Shown here: positions 1 through 64,000 of the stretch, one piece after another | Numbering within the stretch: the stretch's first letter is position 1 | Layout: each line of letters begins with the position of its first letter | Assembly: GCF_002287075.1 (NCBI RefSeq) | Contig: NZ_NSKE01000002.1 | Span: forward strand, 248,001 to 312,000 | DNA length: 64,000 nucleotides | Source of the DNA: Fodinibius salipaludis | Lineage (GTDB): Bacteria; Bacteroidota; Rhodothermia; Balneolales; Balneolaceae | Direction of reading: 5' to 3' | Translations under genes and position numbers: made by a program | The notes under the pieces: generated by a model | What the model saw: only the letters and a program-made list of their open reading frames with translations | What the model was told of the DNA's origin: nothing | Database searches by the model: none

Positions 1-2068
1 GCAATGGTAATTTACTTAACTGCACCATAAGCTGTTTAGCCAAAACTATATTATTTTGAAATATTAAGTAATGAATCAACTGCTGGTAATCATCGAAATA
101 TTTTTTATCCAGCGATGCCTCCAATAACTGATGGGCATACAGTTCCACCATTTGCCACTTCTCCTGTTCTATTGCTTTGCGGACACTTCGAATCTTTGTC
201 CGGTATAGTGCCTCATTAAAAGCAGCAGAATCAGGTAGCATATTATCGTAGGTCATCTGGCGATATATTTCCCACTGTAACCGATTATTCCGCGTTTCCA
301 ACGCCGGTTTTAGCAACGAGTCCGAATTTTCCTCAAACAACTGCTTACCTTCTGAAAGATGTCGATCTGCCATTTCCCAATCACCAACCATGGCAAAGGC
401 ATCCGCATAAAGAAGCTGTAAATCAACTGTCGTATCGACAAGCACTGCCGCCTGACGCACTTTTGGGGACTGCCCCTCTATCAAATTACGATAGCTCCAC
501 CCGGTTTTAATGGGAGCTGTGCTATCCGCTTCAACCAAGGCCCGGTCTAAAAATTGCAACGCCCGTGCGGTATCCTGATTCGCCAGAGAAAAGCGATAAT
601 TATCATGGGCAGTAGCAAAATCAGAAACTACATGCGGACACTCTTTTTCAAATAGCGATCGCATCCCAAAAATACGCCGTGCAACCTGTTGATCTATGGT
701 ATCTGTGTCAACGGTATCCAACACAGCATGCCATTCACTCGTCAATGTTTGCCAATCCGTTTGATACGCTTCTGCAATACCTCCTGTTTGGTAAGCTTTT
801 TTCAGATATTCTATGGGATAATTCTGCATCAAAAACCGTACAAAAGATCCGCTTGTGGTATAATTAACGCCCGATCGTCCGCCGTAAAATCCCCAAAACG
901 AAAATGCCCTTTCCAGTTCTTCTGCTGAAGGATATGGCTTTTCGGATACCACTAATTGGTGAATCGTTGAGGTCGATGAGGAACCTCCGTCAATAGCCAC
1001 GGCAATGCCTTCAATCAGTCCGATAGTCCAGCTGGCGTTAAACCAGTTGCCAAACTTTTTGGACATCACGTGCACCAACTCATGTTTGAGGCTGCTGGAA
1101 ATTTGCTCTTTGGCGATATGCAATTGATCCTGCTCTAACCACACCGGTACATAACTGGTGAACTTGGCGCCCACCAACTCCTTTTTCTGCCAGGGATGTC
1201 CGTATAAATAGCTTTCTATTTTATCTGCAGTATCTCTCTCAGTCAGTGCAAGCTGATTGGAAATCTGATCAAAATAAAACTCGTGCTCTTTCGCCAGCAA
1301 ATTTATTTCGTAATCACTGTACAGCCGCTGATGGTAATACAGCTCAAAGTGCTCGGTGGATTGATGTCCGCCCAAGACTTTTTGTAGATGTGATCGCGGG
1401 GAGTTAATGCCTAACTCGGTTAGCTGTGTATAACTGATTAAGATTGCAACTGCCGAAAATCCCACCACCCATTTCGAATATCGATCTTTATCCAAAACTG
1501 GAATGTGCCAGAGAAGGATAGCCCACAACAACGTCAGCATGCGAAAAAAGCCGGTTGCTCTATTTACTCTCACAACCTCATCATAAATGGGTCCCGGCCA
1601 ACCACCCCAAACGTGATTAAAAAAATACACCTGCGGATAGGTCAGCAGTTCAATCAGCAGAATGCCAATCCCGATAAATAACAGAATGCCAACCGTTATC
1701 GCCTTGGCATAGGATAATTTTAGGCTTCGAATTAGTCGACCGATTGCATATCCAAAGAAGACGCTGGGCAGTGGAAACAGCAACCAGTAGGCCAGCCCAT
1801 GAATACTAAAACAGCCGGTAAGCAACGCATTTACAAGTAATGGCAAGCCTATCAAGAACAGGTAGCCGGTAATTTGCAAGGCCACATGAAAATCTCTTTC
1901 TGTGGATTTGTTGGTAGCCGAAATTCCAGCCCAGAAACATCCCACCAGAGAAATAAGTATGGCAGATTCGATGTGGAAGTCGCCGACCAAAGGGATAGAA
2001 AGTAGGGCGATTCCAGCAATGATGGGGATAAAAAATGTTTGCCACTTATATGCTGTCCAGTTATTCAT
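1..2068 (-). CDS. membrane metallopeptidase-like protein (HExxH), 3' end off window
   Basis: An open frame on the minus strand starts with ATG at 2068 (MNNWTAYKW) and stays open to the left edge, so the C-terminus is missing; at least 689 residues are present. The N-terminal 160 or so residues hold about six hydrophobic segments. Near residue 325 there is LKHELVHVMSKK, an HExxH zinc motif, followed about 20 residues later by GLIEG, whose glutamate is a plausible third ligand, as in gluzincins of the peptidase-MA group. The last 200 residues are helical and TPR-like (repeated A/L-rich pairs). The likely role is a membrane protease with a periplasmic or extracellular catalytic domain; the substrate is unknown. 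It follows the DoxX-like gene on the same strand, separated by a large palindrome. The metallopeptidase call rests on the motif and spacing only. Confidence 0.7.
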   Translation of the reverse strand, partial: MNNWTAYKWQTFFIPIIAGIALLSIPLVGDFHIESAILISLVGCFWAGISATNKSTERDFHVALQITGYLFLIGLPLLVNALLTGCFSIHGLAYWLLFPLPSVFFGYAIGRLIRSLKLSYAKAITVGILLFIGIGILLIELLTYPQVYFFNHVWGGWPGPIYDEVVRVNRATGFFRMLTLLWAILLWHIPVLDKDRYSKWVVGFSAVAILISYTQLTELGINSPRSHLQKVLGGHQSTEHFELYYHQRLYSDYEINLLAKEHEFYFDQISNQLALTERDTADKIESYLYGHPWQKKELVGAKFTSYVPVWLEQDQLHIAKEQISSSLKHELVHVMSKKFGNWFNASWTIGLIEGIAVAIDGGSSSTSTIHQLVVSEKPYPSAEELERAFSFWGFYGGRSGVNYTTSGSFVRFLMQNYPIEYLKKAYQTGGIAEAYQTDWQTLTSEWHAVLDTVDTDTIDQQVARRIFGMRSLFEKECPHVVSDFATAHDNYRFSLANQDTARALQFLDRALVEADSTAPIKTGWSYRNLIEGQSPKVRQAAVLVDTTVDLQLLYADAFAMVGDWEMADRHLSEGKQLFEENSDSLLKPALETRNNRLQWEIYRQMTYDNMLPDSAAFNEALYRTKIRSVRKAIEQEKWQMVELYAHQLLEASLDKKYFDDYQQLIHYLIFQNNIVLAKQLMVQLSKLPL

Positions 2069-2090
2069 AAAACATAATGTAAGGGGCAGA

Positions 2091-2150
2091 AGTGAAATGG
2101 CAAAGGTGAAACGAAACACACGTTTCACTTTTCACGTTTGCCATTTCACT
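2091..2150. repeat. large imperfect inverted repeat between two minus-strand genes
   Basis: AGTGAAATGGCAAA at 2091-2104 is answered by TTTGCCATTTCACT at 2137-2150, and inner GTGAAACG/CGTTTCAC arms continue the pairing around a short loop. The structure overlaps the stop codon of the DoxX-like gene and ends 22 bases before the metallopeptidase start. It has no T-tract on the minus strand, so it is more likely an mRNA-processing hairpin or a dispersed palindromic repeat than a classical terminator. Confidence 0.7.
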
Positions 2151-2524
2151 CAACGTAAACACGCCCAATACACCCAGTAAATCAGCACAAATTGTAGTGG
2201 TAAGCGAAGGATCGTTACCATACTGTATAATGAAGTGTACCCTGATTTCTGAATGGATTCGACAGTCATATTGATATTTGCAGGAAATACGGCAACTAAC
2301 AACAAAATCAGCCCCCATCCTGCCCAGACTTGTGTCCTCTCAAAGAGAATTCCCAATCCACCGAGCACCTCTGCCGCCCCACTAACGTAGACCATCATAA
2401 GGTGATAGGGAATGTAATCCGGCATAATTCCGGTAAAGAGCTTCGGTTTTACAAAATGGAGTATTCCTGTTATTAAAAACAGGGCTGCAAGAATATAACG
2501 GTGAACTTCAGGTGATATCTCCAT
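2150..2524 (-). CDS. DoxX-like membrane protein
   Basis: Small integral membrane protein of about 124 residues with four hydrophobic segments and the DoxX-like pattern (ITGILHFVKPKLF near the start, then SGAAEVLGGLGIL and a final helix). Family members are usually 110-150 residues; functions are poorly defined, some linked to redox or thiol homeostasis. I place the start at ATG 2524, one base after the stop codon of proline dehydrogenase, which suggests translational coupling; a start at 2554 inside that gene is also possible. It probably forms an operon with proline dehydrogenase upstream. Confidence 0.75.
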   Translation of the reverse strand: MEISPEVHRYILAALFLITGILHFVKPKLFTGIMPDYIPYHLMMVYVSGAAEVLGGLGILFERTQVWAGWGLILLLVAVFPANINMTVESIQKSGYTSLYSMVTILRLPLQFVLIYWVYWACLR

Positions 2525-2525
2525 A

Positions 2526-3377
2526 TTATTTTTGAAATAACGTGGAAAGGACAAACCAGATATTTTCTTTTCGCTCCATCAGGCGGCGCTTAAAATAGGG
2601 AAACCACATAGTACCAAAGGGCACGTAAATACGGGCGTTGTATCCATTAGCGGCAAACTCTTCCATCGTTTCCTGGCGCAGACCATACAGCATCTGAAAC
2701 TCAAATCGAGACTTCCCGATATCGTGTTCCCGAGTATACTTTTGAGTCCAATCAATTAATTCGTCATCATGCGTGGCGATGCGCGGATAAGGAGTATTAT
2801 GCAACAACACTTTCGCGTATTCCTTGAAGGCCTCGCGGATGTCATCCATATTTTGTAGCGCGATATCTTTAGGCTCTTTATACGCACCTTTGCAAAGCCG
2901 TACATCGGCCCCAATTTCGGCCAACTGGTTGATGTCTTCTTTCGTACGATGCAGATAGGCTTGAATTACAATACCTACATGCTTGCCATACTCTTGAAAG
3001 GCCTCCCTAAAAATATCGATAGTCTGCTGGGTATAATCGGAACCTTCCATATCAATACGGACAAACTGATCGTTTTCGCGGGCAACATCGAGCAATCTAA
3101 ACAGGTTATCTCTACAGTAGTTACGGTCGATATCCAGCCCCATCATCGTAAGTTTAATTGATATCGTGCTGTCCAATTCTGACTCATCGATATCATTCAG
3201 AAGCTGTATATAGTTCTCAACGGTCTCATCCGCTGTTTGGCGATCTTCTACGTTTTCGCCCAATAAATCGAGAGTTATCTTTATCTCTTTTCTATTCAGC
3301 GTTTTTACTTTAGGGAGGGCCTGATCAAACGATTCTCCCGCCACAAATCGCTTGGCAAGTACAAATGGTAATTTCAT
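2526..3377 (-). CDS. proline dehydrogenase (monofunctional)
   Basis: FAD-dependent enzyme oxidising L-proline to pyrroline-5-carboxylate, passing electrons to quinone; first step of proline use. Its 283 residues match the short monofunctional PRODH TIM barrel. Visible signatures are RIDMEGSDYT near residue 108, RLCKGAYKEP near 160, ATHDD near 202, FEFQMLYG near 225, and the C-terminal RIYVPFG...RRLMERKEN block whose arginines bind the substrate carboxylate. There is no pyrroline-5-carboxylate dehydrogenase domain and none in the window, so that step is encoded elsewhere. The DoxX-like gene follows directly. Family call is firm; I leave the symbol open because putA, putB and fadM are all used for such proteins. 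Confidence 0.93.
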   Translation of the reverse strand: MKLPFVLAKRFVAGESFDQALPKVKTLNRKEIKITLDLLGENVEDRQTADETVENYIQLLNDIDESELDSTISIKLTMMGLDIDRNYCRDNLFRLLDVARENDQFVRIDMEGSDYTQQTIDIFREAFQEYGKHVGIVIQAYLHRTKEDINQLAEIGADVRLCKGAYKEPKDIALQNMDDIREAFKEYAKVLLHNTPYPRIATHDDELIDWTQKYTREHDIGKSRFEFQMLYGLRQETMEEFAANGYNARIYVPFGTMWFPYFKRRLMERKENIWFVLSTLFQK

Positions 3378-3542
3378 AAATCACTTTCATTTTATCCTGT
3401 TTCTAAGCTGTCTAAAAATAATGAATTGATAGCAGCTCTCCTACCTCCAAACCTTCTGTCAATTCCTAAATTTTTGAAACACTTTTGGAATAAATAACGT
3501 ATAGGCAAACTGTGATTTTAAAAATTTTAACAAGGAGGTTTT

Positions 3543-4514
3543 ATGACTGCCCGAAATGTATATTTAACCAAAGTTTTACTTGCTCTGACGTTCTCACTGA
3601 TTTTAACTCTTCTTTTAGTGAGTACATCAGTTGCTTTAGTTAACTCCGGATCACTCGACCAAGATGATCCCTACCGTACCGAAGAATTTAATATTAACAC
3701 CCCCGGAGAGCTTCAGGTTCGTACATCAGGCGGACATATTACCGTTGAGGGATCAAATTCCAACTCGGTTCGTGTTGAGATGTACGTACGCAAGGATGGT
3801 AAAAACCTTAGCCCAAGCGACATCAACCTTGACGAATGGGAGATTGATATATCAAAATCAAGAAATTCTGTCAAAGCCATTGCCAAATATAAAAAAAACA
3901 ACAACTGGTCGTCATGGAATAACGATCGGCCGTCTGTTTCATTTGTCGTACTTGCCCCAAAGGAGATGAGTACCGACCTCAGAACAAGCGGTGGTCATAT
4001 CGAGGCACAGAATCTTGAAGGAACTCAAACTATTGCAACAAGCGGAGGTCATCTAAACCTGAAAAATCTAACAGGAACCATTGACGCCAGAACCTCCGGC
4101 GGGCATATCGATCTTTCAAATCTTGAAGGTGATCTTAATGTTCGAACAAGTGGTGGACATATCAGTGCCAACATCATAGCCGGAACACTACAGGCTAAAA
4201 CCAGTGGGGGACACATAAAACTTTCAGATGTAAACGGAAGTGTTAAAGCATCAACAAGCGGGGGTAGTATAACCGCCACCCTCAATGCTATTGATCAATT
4301 TGTCGATCTAAAAACAAGCGGCGGTAATGTAGATATCACCATTCCCAAAAACATTGGCGTTGATCTACATTTAAAGGGTTCTTTTGTTCGTGGAAAGTTT
4401 AATAACTTTTCCGGAGAGATGGAAAATGACGAAGTTGATGGCAACCTTAATGGCGGTGGGCCCAAAGTATCTGCCCGAACTTCTGGTGGGACTGTCTCGC
4501 TCTCTTTTAATTAA
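3543..4514 (+). CDS. secreted DUF4097-type beta-helix protein with TSGG repeats
   Basis: Protein of 323 residues with an N-terminal hydrophobic segment (residues 10-32, signal peptide or anchor) and a body built of short repeats carrying TSGG, nine copies, most as RTSGGHI, spaced about 18-22 residues apart in the second half. This is the pattern of the DUF4097/adhesin-like family, expected to fold as a right-handed beta-solenoid with a stacked His/Gly ladder. The function is unknown; an exported structural or adhesive role is likely. A strong Shine-Dalgarno AAGGAGG lies seven bases before the ATG. It is convergent with the curli locus, ending 55 bases from the membrane-anchored curlin gene. 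DUF4097 is also found in intracellular and anti-sigma-linked proteins, so location is inferred from the leader. Confidence 0.8.
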   Translation: MTARNVYLTKVLLALTFSLILTLLLVSTSVALVNSGSLDQDDPYRTEEFNINTPGELQVRTSGGHITVEGSNSNSVRVEMYVRKDGKNLSPSDINLDEWEIDISKSRNSVKAIAKYKKNNNWSSWNNDRPSVSFVVLAPKEMSTDLRTSGGHIEAQNLEGTQTIATSGGHLNLKNLTGTIDARTSGGHIDLSNLEGDLNVRTSGGHISANIIAGTLQAKTSGGHIKLSDVNGSVKASTSGGSITATLNAIDQFVDLKTSGGNVDITIPKNIGVDLHLKGSFVRGKFNNFSGEMENDEVDGNLNGGGPKVSARTSGGTVSLSFN

Positions 4515-4535
4515 CCAAACTAATCAGAAATTTTT

Positions 4536-4567
4536 TGGGGAGACTAATAGTACCACCTCCCTTATTT
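4536..4567. terminator. possible bidirectional terminator
   Basis: GGGAG (4536-4540) pairs with CTCCC (4555-4559), flanked by a T-run before and TTATTTTTT after, in the gap between two convergent genes. The stem is only five base pairs, so this is a weak candidate. Confidence 0.35.
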
Positions 4568-4568
4568 T

Positions 4569-5582
4569 TTAATTCTGATTAATAGTCACTGTATTTCCCT
4601 GACCTGACTGACGTACTTGCGCGGAGTTGTTACTTCCTCGCTGAGAAATATCAACATTGTTAAAACTACCACGCTGTACTGTCTTGATTGTATTTGATGC
4701 ACCTGCCTGTTGCGATCTGAACAAATTGTAACTTCCGACCTGAAGGACTTCGTTTTCGGTTCGGTTAAAAGTGCCAAAAACGTCTCGTGAATAAATATCC
4801 TGTCTTACCCTATTATATGATCCATTTTGTGTTACAGACAATTGTGCATTATATGCATTAAAAACATTCTGCATGGTCGAATTATAATTCCCAATGGAGC
4901 GAACTATAAAATCTGAATAATATGTATTGTATAGAGCTTGATTCGTATAATTAAAATCTCCAACATGGGTTACTAATCGTCTATTTCCAAAACTGCCCAC
5001 AACTTGATCATCCAGCTCATTATTTTGTCCAAGCTCGTTATAACTTAGGTTATTGTTTACTTGAGCAATTCTCGGTGATGACTGCCGGCTATTCTGCTGT
5101 ATGAAATTAAAATCCATTGCCGTCACTCCTTGGTTATTTACTATCCAGCTAACACCAATTTTCTTAGCGATTTCAGGGAGATCAAAAAATAGATCCTCAG
5201 CTAACTGGTCTTGGTCAACCAGCTCGGATTCCTTATCACTTTTTTCAGGCTTTTTAAGCTTAATCTTTTCAACCTTTATACCCGAAGTATCAATATTCCT
5301 CTGAATATTCGGCTTTACAATTTTAGAATAACGATATAAGGGCACCGTCGGTTTACCAGTATAATCTAAATCGCTTAGTGTGCCATCATCCGGAATGTCT
5401 ATATTAGGAGAAAGGAAATAAGAATTCGGGGGTGCTATCTGCTTCGATTCAGGAGCAGGAGGTGGTGAAGAAATGGTATCAATAAGCCGTTGCAAATCAT
5501 GTTTCAAGAAAAATACCAGTGCTACCAGTATAACAAGAGAAACAAACCTATAGAACCAATATTTTTGACGTGAATTTTTCAT
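4569..5582 (-). CDS. membrane-anchored curlin-repeat protein
   Basis: Protein of 337 residues. Residues 10-27 form a hydrophobic helix with flanking positive charges and no clear signal-peptidase site, so it looks like a signal anchor. Residues 35-150 are a proline- and charge-rich linker. From about 165 to the end come curlin-like repeats, each near 22 residues with Q/N-G-S/N-x-N spacing (for example QNGSYNRVRQDI, QRGSFNNVDISQ, QSGQGNTVTINQN at the C-terminus). The final TVTINQN resembles the last strand of CsgA/CsgB. A role as amyloid nucleator or anchor is inferred. It is the last gene of the minus-strand curli locus, about 57 bases after the lipoprotein gene. How an anchored curlin would reach the outer surface is unclear. 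Confidence 0.75.
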   Translation of the reverse strand: MKNSRQKYWFYRFVSLVILVALVFFLKHDLQRLIDTISSPPPAPESKQIAPPNSYFLSPNIDIPDDGTLSDLDYTGKPTVPLYRYSKIVKPNIQRNIDTSGIKVEKIKLKKPEKSDKESELVDQDQLAEDLFFDLPEIAKKIGVSWIVNNQGVTAMDFNFIQQNSRQSSPRIAQVNNNLSYNELGQNNELDDQVVGSFGNRRLVTHVGDFNYTNQALYNTYYSDFIVRSIGNYNSTMQNVFNAYNAQLSVTQNGSYNRVRQDIYSRDVFGTFNRTENEVLQVGSYNLFRSQQAGASNTIKTVQRGSFNNVDISQRGSNNSAQVRQSGQGNTVTINQN

Positions 5583-5639
5583 ATCTGAGAAATATCATAG
5601 CCACTCCTTATCAAACTATAACAACGAGCATTTAGTTAC

Positions 5640-6278
5640 TTAGTCTGCGTATTTACCGCTTACCACCACAGAATCTATTGTGTTATGGTGAACATATTTT
5701 GAAAACTCAGCAATATTTTTTTCGCCGGCCGCAAGAGCCGTATCTCCTTCTTCCTTGGAAAAGGTTTCTCCTGAGGTGTAAATCTTAAAATAAACTTCGT
5801 ATCTGTCTATTTCGATATCATCACTTCTGTTTGTCACTTCGTACTCCACATCCGCAAATGTACTGTCACTACCTGTGTTATCATTGTTAACCCTTCTTTC
5901 GTTCCAGGCACTTACTTCGGCCGTTAAACTTTTTTCCCCACTTCCATTTTTGGGATCAAGGTAAATCTGTGCCGTCGCTGTTTTACCTTCACGAACGTTC
6001 ACGCTTACTGTTGTAGACTCAAATTCGGATTTACTGGCTGTTATATTATAGTTACCCGTAGTAACTTCATTAAGGCTAAAACTACCGTCCTCATTGGTGG
6101 CTATAGAGTTTGTGGCCGGAGAAGTAGTAATATTTGCCCCACCAATTCCCTCCTCGGTTTCACTGTTTAACACCTGTCCATCGATATTACCAAAGGTTTC
6201 GGGAGATATCGTTTCCTTGGAACAACCGACAAGTAAGGAAAAGCAGATAACAAATAGCAGACACTTATTTATGTACAT
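5640..6278 (-). CDS. lipoprotein with carboxypeptidase-regulatory-like domain, in curli locus
   Basis: The start at 6278 gives MYINKCLLFVICFSLLVGC, a short lipoprotein leader with the lipobox LVGC; an in-frame ATG at 6317 would add 13 residues and overlap the upstream gene by eight bases. After the cysteine comes a domain of about 75 residues (GQVLNSETEEGIGGANITTSP...GNYNITASKSEFESTTVSVNV) matching the carboxypeptidase-regulatory/CnaB-like beta-sandwich, then an FxLYD-like domain (VEYEVTNRSDDIEIDRYEVYFKIY). It contains no curlin repeats and does not look like CsgC or CsgH. Position between a CsgB-like and an anchored curlin gene suggests an outer- or inner-membrane accessory for fibre assembly or attachment; this is inference. 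Confidence 0.75.
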   Translation of the reverse strand: MYINKCLLFVICFSLLVGCSKETISPETFGNIDGQVLNSETEEGIGGANITTSPATNSIATNEDGSFSLNEVTTGNYNITASKSEFESTTVSVNVREGKTATAQIYLDPKNGSGEKSLTAEVSAWNERRVNNDNTGSDSTFADVEYEVTNRSDDIEIDRYEVYFKIYTSGETFSKEEGDTALAAGEKNIAEFSKYVHHNTIDSVVVSGKYAD

Positions 6279-6309
6279 TTCTAGAATATTAAATTTCACA
6301 AATTTATAG

Positions 6310-6900
6310 TTATTCAATTATAAGCTGTTGGTTTCGTGAACTGGACTCAACTTTAAAAACAGGCATTGACCCTTTTTGAAAGAAAAACTCAGATCCAGAG
6401 GCTGTAGGTACTTGTTCAGCTCTAATATTTGCTCCATTACCTAACATATTGATAGATGCTCCCATCGAATTACCGTCCTGGGTAAAATTAAGGGTATTAC
6501 TATTTCCTTGAACATTCACAACAGAAATTAACCTATCCCCCTCTTGTGTAAGATCGGTTATATTACCACTGACATGATTCCCGGGACTTCCAATCAATAT
6601 TTTGCCGATATTACTATTTCCATTTTGAGTCAGACTCGAAACATTGTTACTACCATATTGCGTTATTGAAGCATAATTTCCTTCAGCTGATACTCCACCA
6701 AACAAAGCACCCGTCGAACCTGAAAGTGCAAAGTTGTGGAATAGGCCAAAACTTTTTAAGGCTTCATTATGCTCGATTCCGGGATTCTCAACCTGTTCGA
6801 TTGATACCGGACTTCTTTCCTTACTATCTTGAGCTTGTGCTCCCAAAAAACCAGCCAAGCAAAATACAATTGTGATAATTAGTGTTTTCTTTAACTTCAT
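6310..6900 (-). CDS. minor curlin / CsgB-like protein
   Basis: Exported protein of 196 residues: Sec signal peptide MKLKKTLIITIVFCLAGFLGAQAQ with cleavage after AQA, a 45-residue N-terminal segment, then four or five curlin-type repeats (ITQYGSNNVSSLTQNGNSNIG, DLTQEGDRLISVVNVQGNSN, LNFTQDGNSMGASINMLGNG). The number of repeats is lower and the sequence more irregular than in the five downstream-paralogue array, and the C-terminus (FKVESSSRNQQLIIE) departs from the repeat. This is how CsgB nucleators differ from CsgA, so I suggest a nucleator role without being able to prove it. It lies 63 bases after csgG on the same strand. Confidence 0.72.
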   Translation of the reverse strand: MKLKKTLIITIVFCLAGFLGAQAQDSKERSPVSIEQVENPGIEHNEALKSFGLFHNFALSGSTGALFGGVSAEGNYASITQYGSNNVSSLTQNGNSNIGKILIGSPGNHVSGNITDLTQEGDRLISVVNVQGNSNTLNFTQDGNSMGASINMLGNGANIRAEQVPTASGSEFFFQKGSMPVFKVESSSRNQQLIIE

Positions 6901-6963
6901 AGCAAACCTCTTTTTGGTTTATGAATATTCTTTCTCAATACGAGAATCATATTTTATGATAAT

Positions 6964-8340
6964 TTATTGCAAAAACTTTGGTGAATAACTTACACCAGTA
7001 CTTACGTTCCACATCTGATCATGTATCGACCCCTTACTTACTCCATCAAGTCCATCCCGAATCAAATAACGATAGTTAAATCCTACATGGACTCCAATTC
7101 GTTCTGATATCCGGTAATCTAATCCCGCTTCAGCCGAAACCGTTGGAAAATATCCCCTACTCGAAAATTCGGGCTTACTGTCATAAGTCATATTTCCCAC
7201 GCCTATTCCAGCAAAAGGAGAAAGCTTTGAATTAGGTGTAAAGTGTCCATTTACCGTTAAATCAAAAGCGGTATAAGGTCTTGAAAACACCTGTTGTGCT
7301 CCAATTTTCGACCGTTCTACACTTCCTTTTAACGAAAGCTGTCGACTTAAAAAGTATTCAGCCTTTATAGCTCCACCAATCTCATCGTTCGCTGCAGAAT
7401 AACTACCTATATGACTACCAAACAAAAAGTTTGCAGAAATATCTAAACCCGATCGCAACTTTTCGTTATCATACAAACCAAAGTAGTTTGTTTTTTCACG
7501 CTCTTCCCACTCCTTAATACTCTTATATTTTTTTTCATACTCATTAAAAGCAGTAGTGTCTCGAGCACTCCAAATCCCTTGATCTTCCCCTCTGATGATA
7601 AGCATTTTCACCGCCTCATCGATCGCTTCGGTAACAGCCATTAGGGGCGGTTCGTTATAAGTAAATCCAGCTTCCGTCTCCAATAGCCGATTAGTATCCA
7701 CATAACGGAAGACACCGCTTTGCAGCTCCTGCGAAATTATTGATTTGGTTGTATGAACCGTTTCAAGCACCCGCCCGGTTTTTGTAGACACCGCTCGCAA
7801 ATAGATCGTTACCTGGTCTTTTCGAAACTGTCCGGAAGCACCGGTTCCAAGCAAGCGTGCCCCACCTCCACCCGTAATAACATTGGTATCATATCCGATG
7901 ATGCCCCCTTCTAATAACACTCCGGCAAATAACAACGGCGAAAGTCGACCGCTTTGGTTATTCTGCTGGCGTGTTTTTTGGATAATTTGGCGCTCATTCA
8001 ACAAGTTCGATACCCCTTCTCGCTCAATGGGTGTAAACCAACCGGAGTCTTCCATTGATTTAATAAGTATGGAAGTAGCTCCCTGTGTAACAGCCGTAGA
8101 CCAACTTGCAACCCTCTCAGAAGGCTTATATTGGCCGGTTTGATCGCGAAATCTATAAACGGCCGCAACTACTTTGCTTTGAGGTTCCGGCATCTCTTTC
8201 AGACTTTCGTGAACCTTGCTGTTAATTCCCGGTTTTACCCTTTCAGTCTCCAATGGTTGCAGTGTAGAACTACATGCACCTAAAGTCATCGTGATAAATA
8301 ATAACAGTATACACGCTGTAACAGATTTATCTTGCATCAA
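6964..8340 (-). CDS. csgG: CsgG curli secretion channel with extra C-terminal beta-barrel-like domain
   Basis: Outer-membrane lipoprotein forming the nonameric pore that exports curlin subunits. The leader ends in a lipobox LGACSS. Residues 50-265 follow E. coli CsgG closely: VAAVYRFRDQTGQYKP, GATSILIKSMEDSGWF, PIEREGVSNLLNERQII, LLEGGIIGYDTNV, GGGGARLLG, SGVFRYVDTNRLLETEAG, GIWSARD. Length is 458 residues against 277 in E. coli; the extra 160 residues (about 295-458) show alternating amphipathic strands (GLDISANFLFGSHIG, AEYFLSRQLSLKGSVERSK, AGLDYRISERIGVHVGFNYRY) like a small outer-membrane barrel. The constriction region reads KPSERVASWSTAV where E. coli has KPYPASNFSTAV, so the tyrosine and asparagine lining the E. 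coli pore are not conserved and a tryptophan sits at the phenylalanine position. It lies between the curlin array and the CsgB-like gene. Confidence 0.93.
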   Translation of the reverse strand: MMQDKSVTACILLLFITMTLGACSSTLQPLETERVKPGINSKVHESLKEMPEPQSKVVAAVYRFRDQTGQYKPSERVASWSTAVTQGATSILIKSMEDSGWFTPIEREGVSNLLNERQIIQKTRQQNNQSGRLSPLLFAGVLLEGGIIGYDTNVITGGGGARLLGTGASGQFRKDQVTIYLRAVSTKTGRVLETVHTTKSIISQELQSGVFRYVDTNRLLETEAGFTYNEPPLMAVTEAIDEAVKMLIIRGEDQGIWSARDTTAFNEYEKKYKSIKEWEEREKTNYFGLYDNEKLRSGLDISANFLFGSHIGSYSAANDEIGGAIKAEYFLSRQLSLKGSVERSKIGAQQVFSRPYTAFDLTVNGHFTPNSKLSPFAGIGVGNMTYDSKPEFSSRGYFPTVSAEAGLDYRISERIGVHVGFNYRYLIRDGLDGVSKGSIHDQMWNVSTGVSYSPKFLQ

Positions 8341-8388
8341 TTGTGCAATCTATGTTTTAGAAATATAATTTCTTGTAGTGTAGAAAAC

Positions 8389-8453
8389 TGGTAGAGAAGA
8401 TTCAATCTCCACCAATTATTAAGTTAAGTTGGAATATTTGAAGCTGATTCCAA
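8389..8453 (-). promoter_or_regulatory. two hairpins between last curlin gene and csgG
   Basis: TGGTAGAGA (8389-8397) pairs with TCTCCACCA (8406-8414) with one mismatch, and TTGGAAT (8429-8435) pairs perfectly with ATTCCAA (8447-8453). The second lies 16 bases after the stop codon of the upstream curlin gene. No T-tract follows on the minus strand. Part of a series of spacer hairpins in this locus. Confidence 0.55.
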
Positions 8454-8468
8454 AATTATCTAAATCAT

Positions 8469-9362
8469 TTAATTCTGTGTAACATTTGTTGTGTTATTCA
8501 TACCCTTTTGATTGACCGTAGCATTATTATTGTCAGAATGTTGATAGATATTAGCCTCGCTGTTTTGTGATGAAATATTAATACCAACGCCCTGATTAAT
8601 TATTGCGTTATTATTGTCTCCATTTTGCAATATATATCCAGCGTTATCAAGAGCAAAACCACCATTAATACCTTGGTTTATTCTCACACCGTCGCCATTT
8701 CCATTATTGTCACCATTTTGAATAACAGTGGCTGTATTACCTTCAGCAGTTCCTGCTCCAGAACCGGGTCCGGCAAGTGATAATTTTGATCCCTGCAAAA
8801 TAGTTGTAGATGAATTATTGTTGCCACTCTGAATTATCGTAGCAGTATTATCTAAGGAAGATGATTGGGCTTGTACCCCTTGATAGATTATACCTGTATT
8901 GCCTACTCCATTTTGAGTCATATTTGCACTCCCTCCTTCGGTACTACCTGCAAGACCCTGGCGAATTTGAGCGGTATTTCCACTCTTTCTTTGCTCCACG
9001 GAAGCATTTGTAGATACAGCAGTACCACCGTTATATACCCCTTGCAGAATATCTGCATAACCATCCGTTCCCGACTGGTCTATAGAACTTGAAGAATTTA
9101 GAGCAGTACCGGCATCACCCTGAATAATAAAGGCTTCAAAAGCACCATCTTGCATGATCGTAGCTTCGTTATCTTCTGCTACTGCTACAGGGCTCGACGC
9201 ATATTTTTGCGTCCCTTGGTATACGGTTGCCTTATTATCCCCAACTTGGGTAACGGTGGCTTCGTTTTCATCCCCAACCTGTTCCGTTTCAGCATCATTC
9301 TGTGCAAAGCCCATCGTAGTTGAAAACAATACTAAAGCGGTAATGACAAATAACTTCTTCAT
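8469..9362 (-). CDS. curlin subunit (CsgA-like), copy 5 in transcription order
   Basis: Extracellular amyloid subunit of 297 residues. I start at ATG 9362 (MKKLFVITALVLFSTTMGFAQ), which gives a clean Sec signal peptide; a longer frame to 9446 only adds an implausible leader. After AQ the protein is almost wholly curlin repeats of 20-25 residues with Q-x-G-x-x-N and a second Q: EQVGDENEATVTQVGDNKATVYQ, IQNGDNNGNGDGVRINQ, ending GMNNTTNVTQN. About eleven repeats. Its signal peptide and repeat linkers are more divergent than those of the four preceding paralogues (long serine-rich inserts such as TALNSSSSIDQ), so it may serve a distinct role, for example capping or modulating the fibre. Immediately precedes csgG. 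Confidence 0.85.
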   Translation of the reverse strand: MKKLFVITALVLFSTTMGFAQNDAETEQVGDENEATVTQVGDNKATVYQGTQKYASSPVAVAEDNEATIMQDGAFEAFIIQGDAGTALNSSSSIDQSGTDGYADILQGVYNGGTAVSTNASVEQRKSGNTAQIRQGLAGSTEGGSANMTQNGVGNTGIIYQGVQAQSSSLDNTATIIQSGNNNSSTTILQGSKLSLAGPGSGAGTAEGNTATVIQNGDNNGNGDGVRINQGINGGFALDNAGYILQNGDNNNAIINQGVGINISSQNSEANIYQHSDNNNATVNQKGMNNTTNVTQN

Positions 9363-9412
9363 AATATATTGCCTAATATTCAAATTGATGACTAAATAAA
9401 GTTTTAAAGAAA

Positions 9413-9443
9413 ACCGTGAGAGGAGTCTTCCATCCTCTCCGGT
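9413..9443 (-). promoter_or_regulatory. spacer hairpin between curlin genes
   Basis: ACCGTGAGAGGA (9413-9424) pairs with TCCTCTCCGGT (9433-9443) with one bulged base. It lies 18 bases after the stop of the upstream curlin gene (9462) and has no T-run, so it resembles a 3'-stabilising or processing hairpin more than a terminator. Confidence 0.6.
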
Positions 9444-9461
9444 CATAGTGTACTTGAAATT

Positions 9462-10328
9462 TTATGTTCCTCCTCCTACACCAGATTGACTTACCGTAGA
9501 GGAGTTGCCACTCCCAGTTTGGGTAACACCAGCACTGTGGCCGCTACCGGTTTGCGCTACCGTAGAAGAATTATTGTGGACTGACTGACTTACACTTGCA
9601 GTATTCCACAATCCGGTTTGATTAATCGTAGAGTTATGATCTGTTCCGCTTTGGTTAGAAATTGCTGTATCCCAAGCACCGTGAGAATCAATAATAGAAG
9701 TATTACCTTCTCCATTTTGAGAAATATCCGCATTTAGACGGGCTCCAACCTGCTCAACATCAGCAGTATTTATAGCTTGTTGAGGGCTACCAGTCTGTTT
9801 TACATCTGCTTTATTAAAAGCACCTATCTGAGTAATATCAGCATCAGCGTGATGTTCTTGCCAAACTCCAGCTTTTTGGAATGCACCAATCTGATTTAAG
9901 AACAGGTCATTTTTATCCGAAGAAAAGACTCCAGTACCGTTCTTTTGATATGCGTTTCCAGAGTAATCACCATAAGCACCAAGGACATTTCCATTTCCAG
10001 ATTGATTTACAGTCAGCTCATTATATCCGGCTTGTTTTGAACGACTTTCATTCTCAGAACCCGTCTGTGTTACAAAGGCCTCAGAATTAGCCTGATTCTG
10101 ATCTACAAAAGCAAAGTTTTCACTTCCGGCTTGCTGAGTGATTTCCGTCAAATGACCAGTTCCAAAATGGGAATCCTGATCAACAATAGCATTACTTTCG
10201 GAACCGGTTTGTGTCACCGTTGCATTATGACTATTACCATCCTGTTCCACTGTAGCATCGTTATTCTGTGCAAACGCCATAGAATTGGCAAATACCAGAA
10301 CAAATAAAAGCGAGGTTAATTTTTTCAT
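9462..10328 (-). CDS. curlin subunit (CsgA-like), copy 4
   Basis: Exported amyloid subunit of 288 residues with signal peptide MKKLTSLLFVLVFANSMAFAQ and about twelve curlin repeats (VEQDGNSHNATVTQTGSES, VDQNQANSEAFVTQTGSENE, ITQIGAFNKADVKQTGSPQ, VTQTGSGNSSTVSQSGVGGGT). It ends in GVGGGT instead of the usual TxTQN, a feature shared with copy 3. The repeats carry the Gln and Asn ladder needed for the beta-solenoid. It is fourth in a five-gene tandem array that shares an almost identical signal-peptide coding stretch, implying duplication. Export would be through CsgG encoded downstream. Confidence 0.87.
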   Translation of the reverse strand: MKKLTSLLFVLVFANSMAFAQNNDATVEQDGNSHNATVTQTGSESNAIVDQDSHFGTGHLTEITQQAGSENFAFVDQNQANSEAFVTQTGSENESRSKQAGYNELTVNQSGNGNVLGAYGDYSGNAYQKNGTGVFSSDKNDLFLNQIGAFQKAGVWQEHHADADITQIGAFNKADVKQTGSPQQAINTADVEQVGARLNADISQNGEGNTSIIDSHGAWDTAISNQSGTDHNSTINQTGLWNTASVSQSVHNNSSTVAQTGSGHSAGVTQTGSGNSSTVSQSGVGGGT

Positions 10329-10370
10329 AAGTAGGTCTTCTTTTGTTGAAAATTAGATCAAATGGATAAA

Positions 10371-10404
10371 TTAGCTCCCAGGATTTAAGCTACCTGGGAA
10401 CTAA
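10371..10404 (-). promoter_or_regulatory. spacer hairpin between curlin genes
   Basis: TTAGCTCCCAGG (10371-10382) pairs with CCTGGGAACTAA (10393-10404), eleven of twelve positions complementary. It begins 15 bases after the stop codon of the curlin gene ending at 10419 and is not followed by a T-tract. Confidence 0.62.
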
Positions 10405-10418
10405 ATGGAGTCAATTCT

Positions 10419-11255
10419 TTACGAGCCTCCTCCACTGGACTGCATTACATCAGCAGTATTATTATTTCCTGTCTGGGTTACTGAGCTGGAATGACCATTG
10501 CCAAATTGTTCTTGGTTTGACCAATTACCCATACCATCTTGTGAAACGGTAGCATTAAGATTACGACCATCTCCCAGTTGCCAGGCATTATTATCTTCAC
10601 CAAGCTGAATAACTTCTCCATTATTACTGTGGCTTGATCCATGTCCTGTAAAGTCTTGGGAAGCATAATTACCAAGACCATCTTGATCGATGAGCATAAC
10701 ATCTCCCATGTATCCGTTATTAGAACCATTTAGATCTTGCATGGCTTCATTGGATTCGCCATTCTGATACACTTCCCCATGGTTATGAGCACCACTCGCG
10801 TCTTGATCTACCGTGTTGGAAGTACCATACTGTTCAGCAGTCAAACTTAAGGTATACCCGCTACCAGTAGACTGGGTTAGGATATTTTCTGATCCAGATT
10901 GAAGACCCCATACATCTTGCCCTCCATTATAACCGGGAGCATATTGCGTTTGGGTAGCTTCATTATCAGTTCCATCCTGCTCGATATAGGCAGAGTTCAG
11001 ACCATTACCTCCACCCCCAGTTTGGCTTTGATCAACTGTGGCGACGTTGCCGGAACCCATCTGTATAACATCAGATTCCTGTGCCCCGCTATTATCTGTA
11101 AACTGAACTACATCAGCTTCATTTGTAGAACCCACTTGTTCCACATATGAATCTTGATTATCTCCTTCTTGATCCACTGTCGCATCGTTGTTCTGTGCAA
11201 ATGCCATAGAACTGGCAAACACCAAAACAAAGAGTAATGTGGTTAATTTTTTCAT
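10419..11255 (-). CDS. curlin subunit (CsgA-like), copy 3
   Basis: Exported amyloid subunit of 278 residues: signal peptide MKKLTTLLFVLVFASSMAFAQ followed by about ten repeats (VDQEGDNQDSYVEQVGSTNEADV, IEQDGTDNEATQTQYAPGY, MLIDQDGLGNYASQDFTGHG, VSQDGMGNWSNQEQFGNGH). Repeats are richer in Asp, Tyr and Trp than in copy 4, and the C-terminus is ADVMQSSGGGS. The first ten mature residues NNDATVDQEG match the other copies. The differences between paralogues sit in the loops between strands, so mixed fibres with varied surface chemistry are possible (inference). Confidence 0.87.
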   Translation of the reverse strand: MKKLTTLLFVLVFASSMAFAQNNDATVDQEGDNQDSYVEQVGSTNEADVVQFTDNSGAQESDVIQMGSGNVATVDQSQTGGGGNGLNSAYIEQDGTDNEATQTQYAPGYNGGQDVWGLQSGSENILTQSTGSGYTLSLTAEQYGTSNTVDQDASGAHNHGEVYQNGESNEAMQDLNGSNNGYMGDVMLIDQDGLGNYASQDFTGHGSSHSNNGEVIQLGEDNNAWQLGDGRNLNATVSQDGMGNWSNQEQFGNGHSSSVTQTGNNNTADVMQSSGGGS

Positions 11256-11283
11256 AATATTATTTTTTTTGATTTGTACCCAT

Positions 11284-11369
11284 AAACTGAGAGAATTTCT
11301 CCCAGTTTTAATTAGATAGAATAATTTTTAGTGATTATCGGGGAGAACAACTCTCCCCGTAAAATCACT
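11284..11369 (-). promoter_or_regulatory. strong spacer hairpin plus second inverted repeat between curlin genes
   Basis: CGGGGAGA (11339-11346) pairs perfectly with TCTCCCCG (11352-11359) around the loop ACAAC, and outer arms AGTGATTA / ATCACT extend it to 11330-11369. It starts 14 bases after the stop of the curlin gene ending at 11383. A second imperfect repeat, AAACTGAGAGAA / TTCTCCCAGTTT near 11284-11308, lies before the next start codon. Confidence 0.65.
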
Positions 11370-11382
11370 AATGAAAACTATT

Positions 11383-12249
11383 TTAGTTTTGAATTACAGT
11401 GGCACTGTTAGCACTACCATTTTGGGTGATACCAGCAGTGTTATCCATACCAAGTTGAGAAACTGCTGCAGTGTTACCGACAGCTCCGTAAGCACCATCT
11501 TGGTCAACATTCAGAGTATGGCCTCCCTGGCCTCCCTGAAGAGCATAACTGCCGCTTCCGGACAGACCGTTAACGGAGTGCCCATCACCGAGCTGGTTAA
11601 TATCTGCACTGGAACCACTTGTTCCATTTTGCTCCAGATAGATATCGGAATCACCGTCTTGTCTAACGTAAGCATCATTTGCACCTGCATCTTGCAGAAT
11701 CTGTGCAAAAGCCCCATCGCGCTGTTTGATATTAACCAAGTCAGAGCCATACTGCTCAATACGCAGTTCACTTCCCAGACGTCGTACTCCTGTGGATCCC
11801 AGCTCTAATGTACCTTGCTGTTCAACATAGAGCTCGCTGTTCTCTTGATAGGCTTTAGTGCCTTCACCACCAAGCCCGAGGACTGAATGTTCTTCGCCGT
11901 AATCTTGGTTGATTTCGGCAATAGATCCATCAACTTGCTCAAGAGCAACATAGTCTCGACCTGTTTGATTAATTGTTGCTTCGCTACCATTACTCTGGTC
12001 TAAAAGCACATTATTGGTATAAGCACTGGAACCATACGGACTGGCTCCGGGATTATTCCCGTGCTGGGTGATATCGGCATCATTATCTCCCTGAACCTGT
12101 GTTATAGTTGCATTATTAGAATTGTTTCCATCTTGGTCGACCATAGCATCGTTACTGCTTCCAGTCTGGGAAACAGACGCATCGTGCTGCGCAAATGCCA
12201 TGGAACTGGCAAACACCAGCATAAATAAAAGTGTTGTTAGCTTCTTCAT
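11383..12249 (-). CDS. curlin subunit (CsgA-like), copy 2
   Basis: Exported amyloid subunit of 288 residues. Signal peptide MKKLTTLLFMLVFASSMAFAQ, then about eleven repeats such as VSQTGSSNDAMVDQDGNNSN, ITQHGNNPGASPYGSSAY, YVRQDGDSDIYLEQNGTSGS, ending ITQNGSANSATVIQN, the canonical final strand. Several repeats contain Glu/Asp-rich stretches (DQDYGEEHS, EQQGTLELGS). Second in the five-gene array; 133 bases separate it from copy 3 and contain a strong hairpin. I see no frame break. Confidence 0.87.
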   Translation of the reverse strand: MKKLTTLLFMLVFASSMAFAQHDASVSQTGSSNDAMVDQDGNNSNNATITQVQGDNDADITQHGNNPGASPYGSSAYTNNVLLDQSNGSEATINQTGRDYVALEQVDGSIAEINQDYGEEHSVLGLGGEGTKAYQENSELYVEQQGTLELGSTGVRRLGSELRIEQYGSDLVNIKQRDGAFAQILQDAGANDAYVRQDGDSDIYLEQNGTSGSSADINQLGDGHSVNGLSGSGSYALQGGQGGHTLNVDQDGAYGAVGNTAAVSQLGMDNTAGITQNGSANSATVIQN

Positions 12250-12297
12250 ACTAATTATGTGGTTTTTTATTTGAATAACTTTAATTAGAAGTGATTA

Positions 12298-12326
12298 ATA
12301 GGAAAGGGAACACATCCCTTTCCTAT
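12298..12326 (-). promoter_or_regulatory. perfect 12-bp spacer hairpin between curlin genes
   Basis: ATAGGAAAGGGA (12298-12309) is fully complementary to TCCCTTTCCTAT (12315-12326) around the loop ACACA. It sits 19 bases after the stop codon of the first curlin gene; on the transcribed strand it is followed by TAATCAC, with no T-tract. A stable element of this type between the first and second genes could protect or separate the upstream message. Confidence 0.7.
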
Positions 12327-12345
12327 AACCACCTATCAGATTTTA

Positions 12346-13161
12346 TTAGTTCTGAGTAATTGTGGCTGAGTTTGAACTTCCAACTTGGCTAACAGCTGCA
12401 GTATTACCTGATGAGCTTTGCATAATATCTGCCATGTTAGAACTACCATCCTGTAATACAGAACGTACAATGTTGGAACTACCACTTTGATCAATCATCA
12501 GCTCGTTACCGTCACCAAGCTGAACGAGACCTTGTCCACCTTCTTGACCAGGTACTCCACCGGACTGTACGCTTTGCGTACCAGCGGACTGTCCCCAGCC
12601 ATTTTGAACAATATCCATAGTGTTATTCACACCATCTTGGTAAGCACCCGTACCTGTTCCGGTACCAACAGCATGATCGCCGTCATCAGTTTGCAGGATG
12701 TCAATAATGTTACCAGCTGCACCAGTAGAGCGCTGTCCTTCAATATCAACGAAGTTGCCCACTCCCTCTTGCGTTATGTAAGCTTGGTTGCTTTGACCAC
12801 TTTGGTCAACATCATGCACAGTATTATTATTACCGATTTGATCAACATCAATTAGACCATTGGTACTTGGCCCATGTTTACCTTGTTCTGCATGTTGTTT
12901 CACAAGGTTTCCATCGCCTATTTGTTCGACATCGTAAAGATTACCAGCACCATATTGATCCAGCAATGCCACATCATTTTGGTCACCGGCCTGATTAACA
13001 ACAGCCTCATTCATGGCTGAAACACCATTTGCTGCCTGATACTCCTGATCAATACTGGCACTATTGCCTGAACCATTTTGATCTACCGTCGCATCATTCT
13101 GTGCAAATGCCATAGAACTGGCAAATACCAGAACAAAAACTAACGTAGTTAACTTCTTCAT
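12346..13161 (-). CDS. curlin subunit (CsgA-like), copy 1
   Basis: First curlin of the array, 271 residues. Signal peptide MKKLTTLVFVLVFASSMAFAQ, then about ten repeats with the CsgA pattern (VDQNGSGNSASIDQ, VEQIGDGNLVKQHAEQ, VDQSGQSNQAYITQEGVGN, IDQSGSSNIVRSVLQ) and the end VSQVGSSNSATITQN, which matches the C-terminal strand of E. coli CsgA in spacing. It is the copy closest to the structured 327-base leader and has the most regular repeats, so it is the best candidate for the major subunit. Export would need CsgG, with CsgE and CsgF encoded just upstream. Confidence 0.88.
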   Translation of the reverse strand: MKKLTTLVFVLVFASSMAFAQNDATVDQNGSGNSASIDQEYQAANGVSAMNEAVVNQAGDQNDVALLDQYGAGNLYDVEQIGDGNLVKQHAEQGKHGPSTNGLIDVDQIGNNNTVHDVDQSGQSNQAYITQEGVGNFVDIEGQRSTGAAGNIIDILQTDDGDHAVGTGTGTGAYQDGVNNTMDIVQNGWGQSAGTQSVQSGGVPGQEGGQGLVQLGDGNELMIDQSGSSNIVRSVLQDGSSNMADIMQSSSGNTAAVSQVGSSNSATITQN

Positions 13162-13207
13162 AATAGGTTACCCCTATGTTATTTTTATTCAGATTAATTG
13201 AATTAAC

Positions 13208-13266
13208 AAGCCAACTTATAATTATTCCGATCACCGGAATATGATTCGGTGGCTTATTCCCGAATC
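13208..13266 (-). promoter_or_regulatory. set of mutually exclusive hairpins in curlin leader
   Basis: On the minus strand GATTCGG (13260-13266) pairs with CCGAATC (13243-13249); CACCGAAT pairs instead with ATTCCGGTG; ATTCCG (13235-13240) pairs instead with CGGAAT (13224-13229); and AAGCCA (13250-13255) pairs with TGGCTT (13208-13213). Each helix shares bases with the next, as in a switching element. It lies 47-105 bases before the start codon of the first curlin gene. Confidence 0.5.
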
Positions 13267-13285
13267 TCATAGGAGCGAACAGTAC

Positions 13286-13419
13286 GGAAGGCAAATCCCA
13301 TTGAAGAAGCGATCACAAATTGTTATATTAGGATCTTTTAATGTTCTTCAATGGGCGGCATCAGAGTTCCACACTTCTCCAAACCTTTCGGTTGGAGAAG
13401 ATCCCTGGTGCTGCCTTCC
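13286..13419 (-). ncRNA. candidate structured leader RNA, three-way junction, upstream of curlin array
   Basis: In the 327-base gap between csgF and the curlin array the sequence folds into nested helices. Outer P1: GGAAGGCA (minus strand, 13412-13419) with TGCCTTCC (13286-13293). P2: GCACCAG with CTGATGC (13405-13411 and 13358-13364, one mismatch), topped by CTTCTCCAACC-GAAA-GGTTTGGAGAAG (13374-13400), a stem with one bulge and a GNRA tetraloop. P3: CCCATTGAAGAA with TTCTTCAATGGG (13344-13355 and 13297-13308), twelve perfect pairs around a 35-base loop. The GAAA loop appears only on the minus strand, the strand of the curli genes. I could not match it to a known riboswitch, SRP, 6S or tmRNA consensus. 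It may be a leader controlling the curlin genes or an independent RNA. Confidence 0.55.
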
Positions 13420-13488
13420 TTATTTTATTCAGCTCCTAAATGCTTCGTGCAATTCCATTACAATTCTCTTTGTTTTAACAATTTTACC

Positions 13489-13953
13489 TTAATTTCCTCC
13501 AAAGTTACTGCCGGAAAATCCCGAAGGAATCGTAATACTTGTAGACTCACCGGATAATATATTCTGGATATTGACCTGTACCCCATCGGGACCAGGATTT
13601 ATACTGATGTTAAACTCTCCAAATTCATAGGTGCTCTGTTCACTCAGATCAATGCCCCCTTCACCACCAAAGCGATCACCAATAATTTGACGCGTCAATT
13701 GTGAGAGCACCTGGCGTTGCAGTGATTGTTCAAAGTTTGCTAATGGATCTCTTCTAAATCCGGATCCACCTTCTTGGAACTTGTTTTGCTGATTCGCAGA
13801 ATTAAGCATCCACCCATAATTGGCCGGGCTACCCCCAAAAGCAGGATTCATCGGTCGATACACAAAATCCTGCGCTTGTGTTATTTGTGGAAGAAATAAT
13901 GCAATTCCCACGAGCAATGATAAAACACCAATTATAAATTTACACTTTCTCAT
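13489..13953 (-). CDS. csgF: CsgF curli assembly factor
   Basis: Periplasmic/outer-surface protein that inserts its N-terminus into the CsgG pore and couples export to nucleation. A signal peptide (MRKCKFIIGVLSLLVGIALF...TQAQ) is followed by the diagnostic CsgF start FVYRPMNPAFGGSPAN and WMLNSANQQNKF, which line the CsgG channel in E. coli (there FRNPNFGGNPNN and LLNSAQAQN). A helical linker (ANFEQSLQRQVLSQLTRQI) and a C-terminal beta domain (FNISINPGPDGVQVNIQN, GESTSITIP) complete the family layout; 154 residues is close to the usual 138. It begins four bases after the CsgE gene ends, so the two are almost certainly cotranscribed. Confidence 0.93.
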   Translation of the reverse strand: MRKCKFIIGVLSLLVGIALFLPQITQAQDFVYRPMNPAFGGSPANYGWMLNSANQQNKFQEGGSGFRRDPLANFEQSLQRQVLSQLTRQIIGDRFGGEGGIDLSEQSTYEFGEFNISINPGPDGVQVNIQNILSGESTSITIPSGFSGSNFGGN

Positions 13954-13956
13954 TGA

Positions 13957-14706
13957 TTAATACCCCGCAAATTCATTTTGAATGGATGCTTGCTGAACTA
14001 ATCTTTTTTTGCACAATGAAACAGCGCGTTTAGCTGCTTTTTCTGTTTTATAATAACGCGGCTCCAATCGATTCCTAAAGACCAGTTGATTATCAATTTC
14101 GATCTGTATCATCGTTCCGCGCGAAGGTGTTGGCTGTTCTGAAACCGTAATAGTAAAATTACTGATGTCCTTGGGATCTTCCCAGTGCTTATAAAAGATG
14201 GCATAAAAATCCCGTCCCATTTTACTTCGTGTTTCATCTAACACCATCCCCCCAAATCCCAATCCTTCATAACTATCTACCCCAGATCCTTCTTTCCTTT
14301 TCTTCTTTTTCTCTACTAACTGATTAAAGGTTTCCCGGAACTTTTTAAGCTTCTTGTCATCCTTCTTTTCCTTCTCTTCACGCTCAAATTTTTTGTTCAT
14401 TGCTAACACCCTGTTAACATCATCTGTTGTTACAGTAAGGCGCAAATCTTGGACAATATGGGTGGGGATCTCCAGTTCTTGACCGGGATAGATGAAGTGG
14501 GGATTCTTAATCTTGTCTGCATTTGCTTTATAGATATCAATCCACCAAATAAAATTGCCGAATTCTGCAGCAATTTCGATCAATGTATCACCCGGCTCTA
14601 CCTCATACGTTAATGGTTCCGGATCATAATCTGTTGTTCCGAGAAGGAAAAAACAAGACAGGATAAATATTATACAAGTAGCGAACCTCATGATCCATTG
14701 ACCCAT
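13957..14706 (-). CDS. csgE: LysM-CsgE fusion protein (curli export gate factor)
   Basis: Protein of 249 residues against 129 for E. coli CsgE. After a signal peptide (start at 14706 or at the ATG at 14691) residues 33-81 form a LysM domain (TYEVEPGDTLIEIAAEFGNF, then IYKANADKIKN and IYPGQELEIP), which binds peptidoglycan in known proteins. Residues 105-160 are a Lys/Glu-rich linker likely to be helical. Residues 170-245 are a CsgE domain: GMVLDETRSKMGRDFYAIFYKHWEDP, ITVSEQPTPSRGTMIQIEI, VFRNRLEPRYYKTEKAAKRAV, matching E. coli TVSSIGHDFYRAFSDKW and its NERPSARWGSWITI block. CsgE caps the periplasmic vestibule of CsgG and delivers curlins, so the LysM part may tether the cap to the cell wall (inference). 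First gene of the locus, four bases before csgF. Confidence 0.88.
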   Translation of the reverse strand: MGQWIMRFATCIIFILSCFFLLGTTDYDPEPLTYEVEPGDTLIEIAAEFGNFIWWIDIYKANADKIKNPHFIYPGQELEIPTHIVQDLRLTVTTDDVNRVLAMNKKFEREEKEKKDDKKLKKFRETFNQLVEKKKKRKEGSGVDSYEGLGFGGMVLDETRSKMGRDFYAIFYKHWEDPKDISNFTITVSEQPTPSRGTMIQIEIDNQLVFRNRLEPRYYKTEKAAKRAVSLCKKRLVQQASIQNEFAGY

Positions 14707-14884
14707 ACTAACCTACTTACCTAAAACTAGATTTTATTGTCTCTTCTTGACTGCTTCTAATACGTCCTAATAGTCTCGATCTGAGCTCAAAAAATCAACT
14801 ACTTTAAAAATATCTAATAGTTTTATAGCAAGGCTAAATATACTTACCTATTCGCAAGATGGGACATTCTTTTTTAACAGAAAA

Positions 14885-15499
14885 CTACTTTTGCGTTTCT
14901 TTTCCCGTCATAACCATAATATGTGCCCATGGTTTTCCCGGTTCCATAATCCATGGAGCACCCTTACTGGCAGGTTTTTTGGATAGTCCCGTGGATTCTA
15001 CTGTGGCATATGGAACATAAATAACATAAAGCGGTGATACATTTTTGACCATCCCTGTCGTGTAGTCAAATCCATTCTTTTTGCCTGTCAGAGAATAAAG
15101 CGCCATCGGTTTTTTAGGCAACTCAATTTTCCCCTCTTCAATTTCCTTATGGCGGATACTGTCAACCTTCTCTCGAGATAACCCTTTGGCTTTTAGTTCC
15201 CGTCCTCTTTGCATAAATGGCTCTAAGGCCTTGTGATAGCATACAACATGAAAATTACCTTGTTGGGGATCATCTGCAATACAAATTAACTGATTAGACC
15301 CCTCACGCAAGCTGGTCAACTCCCCATCCTCATTATACCCCAAAACCCTGGCTCCCTCTTTCATTTTATCGGGGGCGGGACTAACAGCAGCTTTTATCTG
15401 ATCTTCTTTACTTAGCGTATCAGATTGTGCATGAACAATTGAGGTGCCAATTAAAAATACACTTGAAATAACAAGGATAAATATTGTAGTGATCTTCAC
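14885..15499 (-). CDS. exported protein of unknown function
   Basis: I do not recognise this family. The 204-residue product has a signal peptide (MKITTIFILVISSVFLIGTSIVHAQ) and a soluble body with no obvious catalytic motif. Noticeable parts are VSPAPDKMKEGARVLGY, NQLICIADDPQQGNFHVVCYHKALEPFMQRGREL, PMALYSLTGKKNGFDY and a C-terminal block GAPWIMEPGKPWAHIMVMTGK. Two cysteines in the middle could form a disulphide. It starts 24 bases after the preceding lipoprotein gene ends, so the two are likely cotranscribed; 178 bases separate it from the CsgE gene downstream. Confidence 0.7.
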   Translation of the reverse strand: MKITTIFILVISSVFLIGTSIVHAQSDTLSKEDQIKAAVSPAPDKMKEGARVLGYNEDGELTSLREGSNQLICIADDPQQGNFHVVCYHKALEPFMQRGRELKAKGLSREKVDSIRHKEIEEGKIELPKKPMALYSLTGKKNGFDYTTGMVKNVSPLYVIYVPYATVESTGLSKKPASKGAPWIMEPGKPWAHIMVMTGKETQK

Positions 15500-15523
15500 A
15501 ATGTGATGCTTTTAATTAAGCGG

Positions 15524-16846
15524 TTATAATGTGGGATCAAGTATAAACAAACCATTTGAAATATCACTAACAATAATAATCCCACTTTCAAAAAAGGGAT
15601 AATTACTCCAGGCTCCATCAAAAACCTGATTATCATCATCGGGAAATGTATCAAAATAAGCGACTTCTTCCAGCTCTCCATCTCCAATATTATCGAGACT
15701 TAATATACGGAGTCCCGCCGTATAATTAGCCTGATAGGTATTGTTGCCCTTTATATACTGATTGTGATCAATGGACGTTGTATTTGCTTCATGCACACCA
15801 ATCAACTCAGGATTGTCAAGATCTTGCAGATCCCAAATATAGGTCTGTGTACTGAGACCTCTTCGCTCATCAAATTCATCACCGAGTAAAAAATAGCGAT
15901 GGTCTTCGGTTAACCATCCTTGATGAGCATAGCCATTATTTTCATAGGTAGATTTTGCTATCGTCTGGGTGTTTTCTTTATCGGTTACATTAGCAACCAC
16001 CAAATGACTTTCGGCGGAGTTAATGCAAATCTCATCTCCATGATAATTCGTATCCGGACCATCGTATACCACACACTGTGTGTCGTGTACATATCCCGTA
16101 AAATCGAAACCAACGGTACTGTCACTGTGGAAACCTGCAAATTGAGGATCGAACGGACTTTTAAGATCGATGATATGCAACCCTCCACCATAGGTATCTG
16201 AACCAACGACATATCCATATCCTGTTTTTTTGTTAATGGCAATGTTGTGGGCATTTTCAAAACCATCGTAATGATAATCTTCCCTGAACATCACCGGCGC
16301 ATTTTCTACTTCCCGAAGCCGAGTCAAATCAAAAACCTGCATGCCATGGAATTGACCATCACTTACCACATACAAGTGATTTTGGTATACCTTGAAATCG
16401 CGCCATGATGATTTATCCTCATGCATTACTTCTGCGCGCTTTCTTGTTTTTCCCGATGAACCCGAGGCAGATTCGGATTCCTCTAACTTTCCGACAACCT
16501 GAGGATCAGACGCAGTTGAAAGGTCTACAAATGTTACACCACCTACGAGCCCGACCAAGGCATACTCGGTTCCTGTTTCCGGGTCGGTCCATCCCCAAAT
16601 ATCATTTAAAGCCTGACCATCACTCAATGGTTCGGCCAATAAATTCTCGGGCGTTACCATTGCTACCAAATCGATGTTATTACATTCATACATCCCATTT
16701 GATAGCCCATCAACACATTCGAATTCTTCAGGAATCTCAATAGATGAATTAAATCCCTCGGCCCCATCATCATTTGTAGAATTGCTACTGCAACTAATGC
16801 CTAATATTAAAACAAAAATCAATAAAATTAGGACATGCGATTTCAT
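15524..16846 (-). CDS. LVIVD-repeat, choice-of-anchor-B type lipoprotein
   Basis: Lipoprotein of 440 residues: leader MKSHVLILLIFVLILGISC with lipobox GISC followed by SSN. The body has beta-propeller-like LVIVD repeats, for example GVTFVDLSTASDPQVVGKLE, MQVFDLTRLREVEN, LHIIDLKSPFDPQFAGFH, TYIWDLQDLDNPELIGVHE and GLFILDPTL, and the choice-of-anchor-B layout (WGWTDPETGTEYALVG near residue 85, HNIAINKKTGYGYVVGSD, CINSAESHLVVANVTD). Such proteins are surface-attached and of unknown function, common in Balneolota and Bacteroidota. It leads a two-gene unit with the unknown exported protein. Confidence 0.88.
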   Translation of the reverse strand: MKSHVLILLIFVLILGISCSSNSTNDDGAEGFNSSIEIPEEFECVDGLSNGMYECNNIDLVAMVTPENLLAEPLSDGQALNDIWGWTDPETGTEYALVGLVGGVTFVDLSTASDPQVVGKLEESESASGSSGKTRKRAEVMHEDKSSWRDFKVYQNHLYVVSDGQFHGMQVFDLTRLREVENAPVMFREDYHYDGFENAHNIAINKKTGYGYVVGSDTYGGGLHIIDLKSPFDPQFAGFHSDSTVGFDFTGYVHDTQCVVYDGPDTNYHGDEICINSAESHLVVANVTDKENTQTIAKSTYENNGYAHQGWLTEDHRYFLLGDEFDERRGLSTQTYIWDLQDLDNPELIGVHEANTTSIDHNQYIKGNNTYQANYTAGLRILSLDNIGDGELEEVAYFDTFPDDDNQVFDGAWSNYPFFESGIIIVSDISNGLFILDPTL

Positions 16847-16995
16847 AATAATCAGGGCTTTTACAATTCTAACTACACAAGACTGTCAAAGTTTCATTTT
16901 ACGTCTTGCTTAAAGATATGCCCTTTTTAGAAATCTTAGAACAGTACTTATTCATTAATTACTATTCTTCGACCCGCTATTTTTAATTTGGGATA

Positions 16996-17613
16996 TCACT
17001 CCACTCTTCGAAATACCCAAGTTAATTTCCCAACACAGCAATGGGTTTTATCTAAGCTAATTTCGATGGGATCATTTTGCCCATTTTGGGATTTGGCAAA
17101 TAGTTTATTCTGTTCCTTCTGCAGACGCCGTAACATAGTTTCGTGAGATGAAGCAATAAGGAATATTTCATCAGGAGTAGGATCTTCATTGAGGTCAATT
17201 ACAGCAATGTCATTCTCTTTTACCGTTGGAGCCATCTCATTCCCGTCACTAACAACCCCTATTAAACTGTTAGAACCCGGCAATCCACCAACCCCATTTG
17301 AAATATCGGTATAGATGTTCCCCGCTTTAGGACTGTTATTAAAATCTGGCCTCATATCTTTTATATCCAAAGATGTATAAACAGGAATAGCCTTTTGAAT
17401 ATTAGCCCCATCTACCGTTCTTTTGTCACCTTTACCCTCCAGCAACCAATTTTTATTTAAGTCACTGCATCTCTCAATTACTCTCTTCAGATCTAACCTT
17501 CCCCTGTTCTTTTGCATGCTTAGGGTACTGGGCTTAATGTCTAAAAAGTCTGCAACCTCTGCATCGGTCTCTAAATGATACGCCTCTTTTATACGTTCTA
17601 ATATTGCATTCAC
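16996..17613 (-). CDS. CI-type repressor with catalytically inactive S24-like domain
   Basis: Transcription regulator of 205 residues. Residues 1-65 are a phage CI-type HTH domain (DAEVADFLDIKPSTLSMQKN, then CSDLNKNWLLEGKG). Residues 95-205 follow the S24/LexA-like dimerisation fold (SDGNEMAPTVKENDIAVIDLN, EIFLIASSHETMLRRLQ, CCVGKLTWVFRRVE). In self-cleaving members the first motif reads GDSM and the later one VKRL; here the serine is Glu and the lysine position is Leu-Arg, so autocleavage is not expected and regulation would be by ligand or partner. It is divergent from a 62-residue HTH gene, sharing a 90-base intergenic region with a perfect palindrome. No phage structural genes lie nearby. 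Confidence 0.82.
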   Translation of the reverse strand: MNAILERIKEAYHLETDAEVADFLDIKPSTLSMQKNRGRLDLKRVIERCSDLNKNWLLEGKGDKRTVDGANIQKAIPVYTSLDIKDMRPDFNNSPKAGNIYTDISNGVGGLPGSNSLIGVVSDGNEMAPTVKENDIAVIDLNEDPTPDEIFLIASSHETMLRRLQKEQNKLFAKSQNGQNDPIEISLDKTHCCVGKLTWVFRRVE

Positions 17614-17640
17614 TTTGTATTAATGCCTATATTTTATAAG

Positions 17641-17655
17641 TTCACATTATGTGAA
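17641..17655. promoter_or_regulatory. perfect palindromic operator between divergent regulators
   Basis: TTCACAT-T-ATGTGAA is a perfect 15-base dyad in the 90-base gap between the CI-type repressor gene and the divergent small HTH gene, 27 bases from the repressor start codon. Position and symmetry suit a repressor binding site controlling both promoters. Confidence 0.65.
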
Positions 17656-17703
17656 TAAACAAATATCCAATTTATAAATAAACAACTTTTAAATTGAAAA
17701 CAA

Positions 17704-17892
17704 ATGCAAAACAGAAAACGCAATGAAGCTGAAAAAGAGGTTATGAAAATGATGATTGATGCTGATATCACTCAAAAAATGATTGCCAAGCATCTTGATA
17801 TTACCCCTCAAGCTGTAAACAATCGACTTAAAAGAGGCAGCGTCGACCCACTTATCAAGGCCATTGAGGAATTAAAAGAAAATCGTTCGTAA
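17704..17892 (+). CDS. small helix-turn-helix protein
   Basis: A 62-residue product consisting almost only of a helix-turn-helix: EVMKMMIDADITQKMIAKHLDITPQAVNNRLKRG, in which TQKMIAKHLDI and TPQAVNNRLKR are the two DNA-contacting helices. It is transcribed divergently from the CI-type repressor, an arrangement like CI/Cro pairs, and probably binds DNA as a dimer. Downstream lies only an untranslated stretch and the end of the broken channel gene. Its size and simple composition make a firm family call impossible. Confidence 0.65.
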   Translation: MQNRKRNEAEKEVMKMMIDADITQKMIAKHLDITPQAVNNRLKRGSVDPLIKAIEELKENRS

Positions 17893-18039
17893 GCCAAAAA
17901 AGGACTACTCGCGAACTCTATTCAGTGTTTCTCATAAATAAAAGTTAGGGTTGAGAAACTTAGACCAGTTCGAAAAGCATACTTCGAATTTTATCTCAAA
18001 ATCCATGCTCTTGAACAAATGATAAAGGAGCTTACCAAA

Positions 18040-19651
18040 TTATCGTTCTTCGAAATAAAGATTCATAAACCGGCTTTCTTGGTCTAAATTCCCAATTAAT
18101 ACTAACTCACTATTGGGGTAAGTTTTTTATCTGGAGCAGGATTTATTTTCTGTTGTCCATTCTGTTTGATGGATAACACGCTGCATCCGGTATTTTTTCT
18201 AATATTGGATTCTACCAGGGTTTTGCCAACTAATAATTGCGGGTCTACAAGTTAAAGACATTTAGAGCTTCCGTGATCATAACTACGTCGTTACGTTCAA
18301 GGATATTAAAAATTACATCGGCTCCCATAGTGGCGTAAGACATTACAAAATCAGCTCCGGCTCTGTGCAATATTGACACATTACGCTGTAGCGTTGCCCG
18401 ACTGATAATTTGGATATCGGGCCGCAGCCGACGAGCATAAATCGTTAGATAAATATTCATATCATCATGAGTTGACATGATGATGTACGGCGCCTCTTTA
18501 ATTCCTGCTTTTTGGAGGATCTCCAGATCTTCGCCTCCTCCTAAAATATATTTCTCATTATCACGAATTCGTTCGGGATCTTTTTCTATAATCCGGTAGT
18601 CCATGCCGCGTTCTTCAAATGCTTCAGCCGTTCCACGTCCCTCCCGCCCCGCACCTACAATAATTACGGGGGGCCATAGATTGTCATATTTTCATCATAA
18701 TTGCGAAACTGTTCAACTGACCCTGCTAAAAGAAATACACTTTCTTTGTTGATTAAGGTATCCGGTGTTGGCTTATTAAATTTCTACGCTCCCATACGCC
18801 CACAATATTAATGTTCAACTCTTCGCGCAGGTTACTTTCCGCTATCGTTTTGCCAACAAGGGGAGTCCCATCAGCTGTCGCTTCTGCAGTAACAAGCTCC
18901 TCAAAACGTCCTACTACGTGCACCCGCGAATCCTGACTTATTGTTCTTCGTGAGAGAGTCTTCCCCATCATTTCTCCCAGCTGAATAACATGATCTGCAC
19001 CTGCCATCTTCAACAGGTCCACAAAATCGGCTGAGTTCGCCGTGGTAACTATCGTAACTTTATCATCAAACTCACGAACTGTATTACTGATATTGGAATT
19101 AACCATATCAGTACCCATAGAAACCACCATCGATGCATTTTCTACCCGCAGTCGCTTATACGTTTCGGGATCATCCAAGCCGCCAAACACAACTTGGTAC
19201 CCTTCATCATATAACTCTAAAGCTTTGGGTAAATCAGTTACCAACAGGACATATTCATAGCCATATTGATCCAATTTTTCGATTAGTGATTCTGAAATAA
19301 GAGCAAGATGCGTGATAATCACATGGTTCCGGGTATCCTGAGGCAACTTTCGGGGTGCTCTTGCTTTGGATTGAGCCTCGAGCCAAGGTGCATAGAAAAA
19401 TTCTATCAAGGTAAATGGCAGTGATATCATACCTGACATCAATACAATAACCGAAAACACTCTGCCCAAATCACTGGTAAAGGTAATATCGCCGAATCCA
19501 AGCGTGGACATTACCGTGAGCATCCAATAAAATCCTGTTACCCAGCTGTGCTGCTGTCCCTCATACAAATGATAAAATGAAAAATAACGTTGTACGCAAT
19601 AATTAGAGTCGAAAGTGCTGCCAAAAATCGAAGGAGCCGCTTTATGTTTAC
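18040..19651 (-). pseudogene. two-RCK potassium channel gene with five frameshifts
   Basis: Five adjacent frames together encode one protein of about 540 residues: TM1 (RLLRFLAALSTLIIAYNVIF), a P-loop with the K+ filter STLGFGD, TM2, a first RCK/TrkA-N domain (HVIITHLALISESLIEKL), TrkA-C (GTPLVGKTIAESNLREELN), a second TrkA-N (VIIVGAGREGRGTAEAF) and a second TrkA-C (QLLVGKTLVESNIRKNTG), ending SRFMNLYFEER. The frame slips near 19566-19575, 18778-18783, in the G6 run at 18668-18673, near 18249-18256 and near 18115-18127. Each slip is repaired by adding one base, usually in a short homopolymer. The normal start codon is also not visible (GTA AAC ATA AAG at 19651). Function in the intact gene would be gated K+ flux. 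Either a decaying gene or local sequence error. Confidence 0.82.
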
Positions 19652-19847
19652 TTTAGTATTGCGATTGGAAAGGAAGTAACTGATTTGCTAAGTAAAAAAT
19701 TTTATGCTCTATCTAATAACCTGAACTAAATAAAATCAAAGACGTACTTGATCAATCTAATACTTTATTTTGATTCTTATGGAAATCTCTTTATCAAGCT
19801 CAGGATCTTAGCTCAATACGCTAATGTAGCACCAGCACAAGTAGATC

Positions 19848-20672
19848 TTATTCTAACACAAAGCGGAAGGTAATAGTACCCCATTGCGACTGCTGTGGTA
19901 TCCCTGATGGCAATCGAGAAAAACGCCAACTGCGAAGCGTTCGCATTACTTCTCGTTCCAATTCCGGGTTCATTTTTTTGAGCGGCACAATACGTCCGAT
20001 AGAACCATCCGGCTTCACCTCAAATCGAATAGTAATGGTTGCTTCGGCATCGGTTGTATTATCCGGGAGAGGCTGTACCATAGGATTTCGTTCGATATCA
20101 CCCTCCCAATTAAGCTCGTACGGTGCTGACTTTTCCTGCTCATTACCGGTACCCTGATCGGCATTAAGTTCTCCGGTATTCCCTTGCTTATCACCGCTGC
20201 TTTCTGCGCCCTCTTGCTGCACTTCGTCTTCTTCTGTCTTCGGCGGGATGGTTACTTCTTTGGGTTCATCGGTTTCAGTATCTTCCTGCGGATCTACTTT
20301 ATCGGTTTCCGGTGTTTCAATTGGCTCTTCCTCAATTTCTTCAGTTTGGTCGGGAGCATCTACCGGTTTCGTCGTTTCTTCGGTTGATTCCTGCTGTTCC
20401 TCAACCGGTTCGGGTTCTTCGGGCTCCGGGTTTTCAGGTTCAGTCTCTGACGGGTTGGGACGGGTGGCCACCTGCTCGGCCTGCTGCTCGGCATATTCCG
20501 CAGGCGTTCCCGTTTGAAACTCCCCGAACTCTACTTCAATAAATGAGGGGCGTACATTCGACTCAATAGAAAAGGTATAAAGTAAAAAAACAATAACCAG
20601 AGCCACGTGTATCCCACCCGTTACCGCAAGGGCAAAACGATCTTCTTCGTTATTGAATACAGGTTGCTCCAT
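19848..20672 (-). CDS. TonB/TolA-like energy transducer
   Basis: Periplasm-spanning protein of 274 residues that passes proton-motive-force energy to outer-membrane partners. One inner-membrane helix lies at about residues 17-36 (VTGGIHVALVIVFLLYTF). Residues 60-190 are a Pro/Glu/Thr-rich spacer, unusually acidic for TonB. The last 85 residues form a TonB-C domain: ATITIRFEVKPDGSIGRIVPL, NPELEREVMRTLRSWRFSRLP, WGTITFRFVLE. It is transcribed after exbB- and exbD-like genes, with a 15-base gap, so it forms one energy-transducing module with them. Whether it serves TonB-dependent receptors or a Tol-Pal-like role cannot be decided; no Pal or TolB is in the window. Confidence 0.88.
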   Translation of the reverse strand: MEQPVFNNEEDRFALAVTGGIHVALVIVFLLYTFSIESNVRPSFIEVEFGEFQTGTPAEYAEQQAEQVATRPNPSETEPENPEPEEPEPVEEQQESTEETTKPVDAPDQTEEIEEEPIETPETDKVDPQEDTETDEPKEVTIPPKTEEDEVQQEGAESSGDKQGNTGELNADQGTGNEQEKSAPYELNWEGDIERNPMVQPLPDNTTDAEATITIRFEVKPDGSIGRIVPLKKMNPELEREVMRTLRSWRFSRLPSGIPQQSQWGTITFRFVLE

Positions 20673-20687
20673 ATACTCGTTTCTATC

Positions 20688-21098
20688 TTACCGTGATGCC
20701 TGTTCTGTTGCCATTACTATTTTTAAATTCAGTGCCTTTGCTACATTCATGACCCGCACAGCATTGTCAATAATAGCATCTTTATCTGCTCTTAAAACAA
20801 GTGTAGCTTCCGAACTATTCCCTCTGGCTTCCCGGAGTGCCGATGCCAGCATGCCACTACTGGTAGGCTCACCATCAACATAAAATTGTCCCTCTTTGGT
20901 TACAGCAACGGTTATAAATTGGGCCTCAGTCTGTGCACCGGTTTCTGCTTTGGGGATATCGACCTTAATCCCAAAGTTGGTAACAAACGACGAGGTCAAC
21001 AGGAAGAAAATCAGGAGCAACAATACAATATCTGTCAGTGACGACTGTGAAAACAGCGTCAGTGGCTCCATACGGTCATCATCTTTTCTAAAGTCCAT
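20688..21098 (-). CDS. ExbD/TolR-family biopolymer transport protein
   Basis: 136-residue protein with a single N-terminal transmembrane helix (TDIVLLLLIFFLLTSSFV) directly after MEPLTLFSQSSL, containing the family's membrane aspartate (SLTDIVLLLLIFF), then a periplasmic domain (GIKVDIPKAETGAQ, ITVAVTKEGQFYVDGEP, ATLVLRADKDAIIDNAVRVM). It works as part of the proton-driven ExbB-ExbD motor. Its ATG overlaps the stop codon of the exbB-like gene (TAATG), which indicates coupled translation and a fixed ratio. TolR is an equally valid family name. Confidence 0.92.
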   Translation of the reverse strand: MDFRKDDDRMEPLTLFSQSSLTDIVLLLLIFFLLTSSFVTNFGIKVDIPKAETGAQTEAQFITVAVTKEGQFYVDGEPTSSGMLASALREARGNSSEATLVLRADKDAIIDNAVRVMNVAKALNLKIVMATEQASR

Positions 21099-21832
21099 TA
21101 TCCTACCTTCTCACGCTCTTTTTCTTTCTTATTTGATGGTGCCTGCAATAAGTCGATAAAATCTGCTGATGCATTTTCAAGCTCGTGAACCATACGGTTG
21201 ATTTTACCCAACAAGAAGTTATAAAACCCATAAGCAATAATACCTACAATCAATCCCGTTGCCGTTGTAATCAATGCCTCCCAGATACCTCCAGCCAACA
21301 CACTTGGATTTACATTACCCTGCAGCGACTGTATGTCCATAAAGGCCTCAATCATACCGGTAACCGTTCCCGTAAATCCTACCAACGGAGCAACACCAGC
21401 TATCGTAGCCAACCAGTTCATTCGTTTTTCAAGGTGATAAATCTCCTTTTTCCCGGCATTACCGATAGCATCTTCAATATCTCTAATGGGGCGTCCCAGC
21501 CTGCGGATACCTGCCTTAAGAATACGTGCCAAAGGTTTATCTATGCCATCGCAATAGGTTAAAGCACGCTGTCGGTCGCCATCTTTTAACATGCTTTCAA
21601 CCGTGCGTAAAAAACCATCGATTTCTATTCGCGCATTATTTAACGAGCGCCAGCGCTCGGCAATAACATATACCGCTACAATCGACAGGATAAACAACGG
21701 AATCATAAGTACACCGCCTTCTGCCAGCAGTTCAAACATTGACATTTGTTCCTGTTCTGCAGCCATACTCAACGTATCTGCGGCTGTCGTATCAGTCTGT
21801 GCTTGTATTAACAAAAAGAATAACGCTTGCAT
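21098..21832 (-). CDS. ExbB/TolQ/MotA-family proton channel
   Basis: Inner-membrane protein of 244 residues with three helices: about 33-55 (GGVLMIPLFILSIVAVYVIAE), 140-165 (LATIAGVAPLVGFTGTVTGM) and 180-205 (EALITTATGLIVGIIAYGFY). The motif APLVGFTGTVTGMIEAF is the hallmark of the MotA/TolQ/ExbB channel. It forms a pentamer around ExbD and conducts protons to power the TonB-like protein encoded two genes on. First gene of the exbB-exbD-tonB set; the HU-SPOR gene ends 23 bases before it. Confidence 0.92.
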   Translation of the reverse strand: MQALFFLLIQAQTDTTAADTLSMAAEQEQMSMFELLAEGGVLMIPLFILSIVAVYVIAERWRSLNNARIEIDGFLRTVESMLKDGDRQRALTYCDGIDKPLARILKAGIRRLGRPIRDIEDAIGNAGKKEIYHLEKRMNWLATIAGVAPLVGFTGTVTGMIEAFMDIQSLQGNVNPSVLAGGIWEALITTATGLIVGIIAYGFYNFLLGKINRMVHELENASADFIDLLQAPSNKKEKEREKVG

Positions 21833-21855
21833 AATTTTATATTGTTACGAGTATG

Positions 21856-23064
21856 TTATTGAATTCTTTTTATGAAATTATTATCTCGATATTGCTCTGG
21901 AATATCACCTGTTGCCTGCTGGGCATCACCAACCGTCTCAAACTGGCCAATACCAACACGGTAGTAGGTGGTTCCCTCTACCTGGGCCTGGCTTATTAAT
22001 GCCCTATAGCCAGCCCCCTGTAATTGCTGACGATTTTGCTCTGCTTGTTGTTGATCTCGCAGAGAATGTACAACAATGGTATAACCATTAGCAATAGCTT
22101 GATTGGGTTCTCCCATCAGCCCATATCGATCTTGCTGCTGGGGAGCCGTTTCCGTACCAGTACCTTCTTCCCCTGTTGATACTGCTGACGGCTGCTCAGG
22201 TTCCACAGCCTCTTCATCTTCATCAGATTGTTCCTCTGACTCCGTATTATCAGAATTTTTAACAGGATCTACCGTCTCTGTAGGTTGAGGAGATGTCGTT
22301 GCAATTTCAGAACTGCCCGTTCCGGAAAAACCAAAATCATACATCAGCCATCCACCAATTCCTACAACCAATACCACTACTACAGCAACAATAACGGTTC
22401 CAATAGTATCCCTTGGCTTTTCATTTTGTTCCCCTACAACTTCTTCTTCAGAATCGTTTTCATCAGCCTCATCCTTTTGGGCTTCGACTTCTTCCTTCTC
22501 AGTCTCCAAAGACTCTGACACAGAAGAGGATTCCCCTGCTTTTCCAAAGACGGTATTAAAAACTTCTTCTGCTTCTTGCTGATCCTGTTCTATTATACCT
22601 TCACTATCTGTAATTTCCTGATCATCGGTAGTTTTATCATCCAGCTCCGGTTCAGACTCGACCGTTTCAGATTCTTGATCTTCGTCCTTCTCACTTTCGG
22701 TGGCACCAGAATCAAAAGCCCAATCATGCTCTGTATCCACACCACTGGATCCAGCCTCCGTCATATCTACGTCGGGGACTTCCTCATCACTTTCAGGCTC
22801 TTTAAAAGCCCCAATAAGCTCTATAGGTTTCATCCCCGCATACTTGTTGTTGATCTCCGTCTCAAGAGTGTCTCCGGGCTCAAACTGCAACCTTCCCTCC
22901 TCCATGCTAAAGGTCCCGAACCCTTCCACTTCAAAGGTTTTACCATCTTCAGCCGCCTTTTGGATTCTGTTTATCAACTCTGAGAGCTGCGCCTCAACCT
23001 GTTCGCGCTCCAATCCCGTTTTTTCCTCAAGAAGTGATATCAGCTGTTCCTTATCGATAGTCAT
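21856..23064 (-). CDS. HU-domain / transmembrane / SPOR-domain fusion protein
   Basis: Protein of 402 residues with an unusual layout. Residues 1-90 resemble the HU DNA-binding fold (LISLLEEKTGLEREQVEAQL, GKTFEVEGFGTFSM, then the arm GDTLETEINNKYAGMKP). Residues 95-210 are a long acidic linker. One transmembrane helix follows at about 215-240 (TIGTVIVAVVVVLVVGIGGW). After another acidic, Pro/Gln-rich stretch residues 325-402 form a SPOR domain (YTIVVHSLRDQQQAEQNRQQL, YYRVGIGQFETVGDAQQA), which binds denuded septal peptidoglycan in known proteins. The topology puts HU in the cytoplasm and SPOR in the periplasm. HU-SPOR fusions of the CCDC81-like type are known from Bacteroidota. It sits nine bases after another HU-like gene and before exbB. 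Confidence 0.85.
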   Translation of the reverse strand: MTIDKEQLISLLEEKTGLEREQVEAQLSELINRIQKAAEDGKTFEVEGFGTFSMEEGRLQFEPGDTLETEINNKYAGMKPIELIGAFKEPESDEEVPDVDMTEAGSSGVDTEHDWAFDSGATESEKDEDQESETVESEPELDDKTTDDQEITDSEGIIEQDQQEAEEVFNTVFGKAGESSSVSESLETEKEEVEAQKDEADENDSEEEVVGEQNEKPRDTIGTVIVAVVVVLVVGIGGWLMYDFGFSGTGSSEIATTSPQPTETVDPVKNSDNTESEEQSDEDEEAVEPEQPSAVSTGEEGTGTETAPQQQDRYGLMGEPNQAIANGYTIVVHSLRDQQQAEQNRQQLQGAGYRALISQAQVEGTTYYRVGIGQFETVGDAQQATGDIPEQYRDNNFIKRIQ

Positions 23065-23072
23065 ATCCCCAG

Positions 23073-23270
23073 TTAATTTTCCGGAATAAAAGTGATGGTA
23101 TCCTTAGGCGGCATCATCACAACCCGGCCGCTGTCATACTGTTTTTGAAACTGTTTCTGATGTTCAAATTCGAATCGGCCAACGCCTTCGAGATGTACAT
23201 CATTTTTCCGAGCTATTTCTTCACGTATAACTTCAGAAAAAGCTTTGATAAACTCTTTATCCATCACCAT
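23073..23270 (-). CDS. small HU-like protein
   Basis: A 65-residue product (possible internal start at 23264, MDKEFIKAF) with the core of an HU fold: EFIKAFSEVIREEIARKNDVHLEGVGRFEF and a C-terminal RVVMMPPKDTITFIPE. The usual HU is about 90 residues; here the long DNA-binding arm is shortened to roughly 15 residues. It overlaps the preceding outer-membrane barrel gene by one base and is nine bases before the HU-SPOR gene, so all are cotranscribed. It may pair with the HU domain of its neighbour as a heterodimer, which is speculation. Confidence 0.7.
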   Translation of the reverse strand: MVMDKEFIKAFSEVIREEIARKNDVHLEGVGRFEFEHQKQFQKQYDSGRVVMMPPKDTITFIPEN

Positions 23271-24973
23271 TATAATTTTACTGTTACCCCGCCGTACGCT
23301 TGAAATGGTCGCTCATTATAGCCTTGCCAAACCTCGTAATCCTGACTTAATATATTTACCAATTTAATGTAAGCTCCAAACCGTTCTGTAATCTGCACAT
23401 CAGCCTGGCCGCCAAGTAATATAAAGCTATCCAGCTTTTCGTTTGTTTGAAAAGTTCTTCGTGAACCTACATAATCAGCCCACGCTTCGAAAGTAATTCC
23501 ATCGAAAGGTTGCACAGTTACACCGGAGTTAACACCAATTTTCTCCTCATACGGGATGCGTCCACCATCCTTAAGCTTGGGCGACCGCAGGTAGACCTTC
23601 CCATTTATCTGGAATTTTTCGGGAATAATTTGGTGTACCACACTCGCATAGGCAGAAACTTTATACGCATCTCGATACTGCATTTCATAATATTCATACC
23701 CTTGATTTCCGAACGGTCCATTATTAGAGCGCAGGAAAATGGGATAGTCCGACATATCCTCGTACTGGAATCCAAAGTTAAACTCACCCTGATCGGTATA
23801 TTCTATACTGGCCTCTCCTTTTCCATACATGCGATAGGTATGCCGAAGTGTATTATTTACCGTCAAAAATCGGTTCTCTGAATGTCGCTGTTCTAATGTT
23901 TTTACGTAAGGGTTTGCCCCGGCAGTAACTTTTAACGTTAGTATATCCATCAGGGGATGCTCTACCGTAACCTCCGGTCCCAGATAAATCTGATCATCAA
24001 AACTATTTTGGGCAAAATAGACGCTGGCATCAATCTTTACATTGGTCGCATAGTTAAAAAGGCGTTCATACACTACACCACCTTGGGCGGTAAACCAAGA
24101 GTCTTGCGCTATCGTATTTTCGTAATTTCCACCCTTGGCACCAGCCTTAACAGTAAAAGTCTCGTCGGTATTTCCGCCAGCCCATCGTTTAGCCAAAGAA
24201 AGGTTATATACTCGTTCTTCACTCTTGCCTGTTAACGAACCCGCATTGTTCAGGTCAATATTATAGTAGCGGATATTGGCATCTGCCTTCCAACCGGTAA
24301 CTGTATTTTTAAAATGTCTGAATTCAGTTCCTAAATTAATGCCGTTATACTCTTTGCGCGCATCGGCCGGTATAGTTGTAGTCGGAAGGTCGAACATGTT
24401 GTTAAAGCTCGTTTTAACACCCCCATTCACTGCCAGCTGACTTTTTTCGCTCAGCTTTGTAGCATATTCTGCATTGGCATCAAAAAAGCGAAAACTGCTG
24501 TTTTCGTTATCCAGATGTCCATCAGAAGAGGAATAGTCAAAATCCCCGCCGATATAACTTTTATTACTCAAACGCTTTACACCCCAAAATTCTGCTTCGG
24601 GACTTACGTAGCTTCCAAAACCCAACCGGCTGAATACATTCTTCGGAGAAGAATACGGAAATGCCATATATGCCGGCGGCTCGGGACGGGATAACTGACT
24701 TACCGGAAGATTGGCAACGACTTGCTCATGCGTTTCCATAAAGGGCGTGCGGTTGGGATCAATCTGATATACTCGTGGATTGGGATCAAAACCTAAAATG
24801 GGTTGTCGGCGCAATCCGGGAAATCGAGCCTCAAACTGGCTGCGGATCTCAATATCCTGTGGATCTATTTCCGGGAGCATCGAGGATTCCGAATCCTGCT
24901 GTTGTTGTGCAGCTATGGGGTTAGCTGCCAAAACCATAACGATAATAAATGCTATTGCTGATATCCCTTTCAT
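23270..24973 (-). CDS. outer-membrane beta-barrel protein (TonB-receptor-like barrel without plug)
   Basis: 567-residue exported protein: signal peptide MKGISAIAFIIVMVLAANPIAAQ, a 100-residue N-terminal segment with Pro-rich motifs, then long alternating amphipathic strands (SYIGGDFDYSSSDGHL, SQLAVNGGVKTSFN, WKADANIRYYNIDL, GEASIEYTDQGEFNFGFQYED) and a C-terminus FQAYGGVTVKL typical of barrel proteins recognised by the BAM machine. No carboxypeptidase-like domain or TonB plug is visible, so it is not a normal TonB-dependent receptor. It heads a cluster with the HU-like, HU-SPOR and exbB-exbD-tonB genes, suggesting an envelope-spanning complex. Substrate unknown. Confidence 0.8.
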   Translation of the reverse strand: MKGISAIAFIIVMVLAANPIAAQQQQDSESSMLPEIDPQDIEIRSQFEARFPGLRRQPILGFDPNPRVYQIDPNRTPFMETHEQVVANLPVSQLSRPEPPAYMAFPYSSPKNVFSRLGFGSYVSPEAEFWGVKRLSNKSYIGGDFDYSSSDGHLDNENSSFRFFDANAEYATKLSEKSQLAVNGGVKTSFNNMFDLPTTTIPADARKEYNGINLGTEFRHFKNTVTGWKADANIRYYNIDLNNAGSLTGKSEERVYNLSLAKRWAGGNTDETFTVKAGAKGGNYENTIAQDSWFTAQGGVVYERLFNYATNVKIDASVYFAQNSFDDQIYLGPEVTVEHPLMDILTLKVTAGANPYVKTLEQRHSENRFLTVNNTLRHTYRMYGKGEASIEYTDQGEFNFGFQYEDMSDYPIFLRSNNGPFGNQGYEYYEMQYRDAYKVSAYASVVHQIIPEKFQINGKVYLRSPKLKDGGRIPYEEKIGVNSGVTVQPFDGITFEAWADYVGSRRTFQTNEKLDSFILLGGQADVQITERFGAYIKLVNILSQDYEVWQGYNERPFQAYGGVTVKL

Positions 24974-25169
24974 AAGTTTTTTTTACTGCTATAATGCTCA
25001 AAAACAAGTGTTAAAGGTACTAATTTTTTTGCAACGATTAATGTCTCAATTAAGGCAATTTTATACCCGGTTCCGGCCTATCTGTTTCGAATAACGAAAA
25101 AAGAATCAGAGAATTGCTGCAAGACCTATTTTGCAACGAAAAAAGTCCTTACCCATTCTTAGAATAAAA

Positions 25170-26204
25170 TCAGACAACCGGCTCACCCGCCTTGGTAGAT
25201 CGGAGCTTATCAATAAACAGAAATACGGGCGTTATACTTGAAACAAATAACACCATTACTCCGTGGGTAACCGTAGCATAAGCGATTCCGGTAACGGCGG
25301 GGACGGCAAATAATACCAATAGCGACTGCTTTACAAAATAGTGATAAGTTCCCAATCCACCGGGCGACGGTATAGCAATACCGATGGCCGAAATAACAGT
25401 AATTACGAGTGCATCCAACATATCCAAATTATACGCCTCCTGCATATCAAACATCCAAAATGGAATATAGGTCATCAACGTGTAGCATAACCAGATAAGG
25501 ATGGTATAAAGGATAAACAACCACCACCGTTCTACATCGCGTGCTGCCAACAGACCATTGCGAAACATAATAAAGACTCTTTTCGCCTTAAAAATCCATT
25601 TGCGCAGCACCTCAAACTTAGTACCAAGATAAACGATAAACTTAATCAGCAAAAAACCAATACCAACCACCGCTGCCAATAAAAAAGCCACCCATAAATA
25701 GGTAAGTATGCTCGATTCATTTGTGAGAAAGTTAATCGTTTCATTTCCAAAAATTTGCCGCAGCAGGTTCATATCGGCAATGACATACACCGATACCACA
25801 ACCATCAGAAAAGCCATTACGGCAATATCAATTACCCGCTCTAATACAATTGTCCCCATTAATTTGGAACTGCTTAGTCCCTCTTTCTTACCCACATACA
25901 CCGGACGGGATACTTCACCAAAGCGCGGGCCAACCAAATTCATCATGTATCCAACCAGTACTCCCGAAATCAAGGTAATGCGATCAAGCTCTTCTTTATC
26001 CTGTTCAATGAACAAGCGCCAACGTTCTGCTCTAAAGATATGACTAAACAGAGCCGTTACAACAAAAGGAAACAACCATCCAAACTGGATGTTCTTCGAA
26101 TATTCCCACACTTCTTGCAGCTGTACATTACGAAAAGCCAACCACAGAAAAAGAGCCGCCAACGATAGTGCAAGCCCAATCTTAATTACTTTTTTATACA
26201 TCAA
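25170..26204 (-). CDS. flippase-like lysylphosphatidylglycerol-synthase TM-region protein
   Basis: Integral membrane protein of 344 residues with about eight transmembrane helices and the UPF0104/AglD-like pattern: GWLFPFVVTALFSHIFRAERW, GVLVGYMMNLVGPRFGEVSRP with GEVSRP as the signature loop, GTIVLERVIDIAVMAF, and IAIPSPGGLGTYHYF near residue 270. Members of the family act as putative lipid or glycolipid flippases without the synthase domain. The first codons are ATGATG, so the start may be 26204 or 26201. It lies 14 bases after the lolA stop codon. Confidence 0.88.
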   Translation of the reverse strand: MMYKKVIKIGLALSLAALFLWLAFRNVQLQEVWEYSKNIQFGWLFPFVVTALFSHIFRAERWRLFIEQDKEELDRITLISGVLVGYMMNLVGPRFGEVSRPVYVGKKEGLSSSKLMGTIVLERVIDIAVMAFLMVVVSVYVIADMNLLRQIFGNETINFLTNESSILTYLWVAFLLAAVVGIGFLLIKFIVYLGTKFEVLRKWIFKAKRVFIMFRNGLLAARDVERWWLFILYTILIWLCYTLMTYIPFWMFDMQEAYNLDMLDALVITVISAIGIAIPSPGGLGTYHYFVKQSLLVLFAVPAVTGIAYATVTHGVMVLFVSSITPVFLFIDKLRSTKAGEPVV

Positions 26205-26218
26205 TCTCTAAGAATATA

Positions 26219-26854
26219 TTAGTTTCGCATGTCAACTTTTTCAGCGCTCTCGGGATAGCTAAGCTTAAACATGTCCTCCTCGGGTTCCATAAACTCACCA
26301 TCAGAAAAGGTAGTAGTAATTACATTATCAGCTGGATCTAAAGCTTCAATCTTTTTCGGCACCAGACTCTTTGAAAGGAAGATTTCGACCTTTTTATATA
26401 TCGCAAAGGGATCTTCCGAAGACAATAATATATATATTTCATCGTCTCGCTTCTCCTGTGTCTGTACCGTAAACGTAGAATCAACTCCATTCAGAATTCG
26501 CGAGGGGGCAAAGTCATCATCCTCCGGCTCGTATTTGCTAATGATAACCCGATTTCTATCCTCGTCATAAACCATAGACGTTTCCCCATCCACAACCACA
26601 GATTTATTATCGGCTTCTACTCTATACTGCTGACCTCCAACCCAAATACGTCCATTGCTGGCAACAGTATCCTGGGTGTAAGAATCTACAGTTTGATGAT
26701 GAAAATCAGCCTTAAATATAGATCCCTCTTCAAATGTCTGTTTTAATTCCGAGAAATAGGACTGCTGCCCCAGCGCCAACGCAGGCAACCCCAAACCAAC
26801 AACTATTACAATGAAAACTATTTTTAAATTATCGCTCAAATTCTTCCAGATCAT
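26219..26854 (-). CDS. lolA: outer-membrane lipoprotein carrier LolA
   Basis: Periplasmic chaperone carrying lipoproteins from the LolCDE transporter to the outer membrane. The 211-residue product has a signal peptide ending GLPALALG, then the LolA fold: FSELKQTFEEGSIFKADFHHQTVDS, NGRIWVGGQQYRVEADNKSVVVDGETSMVYDEDRNRV and VPKKIEALDPADNVITTTFSDGEFM. Its start lies inside the 3' end of ftsK, overlapping by 26 bases, an arrangement often seen in Bacteroidota genomes where lolA follows ftsK. The many lipoproteins in this window would be clients. Confidence 0.9.
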   Translation of the reverse strand: MIWKNLSDNLKIVFIVIVVGLGLPALALGQQSYFSELKQTFEEGSIFKADFHHQTVDSYTQDTVASNGRIWVGGQQYRVEADNKSVVVDGETSMVYDEDRNRVIISKYEPEDDDFAPSRILNGVDSTFTVQTQEKRDDEIYILLSSEDPFAIYKKVEIFLSKSLVPKKIEALDPADNVITTTFSDGEFMEPEEDMFKLSYPESAEKVDMRN

Positions 26855-29369
26855 CTAATAATTCCTCTAATTCTTCTTCATCGTCAACTAACACATCTCG
26901 CGCCGTACTGCCCTGATACGGACCAACGATACCGGCATTATACAGCTGATCAACAATTCGTCCGGCACGATTATAGCCAATCTTAAGCTTACGCTGCAGC
27001 AGCGATACCGATCCCTGCTGGTGCAACACAATAACTTTGGCAGCCGCTTCAAAAAGTTCATCAATATCCTCGAGCGGGTCAGGGATGTCACCACTTGACG
27101 AGGTTTCATCTTCTAAAACAGGTAACTCGTACTTATTATTGTATCCCCGCTGATTTCCAATAAAATCGGTAATACTTTCCACCTCTTCTGTCGATACAAA
27201 GGCATTCTGAATTCGCGTCATGCCGCCGCCGTTGGTAAACAACATATCACCACGACCAATAAGCTGATCAGCACCGCCGGTATCAAGGATCGTTCGCGAA
27301 TCTACTTTCGAAGCAACCTGATAGGCAATACGTGCAGGGAAATTAGCTTTTATCGTTCCGGTAACTACATTCACTGACGGACGCTGCGTTGCAACGACCA
27401 GGTGAATACCTACCGCACGAGCCAACTGAGCAAGTCGGGCAATCGGCTCCTCAATATCTTTTCCGGCTGTCATCATCAAATCAGCCAGCTCATCAATCAG
27501 CACCACAATATACGGCAGATGGCGGTGCCCTTCTTCCTCATCGAGCTCCCCGTTGTCAAACTTTTCATTATATGCCCGGATATCACGCACCATACCATCC
27601 TTAAGCAAGTCGTAACGCTCATCCATCTCTTTAGTTAAGCTTTCCAAAGTCTCTTTCGCTGCAGAGGTATCCGTAATAATAGGTTCTTCCGCGCCGGGCA
27701 ACGTCGCTAAAAAATGTTTTTCGATTTTCTGAAACAGCGAGAGCTCAATCTTCTTGGGATCGATCATCACAAATTTCAGATCATCCGGGTGACACTTATA
27801 CAACAGACACGTAATGATCGTATTGATACCCACCGTTTTACCAGATCCCGTAGCACCGGCAATAAGCAAATGCGGCATCTTGGTCAAATCTACCATAAAC
27901 ACTTCATTCTCGATAGTTTTCCCAAACGCCACCGGTAACTCAAAATCACTTTCTACAAATTTCTTTGTGTTAAGAACCGACTTGATAAAGACCGTTTCAC
28001 GCGACCCATTTGGAACCTCAATCCCTACCGCCGATCGCCCGGGAATGGGTGCCATAATACGAAGTCCTTTCGCCGCCGTCGCCATCTTCAAGTCATTGGC
28101 ATAACTCTCAATCTTACTGATTTTTACGTCCGGTGCTGGATCAAGTTCGTACAGCGTAACCGTAGGACCTACAATTGCATTAATACTGCGGATCTCAATA
28201 TTGTGACGCTTCAGCTTATCGAGGATAATACGTTTGTTCTCCTTAATCTCGTCGAGGTCAACATCATTGCCTTCATTAGGCGGCGAATCCAGTAGATCAA
28301 TCGTCGGGAACTTATAACGAACCTTAGGAACCTCCTTCGCCTTATCCTTATTCTGTTTATCCAGCTCTTTTTCACCGGCTTGCTCATCACCTTCACCCAC
28401 ATATACCGAGATATCGACATCGTCTTCCTCATCCTCAGCAATTTTCTTCTTCTCAATATCGGCACGTGGACGCTGATCGAGTGATTTTACTTCTTCTTTT
28501 TCCTGTCGCATTCGCTCACGATCACGTTTCTGCGACTCTTCTACAATATCATCAATAGAGCGAGGTTCAGGCTCCTCTTCTTCAGATTCGGTTTTTGTTT
28601 GGGGCTTAGCCCGTTGCTTTTCTTTGGTTTGGGATTTTTCACGCATTTGCTGTTCGGCCTGCCGCTGCTTCTCAATCTCTTTTTGCTCGGCTTCCTGCTG
28701 CTTGCGTTTTCTTTTCTCCTCTTTTTTCTGGCGGCGACGTTCCTTCCAATCCGCATACGACTGCTTTACATTTGCAATCCAATCCTTTACCCGCTCTACC
28801 GTATGCTGAAGATCACGGTCGAGCAGTGCCAGCAAGGTTGTTAGCAACAATACCGACAAAATAATAATAGAGCCAATGCCCGTAATATTTTGCAAGACGC
28901 GGGCTATATAAAAACCAGCCGAACCATTCCATACCGACTCAACCCACTCATAATTAGTATTGACCCACCCCAAAATAGTTGACAACAGTACCATACCCCA
29001 AATACCATAAGCTGTTGGCCACAGCATTAGGCTGATATCCCGATTTCTAAAAATGAGCCAGCCGTACCCTATGATGATAAGCGGTATGATGATGCTCATA
29101 TATCCAAACAACAGATGGACAAAAAAGTGTGCCAGATAAGCCCCAATAACCCCCAATCCATTTTGGATACGCAGAACCGGTCCTTGATCAAGCGCAAACA
29201 AACTATCGGTCGACAGCGATTGGATGAGCGTATAATCCGATGGGTTATATGTAACAATACTAAACCCGATCAGGCCCCCGACGGCCATCACCAGAATACC
29301 CAGTATTTCCATTTTTCGGGATTCGGAAAGTCCTCCCAAAAATCCGCCTGATTTACTGCTTTTTGCCAT
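26829..29369 (-). CDS. ftsK: FtsK/SpoIIIE DNA translocase
   Basis: Septal DNA pump of 846 residues that clears chromosome termini and activates XerCD at dif. Four N-terminal membrane helices occupy about residues 24-180. A Lys/Glu/Gln-rich linker (200-350) follows. The motor has Walker A IAGATGSGKTVG at about residue 500 and Walker B IVVLIDELADLMM. The C-terminal gamma winged helix (VIVLHQQGSVSLLQRKLKIGYNRAGRIVDQL) reads KOPS-like sequences. An acidic tail ends the protein. It overlaps the comB gene by 17 bases and lolA by 26, forming a tight comB-ftsK-lolA operon. Confidence 0.96.
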   Translation of the reverse strand: MAKSSKSGGFLGGLSESRKMEILGILVMAVGGLIGFSIVTYNPSDYTLIQSLSTDSLFALDQGPVLRIQNGLGVIGAYLAHFFVHLLFGYMSIIIPLIIIGYGWLIFRNRDISLMLWPTAYGIWGMVLLSTILGWVNTNYEWVESVWNGSAGFYIARVLQNITGIGSIIILSVLLLTTLLALLDRDLQHTVERVKDWIANVKQSYADWKERRRQKKEEKRKRKQQEAEQKEIEKQRQAEQQMREKSQTKEKQRAKPQTKTESEEEEPEPRSIDDIVEESQKRDRERMRQEKEEVKSLDQRPRADIEKKKIAEDEEDDVDISVYVGEGDEQAGEKELDKQNKDKAKEVPKVRYKFPTIDLLDSPPNEGNDVDLDEIKENKRIILDKLKRHNIEIRSINAIVGPTVTLYELDPAPDVKISKIESYANDLKMATAAKGLRIMAPIPGRSAVGIEVPNGSRETVFIKSVLNTKKFVESDFELPVAFGKTIENEVFMVDLTKMPHLLIAGATGSGKTVGINTIITCLLYKCHPDDLKFVMIDPKKIELSLFQKIEKHFLATLPGAEEPIITDTSAAKETLESLTKEMDERYDLLKDGMVRDIRAYNEKFDNGELDEEEGHRHLPYIVVLIDELADLMMTAGKDIEEPIARLAQLARAVGIHLVVATQRPSVNVVTGTIKANFPARIAYQVASKVDSRTILDTGGADQLIGRGDMLFTNGGGMTRIQNAFVSTEEVESITDFIGNQRGYNNKYELPVLEDETSSSGDIPDPLEDIDELFEAAAKVIVLHQQGSVSLLQRKLKIGYNRAGRIVDQLYNAGIVGPYQGSTARDVLVDDEEELEELLDDLEEFER

Positions 29370-30093
29370 TTATATCTGTAATAATTCCTTCTTTAAGTGC
29401 AGGTAAAATATCCGTAATACTGCGTTGACAACAGTACTCAAGATCATCTTCGCTTACAATATCCTTGAGGCGCACTGCATAATTCGATGATTTGATACTG
29501 TTTTCTATATCATCACCAAATTTTTCATAAAGACCAAAAGCAACTTTTGCTCCGTCCCTTGCCTCATTAGGCAAATCCCCCTCACAAAGTTCGTAAATTA
29601 TATTCCCGGCACAAAGAATATCCTCCAGCGAAAGCCGGCCACGCCATCCGGCACAAACCAGTAGCACCTCTTCATCAAGATTCTGCAAATATTCAACAAT
29701 GGCATCAAGGTTCAAAAACGAACCTACGATAATCTGGTCTGCCAAACTGCAGCGCCGAATTGCCTTTGTACCGTTTGTAGTATTCAGCATAATTGTCTTG
29801 CCATTTACCACATCCTCGGTATGTTCCAAAGGGGAATTTCCCAGATCATACCCGTCAATCGTTACCCCATTTTTTTCGCCACTCATCATAAAGCTCTTCG
29901 CATCTAAGTTATGCGAAATCTTGCTGGCCTCGTCCATATCCTCAACGGCGATAATACCCTTTGCTCCATTTTGTAATGCCGTAACCATTGTTGAGCTGGC
30001 CCGCAGCACATCAATCATTACCACTGCTTTGTCGCGAATATCCTCTTCCTTAAAAGAATGGGCCGACGAAAATACATCAATTTGATTTATCAT
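29353..30093 (-). CDS. comB: 2-phosphosulfolactate phosphatase
   Basis: Mg2+-dependent phosphatase converting 2-phosphosulfolactate to sulfolactate; 246 residues, the normal size of the ComB family. Family signatures are VVMIDVLRASSTMVTALQNGA near residue 24 (quoted in part: DVLRASSTMV), MMSGEKNGVTIDGYDLGNSP, MLNTTNGTKAI and VCAGWRGRLSLEDILCAG. In methanogens it belongs to coenzyme M synthesis; in bacteria its role is less certain, probably sulfonate metabolism. No other coenzyme M or sulfolactate gene is in the window. Upstream partner of ftsK by gene overlap. Confidence 0.9.
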   Translation of the reverse strand: MINQIDVFSSAHSFKEEDIRDKAVVMIDVLRASSTMVTALQNGAKGIIAVEDMDEASKISHNLDAKSFMMSGEKNGVTIDGYDLGNSPLEHTEDVVNGKTIMLNTTNGTKAIRRCSLADQIIVGSFLNLDAIVEYLQNLDEEVLLVCAGWRGRLSLEDILCAGNIIYELCEGDLPNEARDGAKVAFGLYEKFGDDIENSIKSSNYAVRLKDIVSEDDLEYCCQRSITDILPALKEGIITDINGKKQ

Positions 30094-30171
30094 ATGCTAT
30101 AAATTATAGTATCGTAATCTCTGTTTATCCCGGTTAACAACTTAGCAACAATTCCCTTATACAACTACTTT

Positions 30172-31266
30172 TTATTTCACAAACGGTGGTTTTGTTACTG
30201 CTGCCTCGGCTTTTTTGTTTCGAATCTCTACAAAAACAGATGATCCCTCATCAGCGTATCCAATATCCACATATCCCATAGCAATATTAGTGCCCAGCGT
30301 AATTGAACGAGAACCACTGGTTACAAAACCGATCTCATTGTCCTCTTCATCAAAAATAGTATAGCCCTTTCGTGGGATCGATCGCTTATCATCAATAGTG
30401 AGACCAACCAGCTTTCGTGAAAGTCCTTCCTCTTTGGCCTTAACAAGCGCATCACGCCCCATGAATTCGCCCTTATCCAATTTCGTGAGCCAGCCCATAC
30501 GTGCTTCGAGAGGATGCGTGTCTTTTGTGATATCGTTGCCGTAAAGCGCAAATCCCTTCTCCAACCGCAGAGTATCCCGAGCACCTAAACCACAGGGCTC
30601 GATACCGAACTCTTCGCCCGCTTCCATAATCGCCTTCCAGATAGCTTCGGAATCAACGTTATTTTTATTGAAATAAAGCTCAAATCCTTTTTCCCCGGTA
30701 TAGCCAGTGGCAGAAAGCGTCACATCATCAAAACCTGCCAGCTTACCCAGTTCAAAGGTATAGAATTTAATAGCAGAAAGATCCGTATCCGTCAGCTTTT
30801 GCAGGGTTTCTACGGATTTTGGTCCCTGTACCGCCAACAGGCAGGTATCTTCAGAAATATCAGTCAGCTCCGCATCAAACGAATTATTCTCGGCAATCCA
30901 CTCAAAATCCTTATCGATATTTGAAGCATTTACCACCAGCATATACTCGTTCTCTCCCAGCATATAAATCAGAAGATCATCCACAATACCGCCGTCCTCG
31001 TAACACATTGCGGAGTACTGTGCCTTGCCGGGCACCAAATTTGACACATCATTAATAGTCACATACTGAATTAGATCCAGAGCTTCATCGCCCGTCACAT
31101 AAAATTCGCCCATATGCGATACGTCGAACATACCCACCTTTTCACGCACGGCATTGTGCTCTTTTCGGATGCTCTCGTACTGCACCGGCATCTCAAATCC
31201 GCCAAAATCGATGAGCTTTGCTCCGGCTTGTTCATGAAGATTGTAAAAAGGGGTTCGTTTTAACAT
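30172..31266 (-). CDS. gcvT: aminomethyltransferase, glycine cleavage T-protein
   Basis: Folate-dependent enzyme moving the aminomethyl carbon of glycine from H-protein to tetrahydrofolate and releasing ammonia. The 364-residue sequence starts [27 protein letters not shown] and continues with [75 protein letters not shown] and [21 protein letters not shown], all standard GcvT blocks with the folate-binding aspartate in GIVDD. It stands alone; gcvH and gcvP are outside the window. No terminator is visible between it and comB 78 bases downstream. Confidence 0.95.
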
Positions 31267-31687
31267 GGTGGTTTGGTATTTCTTTCATTTCTAAACTTTC
31301 AGTCGCCCAAAATACGGATTTCGCAATAGAATAGAGAATCATAATTAAACGCAGATACGTTTTGACTACCCCCTGTTAGGAATCTAATCCCGCGGATGAA
31401 TCCATGAGCTAATTTTGTGCATAAATTCGCTTGAAGCGAATTTTTAAATACTCTTTTTAACCTGATGCGTTCAACTTTAGGTTATCGTTACATTAGCCTA
31501 AAACCATACGTACAGATCCTGAAACAAATTAAGGATGACATGTAAACTCATCAGTTATAATTTGTTCTAAGTTTCATTGGGTTCTATTTAACCGAATTCT
31601 TTCTCCCCAATCAGCGTTTAGCATGTGGCAAGAAATCCTTATCTTTCAAGACTGAAAAATTTAGCGACAACAGAACACTTTTACCCA
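31267..31687. other. gene-free divergent region with hairpins
   Basis: The 421 bases between gcvT and the Mrp start hold the promoters of both genes. AAATTCGC-TTGAA-GCGAATTT at 31423-31443 is a perfect hairpin followed by T-rich sequence. At 31511-31536 TACAGATCCTGAAAC and AGGAT form a small hairpin that resembles sequence found on the other side of the Mrp gene at 32881-32898. An in-frame GTG at 31625 precedes the Mrp ATG but adds an unlikely leader. Confidence 0.5.
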
Positions 31688-32842
31688 ATGGCCATTAACA
31701 AGCAACAAGTACGTACGGCACTTACCCATGTGATGCATCCTGAGATGGAAAAAGATCTGGTCACCCTCGATATGATCGAAGATCTTATTGTTCAGGATTC
31801 GTTCATCACCTTCACAATTGATCTCCCTGAAAAGGATCCCAAGTTGGAATCCAAACTCAAGGAGATGTGCGAAGATGCCATTCGTAAATTCGTGGACGAG
31901 AATGCCGTACTCGATATAACGACGGCCGTCAATATCTCGAAGTTTCGTAATAACGAAGACAAAGGCGAATTCCCGGGACAGGGACATCGAAAGAAAAAAG
32001 ACCAGCAGCAAGATCAAGATGAAGAAGTCCTTTCGGGTGTTAAAAATATTATTGCTGTCGCTTCCGGAAAGGGCGGTGTAGGCAAATCTACAGTAGCGGT
32101 AAATCTCGCTTGTGGATTAGCCCGCACCGGTGCAAAAGTTGGGTTGTTGGATACCGATATTTACGGTCCCAGTATTCCTACGATGATGGATGCCCACGGA
32201 CGACCTAATATTACCACCCAGAAGAAACTCATCCCCAAAGAAAAATATGGCGTCCGCTTTCTGTCTATGGGTATGCTTGTTGATCCCGACCAGGCGATGA
32301 TCTGGCGCGGCCCCATGGTAACGAGTGCCGTCAAGCAGTTTATGAATGAAGTAGAGTGGGGCGAACTGGATTATATGGTCCTCGATCTCCCTCCCGGGAC
32401 AGGCGATATTCAACTGACGCTGGTACAAACCGTCCCGCTGACCGGAGCTGTTATTGTTTCTACTCCTCAGGATGTAGCCCTTGATGATGCCCGAAAAGGC
32501 GTGGCGATGTTTAAGAAAGTAAATGTGCCAGTATTGGGTATGGTTGAGAACATGGCCTATTTCATCCCCGAGGATATGCCGGATAAGAAGTATCACATCT
32601 TTGGCAAACATGGGGTTCGCGACCTGGCTGAGCGCATGGGAACCAACTTTTTAGGTGAAATCCCGTTGGAACAAAAGGTGCGCGAAAGCAGTGACGAGGG
32701 CAAACCTATTGTGCTGGGCGATATGGAGACAAAGTCGGCACAGAAGTTTGTTGAGCTATCGAATAATGTAATTCAGCAGCTGGCTATTCGAAATCAGAAA
32801 CAGGACGCGACTGAGAAAATCGACATTAAGATTCGTCCATGA
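31688..32842 (+). CDS. Mrp/ApbC-type iron-sulfur carrier ATPase
   Basis: P-loop ATPase that carries or inserts Fe-S clusters. Starting at ATG 31688 (MAINKQQVRTAL) gives about 384 residues. Residues 1-90 are a DUF59/MIP18-like domain (LTHVMHPEMEKDLVTLDMI). The ATPase begins with the deviant Walker A ASGKGGVGKSTVAVNL near residue 125, then LLDTDIYGPSIPTMM, MVLDLPPGTGDIQLTL and VENMAYFIPEDMPDKKYHIFG. The CxxC between the last two blocks in Proteobacterial Mrp is absent here, as is common in Bacteroidota-type homologues. Flanked by gcvT (divergent) and an SRPBCC gene (convergent). Confidence 0.92.
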   Translation: MAINKQQVRTALTHVMHPEMEKDLVTLDMIEDLIVQDSFITFTIDLPEKDPKLESKLKEMCEDAIRKFVDENAVLDITTAVNISKFRNNEDKGEFPGQGHRKKKDQQQDQDEEVLSGVKNIIAVASGKGGVGKSTVAVNLACGLARTGAKVGLLDTDIYGPSIPTMMDAHGRPNITTQKKLIPKEKYGVRFLSMGMLVDPDQAMIWRGPMVTSAVKQFMNEVEWGELDYMVLDLPPGTGDIQLTLVQTVPLTGAVIVSTPQDVALDDARKGVAMFKKVNVPVLGMVENMAYFIPEDMPDKKYHIFGKHGVRDLAERMGTNFLGEIPLEQKVRESSDEGKPIVLGDMETKSAQKFVELSNNVIQQLAIRNQKQDATEKIDIKIRP

Positions 32843-32852
32843 CCCTCATATC

Positions 32853-32898
32853 ATGCTGAACTTGTTTTCAGCATCTATCGTTACAGATCCCGAAATAA
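32853..32898. repeat. hairpin of dispersed intergenic type after Mrp gene
   Basis: ATGCTGAA (32853-32860) pairs with TTCAGCAT (32867-32874). The following TTACAGATCCCGAAATAA resembles TACAGATCCTGAAACAA at 31511-31527. The pattern looks like two pieces of one dispersed palindromic repeat; it may also act as a terminator, though without a T-tract. Confidence 0.45.
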
Positions 32899-32949
32899 TA
32901 CCTGTCCCAACCCATCGGGATTCTGTATACAACTCTGGACTTTTATCTA

Positions 32950-33447
32950 TTAGTTTGACCTGAATTCCGTTTCTGCTTTTTTAGTATTATACCGCTGATC
33001 AAGTACCAGCTTTCGGTATTCAAAAATATCCCGCAGCTTATTTTTGATCAGCATTTTATTCACAAGCTTGCCAAGCATTCCATACGGAGGCATGTAGTTC
33101 ACTTCATCAATCATCCTTACCCCCAATTCTGCCTCTTCTATTTTATGATAGTGATACCAAAAGCGATACGGACCAATGCGTTGCTCATCAACAAACTCTT
33201 TTCCCGGAACAATGTGTTTGATTTCGGTCACCCATTCCGAATGTCCCAGTAAAGGCAATTTCACATCATATTGAACCAACAAACCATTGTACATCATATC
33301 GGGCACTTCACTGATAATCGTAAAATCGAGTTCCGGGGGAGTAATCTCATTTAAGTTTTCCGGGCGGGATATAAATTCCCAAAGCTGATCTACTGAAGTA
33401 TCTAACACCTGCTCTTGTCGCAATATATACATGGAACCGTTTATCAT
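32950..33447 (-). CDS. SRPBCC-family ligand-binding protein
   Basis: Soluble protein of 165 residues (160 if the ATG at 33432, MYILRQEQ, is used) with the START/SRPBCC layout: QVLDTSVDQLWEFISRPENLNEITPPEL, a central VQYDVKLPLLGHSEWVTEI, GPYRFWYHYHKIE and a C-terminal helix IEYRK-like region (LRDIFEYRKLVL). Homologues in Bacteroidota and Cyanobacteria are called cyclase/dehydrase-like or cell-division-inhibitor-like SRPBCC proteins; ligand unknown. It is convergent with Mrp and separate from hutG by 130 bases. Confidence 0.82.
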   Translation of the reverse strand: MINGSMYILRQEQVLDTSVDQLWEFISRPENLNEITPPELDFTIISEVPDMMYNGLLVQYDVKLPLLGHSEWVTEIKHIVPGKEFVDEQRIGPYRFWYHYHKIEEAELGVRMIDEVNYMPPYGMLGKLVNKMLIKNKLRDIFEYRKLVLDQRYNTKKAETEFRSN

Positions 33448-33580
33448 ATTATCAGTTGTCTAACGATGAAGTACCAACCGAATTTCTTCACCCAAAGGTT
33501 CCATCATTACTCATTTTTATACCTTCTACATAGCTTGGAAGGCACAATATCAGAACTTTTTAATTGCCAAAGAGTAACAA

Positions 33581-34522
33581 TTATTCTCGCTCACTTAATC
33601 CCAATAAAAAATTCCAAATCGTGAGGGCCGCCAATTTCGCGGTTTGATTGTCTCGATCATGCCGCGGATTAACCTCCGACAGATCAAAAGAGGTAACCTC
33701 CTTGTTGCGTCCGGCCAAGTATGCGGCTGTCAGCCACAAATCGGAAGGTAACCCATTTGCACACGGGGCACTTACGCCCGGCGCCTGTGATTGATCAACG
33801 GCATCCATATCAAATGTTACCATGAGTCGGTCGCTCTCGTGTTGATGGAACAACCCCGAAATTGAGGTAATATTGGTTTCATCCCGAAGAAGATATGCTC
33901 CACCGGACTCTTTTATATACTGCAGATGCGACCGAGATACAGAGTGAGGTTGTAATCCCGCTGCCAAATACATTTCCGCACAACTACTTTCATGTTCCAT
34001 AGCCTGACGAAAGGGCGACCCAGAATGCGCTTGTCCATCTTTTAACGGACGCACATCCGTATGGGCATCCAAATTAAAGATTGCCGTTTTTAACCCTGCT
34101 TTGGCATAACCCAGAAAATGTCCGAAGGCTGTTTCGTGTCCGCCTCCTAAAATTATAGGCACTACTCCCTGTTCTAAACATTTGGCAACAACCTCACCTA
34201 ACTCGTGCTGATCTTCCTCAACTTCATAACGGATATTTAAATCCCCCACATCTTTGGTAGCCCTAATCAAATCCAAAAAAGCATTATGGTTTTCCGGGTT
34301 AGGAGTCATCTTATATAGCTGTTCTCGAATGGTTTGAGGAGCATCCGCTGCACCCGCACGCCCTCCATTTATAGTTACCCCTTTATCCGAGGGGAAACCA
34401 ATAATTACCGCCTCAGGCAAATCATTCTTAGCCAACTTTTTTTCTAAGAAATGACCTATTCGGGGATCATCATCTGAGGTATTCGGAACTGCTACTGTCG
34501 TCTTATTTAAATTCTCCATCAC
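33581..34522 (-). CDS. hutG: formimidoylglutamase, histidine degradation
   Basis: Arginase-family Mn2+ hydrolase that splits formimidoyl-glutamate into glutamate and formamide, the last step of the HutHUIG route. The 313-residue sequence shows the metal ligands in order: GGGHETAFGHF near residue 130, FNLDAHTDVRP near 157 (DAHTD), and VTFDMDAVDQSQAPGVSAP near 240 (DMD). SFDLSEVNPRHDRDNQTAKLAA ends the barrel. Assignment to formimidoylglutamase and not agmatinase rests on the presence of hutI, hutH and hutU in the same window. Its start overlaps the end of the cation antiporter gene by 20 bases. Confidence 0.87.
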   Translation of the reverse strand: MMENLNKTTVAVPNTSDDDPRIGHFLEKKLAKNDLPEAVIIGFPSDKGVTINGGRAGAADAPQTIREQLYKMTPNPENHNAFLDLIRATKDVGDLNIRYEVEEDQHELGEVVAKCLEQGVVPIILGGGHETAFGHFLGYAKAGLKTAIFNLDAHTDVRPLKDGQAHSGSPFRQAMEHESSCAEMYLAAGLQPHSVSRSHLQYIKESGGAYLLRDETNITSISGLFHQHESDRLMVTFDMDAVDQSQAPGVSAPCANGLPSDLWLTAAYLAGRNKEVTSFDLSEVNPRHDRDNQTAKLAALTIWNFLLGLSERE

Positions 34523-35594
34523 GGTATGTTCTATGTTTAAATTCCCTGACTGAAATTATAATAATTGTAATAACTGTTATCGGCAATATAAACCATATCA
34601 TAGCTGCATTGAACAGGGGCAACAAGTTGTGTTGACTTGCTGTTAAGATCAGGTAAGTTGTGAAAACCAGATAATAGATTAAAAACAGCACTCCCTCCCA
34701 TCGGGCAATCACGTTACCTGTAAAAAAGATAGGCAAGCACGCAATAGAAACAGCTATCATAACGGGTAAGTCAAAAGCGAGCACCCCATCTGCAACAGAA
34801 ATATCCTCCGGCAAAACAGTGGCTGTTAATCCAACGATACACATCATATTAAAAAGATTACTGCCCACAATATTTCCCACGGCCATATCGCGCTCTCCCT
34901 TTATACTTGCCATAATGGATGTAGCAACCTCGGGAAGTGACGTTCCCGCGGCAACAATGGTGAGTCCAATAATAAGACTACTCAAACCCAGATACTCAGC
35001 AAAAGTTACTGCACTATCCACCAGCCAGCGAGCCCCCAAAACAAGCAGTCCGAGTCCTGCTACCACAAAAAATAGATGCCACAGCCAATGGTCGCCTGCC
35101 TGCCGTGAATTGTCTTCCGGCAACTGCTCCTGTTCTTCTGGATTATTTTGCTGAGAATCATAGACAAGGTATCCCAAGTAGATTAGCAGCGTCACAAAAA
35201 GGATAATTCCTTCAATCCTGTTTATTGAGCCACTTAACGCAAAAAGATAAAGCACAATTGAAACTACAATCATGAAGGGGACATCAAGCTTGATTAGCTT
35301 CTTTGATACCACGAGGGGAGTAATAATAGCAGAAAGCCCCAGTATAAGGAGCACGTTAAAAATATTGCTCCCAATAACATTACCGAGCAGCAAATCGGAT
35401 TCGCCGGCAAATCCAGACTGCATGCTTATGGCAAGTTCCGGTGCACTCGTTCCAAATGCCACCACGGTAAGGCCAATCACTAATGAACTCATTCCCAAAC
35501 GGGCGGCCAGTTTCGATGCTCCCCGAACTAATAGTTCAGCTCCACCAATAAGTAAAAGAAGTCCAGCAATAAAAAAGAGTATCGTAGCTACCAC
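34503..35594 (-). CDS. CaCA-family Na+/Ca2+ antiporter (YrbG-like)
   Basis: Membrane antiporter of 363 residues with two inverted Na_Ca_ex halves of five helices. The alpha-repeats are visible as VVAFGTSAPELAISMQSGFAG with GNVIGSNIFNVLLILG (residues 46-85) and VAAGTSLPEVATSIMASIKG with GNIVGSNLFNMMCIVG (about 205-245). These glutamate/asparagine motifs bind Ca2+. An acidic loop of about 25 residues joins the halves. It would extrude Ca2+ using the Na+ gradient, plausible for a marine bacterium. Overlaps hutG by 20 bases, so the two are probably cotranscribed. Confidence 0.93.
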   Translation of the reverse strand: MVATILFFIAGLLLLIGGAELLVRGASKLAARLGMSSLVIGLTVVAFGTSAPELAISMQSGFAGESDLLLGNVIGSNIFNVLLILGLSAIITPLVVSKKLIKLDVPFMIVVSIVLYLFALSGSINRIEGIILFVTLLIYLGYLVYDSQQNNPEEQEQLPEDNSRQAGDHWLWHLFFVVAGLGLLVLGARWLVDSAVTFAEYLGLSSLIIGLTIVAAGTSLPEVATSIMASIKGERDMAVGNIVGSNLFNMMCIVGLTATVLPEDISVADGVLAFDLPVMIAVSIACLPIFFTGNVIARWEGVLFLIYYLVFTTYLILTASQHNLLPLFNAAMIWFILPITVITIIIISVREFKHRTYRDGEFK

Positions 35595-35823
35595 AACAAT
35601 CTTACTTGTTAACTAATGATTTCGTTTATAGTAACGATACTATTTATTTAACAAAAAAATGCTATTCCCTTTCGCTAATTAATGCTCAGAATACAATATT
35701 AAGCAATTACCCTTCGTATCCTCGGTAATAACCGAATGCCCATAACAATCCTCGTCAAAGGATTTTATGCCCTTCCTCTTCCTTTTACCCAGCACATTTT
35801 GACGGTCAGAATTGGGCCGACTA

Positions 35824-36132
35824 CTAATCCGTATTCCGCTCTACAATTTCGTTATCCTCATTAATAAAGCCCTCGTAGCGAGCCAGTTGAATAAGTGTTG
35901 TCGAAAGCAACTGATCAATATTCATAGATGACGATTTAAGCCATTTGTGAGTGGCTTTATCCTCGGGGTACTTTTCGATACACTGCTCGGTATACTTTGT
36001 AAATGCACGTACCTGCTCCAAAATCTGCATCAACTTGGCGGGACACTCACACTCGATCATATCCGCGTGCTTCTTTAGTTCTTCAACTGCTTCTTCACTT
36101 ACCTGAACTCCGTCCTCTACAGTAATATCCAT
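35824..36132 (-). CDS. hypothetical protein following a cyclase gene
   Basis: A 102-residue soluble, acidic, mainly helical protein without signal peptide. I do not recognise the family. Visible points are a cysteine pair in MIECECPAKLMQILEQV, a following cysteine in KYTEQCIEKYPED, and a helix HKWLKSSSMNIDQLLSTTLIQLARYEGF. It starts 25 bases after the class III cyclase gene ends, itself 8 bases after hutI, so these three form one transcription unit. A regulatory role with the cyclase is possible but unsupported by any motif. Confidence 0.6.
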   Translation of the reverse strand: MDITVEDGVQVSEEAVEELKKHADMIECECPAKLMQILEQVRAFTKYTEQCIEKYPEDKATHKWLKSSSMNIDQLLSTTLIQLARYEGFINEDNEIVERNTD

Positions 36133-36157
36133 TGGTATTCTAAATTCTCTTTTAATC

Positions 36158-36763
36158 TTAGTTCATCGGCAATAGCCAGTGGGTAATAACCTTATTTTTC
36201 TTTCCTCTTAGCTTACGAGCCGGCATCTTTTGAAAATTAAAACTATCTGCGACATGCTCATAACTACTATCAGACAATAAGATATCCACCGAAAAATATT
36301 TGGTTAATCTTTCAATACGCGCCGCGGTATTCACCACATCACCAAGCACTGTTTTTTGATTAATTTGTTCGGTCTTAATTTCTCCATAAGCTACTTCTCC
36401 ACTGTGGATCCCCACTCCAATCGTCACCACATTCTCTACATCCATATACCGCTTTGCATTAATTTCTTGTAGTGCCGCTCGCATTTCAATAGCTACCTTA
36501 CACGCACTATCAATATGAGAATTATCTTCCTGAATCACTCCAAAATGTGCCAAGAATCCGTCTCCGGTAAATCGATCTACAGTGCCACCGCCCCGCTCAA
36601 CCACTGTTCCCAGTTCGGCCAATACTGAATTTGCAAAAGCAACAGCCTTAAGCGGATCCTTCTCTTCAAACAAGTGGGTAAAGTTGCGGATATCACAAAA
36701 CAGCACCGTTCCGCTTTTCCTTTCCGCATTAAAATTTTGTGGCATGTTCATCGACGAATTCAT
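36158..36763 (-). CDS. stand-alone class III adenylate/guanylate cyclase domain protein
   Basis: Protein of 201 residues that is essentially one class III cyclase domain. GTVLFCDIRNFTHLFEE carries the first metal aspartate, GGGTVDRFTGDGFLAHFG the second metal site, and LGDVVNTAARIERLTK the transition-state Asn/Arg pair with Asp at the purine-specifying position, which favours ATP. The usual lysine in the KxxGD block is replaced (DRFTGD), so substrate choice is uncertain. No sensor domain, membrane helix or HAMP is attached. It lies eight bases after hutI, an unusual neighbour that could link histidine use to cyclic nucleotide signalling (inference). Confidence 0.85.
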   Translation of the reverse strand: MNSSMNMPQNFNAERKSGTVLFCDIRNFTHLFEEKDPLKAVAFANSVLAELGTVVERGGGTVDRFTGDGFLAHFGVIQEDNSHIDSACKVAIEMRAALQEINAKRYMDVENVVTIGVGIHSGEVAYGEIKTEQINQKTVLGDVVNTAARIERLTKYFSVDILLSDSSYEHVADSFNFQKMPARKLRGKKNKVITHWLLPMN

Positions 36764-36771
36764 TCAAACTC

Positions 36772-37986
36772 CTAAAATAGTTTTCGTCCTTTTCTAAAAC
36801 TTCTTAAACACTGTGCCCCCTTGTAATGATACATCCAGAAATCGGGATCGGGGGCATCAATAATTGCAAAATCGGCGGATTTCCCTTTTTCTATCGATCC
36901 TACTTTACGTTCTCGCTTGATCGCCTTCGCCGCATAAATCGTCGTCCCTTTCAATACCTCCGTAGGACTTAATCGCCCCTGATTACACGTTAGCATCATG
37001 GCCAGCGGCAGATCGTAGCTCGGTGCCGAACCGGGGTTAAAATCAGTAGCTACAGCCACTTCCACGCCTCTATCAACCAATTTCCGACAGTTGAGCGGAT
37101 CCTCTTGCGTATATAAAGAAGCCAACGGAAGCGTCACCCCCACTACTCCGGCTTTTGCCATCGCCGCTATCCCTTCATCAGAAATCTTCTCCAGATGGTC
37201 GGCACTGGCTGCCCCCACTTCCGCCGCCAGTTCCGCTCCGCCACAAGAAGTCAACTGGTCGGCGTGGAGCTTGGGTGTAAGTCCGGCCGCTTTAGCAGCA
37301 GTTAAAATTCGACGTGACTCTTCTATATTAAAGGCCGATTCTTCGGTGAAAATATCACAGAATTCCGCCAGCTCTCGCTCCGCCACTTCCGGAATCATAT
37401 CTTCAATTACCAAGTCGATATACGCTTGGCGATCATCTTTGTATTCCGGCGGAATGGTGTGTGCTCCCAAAAAAGTGGGCACAATATGCATTGGCTGATC
37501 TTCGGCAAGTCGCTTGTACACACGCAGTGTTTTTAACTCATCCTCCACCGACAATCCATATCCGCTCTTACATTCCACAGTGGTTACGCCCAGCTCAGCC
37601 ATTTCCTTTAAAAAGCCGGATGCCTTTTTATACAGCTCATCTTCGGTGGCCCTCCGTGTCTCTTTTACCGTCGACAGAATTCCACCGCCCGCATTAGCAA
37701 TATCAAGATAGCTTTTGCCCTGCACCCGCATCGCAAACTCATCGGGACGCCATCCCCCAAAAGCCAAATGCGTATGGCAGTCAACAAGACCGGGCACCAC
37801 CATTTTTCCATCGGCATCAAACACATCTTCATTATAATACTGCGAAGGCAGATCAGCCTCCCGACCCACCCACGAAATAGTATCATCCTCCCAGGCTACA
37901 GCCGCATTTTTTATGGGATGGATCTCTCCCTGCCCGCCTTCCTCTTTACAAGTCGCTAAAAAACCGATGTTTGTTAATACTGGCAT
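36772..37986 (-). CDS. hutI: imidazolonepropionase, histidine degradation
   Basis: Metal-dependent amidohydrolase opening 4-imidazolone-5-propionate to formimidoyl-glutamate. Length 404 fits the family. Motifs: VPGLVDCHTHLAFGGWRPDEF with the HxH metal ligands near residue 70, ECKSGYGLSVEDELK, FLGAHTIPPEY, KLHADQLTSCGGAELA (His ligand), SADHLEKIS and VAVATDFNPGSAPSYDLPL with the catalytic aspartate. The product feeds HutG encoded 2.2 kb downstream. It is first in a unit with the class III cyclase gene. Confidence 0.95.
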   Translation of the reverse strand: MPVLTNIGFLATCKEEGGQGEIHPIKNAAVAWEDDTISWVGREADLPSQYYNEDVFDADGKMVVPGLVDCHTHLAFGGWRPDEFAMRVQGKSYLDIANAGGGILSTVKETRRATEDELYKKASGFLKEMAELGVTTVECKSGYGLSVEDELKTLRVYKRLAEDQPMHIVPTFLGAHTIPPEYKDDRQAYIDLVIEDMIPEVAERELAEFCDIFTEESAFNIEESRRILTAAKAAGLTPKLHADQLTSCGGAELAAEVGAASADHLEKISDEGIAAMAKAGVVGVTLPLASLYTQEDPLNCRKLVDRGVEVAVATDFNPGSAPSYDLPLAMMLTCNQGRLSPTEVLKGTTIYAAKAIKRERKVGSIEKGKSADFAIIDAPDPDFWMYHYKGAQCLRSFRKGRKLF

Positions 37987-38175
37987 ATCTTCCTGATCAG
38001 TTATCCAAAAATTCCTTCTTCTAAATCACTACCCTGATAATAACAAATAGCCCAAATTATTAGAAGATTCAAACATGATTATATGCAACGTTCTGCTTAG
38101 CTTTTCTATCAGATGCCATAAAAAGAGAGAGCATCACAAAAAATACTAAAAAAGGCTTTTTAAAGGGAGAGTATC

Positions 38176-39414
38176 ATGACTTATTTAATCAACAAGAGAT
38201 TTCTTTTACTATTTATCATAATTTTTATTCCAATCTTTGGTTATTCCCAAAGCTATTCCGGAAATGACTTTCGCAAACTTAGCCTCACTTTTAACGGAGG
38301 TGTAAGTCTCGGTGACACCAATCGCGGAGAATATTTTTTATCAAGCAACTTCAGCACTAATACTAAAGACACCTATTCTTTTGGAGGCGGGATACAATAC
38401 GCCCTAACCCCAGCCTGGTCGCTCGAACTCGGTTATCAGCGGACACGAATCAGGGGATTGGATTCCCCATTTGAGACTCAGGTGAACATGATCTCATTCA
38501 ACAATATTATCAACCTCAATCAACTTCTGCTTTTAAACTTAATTTCCGAGCGAATTAACCCATTTTTGTCAGCCGGGGTGGGATATGACTTATATAGCTA
38601 CAGCGGCCCCAATGAAAAAAACTATAACCATAACTCGAGCTATAATCTTGGAGCCGGTATCGCCTATAAATTATCGAATACCGTAGACCTGTTCACGCAT
38701 TACAATTACCATATAGGGTCTAACAAAATAGACAATGAAACTAATGGTTGGGGAGCAGACCTGATAAATTCTCTGACCGGTGGCATTCGCATCAATTTTG
38801 GTAAACCGAAGGCTATTCATCCATCCTGGAAACCACATCCCGCTGATTTAAGCCAATCCGATTACGACCTCTTCATGGCCCAGGGCGATCGTATTGATAA
38901 ATTACATACGAAGCTTGATCAGCTTGAAAAACGAAGTGAACTCAACGATCAGCACCTTGATTCAACTATTCAAGATAATCGTACTTCCATTGACTCTCTG
39001 AATGTACGTTTGGATATCCTTGAGCAGCGAATGGATACTCTTGAATTAGCTCTATCCAATCTACAAGGATCAATTAATCCCGTTATTGTGAATCAGGAAA
39101 CAGGCAGAGCAGAATTACTGCCGGCCGGACATTATGTGCAAATTTTTGCCTCATCTGGTATATCATCTGCTCAACGTGTAAGAAACCGTGCCGTTGCTCA
39201 ACTAAATAGCTCTCTGCAAAATGCAAAAGAAAAGATTTTTATCATCAAGCGGAAACAGTATTACGAAGTTCTTATAGGAGTCTTTACAGAATTCAACGAT
39301 GCCTCAAATATCCAGCAGATTATGACTGATTTTCATGCAGATGCATACGTGATATCATTTCCACGTCCGGTTAATCTTCTGCCAGATTTTGAAGGATTAA
39401 AAGTAATTGACTAA
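38176..39414 (+). CDS. outer-membrane barrel protein with coiled coil and SPOR-like domain
   Basis: Exported protein of 412 residues. Signal peptide MTYLINKRFLLLFIIIFIPIFGYSQ; residues 30-220 are an eight-stranded OmpA-type barrel (LSLTFNGGVSLGDTN, YSFGGGIQYALTPAWSLELGYQRT, INPFLSAGVGYDLYSY, SYNLGAGIAYKL); residues 240-305 are heptad-like (DRIDKLHTKLDQLEKRSELNDQHL, NVRLDILEQRMDTLELALSN), a trimeric or dimeric coiled coil; residues 325-400 look like a SPOR domain (GHYVQIFASSGISSAQRVRNRA, YYEVLIGVFTEFNDASNIQQIM). SPOR in place of the usual OmpA peptidoglycan-binding domain is uncommon. A Shine-Dalgarno AAGGGAGAG precedes the ATG. It may clamp the outer membrane to septal peptidoglycan. Confidence 0.8.
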   Translation: MTYLINKRFLLLFIIIFIPIFGYSQSYSGNDFRKLSLTFNGGVSLGDTNRGEYFLSSNFSTNTKDTYSFGGGIQYALTPAWSLELGYQRTRIRGLDSPFETQVNMISFNNIINLNQLLLLNLISERINPFLSAGVGYDLYSYSGPNEKNYNHNSSYNLGAGIAYKLSNTVDLFTHYNYHIGSNKIDNETNGWGADLINSLTGGIRINFGKPKAIHPSWKPHPADLSQSDYDLFMAQGDRIDKLHTKLDQLEKRSELNDQHLDSTIQDNRTSIDSLNVRLDILEQRMDTLELALSNLQGSINPVIVNQETGRAELLPAGHYVQIFASSGISSAQRVRNRAVAQLNSSLQNAKEKIFIIKRKQYYEVLIGVFTEFNDASNIQQIMTDFHADAYVISFPRPVNLLPDFEGLKVID

Positions 39415-39422
39415 TTCTTGTT

Positions 39423-39456
39423 GTAAGGACACGGCAGGCCGTGTCCTTACTTATTT
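39423..39456. terminator. bidirectional terminator
   Basis: GTAAGGACACGG (39423-39434) is fully complementary to CCGTGTCCTTAC (39439-39450) around CAGG, followed by TTATTTTTAC. It lies in the 42-base gap between the convergent barrel/SPOR gene and hutH and can serve both. Confidence 0.8.
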
Positions 39457-40953
39457 TTACACTATATTTGTAAGCTCCTTTTCAACTTCTTCGACCATGC
39501 TTCGGTTTTGCAGTAGTTCCACCGCCTTACTAATATCATCCTTAAAATAGTGATCCTTCTCGGCGTGTGGGATTGCATCGCGGACAAATTCGTGCGCTAT
39601 TTCCACTCCGCGTCCGGGTCGCAACGGTTTGCGAAAATCCAGTGCCTGGGCGGCCGTAAACAACTCAATAGCCAACACCTGCTCTACATTCTGATACACT
39701 TCGAGTAGCTTCAACGCACTGATACTCCCCATACTTACGTGATCCTCTTGTCCCAAACTTGTAGGAATAGAATCCACTGATGAAGGGTGACAAAGCACTT
39801 TGTTTTCTGATACCAGCGAAGCCGAGGTATATTGAGGAATCATAAATCCAGAATTAATACCTGTTTCCTCCATCAGCAGCTCAGGCAGGCCATCATGACC
39901 TTCGAGCAGCAAATACGTTCGTCGCTCGGAGATACTGGCAAACTCAGCCAGCGCAATTTTGGCGTGATCCAGCGCCAGTGCCAGCGGTTGACCGTGAAAA
40001 TTTCCACCGCTGATGATATCCCCATTCTTAAAAACCAAGGGATTATCAGTTACCGAGTTCAGCTCCGTCTCGATTGTTTCCCGACTGTAACGCAGTCCAT
40101 CGCGGCTGGCCCCATGAACCTGTGGCACACATCGCAGGCAATACGGATCTTGCACTTTACCACAGTTACGGTGCGATTCCAGAATTTCACTTTTTACCAA
40201 CAGTTCACGCACATTTCGAGCTACTTGTTGCTGTCCGTTATGTGGGCGTATCTCATGGATGCGCTCATCAAATGGTTTGATACTCCCCTGCAACGCTTCC
40301 AAACTCATAGCGGCAATTAGGTCGGCCGATTTCATCAGACTAAGTGACTTTTCCAGCACATAGGCGCCGTACGCACTCATCAGCTGCGTACCGTTAATAA
40401 GAGAAAGTCCATCTTTGGGTTGCAGATCAATGGGATCGAGACCATGATCATTGAGTACTTTTTCGGCGGGGATAGTATCACTGCCATCTCTATTCCAGAA
40501 CAATCCATAACCCAGTAGCGGCAACGACATATGTGCCAACGGTGCCAGATCTCCCGAAGCCCCGACACTCCCTTTTTCGGGCATGGCAGGGATCAGGTCA
40601 TGATCAGAAAAATAGATAAGTCGCCTGAAAGTTTCTTCCGATATGCCGGAATTCCCCAAACCCAGAGAGTGAATTTTGATCTGCAGCATCAGCCGCGAAA
40701 TATCCTTGGGGATCAATTCTCCAACCCCCACTGAATGCGACAGTACCAAGTTGCGCTGCAACTGTTTTAGCTCCTCCTTTCCCACCCTTTTATTTGCCAA
40801 TGCGCCAAAACCAGTATTAATTCCGTACATCGGTTCATCGCGTCCAAGCGCATTTTCTACAATTTTTCGGGACTGCTGTACCGCAGAGGGGTCTTCTTTC
40901 AAACTTTCAATACTATCTGCAAGGTCGGAGTAGAGCTGATTTAATTTAATCAT
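39457..40953 (-). CDS. hutH: histidine ammonia-lyase
   Basis: First enzyme of histidine degradation, giving urocanate and ammonia. Starting at ATG 40953 (MIKLNQLYSDLADSI) gives 498 residues, the family norm; an upstream frame to 41022 adds an unlikely leader. The self-made MIO cofactor triad lies in GSVGASGDLAPLAHMSL (Ala-Ser-Gly). YGINTGFGALAN carries the active-site tyrosine, and SLINGTQLM, QDPYCLRCVPQVHGASRD, NSVTDNPLVF and SGGNFHGQPLA follow in order. The gene is transcribed alone, bounded by terminators on both sides; hutU lies 8 kb away on the same strand. Confidence 0.95.
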   Translation of the reverse strand: MIKLNQLYSDLADSIESLKEDPSAVQQSRKIVENALGRDEPMYGINTGFGALANKRVGKEELKQLQRNLVLSHSVGVGELIPKDISRLMLQIKIHSLGLGNSGISEETFRRLIYFSDHDLIPAMPEKGSVGASGDLAPLAHMSLPLLGYGLFWNRDGSDTIPAEKVLNDHGLDPIDLQPKDGLSLINGTQLMSAYGAYVLEKSLSLMKSADLIAAMSLEALQGSIKPFDERIHEIRPHNGQQQVARNVRELLVKSEILESHRNCGKVQDPYCLRCVPQVHGASRDGLRYSRETIETELNSVTDNPLVFKNGDIISGGNFHGQPLALALDHAKIALAEFASISERRTYLLLEGHDGLPELLMEETGINSGFMIPQYTSASLVSENKVLCHPSSVDSIPTSLGQEDHVSMGSISALKLLEVYQNVEQVLAIELFTAAQALDFRKPLRPGRGVEIAHEFVRDAIPHAEKDHYFKDDISKAVELLQNRSMVEEVEKELTNIV

Positions 40954-41114
40954 TGTACATCTAATGAATTTTCCTTTTTCTGAAGATAGTAGAATAGCGA
41001 CAGTTGCCCAACCCATAATCATTCAACAAAACAAAAAAAACTGTTATTTATACCAGTGTATTGAGCAAGTCTAAAAGATAACGATCTGACCAATCCTTAT
41101 ATCCATCCAGCATA

Positions 41115-41153
41115 AAAAAAGGGATCAGCAGTTCTCCCGCCAATCCCTTTTTT
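41115..41153 (-). terminator. rho-independent terminator of the TetR-oxidoreductase-DJ-1 operon
   Basis: AAAAAAGGGAT (41115-41125) pairs with ATCCCTTTTTT (41143-41153), eleven base pairs; on the minus strand the stem ends in a T7 tract. It lies 19 bases after the DJ-1/PfpI stop codon. Confidence 0.85.
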
Positions 41154-41171
41154 AATTATATATTGAAAATG

Positions 41172-41849
41172 CTATTTAAGTTGACCCAACATCTTTTGGG
41201 CAACCAATTCTGATGAAGCGGGATTCTGTCCGGTAATAAGATTACCGTCTTCCAGGGCATATGCTTCCCAAGAGTCTGCCTTGCTATATTTACCGCCATT
41301 TTCCTTAAGCATATCTTCTACTTTAAAAGGCACCACATCGGTAAGACCGACGGCTTCTTCCTCTTCGTTTGAAAAGCCAGTAACTTTTCTGCCATTCACT
41401 AAGGGCTCATCATCCGTTCCTTTAACCTCTTTCAAAGCTGCTGGAGCGTGGCATACGAAACCAACCGGTTTATCTGACTTGTTGAACGATTCAATTAGAT
41501 TGATAGAATCCTCATCTTCGGCCAGATCCCAAAGCGGCCCATGTCCGCCAGGATAAAATACAGCATCAAAATCTGCTTCATTAACGTCCGATAGCTCTTT
41601 TGTCTCCGCCAATTTTTTCTGGAGCTCTTCGTCATTTTTAAACCGTTCAGTTGCTTCTGTTTGAGCATCCGGGGTATCACTACTGGGGTCAATAGGAGGT
41701 TGACCTCCTTTTGGTGATGCAAGTGTAATGTCCGCTCCTTTATCCAGAAAGGCGTAATAGGGGCTTGCAAATTCTTCGATCCAGAAACCTGTTTTCTTCC
41801 CAGTATTTCCCAGTTTGTCGTGCGATGTTAATACAAAAAGAATATTCAT
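41172..41849 (-). CDS. DJ-1/PfpI (Hsp31-like) class I glutamine amidotransferase-like protein
   Basis: Cytoplasmic protein of 225 residues. The nucleophile elbow is VGFVCHAPAALKEV with the catalytic cysteine followed by histidine; FDAVFYPGGHGPLWDL supplies the acid/oxyanion region, and ITLASPKGGQPPIDPSS is typical of the Hsp31/glyoxalase III side of the family. Such proteins detoxify methylglyoxal or repair glycated protein. It is third in an operon after a TetR regulator and a CurA-like reductase and is followed by a strong terminator, so a reactive-carbonyl defence role fits both sequence and context. Confidence 0.9.
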   Translation of the reverse strand: MNILFVLTSHDKLGNTGKKTGFWIEEFASPYYAFLDKGADITLASPKGGQPPIDPSSDTPDAQTEATERFKNDEELQKKLAETKELSDVNEADFDAVFYPGGHGPLWDLAEDEDSINLIESFNKSDKPVGFVCHAPAALKEVKGTDDEPLVNGRKVTGFSNEEEEAVGLTDVVPFKVEDMLKENGGKYSKADSWEAYALEDGNLITGQNPASSELVAQKMLGQLK

Positions 41850-41907
41850 AATGATATTTACTCTTTATTAATTATATGATGTTTGAACTATTATAACTTC
41901 AACGTAT

Positions 41908-42903
41908 TTAAACTTGTACGACCATCTTCCCTTTATTCTTACCATCAAAAAGATCCAAAAAGGCCTGTGGGATATTATCAAAGCCCTCCACAATGGTTTC
42001 GGAATGTTCCAGCTTACCCTCACCCAGCCATTGAGCCAGCTGTTTAACGGCCTCCGGAAACTTTTCTTCATAATTTCCAACAATAAATCCCTGCATTAAT
42101 GCACTCTTCTTGATCAGCATGGGCTCTACACGCGGCCCCATTGGCATCGACGTGGCATTGTAATGCGCAATAGCACCACAGTTAACAATGCGCCCAAATT
42201 GGTTAATATGTTGATGAACGCCGTCCGAAATTTCTCCGGCTACGTTATCGAAATAAATATCTACTCCATTGGGGCAAGCCTCCGCGATAACAGCTCCCAT
42301 ATCTTCAGTCGTTTTGTAATTGATACCTCCATCAAAGCCGAACTTCGACTTTAAAAGCTCTACTTTTTCATCAGATCCGGCAATGCCTACAACTCTACAA
42401 CCTTTAATTTTACCAATCTGTCCGACAACGCTGCCTACAGCCCCTGCTGCCCCAGAAACTACCAGCGTTTCACCTTCTTTGGGCTTACCAATTTCTAACA
42501 GCCCCATATATGCAGTAAGTCCGGTCATCCCCAAAATGCCAAGATACGCCGAAAGTGGTGCCGCTTCAGGATCAACTTTCATCAGCCCTTCTCCATCGGA
42601 TACCTGATACTCCTTCCAGTCCAGACGTCCCGATACATAATCTCCTTCCGTAAGGTTCTCTTTTTTGGATTCCACGACCTTGGCCACAATGCCGCCCTCA
42701 ATGGGTTTTCCCAATTCAAAGGGGGCAACATAGGATTCTGCATCACTCATACGTCCCCGCATGTAGGGGTCAACAGACACATATTTGGTCTCCAGCAGTA
42801 CTTCTCCTTCCTGAGGTGATGGCTTTTTTTCAGTTTCAAAATTAAAGTCTGATGTCTTTGGTCTTCCTTCCGGTCGATTTGCTAAGGTAATTACAGTGTT
42901 CAT
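41908..42903 (-). CDS. NADPH-dependent CurA/PTGR-type alkenal reductase
   Basis: Medium-chain dehydrogenase/reductase of 331 residues without the structural or catalytic zinc ligands. The N-terminal GroES-like half contains LLETKYVSVDPYMRGRMSD, a signature of the CurA/leukotriene B4 dehydrogenase group; the Rossmann half has VSGAAGAVGSVVGQIGKIKGCRVVGIAGSDEKVE and NYKTTEDMGAVIAEACPNGVDIYFDNVAGE. It would reduce the double bond of alpha,beta-unsaturated aldehydes and ketones with NADPH. Located 52 bases after the TetR gene and 58 bases before the DJ-1 gene, likely one operon. Confidence 0.92.
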   Translation of the reverse strand: MNTVITLANRPEGRPKTSDFNFETEKKPSPQEGEVLLETKYVSVDPYMRGRMSDAESYVAPFELGKPIEGGIVAKVVESKKENLTEGDYVSGRLDWKEYQVSDGEGLMKVDPEAAPLSAYLGILGMTGLTAYMGLLEIGKPKEGETLVVSGAAGAVGSVVGQIGKIKGCRVVGIAGSDEKVELLKSKFGFDGGINYKTTEDMGAVIAEACPNGVDIYFDNVAGEISDGVHQHINQFGRIVNCGAIAHYNATSMPMGPRVEPMLIKKSALMQGFIVGNYEEKFPEAVKQLAQWLGEGKLEHSETIVEGFDNIPQAFLDLFDGKNKGKMVVQV

Positions 42904-42955
42904 AATATTTTCTGATCTAATTCAATGTTATTCACTTTGTGATGTCAATTTATTT

Positions 42956-43528
42956 TTAGGCTTTGATAGCGTTCCAAGCCATCTGAAATGCCTCTTGTCT
43001 CAATTCTTCGGATAAATGATGCTCCTCACGCTCTTCAACAGCTACAAAAAAGGAAAGCGGATACACAGCATTTGCATATAATAGGTAGGGCGAAGCCTGA
43101 CGAATTATCCCCTCCTGCTGTCCGCGTTTCCAAAGATCAAGCAATGGTTGCAGGTGTTTTAGGGCTTTCTCCCTGATCTCCTCCGAAATGATAGGTGAGT
43201 TGTCGCAGCGAGAAAGAACATTGGCTTCCATTCGGTTGTTCATCTTGTATTCAACCATATTGTGCCAAACATGCTTGAAACCCTCTTTCACAGGCATATC
43301 TTTAGAATAACCCTGGAAAGCCGCATCTGTAAACGCCTCCTTAGTCTTCAAATACAAACTATCAACAAGATCCTGCTTGTTATCAAAATAGAGATAAATA
43401 GTACCGGGAGATACATCCGCCAGCTTGGCAATCTTTGACATCGGCGCATTATGAAATCCGTTATTACTCACCAAGCTGAGCGTAGCTTCCAATAAGGCTA
43501 TTCGCTTACTTTTTTCCTTATCCGCCAT
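42956..43528 (-). CDS. TetR/AcrR-family repressor
   Basis: Regulator of 190 residues when started at ATG 43528 (MADKEKSKRIALLEATLSLV); the longer frame to 43570 is unlikely. The HTH is MSKIAKLADVSPGTIYLYFDNKQDLV, a textbook TetR helix-turn-helix, followed by a helical ligand domain. A perfect palindrome 57-76 bases upstream of its start, between it and a divergent methyltransferase gene, is its probable operator, so it should control itself, the CurA-like reductase and DJ-1 genes, and perhaps the methyltransferase. Ligands are probably electrophiles or lipophilic compounds (inference from the operon). Confidence 0.92.
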   Translation of the reverse strand: MADKEKSKRIALLEATLSLVSNNGFHNAPMSKIAKLADVSPGTIYLYFDNKQDLVDSLYLKTKEAFTDAAFQGYSKDMPVKEGFKHVWHNMVEYKMNNRMEANVLSRCDNSPIISEEIREKALKHLQPLLDLWKRGQQEGIIRQASPYLLYANAVYPLSFFVAVEEREEHHLSEELRQEAFQMAWNAIKA

Positions 43529-43584
43529 AACAATGTAGATTTTTATATTTGGCTTTTCTTCCCATTCCATGTGCTACAACAAAT

Positions 43585-43604
43585 ATGAATGAACATTCAT
43601 TCAT
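43585..43604. promoter_or_regulatory. TetR-type operator palindrome
   Basis: ATGAATGA-ACAT-TCATTCAT is perfectly symmetrical, the ACAT centre being followed immediately by the second arm. The length and the TGAATGAA...TTCATTCA core are typical for TetR-family operators. It lies in the 152-base gap between the TetR gene and the divergent methyltransferase gene. Confidence 0.8.
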
Positions 43605-43680
43605 TGTAATATTTTGTTTGAACCCTTCTCCTTTTTGTATCAACTTTGAGCCAATTAAACCAAGTTTTTTTCTGTCTATT

Positions 43681-44340
43681 ATGAATGCACTCTCCTGCAT
43701 TTTGTGCAATAGCCCAAACGTTCAGCACTTTTATAAAGATACCTCTGAACACTATGCTTCGGATTATTTTCAGTGTCAAAACTGTCGGTTAATTTTTGCA
43801 TCTCCCAAAGATCGTCCTCAAAGGGACGAAGAATTCGCCCGCTATGAAACGCACGAAAATGATCCTGAGGACGAAGGTTATCGCAATTTCCTGAGACAGC
43901 TATTTCATCCGTTAAACAATCTGCTTGAACCCGAAAGTACAGGACTGGATTTCGGATCAGGTCCGGGCCCTACCCTTAATCTCATGTTTGAAGAAGAGGG
44001 ACATACCATGCGTTTTTACGATTCTTTTTACGATGATGATCCCTCGGTTTTTGAAGAGACTTACGATTTTATTACGGCTACCGAAGTGGTGGAGCACCTT
44101 TTCCATCCCGACAAAGAATTAGAGCGGCTGTGGAATTGCCTGCGTCCCGGCGGTTATCTCGGCATTATGACAAAAGTCGCCGAAGATGATAAAGAATCCT
44201 TCGCCGACTGGCATTACCGGCTGGACCTAACCCACGTTACTTTTTATACCGAAGATACGTTTCGCTGGCTTGCCGATCATTGGAATGCTCAACTCTCTTT
44301 TCCTGCTGACCGGGTAATTATCTTCCAGAAAAAACAATAA
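43681..44340 (+). CDS. class I SAM-dependent methyltransferase with zinc-ribbon
   Basis: Enzyme of 219 residues when started at ATG 43681 (MNALSCILCNSPNV); the frame is open upstream but no plausible start precedes it. Two CxxC knuckles, CILC near residue 6 and CQNC near residue 32, form a zinc ribbon. The methyltransferase core has GLDFGSGPGPTLNLMFEE (SAM-binding motif I near residue 92), FITATEVVEHLFHPD and LWNCLRPGGYLGIMTKV. Such CxxC-plus-methyltransferase proteins act on varied small or sugar substrates. Divergent from the TetR operon, convergent with the serine hydrolase gene six bases downstream. Confidence 0.87.
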   Translation: MNALSCILCNSPNVQHFYKDTSEHYASDYFQCQNCRLIFASPKDRPQRDEEFARYETHENDPEDEGYRNFLRQLFHPLNNLLEPESTGLDFGSGPGPTLNLMFEEEGHTMRFYDSFYDDDPSVFEETYDFITATEVVEHLFHPDKELERLWNCLRPGGYLGIMTKVAEDDKESFADWHYRLDLTHVTFYTEDTFRWLADHWNAQLSFPADRVIIFQKKQ

Positions 44341-44346
44341 CCTCTA

Positions 44347-46335
44347 TCATTCTATCTTTTCAAAGAATACGTTTTTTGTGCGTCCGTTGGATGCATTAAA
44401 TCCGGTTATCTCATCCTGTTTATTGCGAATAAACGAGAGGTCTGTGACAGGAAATGCGCCTGAAAAGGAATCCTCATCACCGGGAGACAGAGTGATTTCA
44501 TCCAGATAATAATGCTGTAGCGCCAGACTGCTGTCTTCAAGTACGATCGTATAATTCGTTTCTATTTCCTCACTAAAATAACGGCCGGTATATTTTTCCA
44601 TCTCGTCCATGCTTGGGTCCCACTCAATACGCTTTGCAATATGATTTCCATTCTGATGGAGCGTGAGAGAATCGGCAGTTCCATCGTCATTCAGATGGAA
44701 CGTAACATCAGCATTAACCCCCTTCAGGCTAAAGGTAGAGTCGGAGGTAGCCGTTATATCTACTTCCGGCTGACCTGTCGCCTGGGTATAAAGCCGATCT
44801 CCGTCGCGATAGAATGAAAGCACAAAGCCCGGCTGAATAACCAGTTCGTATCGCCCTGTCAACGACTCAAAGTTTTCTGGGTCATAATTAAAGGATACAT
44901 CCTCCTGACCTGTCCCCTCCGTTTCTTTGGGGTCCATATATTGTTCAAAATAGACATCCGCAATTTTTTGCGCCATATCACTCTGGAAAGAGCTATTATT
45001 ACTTTGAGTTACAACTCCGGCATCGATCTCGGGGAAATACATCAGCATCGACCGGTGCGCCAGATCCGATCCGGCGTGATGAATATATTCGAGTCCCCTA
45101 TACTCCTGTACAAAAAGTCCCAGCCCATATTTGGTAGGCTGCCCGTTATTTAGCTTATAAGGGGTAGTCATTTCCCGGACGATATCTTCACTGCCAACTT
45201 CTGGCTCCTCCAGGTTTCGAATCCATTTAGCTAAATCCCCAAGCGTAGTATAGATACCGCCAGCCCCCATAGCCCCACCTAAATCTGACACTTCCCTGTA
45301 ATCTCCATCTTCGCTCATTGTATAACCCTGAGAACTTTCGGGTACTACCTGATTTCGGGTTTTCCGTACCAGTGTCTGATTCATTCCAAGGGGCTCAAAG
45401 ACCTGCTCCTGCATATACTCAGGAAAAGACATATCAGTAACCCGCTTAATCACCTTGGGAATCAATGCATATCCGGTATTATTGTAATTCCATTGGGCCC
45501 CGGGTTTGTTTTGCAGTTCAGGCTGACGTTGAATCACCTTGATGATCATTTCTCGATCCAAATCACTACTCAGGTCCCGCCCCGTCATTGCCAATGTATT
45601 TAAAAACTCACGGTAGCCACTGGTGTGCGTTAGTAAGTGGCGAAGAGTTACGGTGTATTCGAACTCGGGCAATTCAGGAATATAATCACGAACATCATCA
45701 TCCAGTGAAAGCTTATCCTGTTCGGCCAGTAGTAACAATCCAAAAGCCGTGAACTGCTTAGAAGTCGATCCGATATTGGTTCTGGTTTCAACATCAAAAG
45801 GAATATTATAACTGAGATCAGCCATCCCATAAGCCTCTGAAAAAATAACCTCTCCTTCCCGTATTACCATGGCTTCCGCTCCCGGAACATCATTCCCAGA
45901 ATATGCCATCATCAACTGATCGACCCGAGCATCAGGCTCAGATGCAATAGGCTCTACCGTCGACACTAAAAAGGAATAGTCTCCTTCTTCCTCTTTATAC
46001 GGTGCTACCTCAATCCGGTAAGTGCCGGATAGCTTCGTATCGAATTGAAAGAGCTCATGGCCTCGTGCCGGCCCATCAAAGGCAGCGACTTCCTCTCCCT
46101 TTGGATTATAGACTGTTACCACTACATCAACACTCTGCTGATCGGTCTTTCCGAACACAAATTGCCCTGAATCCAATTCAGTTGTATAAAAGTGTGAGCT
46201 ATGTTGAGCTAATGTATTGTTCACTTCTTCTCCTGCTGCAATAGGGATCTCTTTTTGATCTGTTTCCTGACCATAGACACTAACTGTCAGAACCAGCAAA
46301 AAACATAGCGATGAGATAAAACCTTTCATTGGCAT
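44347..46335 (-). CDS. beta-lactamase-family serine hydrolase with PPC-like N-domain
   Basis: Exported enzyme of 662 residues. Signal peptide MPMKGFISSLCFLLVLTVSVYG; residues 25-125 resemble a PPC/prepeptidase beta-sandwich (VVVTVYNPKGEEVAAFDG, YRIEVAPYKEEEGDYSFLV); residues 135-470 are a class C beta-lactamase/DD-peptidase-like domain with SxxK in NIGSTSKQFTAFGLLLLAE, YxN in WNYNNTGYALI and a final HHAGSDLAH in the place of KTG. Residues 490-662 add two DUF3471-like beta domains common in such hydrolases. Likely a periplasmic esterase or peptidase; resistance to antibiotics is not implied. Single gene, promoter in the 125 bases before it. Confidence 0.88.
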   Translation of the reverse strand: MPMKGFISSLCFLLVLTVSVYGQETDQKEIPIAAGEEVNNTLAQHSSHFYTTELDSGQFVFGKTDQQSVDVVVTVYNPKGEEVAAFDGPARGHELFQFDTKLSGTYRIEVAPYKEEEGDYSFLVSTVEPIASEPDARVDQLMMAYSGNDVPGAEAMVIREGEVIFSEAYGMADLSYNIPFDVETRTNIGSTSKQFTAFGLLLLAEQDKLSLDDDVRDYIPELPEFEYTVTLRHLLTHTSGYREFLNTLAMTGRDLSSDLDREMIIKVIQRQPELQNKPGAQWNYNNTGYALIPKVIKRVTDMSFPEYMQEQVFEPLGMNQTLVRKTRNQVVPESSQGYTMSEDGDYREVSDLGGAMGAGGIYTTLGDLAKWIRNLEEPEVGSEDIVREMTTPYKLNNGQPTKYGLGLFVQEYRGLEYIHHAGSDLAHRSMLMYFPEIDAGVVTQSNNSSFQSDMAQKIADVYFEQYMDPKETEGTGQEDVSFNYDPENFESLTGRYELVIQPGFVLSFYRDGDRLYTQATGQPEVDITATSDSTFSLKGVNADVTFHLNDDGTADSLTLHQNGNHIAKRIEWDPSMDEMEKYTGRYFSEEIETNYTIVLEDSSLALQHYYLDEITLSPGDEDSFSGAFPVTDLSFIRNKQDEITGFNASNGRTKNVFFEKIE

Positions 46336-46460
46336 AATCCTTTATTGGAGTTTAACTGAATAGAATACTCTTTAATCTTTTCCCTTATATGTTTTTACGC
46401 TTCCAACTCTTTGGTGTTACAGTACGTAAAATCCCAACTCATTAAATGATCTCTTAATAA

Positions 46461-46928
46461 TTAAATATGTATTAAGAAATAATACCCCATTACTCCGCTG
46501 GCAATAACTTTCATCAGTGTATTTACCAGTAATCCAGCAAATGATCCAATTGCCGATTTAAAGGCGCGATCGGATGTTTTACCTCCAACAAGCTCTCCCA
46601 GAAAAGCTCCGACTAATGGTCCAAGAATAATCCCAATCGGGGCAAAGAATAATCCTAAAAACATCCCTGCAATGCTACCCCATACTCCATAGGCAGACCC
46701 GCCAAACTTTTTAGTGCCATAAGCGGGAATTACATTATCTAATACCATTATTGATGCAACGATCAGTGCCCAGACTATCATAAAGGTTGTCGAAAAGGGT
46801 TGGGATGTTAATTGCAAAATCAGCAATCCACAATAGGTTACCGGAGTACCGGGCAGAATGGGTAAAAATGAACCTATTAATCCCGCAATCACAAATAATG
46901 CTGCTATTACTATAAAAACTGTTTCCAT
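46461..46928 (-). CDS. DUF456 membrane protein
   Basis: Small hydrophobic protein of 155 residues with the DUF456 pattern: FVIAGLIGSFLPILPGTPVTYCGLLIL at the N-terminus, NVIPAYGTKKFGGSAYGVWGSIAG in the middle (the KKFGGSKxGxxG signature), then GLFFAPIGIILGPLVGAFLGELVGG and a last helix. Four transmembrane segments. Glycine-zipper-like GxxxG repeats suggest tight helix packing. Function unknown across the family. It stands alone between two unrelated minus-strand genes. Confidence 0.9.
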   Translation of the reverse strand: METVFIVIAALFVIAGLIGSFLPILPGTPVTYCGLLILQLTSQPFSTTFMIVWALIVASIMVLDNVIPAYGTKKFGGSAYGVWGSIAGMFLGLFFAPIGIILGPLVGAFLGELVGGKTSDRAFKSAIGSFAGLLVNTLMKVIASGVMGYYFLIHI

Positions 46929-47066
46929 GCTCTAACGATTTTGTGAATGATGAACACTCTATCATACGTAAATTATGTTTTTTAGATACACGGGATAATT
47001 TGGTCATTAAAATCGAGAATCAGGAAAATACAGACCAGTCTTTGATCCCTAACTTGCTATCTTGGC

Positions 47067-48476
47067 CTACCTTTTGACTACTTTTTCCAACAACGAAGTT
47101 GATTCATCATCGTTTATTATTGGCTCTCCCTCAACAATAACCGTATGAATATCTTCCGTATTTTCGATGTCATCCAGTGGATTACCGTTAAGCAAAAGTA
47201 GGTCGGCCACATAATTTGGTCGGACTTTTCCATATTCATCAGAAACTCCAAAAAATTCAGGACCATTAATCACAGAGGTTTGCAGGGCCTCCAAGGGGGT
47301 AAGTCCTGCAGTCTCTAATTCCTGTAATTCTTTGTGAAGTGAAATTCCGGGATACACAAATGAATTATACGGTCCGCTATCAGATCCCGCCAAAATATTA
47401 ACACCGGCATTATGGATATCAGGAATCATATCCACAAATAGTTTCCTTAAATTTCGGCGGCGTTGTGTTGCTTCTTGACTCTGGCTTTTAGCAGCCTGCA
47501 ATCTCCCTTGATACGTTTCTTTTATGCCTTCACCAATATAATCTAAATATTTATCTCCGCTGTGATCCTCTTCATTTAGCTGTGCCAGTACCTTTCCGAT
47601 ATGCAGCGTAGGAACTACTGCAGTGCCGGACCCGGCCATTTGCTCATACGTTTTTTGTGCCGTTTGTTCATCATATGTTTCAATAACTTCCGTCAGCGCA
47701 GCCCAAAAACCATACTCCCCTTGGCGAACGGCCTCAGTTATCTTTTCTTCTTGGGATGAAGAACCCTTTAGTACATAATACATATGCTCAGTTGCATCAA
47801 GCCCGGCTTCCACAGCCTCATTGAAATCAACGGTAAACGGCATGTGTCCGGTAACCTTCAAGCCCCGTTTCTCAGCTTCTTTGACAGCAGCCAGGTAAAC
47901 ATCCGCAGGAATCGTACTATCATACAGTTTCACATAGTCAACCTTTAACGACTCCAACGAATCAAAAGCAGCGGATACCTGATCCACAGAAGTTAACTCA
48001 ATTGAACCTGCCCAGGAAGGATCAGAACCATCAAGCTTGGGACCTGAAGTGAAAATTTGGGGTCCCAAAAGCTCTCCATTTTCAATTTGTTTCTCCCATT
48101 CCAGAATAGCAGGGGTAATATCTCCTCCGGCATCACGAACAGTTGTTACTCCATTGGCAATAAAAAGATCGAGCAAATTTTTATTCTCGGTAATCAGTGA
48201 ATCCCCACCCCGGAAATGTACGTGCATGTCCCACAATCCCGGAATTACATATTTACCGGATCCATCGATTATATTCTCCCCATCGATGGCATTATCGCTA
48301 TTATGAATTTCGGCAATTTTACCATCCCTAATTTCGATTGTCTTGCCCTCGGCTATTTCACCTGTTTCTACATCAATAATATTTGTATCAGTAATTACTA
48401 CTTCAGCTGGATTTTGAGTAGTGCATGAAATAGCGAGATAGGATATAATCAGAAATAAACTTATTCGGGAAATCAT
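47067..48476 (-). CDS. amidohydrolase-family lipoprotein
   Basis: Exported lipoprotein of 469 residues: leader MISRISLFLIISYLAISC with lipobox AISC. The composite-domain amidohydrolase fold follows: DGSGKYVIPGLWDMHVHFRGG with the HxH metal pair near residue 85, VRDAGGD, DYVKLYD (the bridging-lysine position), GLKVTGHMPF with the next histidine, GLDATEHMYY, and ILAGSDSGPYNSF with the metal aspartate. Family members in Bacteroidota are annotated imidazolonepropionase-like or prolidase-like; here extracytoplasmic location argues for a peptide or dipeptide substrate. Distinct from hutI in sequence and location. Confidence 0.9.
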   Translation of the reverse strand: MISRISLFLIISYLAISCTTQNPAEVVITDTNIIDVETGEIAEGKTIEIRDGKIAEIHNSDNAIDGENIIDGSGKYVIPGLWDMHVHFRGGDSLITENKNLLDLFIANGVTTVRDAGGDITPAILEWEKQIENGELLGPQIFTSGPKLDGSDPSWAGSIELTSVDQVSAAFDSLESLKVDYVKLYDSTIPADVYLAAVKEAEKRGLKVTGHMPFTVDFNEAVEAGLDATEHMYYVLKGSSSQEEKITEAVRQGEYGFWAALTEVIETYDEQTAQKTYEQMAGSGTAVVPTLHIGKVLAQLNEEDHSGDKYLDYIGEGIKETYQGRLQAAKSQSQEATQRRRNLRKLFVDMIPDIHNAGVNILAGSDSGPYNSFVYPGISLHKELQELETAGLTPLEALQTSVINGPEFFGVSDEYGKVRPNYVADLLLLNGNPLDDIENTEDIHTVIVEGEPIINDDESTSLLEKVVKR

Positions 48477-48760
48477 AGTTATAAGGTAATAGTTGTGGAT
48501 TAAAAGCTTCTGTAAGACGAGTCGTAATTCCGACTATTTCTATAGTCTGAAATTTAATTTACTCAGAACAATTGTAACCAAGATATCAAGTAATTAGTTA
48601 CTACCACATTCACCCATCAACTTGTAGTATATAATATTATACAACTACGAATCTCATCTACAAAATAAACCGAGATATTACTATCTGCGTTTTTTAAAAT
48701 CCTTTTTATGATACTTTCGATAAAATATTCACAAGGAATTTATCACATAGAGAGAACATA

Positions 48761-49093
48761 ATGGATAAAAATAATGCATTGATATTTTTAGATGAGCAAA
48801 CAGATTTTACGGGGGAAATCAAAGCATCAGATATAATTCTATATGGCAAAATAAGTGGTACCATTTGGGCAGAAGACTCAATTCGTCTTAAATCGGGATC
48901 GTACATGGAGGGTGAGGTTTATACAAAGGATTTTTTCCCTGAAAAAGGCGCTGTTTATAATGGGAAACTGCATATAATTAAGTCAGAATCCCAAAATGAT
49001 ACCACTAAAAAAAGTCAACCCAAACAATCGGGATTAAACTTCCGTACCGGACTGCAAAAAATATTTTCCATACTAAGCAGTTGGGCTCTTTAG
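48761..49093 (+). CDS. bactofilin-like polymer-forming protein
   Basis: 110-residue protein with a short bactofilin core: DFTGEIKASDIILYGKISGTIWAEDSIRLKSGSYMEGEVYTKDFFPEKGAVYNGKLHI, in which G-x-I/V steps every 18-20 residues mark turns of a right-handed beta-helix. A disordered Lys/Ser/Gln segment and an amphipathic C-terminal stretch (TGLQKIFSILSSWAL) follow, which may bind membrane. Classical bactofilins have about twice as many rungs. The usual M23 peptidase neighbour is absent. A cytoskeletal or scaffold role is inferred from the fold only. Confidence 0.75.
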   Translation: MDKNNALIFLDEQTDFTGEIKASDIILYGKISGTIWAEDSIRLKSGSYMEGEVYTKDFFPEKGAVYNGKLHIIKSESQNDTTKKSQPKQSGLNFRTGLQKIFSILSSWAL

Positions 49094-49133
49094 AAACAGT
49101 GGTATCTTCAGGATAACTATCCGTATTTGACGA

Positions 49134-50810
49134 TTATTCTACCATAGGTAGATCAACGCCGCGTTCCTTAGCTGTTCTAACAGCTTCATCATAACCGGCA
49201 TCAGCGTGGCGCATTACTCCGCTCCCGGGATCGTTGGTCAGCACACGTTCGAGTCGTTCATCCGCCATTTCCGTACCGTCGGCTACGCAAACCATACCCG
49301 CATGAATAGAATAGCCGATTCCTACGCCACCGCCGTGATGTAGTGAAACCCAACTGGCTCCACTTGCCGTATTGAGCATTGCATTCAACAGCGGCCAGTC
49401 GGCTATGGCATCCGATCCATCCTTCATGTCTTCTGTTTCGCGGTTTGGCGATGCCACTGAGCCCGTATCTAAGTGGTCGCGTCCAATAACCAAAGGAGCA
49501 TCCACTTTTCCCTTCTTAACCAGCCAGTTAAACTTGGCACCCATCTCGGCACGTTCGCCATATTCCAACCAGCAGATGCGCGACGGCAATCCTTGAAATT
49601 GCACCTGATCCTGCGCCTTTCGTATCCAGCGGTTGAGCGATTCTTTTTCCGGAAACGTATCCAGCACAGCTTGATCGGTCTTGTAAATATCATTGGGATT
49701 CCCCGATAGTGCTGCCCAACGAAATGGCCCCGATCCTTTGCAAAACAGTGGACGCACGAAAGCGGGTACAAATCCGGGGAAGTTAAATGCCTCTTCCATA
49801 CCACGATGGTCGGCTACTTGTCCGCGGATATTATTTCCATAGTCAAACGTAACGGCCCCCTTCTCCTGCATCTTCAACATCGTCTCTACGTGTGTCACCA
49901 TCGAATCCAGCGCAGCATCCTGGTACATCTCGGGATTCAGCTCCCGCTCTTCGGCCGCTTCTTCAACCGACATTCCGGCCGGAATATAGCCGAGTTGCAG
50001 ATCATGGGCGGAAGTTTGATCGGTCAACACATCAGGAATAACATCCTTCTCCAGCATCTTCGGCAGCACTTCGGCCACATTACCGAGCAATCCAATCGAA
50101 AGGGCTTCTCCTTTTTCTTTGGCATCCAGTGCTTTTTCTATTGCCTCATCCAGATTGGTACATTTAATATCACAGTAACCGGTTTCCACGCGACGATCGA
50201 TACGGCCTTCATCCACTTCGATTCCGATAAACGAAGCCCCATTCATCGTAGCCGCCAGCGGTTGTGCGCCGCCCATGCCTCCGAGTCCGGCAGTTACAAC
50301 TAATTGCCCCTGCAACGTACCCTCAAATTTTTGGCGGGCACATTCAGCAAAGGTTTCATATGTACCTTGCAGGATGCCCTGAGTGCCGATATAAATCCAC
50401 GAACCGGCGGTCATTTGTCCATACATGGTGAGCCCCATCTTGTCGAGACGACGAAATTCATCCCAATTAGCCCACTTTGGTACCAAGTGCGCGTTGGCAA
50501 TAAGTACCCGAGGTGCTTCCTCATAGGTCCGAAAAACGCCCACCGGCTTACCGCTTTGTACCAAAAGCGTCTCATCATTCTCAAGTCGTTTCAGCGTTTC
50601 AACAATTTTATGATAGCTCTCCCAGTTGCGTGCAGCTTTGCCACCACCGCCGTATACAATCAGCTCGTCCGGCTTTTCAGCTACCTCCGGGTCGAGATTA
50701 TTCATCAACATGCGCAGAGCGGCCTCCTGATGCCAGCCCTTGCATTGTAAATCTGTTCCTGTTGGTGCCTTTATATTTTGAACAACGCCTTTTTCTGTAC
50801 TCATCACCAC
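49134..50810 (-). CDS. hutU: urocanate hydratase
   Basis: NAD-dependent second enzyme of histidine degradation, urocanate to imidazolonepropionate. The 558-residue sequence shows [23 protein letters not shown] at the N-terminus, [33 protein letters not shown] (NAD-binding region), [14 protein letters not shown] (with Ser-Ala-His), [13 protein letters not shown], and [15 protein letters not shown] near the end. Two in-frame ATGs (50810, 50804) are possible. Separate from the other hut genes but on the same strand as all of them. Confidence 0.96.
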
Positions 50811-51011
50811 TATTTTTACTTCGGATTTTGAGGAAATGTAATAAATTTAATGCGTATTGCGTACCCCCTGCCCCGCTTAACTGCTTTAGCAACAACCGTA
50901 GAATTAATACAGACACTTAAAAGTTGCTTCACTTTGTCGGTTTAATTATCATGCACGGCGTAAATCAGATGTATTATTGGGAATTGCAATTCTAAATAAA
51001 TACCAGTTTCA

Positions 51012-52706
51012 ATGGCAAACGAACAATCAGGGACGGTAGACGCCGCCCAACAAAATGACTTTTTCGGTCATCCGAGGGGGCTGTCAACGCTATTCTTCAC
51101 TGAACTTTGGGAGCGCTTCAGTTACTATGGAATGCGGGCATTGCTCGTTCTGTATATGACAGCTGAAACAATGACCGCAAATCCCGGCTTGGGCTTCAGT
51201 GTTGGTAAAGCTACAGCTATATACGGACTATATACTTTTTTCGTCTACGTACTTTCACTACCGGGCGGATGGGTCGCCGATAAACTTTGGGGACAACGAA
51301 AAGCAGTTTTTGTAGGTGGCGTTATTATTGCCGCCGGTCACTTTAGCATGGCTGTTCCATGGATTGAATTTTTCTACCTTGGTTTGGCACTCATCGTAAT
51401 TGGTACCGGATTACTTAAGCCCAACGTCAGTTCCATGGTTGGCGATCTTTACCCTGAAGGCGGTGCCCGACGTGATGCCGGATTCTCTATTTTCTATATG
51501 GGAATTAACTTTGGAGCTATTTTAGGACCCCTGCTTTGCGGTGTTCTTGGCGAAGGCTACAACTGGCACTGGGGATTTTCACTGGCCGGCTTCGGAATGG
51601 TGCTTGGACTTATCTCTTACAAATACGGGTATAAATTTTTAGGAAATGCCGGAAACCTAAAAACCGGGGAAAGTGAAGAGGTCCTTCAAGCGCGCAGTCG
51701 TAAGTTTTATGCTACCATCTCGGCAGTAGCTGCAGGTATTGTCGCTTTTACCTTCTTAATGAGTTCTGGTGTTATTAATATTACGCTACAAACACTTGCT
51801 GAATACCTTGGTGGTGCGGCCGTTGCAATTACCGTTATCTTTTTTGGATACATCATCTTCTTTGGTGGACACAACAAGGAAGAGCAAAAGAAACTGGGCG
51901 TCATCTTTTGGCTGTTTCTTCTTGCCGCCCTCTTCTGGAGTGGGTTTGAACAAGCCGGTTCTTCGCTAAATCTATTTGCTAAAGATCTTACTGATCGTGC
52001 CATTGGAGGTGTTGCTTGGCTTGGACCAACTACAGCAGGATTGATCACTTTATTAATCGCTATTCCGGTCTTTTATATGGTTTACCGCGTATATAAACGC
52101 GATGACTTATGGAACTTTGCAAAAGGCGTTGTTGCTGTTTCTTCGGTTGGAGTACTCATCTTTCTATGGTGGCTCATCCAGCGCATTGGCATCGGATGGG
52201 AAACGCCAGCCAGTACGCTACAGCTTATTAATCCCTTTTTCATTGTTGTATTTGCCCCCATTTTCGGATTTATGTGGACGTGGTTGGCCGCGCGTAATGC
52301 CAATCCGTCTATTCCCGTTAAGTTTGGGTTGGGATTGTTTGGTCTCGCAGCCGGATTTTTTGTCCTATCCTGGGGCGCGGCTAATGCCACCGAAGCCAAT
52401 CCGGTAAGTCCGGCCTGGCTCATCGTTACCTATTTTTTACATACAGCTGGTGAACTTTGTTTGTCTCCTGTAGGACTTTCATCCATGACCAAGTTGGCAC
52501 CCAAAACACGGGTCAGCCAAATGATGGGAATCTGGTTTGTGGCAGCTGCCGTAGGAAACCTCTTTGCAGGTCTTATGGCTGGTCAGCTTGAAGTTCTCTC
52601 TGAAACCAGCCTTTTCTGGTGGGTAGCAATGATTGTAGGCGGTGGTGGAGTCATTGCCTTAATTGCAAGTCCATTTGTACAAAAGCTCATGGGCGACGTA
52701 GAGTAA
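51012..52706 (+). CDS. POT-family proton-dependent di/tripeptide transporter
   Basis: Inner-membrane transporter of 564 residues with about 14 helices. The signature ELWERFSYYGMRALL (proton-coupling ExxERF) is near residue 30, and GTGLLKPNVSSMVGDLYPEG and FSIFYMGINFGAILGPLL (PTR2 motif FYxxINxG) follow. GELCLSPVGLSSMTKLAP late in the sequence is the second peptide-binding block. It imports di- and tripeptides with protons, supplying the amino acids used by the hut and proline pathways. Divergent from hutU across 201 bases, followed by a strong terminator. Confidence 0.95.
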   Translation: MANEQSGTVDAAQQNDFFGHPRGLSTLFFTELWERFSYYGMRALLVLYMTAETMTANPGLGFSVGKATAIYGLYTFFVYVLSLPGGWVADKLWGQRKAVFVGGVIIAAGHFSMAVPWIEFFYLGLALIVIGTGLLKPNVSSMVGDLYPEGGARRDAGFSIFYMGINFGAILGPLLCGVLGEGYNWHWGFSLAGFGMVLGLISYKYGYKFLGNAGNLKTGESEEVLQARSRKFYATISAVAAGIVAFTFLMSSGVINITLQTLAEYLGGAAVAITVIFFGYIIFFGGHNKEEQKKLGVIFWLFLLAALFWSGFEQAGSSLNLFAKDLTDRAIGGVAWLGPTTAGLITLLIAIPVFYMVYRVYKRDDLWNFAKGVVAVSSVGVLIFLWWLIQRIGIGWETPASTLQLINPFFIVVFAPIFGFMWTWLAARNANPSIPVKFGLGLFGLAAGFFVLSWGAANATEANPVSPAWLIVTYFLHTAGELCLSPVGLSSMTKLAPKTRVSQMMGIWFVAAAVGNLFAGLMAGQLEVLSETSLFWWVAMIVGGGGVIALIASPFVQKLMGDVE

Positions 52707-52728
52707 TACTCTAGAATCTTTTACCATA

Positions 52729-52765
52729 AATCCTGTCAAAGTGTACAGCTTTGACAGGATTTTTT
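52729..52765 (+). terminator. rho-independent terminator after peptide transporter
   Basis: AATCCTGTCAAAG (52729-52741) is fully complementary to CTTTGACAGGATT (52749-52761) and is followed by TTTTATTTG. Thirteen perfect base pairs with a seven-base loop. Confidence 0.93.
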
Positions 52766-52807
52766 ATTTGAATGATATAAGGCATAAAACCCTTTATATT
52801 TAACTCT

Positions 52808-54217
52808 ATGACAAAACAGGAAGCCTCTCCCAATACAGAAGAACAAGACATCAACCAGAAAGAACCCATTACCGCCATAGCTACTCCGGTAGGAGAAGGA
52901 GGTATTGCCGTAATTCGTGTATCGGGCAAAAATGCTATTGCTAAAGTTAACGAAGCATTTCGCGGCAAAGATCTCACCAAGCAAAATTCCCATACCGTTC
53001 ACTTCGGTAATATTGTAAATAAGAATGACAACGTTGTTGACGAAGTTCTGGTAACCCTCTTTCATTCTCCAAAATCCTACACAGGAGAAGAAACGGTAGA
53101 GATATCCTGTCACGGCGGCGTACTCGTCACCCAAGCTGTTTTAGAAGTCATGCTGGAACTTGGCATCCGCTCCGCTGAACCCGGTGAATTTACCCAACGG
53201 GCTTTTCTGAATGGCAAAATGGAACTCAGTCAGGCCGAGGCGGTTGCCGATCTTATCCACGCAAAAAGTCAAAAAGCGATGGATGCGGCCCACCAGCAGC
53301 TCGAAGGTCAGCTCGGTGAACATATCAAACAGTTTCGGCAGCAGATCATTGACGCTACCGCCATGGTGGAACTGGAGCTCGATTTTGTAGAAGAAGACGT
53401 GGAGTTTGCCGACAAGGAAGAACTGGAGCGGCTTCTGAAAGAATTGGATGAAGAGATAGATAATCTGCTGGCTACTTACGAAACAGGACGCTTGGTTAAA
53501 CACGGCGTACGAACCGTCTTCATTGGCCTGCCCAATGCGGGCAAATCCACCTTGCTAAATACCCTGGTGGGTAAAGAGCGCGCAATTGTCACTGATATCG
53601 CAGGCACTACCCGCGATACTATCGACGTAGACTGGAGCTATGACGGGCTCCGGTTTAAGCTCACTGATACGGCCGGACTCCGAGATACCGAAGATGTTAT
53701 TGAGGCCGAGGGCGTTAAACGATCACAGGAGGCTTTCGAAAAAGCGGATCTGGCGGTTTATCTAAAAGATCTATCAAAAGAACTAACCCAGGAAGAGCGC
53801 GAAGACATTGCCCAATTCCAAAAAAGTGCGGGAGATACTCCCTTCGTGCTTATCGGGACCAAAAACGACATAGCACTGGATATTGAGGACGAGCGCATGG
53901 ATTACGATCTTAAAATTTCGGCGCTGGAGGGGGGAAAAATTGACGACCTTAAAAAACTAATGAAGCAGCGGGCGCTCGAAAATAAAGAATACGACTCGTC
54001 AAGCCTGCTGGTTACTTCCAGCCGCCACCGTGATGCACTTCAAAATGCCCAGGAAAACGTGCGCAGCGCCCTACAAGCGCTCGACCAAGGTATGACAGGA
54101 GACTTTCTTTCTATTGATCTGCGATCGGCACTGAAAGATCTGGGAACCATCACCGGAGAAATTACTACCGAAGATATCTTGGACTCCATTTTTTCGCGGT
54201 TTTGTATTGGAAAGTGA
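52808..54217 (+). CDS. mnmE: tRNA uridine-5-carboxymethylaminomethyl GTPase MnmE
   Basis: With MnmG forms the 5-carboxymethylaminomethyl modification at tRNA wobble U34. Length 469 is normal. The N-terminal folate-binding domain has ITAIATPVGEGGIAVIRVSG; HGGVLVTQAVLE and GEFTQRAFLNGKMELSQAEAVADLI follow. The inserted G domain carries GLPNAGKSTLLNTLVG (G1), DIAGTTRDTID (G2), DTAGLRDTEDVIEAEGV (G3) and GTKND (G4). The protein ends FSRFCIGK with the conserved catalytic cysteine. The gene is isolated between the terminator and a convergent MFS gene eight bases on. Confidence 0.97.
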   Translation: MTKQEASPNTEEQDINQKEPITAIATPVGEGGIAVIRVSGKNAIAKVNEAFRGKDLTKQNSHTVHFGNIVNKNDNVVDEVLVTLFHSPKSYTGEETVEISCHGGVLVTQAVLEVMLELGIRSAEPGEFTQRAFLNGKMELSQAEAVADLIHAKSQKAMDAAHQQLEGQLGEHIKQFRQQIIDATAMVELELDFVEEDVEFADKEELERLLKELDEEIDNLLATYETGRLVKHGVRTVFIGLPNAGKSTLLNTLVGKERAIVTDIAGTTRDTIDVDWSYDGLRFKLTDTAGLRDTEDVIEAEGVKRSQEAFEKADLAVYLKDLSKELTQEEREDIAQFQKSAGDTPFVLIGTKNDIALDIEDERMDYDLKISALEGGKIDDLKKLMKQRALENKEYDSSSLLVTSSRHRDALQNAQENVRSALQALDQGMTGDFLSIDLRSALKDLGTITGEITTEDILDSIFSRFCIGK

Positions 54218-54225
54218 CGTACGCT

Positions 54226-55293
54226 TTAGGAATACCTTTTGTGGACAATAACCAGTATTAAAAGGCAAAATAACCCGAGAATCAGCAACCCAATAATAAA
54301 ACCGTTCCAACTCCAAGCCGATAAAAATACGCCCGAAACAGTACCTATAATGCTGGATCCCACGTAATAGAAAAGCCAGTATAAACTGGTTGCCGTACTT
54401 TTTCCACTTCTCACCGAGACCGACACAATACGACTGGCCGTTGTATGAGCACCAAAAAAACCAAATGTCAATACACCAAGCCCTGCTACAAATACCCAGA
54501 TATTGGTTGATAAAAGCATCAGCAACCCGACTATAACTGTCATGATCAAAGCTTTTAAAGTCGTTGCAGGAGTGTACAAATCCGACCATCGACCGGCAGC
54601 CATCGATCCTCCGATACCTGCTATATACATTACATAAACCAACGCAATAATATAATGAGGCATTGAAAAAGGCGGTCCTTCCAAACGGAAATTCAGATAG
54701 TTATACGTACTCACAAATACACCCATCAACAATGCCACAATTAAAAACATGGCAAGTAGTATAGGTCGACGCAGGAATAATTGCATCTGCCGAAATTTAT
54801 AACCTACCTGTATTTTTTGTGATTGAAAATACTCCGACTTAGGCAAGGTCCATAAGAAAGCAACGGCTAATACTATCCCAATAATCCCAACTATGAACGT
54901 TGTATAACGCCAACCCAACCATCCATTGAGAAATCCGACTCCCACACGACCCGACATACCGCCAACAATATTTCCGCTCAGATATATACTGATAATAAAG
55001 CCCAAGGCATTACTATCCACCTCCTCAGCTAAATAGGCCAACGCTACTGCTGAAATGCCTGCAATAGTCATCCCTTTAATAAAATTGACAATCACCAGTG
55101 CTGCAAAATTGGGAGAACCCGCTGATACAATAGTAAACAGTGCAGTCCCAAACATGCAGGCAGACATTAACTTTTTTCGCGGCCATCGATCTGCCCAAAA
55201 GGCAAAAGCAAATAATCCGGCCGCCATCCCTGCTGTACCCCCCGAAATCGCCAAACTGCTTATAGCAGGGGAAACCGAAAATGCTCGTCCCAA
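54226..55293 (-). CDS. MFS transporter, 5' end without clear start codon
   Basis: Major facilitator protein. From TTG 55293 it has 355 residues and ten or eleven helices with the cytoplasmic loop FWADRWPRKKLMSA between helices 2 and 3. The same frame is open and protein-like upstream to 55431 (NQIAPNKAQQ...RRIQWGIILTGVSIFAQLYFFQPLLPAL), which supplies the missing first helix, but contains no ATG, GTG or TTG; the nearest codons are GCG GTT ATC ACT. The true start may be lost, noncanonical, or hidden by a sequence error. Substrate unknown; the FFQPLLPALGRAF start resembles YnfM-like drug/metabolite exporters. Confidence 0.82.
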   Translation of the reverse strand: MGRAFSVSPAISSLAISGGTAGMAAGLFAFAFWADRWPRKKLMSACMFGTALFTIVSAGSPNFAALVIVNFIKGMTIAGISAVALAYLAEEVDSNALGFIISIYLSGNIVGGMSGRVGVGFLNGWLGWRYTTFIVGIIGIVLAVAFLWTLPKSEYFQSQKIQVGYKFRQMQLFLRRPILLAMFLIVALLMGVFVSTYNYLNFRLEGPPFSMPHYIIALVYVMYIAGIGGSMAAGRWSDLYTPATTLKALIMTVIVGLLMLLSTNIWVFVAGLGVLTFGFFGAHTTASRIVSVSVRSGKSTATSLYWLFYYVGSSIIGTVSGVFLSAWSWNGFIIGLLILGLFCLLILVIVHKRYS

Positions 55294-55580
55294 TGCAGGT
55301 AATAAAGGTTGAAAAAAATATAACTGTGCAAATATGGAAACTCCGGTAAGGATAATCCCCCATTGTATTCGTCGGTAATGCTGTGTTCCTTGTTGTGCTT
55401 TATTGGGAGCTATTTGGTTAGTGATAACCGCTTATTTAGCTATGTTTAATTTACTTTAATTTAATACAAATAATAGGGTTTTCATGGCAATAATTTACCA
55501 TTGCTTTCCAAACGGAAGTCCCATCTTTTTCGTTTAGAATTAATCATCAATCCAAAATTTAACACCTATCAACTTTACTT

Positions 55581-56183
55581 ATGAAAATTCTTCTTATTGG
55601 CGGCACCGGGACTATTGGATCGGTCGTAGCAAATCGCCTGAAAGACGATTATGAACTTGTCATTGTTGGTCATTCATCCGGTCAACTGCAGACCGACATC
55701 ACAGATCCAAATGCTATAGAATCTTTATTTAAAAACGTTGGAAATGTTGATGCTGTAGTTGTTACCAGTGGTTCTGCACCTATGAAACCGATCGATGAAT
55801 TAACAAACGACGATTTCCTGGAAGGCATCAAAAGCAAAATGATGGGTCAGATTAACGTCGCTCTCACCGCCCTGGACTACCTAAATGAAGGCGGTAGTAT
55901 TACACTAACAACTGGCATTCTTTCACACGACCCTATCCCACAGGGATCAGTATTAAGTACTATCAATAATGCAGTAAACGGTTTTGTAATCGGCTCATAC
56001 GGAGAGTTTTTGCAGCACGGGATTCGCATAAACGCGGTAAGTCCGGCCTTGGTAGAAGATTCTGCCGAAGCGTTGGGTGAATACTTTCCCGGTCATACTC
56101 CCGCAAAGATGGAACATGTGGTCAATGGTTACGAAAAAAGTCTCGGTACTTATATTACCGGACAAATTATTGATATCGATTAA
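55581..56183 (+). CDS. atypical short-chain dehydrogenase
   Basis: Rossmann-fold oxidoreductase of 200 residues. ILLIGGTGTIGSVVANRL is the NAD(P)-binding TGxxxGxG variant, DITDPNAIESLF follows strand 3, and GQINVALTALDYLNEGGSITLTTGILSHDP and GIRINAVSPALVEDS are typical later blocks. The normal catalytic YxxxK is replaced (LSTINNAVNGF), as is characteristic of a small SDR subgroup of about 200 residues that shares the ILS..PIP motif. Catalytic activity is therefore uncertain. It is separated from neighbours by more than 40 bases on each side. Confidence 0.88.
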   Translation: MKILLIGGTGTIGSVVANRLKDDYELVIVGHSSGQLQTDITDPNAIESLFKNVGNVDAVVVTSGSAPMKPIDELTNDDFLEGIKSKMMGQINVALTALDYLNEGGSITLTTGILSHDPIPQGSVLSTINNAVNGFVIGSYGEFLQHGIRINAVSPALVEDSAEALGEYFPGHTPAKMEHVVNGYEKSLGTYITGQIIDID

Positions 56184-56225
56184 CCGGTAGCCATTTATTA
56201 GATTGCAGTAACAATAAATTAATCA

Positions 56226-56861
56226 ATGGTGATTATGCGAAACCTACTAATCCCGCTTTTAGCCCTTCTTGTTACTTATGGCTGCCATCATGAATCCCCG
56301 GGGCAAAGGGATACTGACCTCTCTTTTGATACAACAGCGGTAGTTAATGAAGGAGAAAAAATTGCAAAAGCCACCTTTCAAACGTTAAGCTCAAACCTCA
56401 AAAATGCTATAGAAGAAGGGGGTATCGAGCATGCCCTGCAATTTTGTAATGTTGAGGCGATTCCCCTAACCGATTCGCTTTCATCACATCATGATGTAAG
56501 TATTCGCCGCGCCACTCACAAGCCACGGAACCCCTATAATACAGCTGACTCTCTTGAAGCTAACGTCATCAAACAATATATCGATAACATGGAATCGGGG
56601 GAAAACGTACAACCCGTTACCTATTCGGATGAAAATAGAATTACCTTTCATGCCCCAATTACAATTACCAATCAGCTGTGCTTAAACTGCCACGGCAAGG
56701 TGAATGAGGATATTGGCGAAGAACATTTGGCCACAATACAGGAACTCTATCCGAATGACCAAGCTACCGGTTTTGAGATGGGCGACCTGCGCGGTGTTTG
56801 GACAGTCCGCTTCCCGGCAACTCATTTTGATTCTACCGAAATTCAACAATTAAAGCAGTAA
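56226..56861 (+). CDS. DUF3365-type haem-binding lipoprotein
   Basis: Lipoprotein of 211 residues: hydrophobic leader ending LLVTYGC (lipobox), start at 56226 or at ATG 56235. The body matches DUF3365/Tll0287-like sensor domains: ALQFCNVEAIPLTDSLSSHHDVSIRRATHKPRNPYNTAD, then ITNQLCLNCHGK, a c-type haem CxxCH motif, and GDLRGVWTVRFP at the end. It probably binds one covalent haem in the periplasm and senses redox state or gas, or takes part in electron transfer. No cytochrome maturation gene is nearby. Confidence 0.87.
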   Translation: MVIMRNLLIPLLALLVTYGCHHESPGQRDTDLSFDTTAVVNEGEKIAKATFQTLSSNLKNAIEEGGIEHALQFCNVEAIPLTDSLSSHHDVSIRRATHKPRNPYNTADSLEANVIKQYIDNMESGENVQPVTYSDENRITFHAPITITNQLCLNCHGKVNEDIGEEHLATIQELYPNDQATGFEMGDLRGVWTVRFPATHFDSTEIQQLKQ

Positions 56862-56930
56862 ATAAACAAACGTTTTTTCCTACAATTCTGTTTTTCTGAT
56901 CTAAATTATTTTTAAAATTTTAAGTAATTC

Positions 56931-57941
56931 ATGAGTAAGAACTCCCTCTCAGACGTAAAATATTCCGTATTAGATTTAGCCGTCATTACCGAAGGACAAA
57001 CCCCCGCCGATGCCATTAATAACAGTCGCGATTTAGCTAAACATGTGGAAGACTTGGGCTATACCCGATTCTGGATGGCCGAACATCACAACATGGAAAA
57101 TATCGCCAGCTCGGCAACTTCTGTTCTGCTGGGATACGTAGCCGAAGCCACCGAGTCGCTCCGCATCGGTTCGGGTGGGGTAATGTTGCCAAACCACTCC
57201 CCGCTTGTTATTGCCGAACATTATGGCACGTTGGCTACACTTTATCCCGATCGCATTGATCTGGGACTGGGCCGCGCACCGGGCACCGATCAAAAAACAG
57301 CACAGGCCATTCGACCCGACCGCATGCAGCAGGTGCAGCAATTTCCCAGGAACGTACAACAACTGCAGCAGTACTTTTCTTCGGATAACAGTTCGGCAGA
57401 TGTACGCGCTATTCCCGGAGAAGGAACCCAAGTACCATTATGGATTTTAGGTTCCAGCACCGATAGTGCTCATTTGGCAGCTGCTCTGGGATTACCCTAT
57501 GTATTTGCCAGTCATTTTTCTCCACAGCAACTGCATGCCGCCCTGCAGGTGTATCGCGAAAAGTTTGAACCCTCCGATCAGCTGGATGAACCCTACGTAT
57601 TACCCTGCGTTAATATTGTTATCGCTGACACTGATAAGCAGGCTGAATTTTTGTCTACATCCCTAAAACAGATGTTTATGGGTGTGGTTACCGGCAACCG
57701 TGATCCCATGCCTCCACCCGTTGACGACATGAATACGGTTTGGAATTTAAGAACAAAAATGGCGGTCGAACAGATGCTAAAATATACCTTTGTGGGTAGC
57801 AAAGAGACTGTTCGGGAAGAACTTTCGGACTTTACAGAACAAACAGATGCGGATGAAATTATGACAGCCACCTACATTTATGATCACAATCAGCGGCTTA
57901 AATCACATCGGCTTCTGTCTGAAATTATGAACGGCAAATAA
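56931..57941 (+). CDS. LLM-class flavin-dependent oxidoreductase (luciferase-like)
   Basis: TIM-barrel FMN enzyme of 336 residues. The N-terminus [81 protein letters not shown] and [26 protein letters not shown] are classic for the MsnO8/YhbW-like LLM group. It would oxidise an unknown substrate with reduced FMN. It lies 69 bases after the haem lipoprotein gene and is followed by a shared terminator with secG. Confidence 0.93.
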
Positions 57942-57942
57942 C

Positions 57943-57975
57943 AAAGCCCGATCTCCTATTAAGAAATCGGGCTTT
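57943..57975. terminator. bidirectional terminator between oxidoreductase and secG
   Basis: AAAGCCCGAT (57943-57952) is fully complementary to ATCGGGCTTT (57966-57975) with a 13-base loop, between convergent genes. Confidence 0.82.
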
Positions 57976-57998
57976 AAAATCTTTAAGCAGTTCGAGAA

Positions 57999-58397
57999 TT
58001 AGTTACCATCTCCCGAACCTCCATCATCATTGCCACCGTTACCACCTTGATTCTGTGGTAATTCAGGTACTGCAGACGGACTTTGAGTAGCATCCATCCC
58101 ATTACCTTGTTGTGCCGGTGCCTCTACGCCACTTTGCTGTACCGCACTTTCGGAAGCACCTTCCCGCTCAATGGCAAAGTTTGCTAACACACTAAGCGCC
58201 AGCAATGCTGCTCCAAGTACCGTTGTTGATTTCGATAACAGGTCGGCTGTGCGACGAGCACCAAGCCCTTGTCCGCCGGCTTGTCCACCTGCCAAACCAC
58301 CGGAAATTCCTTGTCCCTGCCCAGGTTGCAACAGGATAACAATTACCAATAAAATGCAGATAATAGTAATAACCGATAGTATAATTGTATAAAGCAT
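57999..58397 (-). CDS. secG: preprotein translocase subunit SecG
   Basis: Accessory subunit of the SecYEG channel, needed to export the many secreted proteins of this window. The 132-residue product has two membrane helices: IILSVITIICILLVIVILLQ at the start with the following QPGQGQGISGG, the SecG signature, and STTVLGAALLALSVLANFAI. The C-terminal 55 residues are a low-complexity Gln/Gly/Asn tail, long compared with E. coli SecG and common in Bacteroidota-type SecG. Convergent with the flavin oxidoreductase gene. Confidence 0.95.
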   Translation of the reverse strand: MLYTIILSVITIICILLVIVILLQPGQGQGISGGLAGGQAGGQGLGARRTADLLSKSTTVLGAALLALSVLANFAIEREGASESAVQQSGVEAPAQQGNGMDATQSPSAVPELPQNQGGNGGNDDGGSGDGN

Positions 58398-58547
58398 AAT
58401 TGTAATCTATATAACAGTAATTTTCAGACCCGTAAAGTTATTCAAAATTCCTTTTCTTTACAACGAAGAAATAATAGAACTTTACTTCTAATGCACATAT
58501 ACTAACTACTTGAATCAGCAAATATTTCATTGCCTAAATAATTAGCC

Positions 58548-59441
58548 GTGCAAGAGTTCCCAAATAGAGTTCAAGAGTTTATCCAAAATTCGCCGGGTAT
58601 TAGCTATCAGCTTATCCTTACGATCGTTGCCATTTTTGTGATTTGGCTGGTTCGTCTTATCGCACTACGCATCATTAACAAAAAACTACCGGAGGCAAAA
58701 GCCCAATATAAATGGCGAAAAAATATGACCTATGTCGCCGTCTTCATAGGCTTTTTAATTGTAGGGCGTATCTGGTTTGAAGGGTTACAATCGTTGGCTA
58801 CCTTTTTAGGATTGCTTTCTGCCGGTTTGGCGATTGCACTGAGAGGTCCGGTTACTGATTTTGCGGGATGGATATTTCTACTCTGGCGTAAACCTTTTGA
58901 CGTTGGAGACCGCATCCAGGTTGGCGATGTCAAAGGAGATGTTATTGATGTCCGGGTTTTTAAATTTACCCTGCTGGAAATTGGCAACTGGGTGCATGCC
59001 GACCAAAGTACCGGTCGTGTTATCCATGTACCCAACCACCTGGTTTTTGATGATTCTCTGGCCAACTACACCAGCGATTTTGAGTTTATATGGAACGAGT
59101 TGGAGGTGCTTGTTACATTTGAAAGTGATTGGAAAAAAGCCAAACAAATGCTCCAGAAGATTGCTGACAAACATTTAGAAGACTATGTTAATGAAGCTCA
59201 ATATCAGGTAAACAGAGCCAAGAAATCATACCTCATTCATTACAGTTATCTAACCCCTACAGTCTATACCGATGTGCGTGATAGCGGTATTTGCCTAACT
59301 ATTCGCCATCTGTCTAATCCCCGGCGAAGACGAAGTCTTGGAGAGGCTATCTGGGAAGATATTCTCGATAAATTTAATGCCCATGATGATATTGATCTGG
59401 CTTATCCCACCATGCGAATTTATAGAGAAGGTGATCACTAA
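58548..59441 (+). CDS. small-conductance mechanosensitive channel (MscS family)
   Basis: Membrane channel of 297 residues that relieves osmotic pressure. GTG start at 58548. Three membrane helices at about 20-40, 60-78 and 85-105; the pore helix reads SLATFLGLLSAGLAIALRGPVTDFAGWIFLL with the Gly/Ala pattern of MscS TM3. The beta domain follows: PFDVGDRIQVGDVKGDVIDVRVFKFTLLEIGNW and VIHVPNHLVF, then the alpha/beta C-domain. Divergent from secG across 150 bases. Confidence 0.93.
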   Translation: MQEFPNRVQEFIQNSPGISYQLILTIVAIFVIWLVRLIALRIINKKLPEAKAQYKWRKNMTYVAVFIGFLIVGRIWFEGLQSLATFLGLLSAGLAIALRGPVTDFAGWIFLLWRKPFDVGDRIQVGDVKGDVIDVRVFKFTLLEIGNWVHADQSTGRVIHVPNHLVFDDSLANYTSDFEFIWNELEVLVTFESDWKKAKQMLQKIADKHLEDYVNEAQYQVNRAKKSYLIHYSYLTPTVYTDVRDSGICLTIRHLSNPRRRRSLGEAIWEDILDKFNAHDDIDLAYPTMRIYREGDH

Positions 59442-59472
59442 TCGAGGCTATTGATTAGACTTCTCCGTGTTT

Positions 59473-60147
59473 CTATTTGGGAATCGGCTGAATAAGTTCC
59501 GGACTGTTATTTTCGGGATCATTGACATCCTCAGACACACGATTAACAGCCAACTCTGTCATAGTATAACCATTCATTACTTCCTCTAACTCCGACTCGC
59601 TTAATTCCTCATCTCCAAGCCATTGTACCTGATCATCAGGATGCACCAAAATAGGCATGCGATCATCAACCGGCTGTACGAGCGTATTGGCCTCAGTGGT
59701 AAGCATCGCGCAGGAATAAACATCACGTCCTGCAGAAGATTCCCAAACAGAATAGACCCCGCCAATGGCTGTAAGCTGATTCGAGAGTAACCGGATATAA
59801 AAAGGCGTACTTTTCTTTTCTGAAAATTTCCATTTATAGAATCCGTTTGCGGGGATCAGGCATCGCCGCTGTTCAACGCAATCGGTCAGCCATTCATCTT
59901 CTTCGAGATCCTCAACCGGAACAACAAAATTGTCATTGCCCTCAATTTCCTCTTCTGCATCGGGTGGAATCAATCCCCAGCGAAAGGTATAGATTTTACG
60001 TTTTCCATCCTCTTCGTAAACTACAGGGATAAGGGAACCGGGCGTGATATTATAATCCGGCTTAAAAAAATCATCCCGCGCCGTTGATACCCCAAACAGT
60101 TGTTCTACTTCCTGCTTTGATGCCTCTAAAACAAAACGATCACTCAT
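59473..60147 (-). CDS. SRAP/YedK-family protein lacking catalytic residues
   Basis: Protein of 224 residues with the SRAP fold: YNITPGSLIPVV, FRWGLIPP, RRCLIPANGFYKW, TPFYIRL, AIGGVYSVWE, SCAMLTTEAN, RMPILVHPDD and a final ELIQPI. Functional SRAP proteins start MCGR, where Cys2 forms a thiazolidine with abasic sites, and need Glu in GFYEW and His in IHxRMP. Here they are MSDR (Cys to Ser), GFYKW (Glu to Lys) and VDDRMP (His to Asp). The NAR.E block is also unrecognisable. The protein may bind DNA without crosslinking, or has a new role. It is divergent from the CPBP protease gene. Confidence 0.85.
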   Translation of the reverse strand: MSDRFVLEASKQEVEQLFGVSTARDDFFKPDYNITPGSLIPVVYEEDGKRKIYTFRWGLIPPDAEEEIEGNDNFVVPVEDLEEDEWLTDCVEQRRCLIPANGFYKWKFSEKKSTPFYIRLLSNQLTAIGGVYSVWESSAGRDVYSCAMLTTEANTLVQPVDDRMPILVHPDDQVQWLGDEELSESELEEVMNGYTMTELAVNRVSEDVNDPENNSPELIQPIPK

Positions 60148-60236
60148 AAATTTATGATTTCCTTCAGCTTTTCACGTAGATTATGTTGCCTTTATACTAA
60201 GGTAACCGAAGTAAAACTGCTAATGTTTCTTTATCC

Positions 60237-61184
60237 ATGAATATCTTCATCAATGACGACGAACAGCGCCTTAGAGCCGGGTGGCGACTGTTAATCCAAT
60301 TCATCCTCATGTTTCTCTTTGTTGGATTTGGCATAATGGTCGTGCAGCAAGTGCTCGATGATCCGCTGATGGCGTACACAACTATTCCTCAATTTGTGGG
60401 AATTATTCTGAGCGTCTGGATGGCATCAAAACTGTTGGATAAACGCTCTTTCTTTGATTACGGAATCAATTTTAACAAACAATGGGCAAAAGATTTTTTT
60501 ACGGGATGCCTTATTGCTGCCATTTCCATCAGCTCTATTTTTCTTATCCAGTGGTCATTAGGATGGGTAACCATTGTAGAGTACGGCTGGAATACAGAAA
60601 TGGAAACTCCCTTTGTTTCCGGAATTATCAGTTTTTTTGCAGCTATGCTAATGGTGGGATTTCATGAAGAACTCTTCTCTCGAGGCTACCAGCTTCTCAA
60701 TATCACGGAAGGATTAAAATACCCTGCTGCCGGATCAAATAGCGCCCTTATTTCGGCAATATTACTCACCTCTTCCCTCTTTGGATTTATGCACTTCTTT
60801 AATCCCAACGCCTCATTTATCTCAACATTCAACATTATTTTAGCGGGAATTGTACTTGCCATACCATACGTTCTTACCGGCAGTTTGGGCTTATCTGTTG
60901 GACTTCATTTTAGCTGGAACTTTGTAATAGCCGGTATTTTAGGGTTTCCCGTTAGCGGGAAGAATATTGACTTTTCTATTCTCCGGATACGACAATCCGG
61001 TTCAGACTTTTTTACCGGTGGTGCTTTTGGACCCGAGGCGGGAATTTTTGGACTGCTGGGAATTACAATAATGTTAGGGGGTTCACTCGTTTACATAAAG
61101 CAGAGCCGTCGTGAACTTTACATTGATGAGTTGTTTAGAAAAGACTATCAACAAAACACGAAATCAGATGAGCAAACGGCATAA
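60237..61184 (+). CDS. CPBP-family intramembrane metalloprotease
   Basis: Membrane protein of 315 residues with about eight helices and the CPBP/Abi motifs: GFHEELFSRGYQLLN (EExxxR, near residue 142), FGFMHFFNPN (FxxxH, near 183) and GLHFSWNFVIAGILG (HxxxN/D, near 223). These form the active site of the Rce1-like glutamic proteases. Substrate unknown; family members process prenylated or regulatory membrane proteins or give bacteriocin self-immunity. A possible start is ATG 60237. Divergent from the SRAP-like gene by 89 bases. Confidence 0.92.
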   Translation: MNIFINDDEQRLRAGWRLLIQFILMFLFVGFGIMVVQQVLDDPLMAYTTIPQFVGIILSVWMASKLLDKRSFFDYGINFNKQWAKDFFTGCLIAAISISSIFLIQWSLGWVTIVEYGWNTEMETPFVSGIISFFAAMLMVGFHEELFSRGYQLLNITEGLKYPAAGSNSALISAILLTSSLFGFMHFFNPNASFISTFNIILAGIVLAIPYVLTGSLGLSVGLHFSWNFVIAGILGFPVSGKNIDFSILRIRQSGSDFFTGGAFGPEAGIFGLLGITIMLGGSLVYIKQSRRELYIDELFRKDYQQNTKSDEQTA

Positions 61185-61273
61185 GTTTTGTATATTCTGC
61201 CATTGATACGCATCGCTTGGTTTTGAAGCGAATGCATGAAGAACAAACATTAATAAAATGAAAGGTTAGAACG

Positions 61274-62638
61274 TTGAAGTTTGAAGAAATAACGTTGAGC
61301 CCCAATATCATGAGCGGGCTTCAAGACATTAATTACACTGAACTTACTGAACTACAAGAAAAAGTAATCCCAGCTGTACTGGAAGGCAATGATGCACTTA
61401 TAAAAGCCGAACCGGGAAGCAGCAAAATCGGCTCTTTTGTGATACCTGCACTTGAGCAGATCGACAAAAGAGAAGACAAGGATGGTACCTCACTACTGGT
61501 ATTAACACCCAATCCCGAGGAGTCTCAAGAGATTGATGAACTTGTCTGGGCCATGGGTTACCATGCTCAAATTGAGTGTGCTTCCATCGATATGGATACT
61601 GATCTCGAGGAACAAAAGGAGGCTATCCAAAGTGAAGTAGAAGTTATTGTTGGTAATCCCGGCCCACTGCTGGATGTTTGCCAGGATCTGAAATTTATAT
61701 TCCGCCATGTTGAAATGGTGGTTATCGATGCTGCGGACGAGATGGTAGCTCTAAATCTGCAGGATAAAATTCAGAATATTTTAAAACGTGTACTCAGTGA
61801 TCATCAGACCCTCATCTATTCAAAAGAGGTTAATGATGATGTCAAAGAGCTCACCAAAAAGTATACTAAGGATCCTATCGCTATCGGTTTTGAAGATAAA
61901 CCGGGCATGTTAACAGAACCTCCAAAGGTTGATCAAAATCTGACGCAGGGCTACATCTATGTGCCTAACCGCATGAAGATTACTACTCTGATGGCACATC
62001 TTGAGAATACCCCTCAAGATAACTGCATAATTTTTACAGCCTCTAAACGGGGGACGGACCGCCTCTATCGAACGCTGCGAAAAAATGATATGAAGGCCAC
62101 AAGTCTGCACGGAAAGCTTTCGGATGAAAAACGATCGCAACGTTTCGCGAATTTTACTAACGGTGATGTACAATATCTCTTAGTTGCTGATACTCCCGCC
62201 GCTGAACTCGATCTGGATCGGGTTACACAGGTTATCAACTATGACGTACCTAACGATCCCGATGAATATCGCTATCGGGCCAACCTGGTCGGTTCGGGCA
62301 CCGCATCACGCATTGTTTCTCTTGTTTCCAAACAAGATCGCAGCGATATAAACGAGCTGGAAAATAGCCTTGGACAAGCACCCAAGGAACTACCACTTCC
62401 AGACAAGGTTAAGCAGAAACTTGAAGAACGTAAGAAACAGAAAAAGAAAAAGTCACGAGGCGGTAAACGTGATAATCGCTCCAAACGAGGAAGTAATAAT
62501 GGTCGCGGTAAAAAGAAAAATGATGATCTACAGTTACCACGCCCAAGCTATGACAAGTTAAGCGGTGGGAAGAAGGGTGATGCACCCAAGGATCAAAAAT
62601 CCGGTGTTATCGGCTTAATCAAAAAGCTCTTTTCTTAA
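61274..62638 (+). CDS. DEAD-box-like protein with degenerate ATPase and helicase motifs
   Basis: Protein of 454 residues, TTG start at 61274, with two RecA-like domains of DEAD-box type and a Lys/Arg/Gly-rich tail (385-440) that suggests RNA binding. The Q-motif region TELQEKVIPAVLEGNDAL is recognisable. Motif I reads AEPGSSKIG in place of AxTGSGKT, motif Ia PNPEES for PTRELA, motif Ib NPGP for TPGR, motif II DAAD for DEAD, motif III YSK for SAT, and motif VI YRANLVGSG for HRxGRTGR. Only motif IV (IIFTASKRG) and the strand before motif VI (VINYDVPNDPDEY) are normal. ATP hydrolysis and helicase activity are not expected. A strong terminator follows. Confidence 0.87.
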   Translation: MKFEEITLSPNIMSGLQDINYTELTELQEKVIPAVLEGNDALIKAEPGSSKIGSFVIPALEQIDKREDKDGTSLLVLTPNPEESQEIDELVWAMGYHAQIECASIDMDTDLEEQKEAIQSEVEVIVGNPGPLLDVCQDLKFIFRHVEMVVIDAADEMVALNLQDKIQNILKRVLSDHQTLIYSKEVNDDVKELTKKYTKDPIAIGFEDKPGMLTEPPKVDQNLTQGYIYVPNRMKITTLMAHLENTPQDNCIIFTASKRGTDRLYRTLRKNDMKATSLHGKLSDEKRSQRFANFTNGDVQYLLVADTPAAELDLDRVTQVINYDVPNDPDEYRYRANLVGSGTASRIVSLVSKQDRSDINELENSLGQAPKELPLPDKVKQKLEERKKQKKKKSRGGKRDNRSKRGSNNGRGKKKNDDLQLPRPSYDKLSGGKKGDAPKDQKSGVIGLIKKLFS

Positions 62639-62665
62639 TCCCAAAGTGAAATATTATTGTGTTTC

Positions 62666-62697
62666 AAAAGGACGAGCTTGTTGCTCGTCCTTTTTTG
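62666..62697 (+). terminator. rho-independent terminator after DEAD-box-like gene
   Basis: AAAAGGACGAGC (62666-62677) pairs perfectly with GCTCGTCCTTTT (62683-62694) around TTGTT, followed by TT. Twelve base pairs with the T-run inside the second arm. Confidence 0.93.
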
Positions 62698-63117
62698 TTT
62701 GAATAATTTATTGTAAACATGTATTAGATATTCACAAGTTAAAAGGTACACATAAAATAAAGGGTCAGGCAGTAGGGCATTTACCTGCCCCCCTCACTTG
62801 ATGAATAAATATTTCTTGAGTATTAGAAATGTAAATACACTATGTAACAAATTTATTATCTGTTAATTAATAGACTGTTATTTATACACGTACTCTTCAT
62901 TAGCCATCTGCATGTGTTTATAATCCCAATGAGCGATCAAGATCACCTGCCATATTACCCTAATGCAGATTCTTTTGGACCGAATAGTCCAAGTTCTTGG
63001 TGTCAAAACCACAGAAAACACATAAGATTATCATTGCTTTAAAACCGCTTAATACATAGTTAAAGATCAGTCGTTATCATTTCCGCGTTATCCTCTATAA
63101 CCTTAAATGTTGGAGTA
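62698..63117. other. gene-free region with several hairpins
   Basis: No open frame of coding quality. GGCAG / CTGCC near 62770-62790 and TTGGAC (62975-62980) / GTCCAA (62987-62992) form hairpins, and ATCTGCAT (62906-62913) is complementary to ATGCAGAT (62963-62970). The region 62906-62992 could be a small structured RNA or just the upstream region of the short gene at 63118. I see no tRNA. Confidence 0.4.
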
Positions 63118-63327
63118 ATGATGACGGTCCTTTTTGAAGAAAAGCTTGAAGAATTTTATCGCACCGGGGAATACAAAGGGTTTTATGAAGTAATCGAACA
63201 TGAACAGGAAAGAATGATACATCTGACCTTCACCGATGGGTTTCAAGAAATATCAGCATCGGGCATGTTCAAAAGTGATGCCTTGCAACGTATCTTTCAT
63301 CAGATTGACAGCGTGCGATCAAATTAG
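63118..63327 (+). CDS. small hypothetical protein
   Basis: A 69-residue acidic soluble protein starting ATGATG (63118 or 63121), preceded by GGAGTA as a Shine-Dalgarno-like site. I recognise no family. The sequence alternates helix (FEEKLEEFYRTGEYKGFYEVIE) and probable strands (RMIHLTFTDGFQEISASGMF), then a helix (KSDALQRIFHQIDSV), a compact alpha-beta design consistent with a real gene. It has no neighbours on its strand and its role is unknown. Confidence 0.6.
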   Translation: MMTVLFEEKLEEFYRTGEYKGFYEVIEHEQERMIHLTFTDGFQEISASGMFKSDALQRIFHQIDSVRSN

Positions 63328-63460
63328 TTATTGCGGAACTAAAAGTATGGAGAAACAAACTTTATAGAAATATCATCAAGTATCTCTGAAAAAGTTTATT
63401 GGTATACCTATGAACTAATAATAACCAAGTTACCTCTCCTTAATAGCTTCTCGCAATAAA

Positions 63461-63490
63461 AAAAGCCCCGCTGAATGATCAGCGAGGCTT
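63461..63490 (-). terminator. terminator of the acyltransferase gene at the right edge
   Basis: On the minus strand AAGCCTCGCTGA is complementary (one mismatch) to TCAGCGGGGCTT and is followed by a T-run. It lies 29 bases after the stop codon at 63519. Confidence 0.87.
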
Positions 63491-63518
63491 CTAATAAAAT
63501 TCGACTCTGCTTAAATAA

Positions 63519-64000
63519 TTAAGCAGTCATTCTCTGTTTCTGCTTTTCTGCCTCAGCAAACACCACATCTTTTATCGCCTCAAATCCTTTGAGCGTTTTT
63601 TCGATGTGCTCTTTAGTATGAGCCGCAGTCGGTATCAGACGAATCAGCACCGTTCCTTTGGGTACTACCGGATACGCAACACCGCTTACAAAAATGCCGT
63701 GCTCTTCACGCATTTTACGCATTATAAGCTGACACAGATCAGTACTTCCTTTTGTTAAGACAGGTGTTACCGGACATTCTGCAGGCAATACGTTATAGCC
63801 CATATCCCGGAGTCCATCACGAAGCATATTCGTATTTTCCCACAGCTTTTCTCTCCACTGGGGATTGTTACGAATCATTTCCAACCGCTTGCGCGCCGAC
63901 TTAACAATCGGCATCGGTACTGACTTCGCAAAAATTTGGCTGCGGACATTCGCTTTCAGGAATTCTACTACACGCTCATCAGTAGCTACAAAAGCACCAA
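63519..64000 (-). CDS. AONS/KBL-family PLP acyltransferase, serine palmitoyltransferase-like, 5' end off window
   Basis: C-terminal 160 residues of a gene that continues beyond the right edge. The frame reads GAFVATDERVVEFLKANVRSQIFAKSVPM (63915-64000) and then the C-domain IVKSARKRLEMIRNNPQWREKLWENTNMLRDGL, ECPVTPVLTKG and VSGVAYPVVPKGTVLIRLIPTAAHTKEHIEKTLKGFE. The motif FAKSxPM with RLIPTAAHT is typical of the alpha-oxoamine synthase family, closest to bacterial serine palmitoyltransferase or glycine C-acetyltransferase. Serine palmitoyltransferase would start sphingolipid synthesis, known in Bacteroidota relatives. The catalytic lysine lies outside the window, so the exact member cannot be fixed. 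Confidence 0.8.
   Translation of the reverse strand, partial: GAFVATDERVVEFLKANVRSQIFAKSVPMPIVKSARKRLEMIRNNPQWREKLWENTNMLRDGLRDMGYNVLPAECPVTPVLTKGSTDLCQLIMRKMREEHGIFVSGVAYPVVPKGTVLIRLIPTAAHTKEHIEKTLKGFEAIKDVVFAEAEKQKQRMTA

Follow-up and report, generated by a model that had tools for sequence, protein, structure and literature searches.

How curli amyloid production is regulated in the Bacteroidota and their relatives is an open question, because CsgD, the activator of curli in enterobacteria, is mostly missing from their curli systems (PMC3521004); the survey concerned found the Bacteroidetes to be without CsgD apart from Spirosoma (PMC3521004). The curli locus of Fodinibius salipaludis lies within a stretch of 64,000 nucleotides of contig NZ_NSKE01000002.1 (the window). 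An earlier note on the sequence of the window had pointed to a gene-free gap of 327 bases ahead of a curlin array, and proposed that it holds a structured leader RNA of 134 bases composed of three helices, P1, P2 and P3. The gap is indeed present (13162-13488), with csgF on one side and the first curlin gene on the other; the array has five curlin genes, and they and csgF are encoded on the minus strand. The present analysis addresses what this element is, where else it occurs and how it may act.

Genomic context and anatomy of the proposed leader

The five curlin genes of the array (window 4602-13161) precede csgG on the minus strand, and additional curlin-repeat matches are present on this strand near 4602-4703 and 6610-6678. 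A second curlin gene of the same genome (L098, G000:C3:124495-124884) is without the leader element. The window also contains a strong 21-bp inverted repeat at 2091-2150 (95% complementary, 18-nt loop, AGTGAAATGGCAAAGGTGAAA).

All three helices were found as the earlier note had described them, with P1 formed by 8 perfect base pairs, P3 by 12, and the GAAA-capped hairpin of P2 by 11 bp and a bulge. The 134-nt segment has a minimum free energy (MFE) of -53.4 kcal/mol on the minus strand and -52.5 on the plus strand, compared with -31 +/- 3.7 for dinucleotide shuffles (z about -5.9), and none of 200 shuffles folded equally well. The element is larger than this segment. On the strand that encodes curlin (minus), P1-P3 are surrounded by an outer stem, P0, and the overall order is P0[P1-P2-P3]-P4-P5-RBS-ATG, with two hairpins (P4 and P5) and then the ribosome-binding site (RBS) of the curlin gene following P0 (Table 1).

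Table 1. Positions of the components of the element and of adjoining genes in the window
Feature	Position	Strand	Remarks
First curlin gene (PF07012)	12346-13161	-	271 aa; leader directly 5' of gene
csgF (PF10614)	13489-13953	-	Gene 5' of element
csgE-like gene (LysM + PF10627)	13957-14706	-	Upstream of csgF
csgG	about 7564-8196	-	Downstream of element
Whole structured element P0-P3	13268-13440	-	Covariance model R1 match G000:C12:261268-261440, E 1.3e-43, itself a training sequence
P0 5' strand TAGGAGCTGAATAA	about 13425-13438	-	Contains conserved GGAG
P0 3' strand CTGTTCGCTCCTA	13270-13282	-	Contains CUCC, complementary to curlin RBS
P1 5' strand GGAAGGCA	13412-13419	-	GGC has alternative pairing in P2
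P1 3' strand TGCCTTCC	13286-13293	-	Pairs with 13412-13419
P2 conserved core	13351-13418	-	Covariance model R3 match
P2b hairpin, GAAA loop in own genome	13374-13402	-	11 bp and bulge
P3	13297-13355	-	12-bp stem CCCATTGAAGAA/TTCTTCAATGGG, 13297-13308 with 13344-13355; AU-rich loop
P4 hairpin GATTCGG...CCGAATC	13243-13266	-	Covaries in Fodinibius
P5 hairpin ATTCCGGTGATCGGAAT	13224-13240	-	Downstream of P4
SD-like AGGGG of first curlin	13171-13175	-	CATAGGGG (13171-13178) could form 8 bp with CTCCTATG of the P0 3' strand
Conserved AATTGCACGAAG	13443-13454	-	Just 5' of P0

Comparison of the available copies indicated that the GGC of P1 may instead extend P2, which is the conserved core of the element (consensus rGGCAaCgCC...CUUAC-loop-GUAAG...CRACGcYGCC). 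P2 comprises a long helix, P2a, with a conserved C.A position, an apical hairpin, P2b, and a purine-rich bulge or small hairpin, P2c; the A.C positions of the core are fixed, and its bulge is often able to form the small hairpin. The GAAA tetraloop is not kept in relatives, whose P3 loops approximate AAUAUAAC. Across the copies, P0 forms a long helix that covaries in its interior and usually displays GGAG at its 5' start and CUCC at its 3' end; the copy in G064 is without the GGAG. Outside Fodinibius, P4 often takes the form UCUCAC...GUGAG. A Shine-Dalgarno (SD)-like site is located near and 5' of the ATG in the leaders compared, and, with the exception of the first unit of tandem leaders, about 110-200 nt separate the end of the core from the curlin ATG.

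An AATTG(C/A)AC..AA block (13443-13454 on the minus strand), positioned about 15 nt 5' of P0, is common to copies with unrelated upstream genes and is possibly a promoter -7 element. In two leaders the purine-rich bulge of the P2 core has a sequence exactly in common with the curlin ribosome-binding/start region of the same leader, namely GGTGACCAACCA in G071b (L171) and GACCAACCA in G082 (L162), as if one mimicked the other.

Conservation and covariation

Two near relatives carry the element at 86-87% identity, while three further genomes of the genus harbour a diverged version in the same csgF-curlin gap. The resulting alignment of six Fodinibius sequences brought out P0 around P1-P3, and the hairpins P4 and P5 beyond it. 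Across P0-P3, 94.3% of cells in this alignment are paired, as opposed to at most 57.9% when slid, 7 pairs have changed on both sides, and the covariation score was reached by none of 500 shuffles. Every helix covaries, as exemplified by GCA/UGC to GCG/CGC in P2 and CAUUG/CAAUG to CGUUG/CAACG in P3. The P2 core behaves similarly over 24 distinct rows, being 84.3% paired versus at most 52.6% when slid, with double changes in 13 of its 18 pairs. Fold z-scores ranged from -3.7 to -8.4 in all 15 copies tested, and conservation at the sequence level is seen in the P2 core, the bulge and the P3 loop. The earlier note had named an absence of covariation or conservation among relatives as evidence against its leader; covariation and conservation were both found, and there is strong support for a structured RNA that is conserved, shows compensatory changes and is linked to the curlin gene.

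A leader peptide or hidden open reading frame within P0-P2 was rejected upon inspection by eye, as indels between G000 and G010 and a stop in G024 disrupt the reading frame, and substitutions show no bias towards third positions. The hammerhead-like CUGAUG of the F. salipaludis copy was likewise discarded, given that it is not kept in relatives.

Distribution and linkage to curlin genes

Covariance model R1, which covers P0-P3, was searched against 129 Balneolales genomes and added two copies: one between csgG and curlin (G009), the other in a different genus (G024), where it precedes a solitary curlin gene that is not near csgF. Within Fodinibius, the element is present in all eight curlin-bearing genomes and in none of the four curlin-free ones; this tally includes the copy of G007, which is weak by model R2 (E 0.007) yet situated at the right place. 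Unfiltered R2 searches of curlin loci of other genera and families returned matches before curlins in G038, G064, G017, G007 (two) and contig C3 of G024. Model R3, a 60-nt core model derived from 15 copies whose loops were trimmed and N-padded by hand for alignment, retrieved 22 copies at E<0.01 in 18 of the 129 genomes, representing three families.

Placement just before a curlin gene, in the orientation of that gene, holds for 21 of the 22 copies, the remaining copy (G071a) lying after csgG and being cut by the contig end. Seven of the 22 were outside the training set of the model, and for six of these a curlin gene downstream was confirmed by Pfam, which also identified curlin downstream of G124 (E 0.049), of G024a and of the Salinibacteraceae match. 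The gene 5' of the element is variable (csgF, csgG, csgE, another curlin or none), and the 3' gene is constantly curlin. A function as csgF 3'-UTR was discarded because csgF does not adjoin the element in G009, G007, G024 and other genera. F. salsisoli possesses three copies before three curlin genes, one each, and a tandem pair precedes a single curlin gene in G024:C3 (L101, about 2561-2926) and in G124:C19 (L164), the second unit of the latter being recognised by eye only.

No further credible copy was detected in a sample of 395 genomes across the phylum, a large search of the kind that uses stricter filters, and among 80 csgF loci with organism names matches were confined to Balneolales and one Salinibacteraceae contig. 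The Salinibacteraceae match (L189:6250-6560, R3 E 3e-4) lies between csgG and curlin, and its outer stem CCGUGGUCUG/CAGACCACGG extends into the curlin SD GGAGGA; this locus is possibly a distant relative outside Balneolales. The element is absent from some of the Balneolales curlin loci searched, e.g. G051, G062 and G063. Weak R1/R2 matches in G000:C6, five R3 matches at E 0.01-0.3 (G041, G129, G061, G102 and G014) and phylum-level matches in G445 and G195 were taken as chance, since no curlin gene follows them.

The inverted repeats at the ends of the element might suggest mobile DNA of the MITE or REP type, or a fold arising by chance. A genome-wide search of F. salipaludis, however, returned a single copy, homologues occur only before curlin genes and the helices carry compensatory changes, on the strength of which this explanation is exceedingly improbable.

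Functional strand and possible pairing with the ribosome-binding site

In 19 of 24 copies the MFE is lower for the opposite strand, which often folds as well or better because the fixed A.C positions of P2a become G.U there. In a strand-neutral fold the P2 core has 80 A.C versus 19 G.U, with a balance elsewhere; the six-species P0-P3 alignment gives 18 G.U versus 2 A.C under a structure that was itself derived from the sense strand. Wobble pairs therefore do not discriminate between the strands, and the sense (curlin) strand is favoured by orientation and by the RBS. Unpaired bases are no richer in A than the flanking leader in the copies compared.

In many copies the antisense strand folds no worse than the sense strand, and the fold is compact and stand-alone in appearance, both of which would be consistent with a separate small RNA, sense or antisense, encoded 5' of the curlin genes and acting in trans. 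Such an RNA is nevertheless improbable in light of the fixed distance and orientation of the element relative to the curlin ATG and SD, the presence of a separate copy for each of three curlin genes in F. salsisoli, the absence, at E<0.01, of copies unaccompanied by a curlin gene and, in the window, the absence of a terminator of its own at both ends. A cis leader is favoured over a stand-alone small RNA because the element always stands before a curlin gene, whatever lies 5'.

In G000, G009 and G007, 8-9 bp can form between the 3' strand of P0 and the RBS of the curlin gene. Among 23 leaders, cognate pairing of P0 with the RBS is only slightly better than non-cognate pairing (permutation p about 0.04), and an anti-SD switch is therefore weak order-wide.

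Known RNA families

The earlier note knew of no consensus that its candidate fitted, and the Rfam scan agrees with this: Rfam 15 gave no match at the gathering score in the window, only a chance snoU49 (E 0.34) on the 351-nt region and nothing over the element in nine homologous loci. No description of curli leader RNAs in Balneolaceae or Fodinibius was found in the literature searched. We accordingly regard the element as a previously uncatalogued RNA motif of a known kind, a structured cis leader, with its function deduced from context. An intrinsic terminator was rejected, as a simple consensus scan of the 64-kb window identified nothing resembling a terminator within the element or beside it at either end; a U-run after P0 is present solely in G024a.

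Metabolite riboswitches usually control several gene types. A riboswitch of this sort, which might sense c-di-GMP or another biofilm signal, would be a special case of the leader model, and the two overlap, for which reason the likelihoods expressed here are not meant to sum to one. The reading is an unlikely one in our judgement, considering that no Rfam riboswitch class matches, that curlin genes alone follow the element and that the window offers no terminator platform, although the leader position, the conserved core beside a multi-branch junction and the tandem copies speak for it, as do the tandem glycine/c-di-GMP-I riboswitches that have been linked in print to csgG and other curlin-related genes (PMC9481103).

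Proposed role of the element

The element most likely controls the amount of fibre protein made. We consider the chances evenly balanced that it acts in cis, as a structured leader of the curlin mRNAs of Balneolales, and sets curlin output, likeliest by gating of the RBS. An action on translation or stability of the curlin mRNA is favoured because terminator-like sites are lacking in and next to the element in the window. The element and the curlin gene would share a transcript, which would either begin immediately 5' of P0 or be that of the csg operon, and curlin output would be set after transcription begins. With the CUCC-bearing 3' strand of P0 paired to its own GGAG strand, the RBS would be open, while opening of P0 would allow the CUCC strand to pair with the downstream GGAG/AGGGG site and thereby close it, the conserved P2 core acting as the putative sensor of a ligand or protein; gene content suggests no ligand or partner. 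Gating of the RBS is the preferred detail and a modestly supported one, given the possible 8-9 bp pairing in several Fodinibius copies and the slight cognate preference. Of the whole proposal, the switching carries the least certainty, and its best support is confined to Fodinibius.

The main rival to RBS gating is a role in mRNA stability or processing, whereby a rigid, perhaps RNase-cut structure at the 5' end of the curlin segment would protect this segment without any sensing, allowing a single operon to yield more of the structural subunit than of the csgE/F/G machinery. The very stable fold, the lack of a terminator in the window, the position between machinery and curlin genes and the exclusive link to an abundant structural protein are in keeping with such a stabiliser. 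The P2 core, the bulge and the P3 loop are nevertheless conserved in their very sequence, which, together with the tandem copies, exceeds what simple protection needs; the element also occurs before a lone curlin gene without an upstream csg gene (G024a), and we hold this role to be somewhat unlikely.

To return to the gated leader, the element stays with the subunit genes when operons are rearranged and duplicates along with them, which makes it a concrete and testable candidate regulator, possibly one that defines a new class of orphan RNA switch. More specifically, and more tentatively, it may be an RNA switch of a new class, responsive to a ligand or protein and employed singly or in tandem, that is dedicated to gating the curli amyloid subunit in Balneolales via the SD-mimic/anti-SD P0 stem (GGAG/CUCC).

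Comparison with known systems

The tandem glycine/c-di-GMP-I riboswitches are the closest published case, being likewise RNA leaders linked to curli genes, and tandem copies resembling tandem regulatory RNAs and riboswitches are also encountered here; the present element differs from them in sequence and structure, has no Rfam match to those classes and is located before curlin subunit genes (PMC9481103). Orphan riboswitch candidates and structured non-coding RNA motifs, as described, e.g., in PMC2864571, PMC8632094 and PMC11109978, similarly combine a covarying 5' leader fold with one gene family, whereas the element has no Rfam family and, as far as searched, is restricted to Balneolales and a possible Salinibacteraceae relative. 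The autoregulatory leaders of ribosomal proteins are also exclusive to one gene product family; curlin, in contrast, is a secreted amyloid. In E. coli, trans-acting small RNAs such as OmrA and OmrB control curli through the csgD mRNA. Curli control is post-transcriptional there, in trans on csgD, and would be so here, by a cis element preceding the subunit genes themselves.
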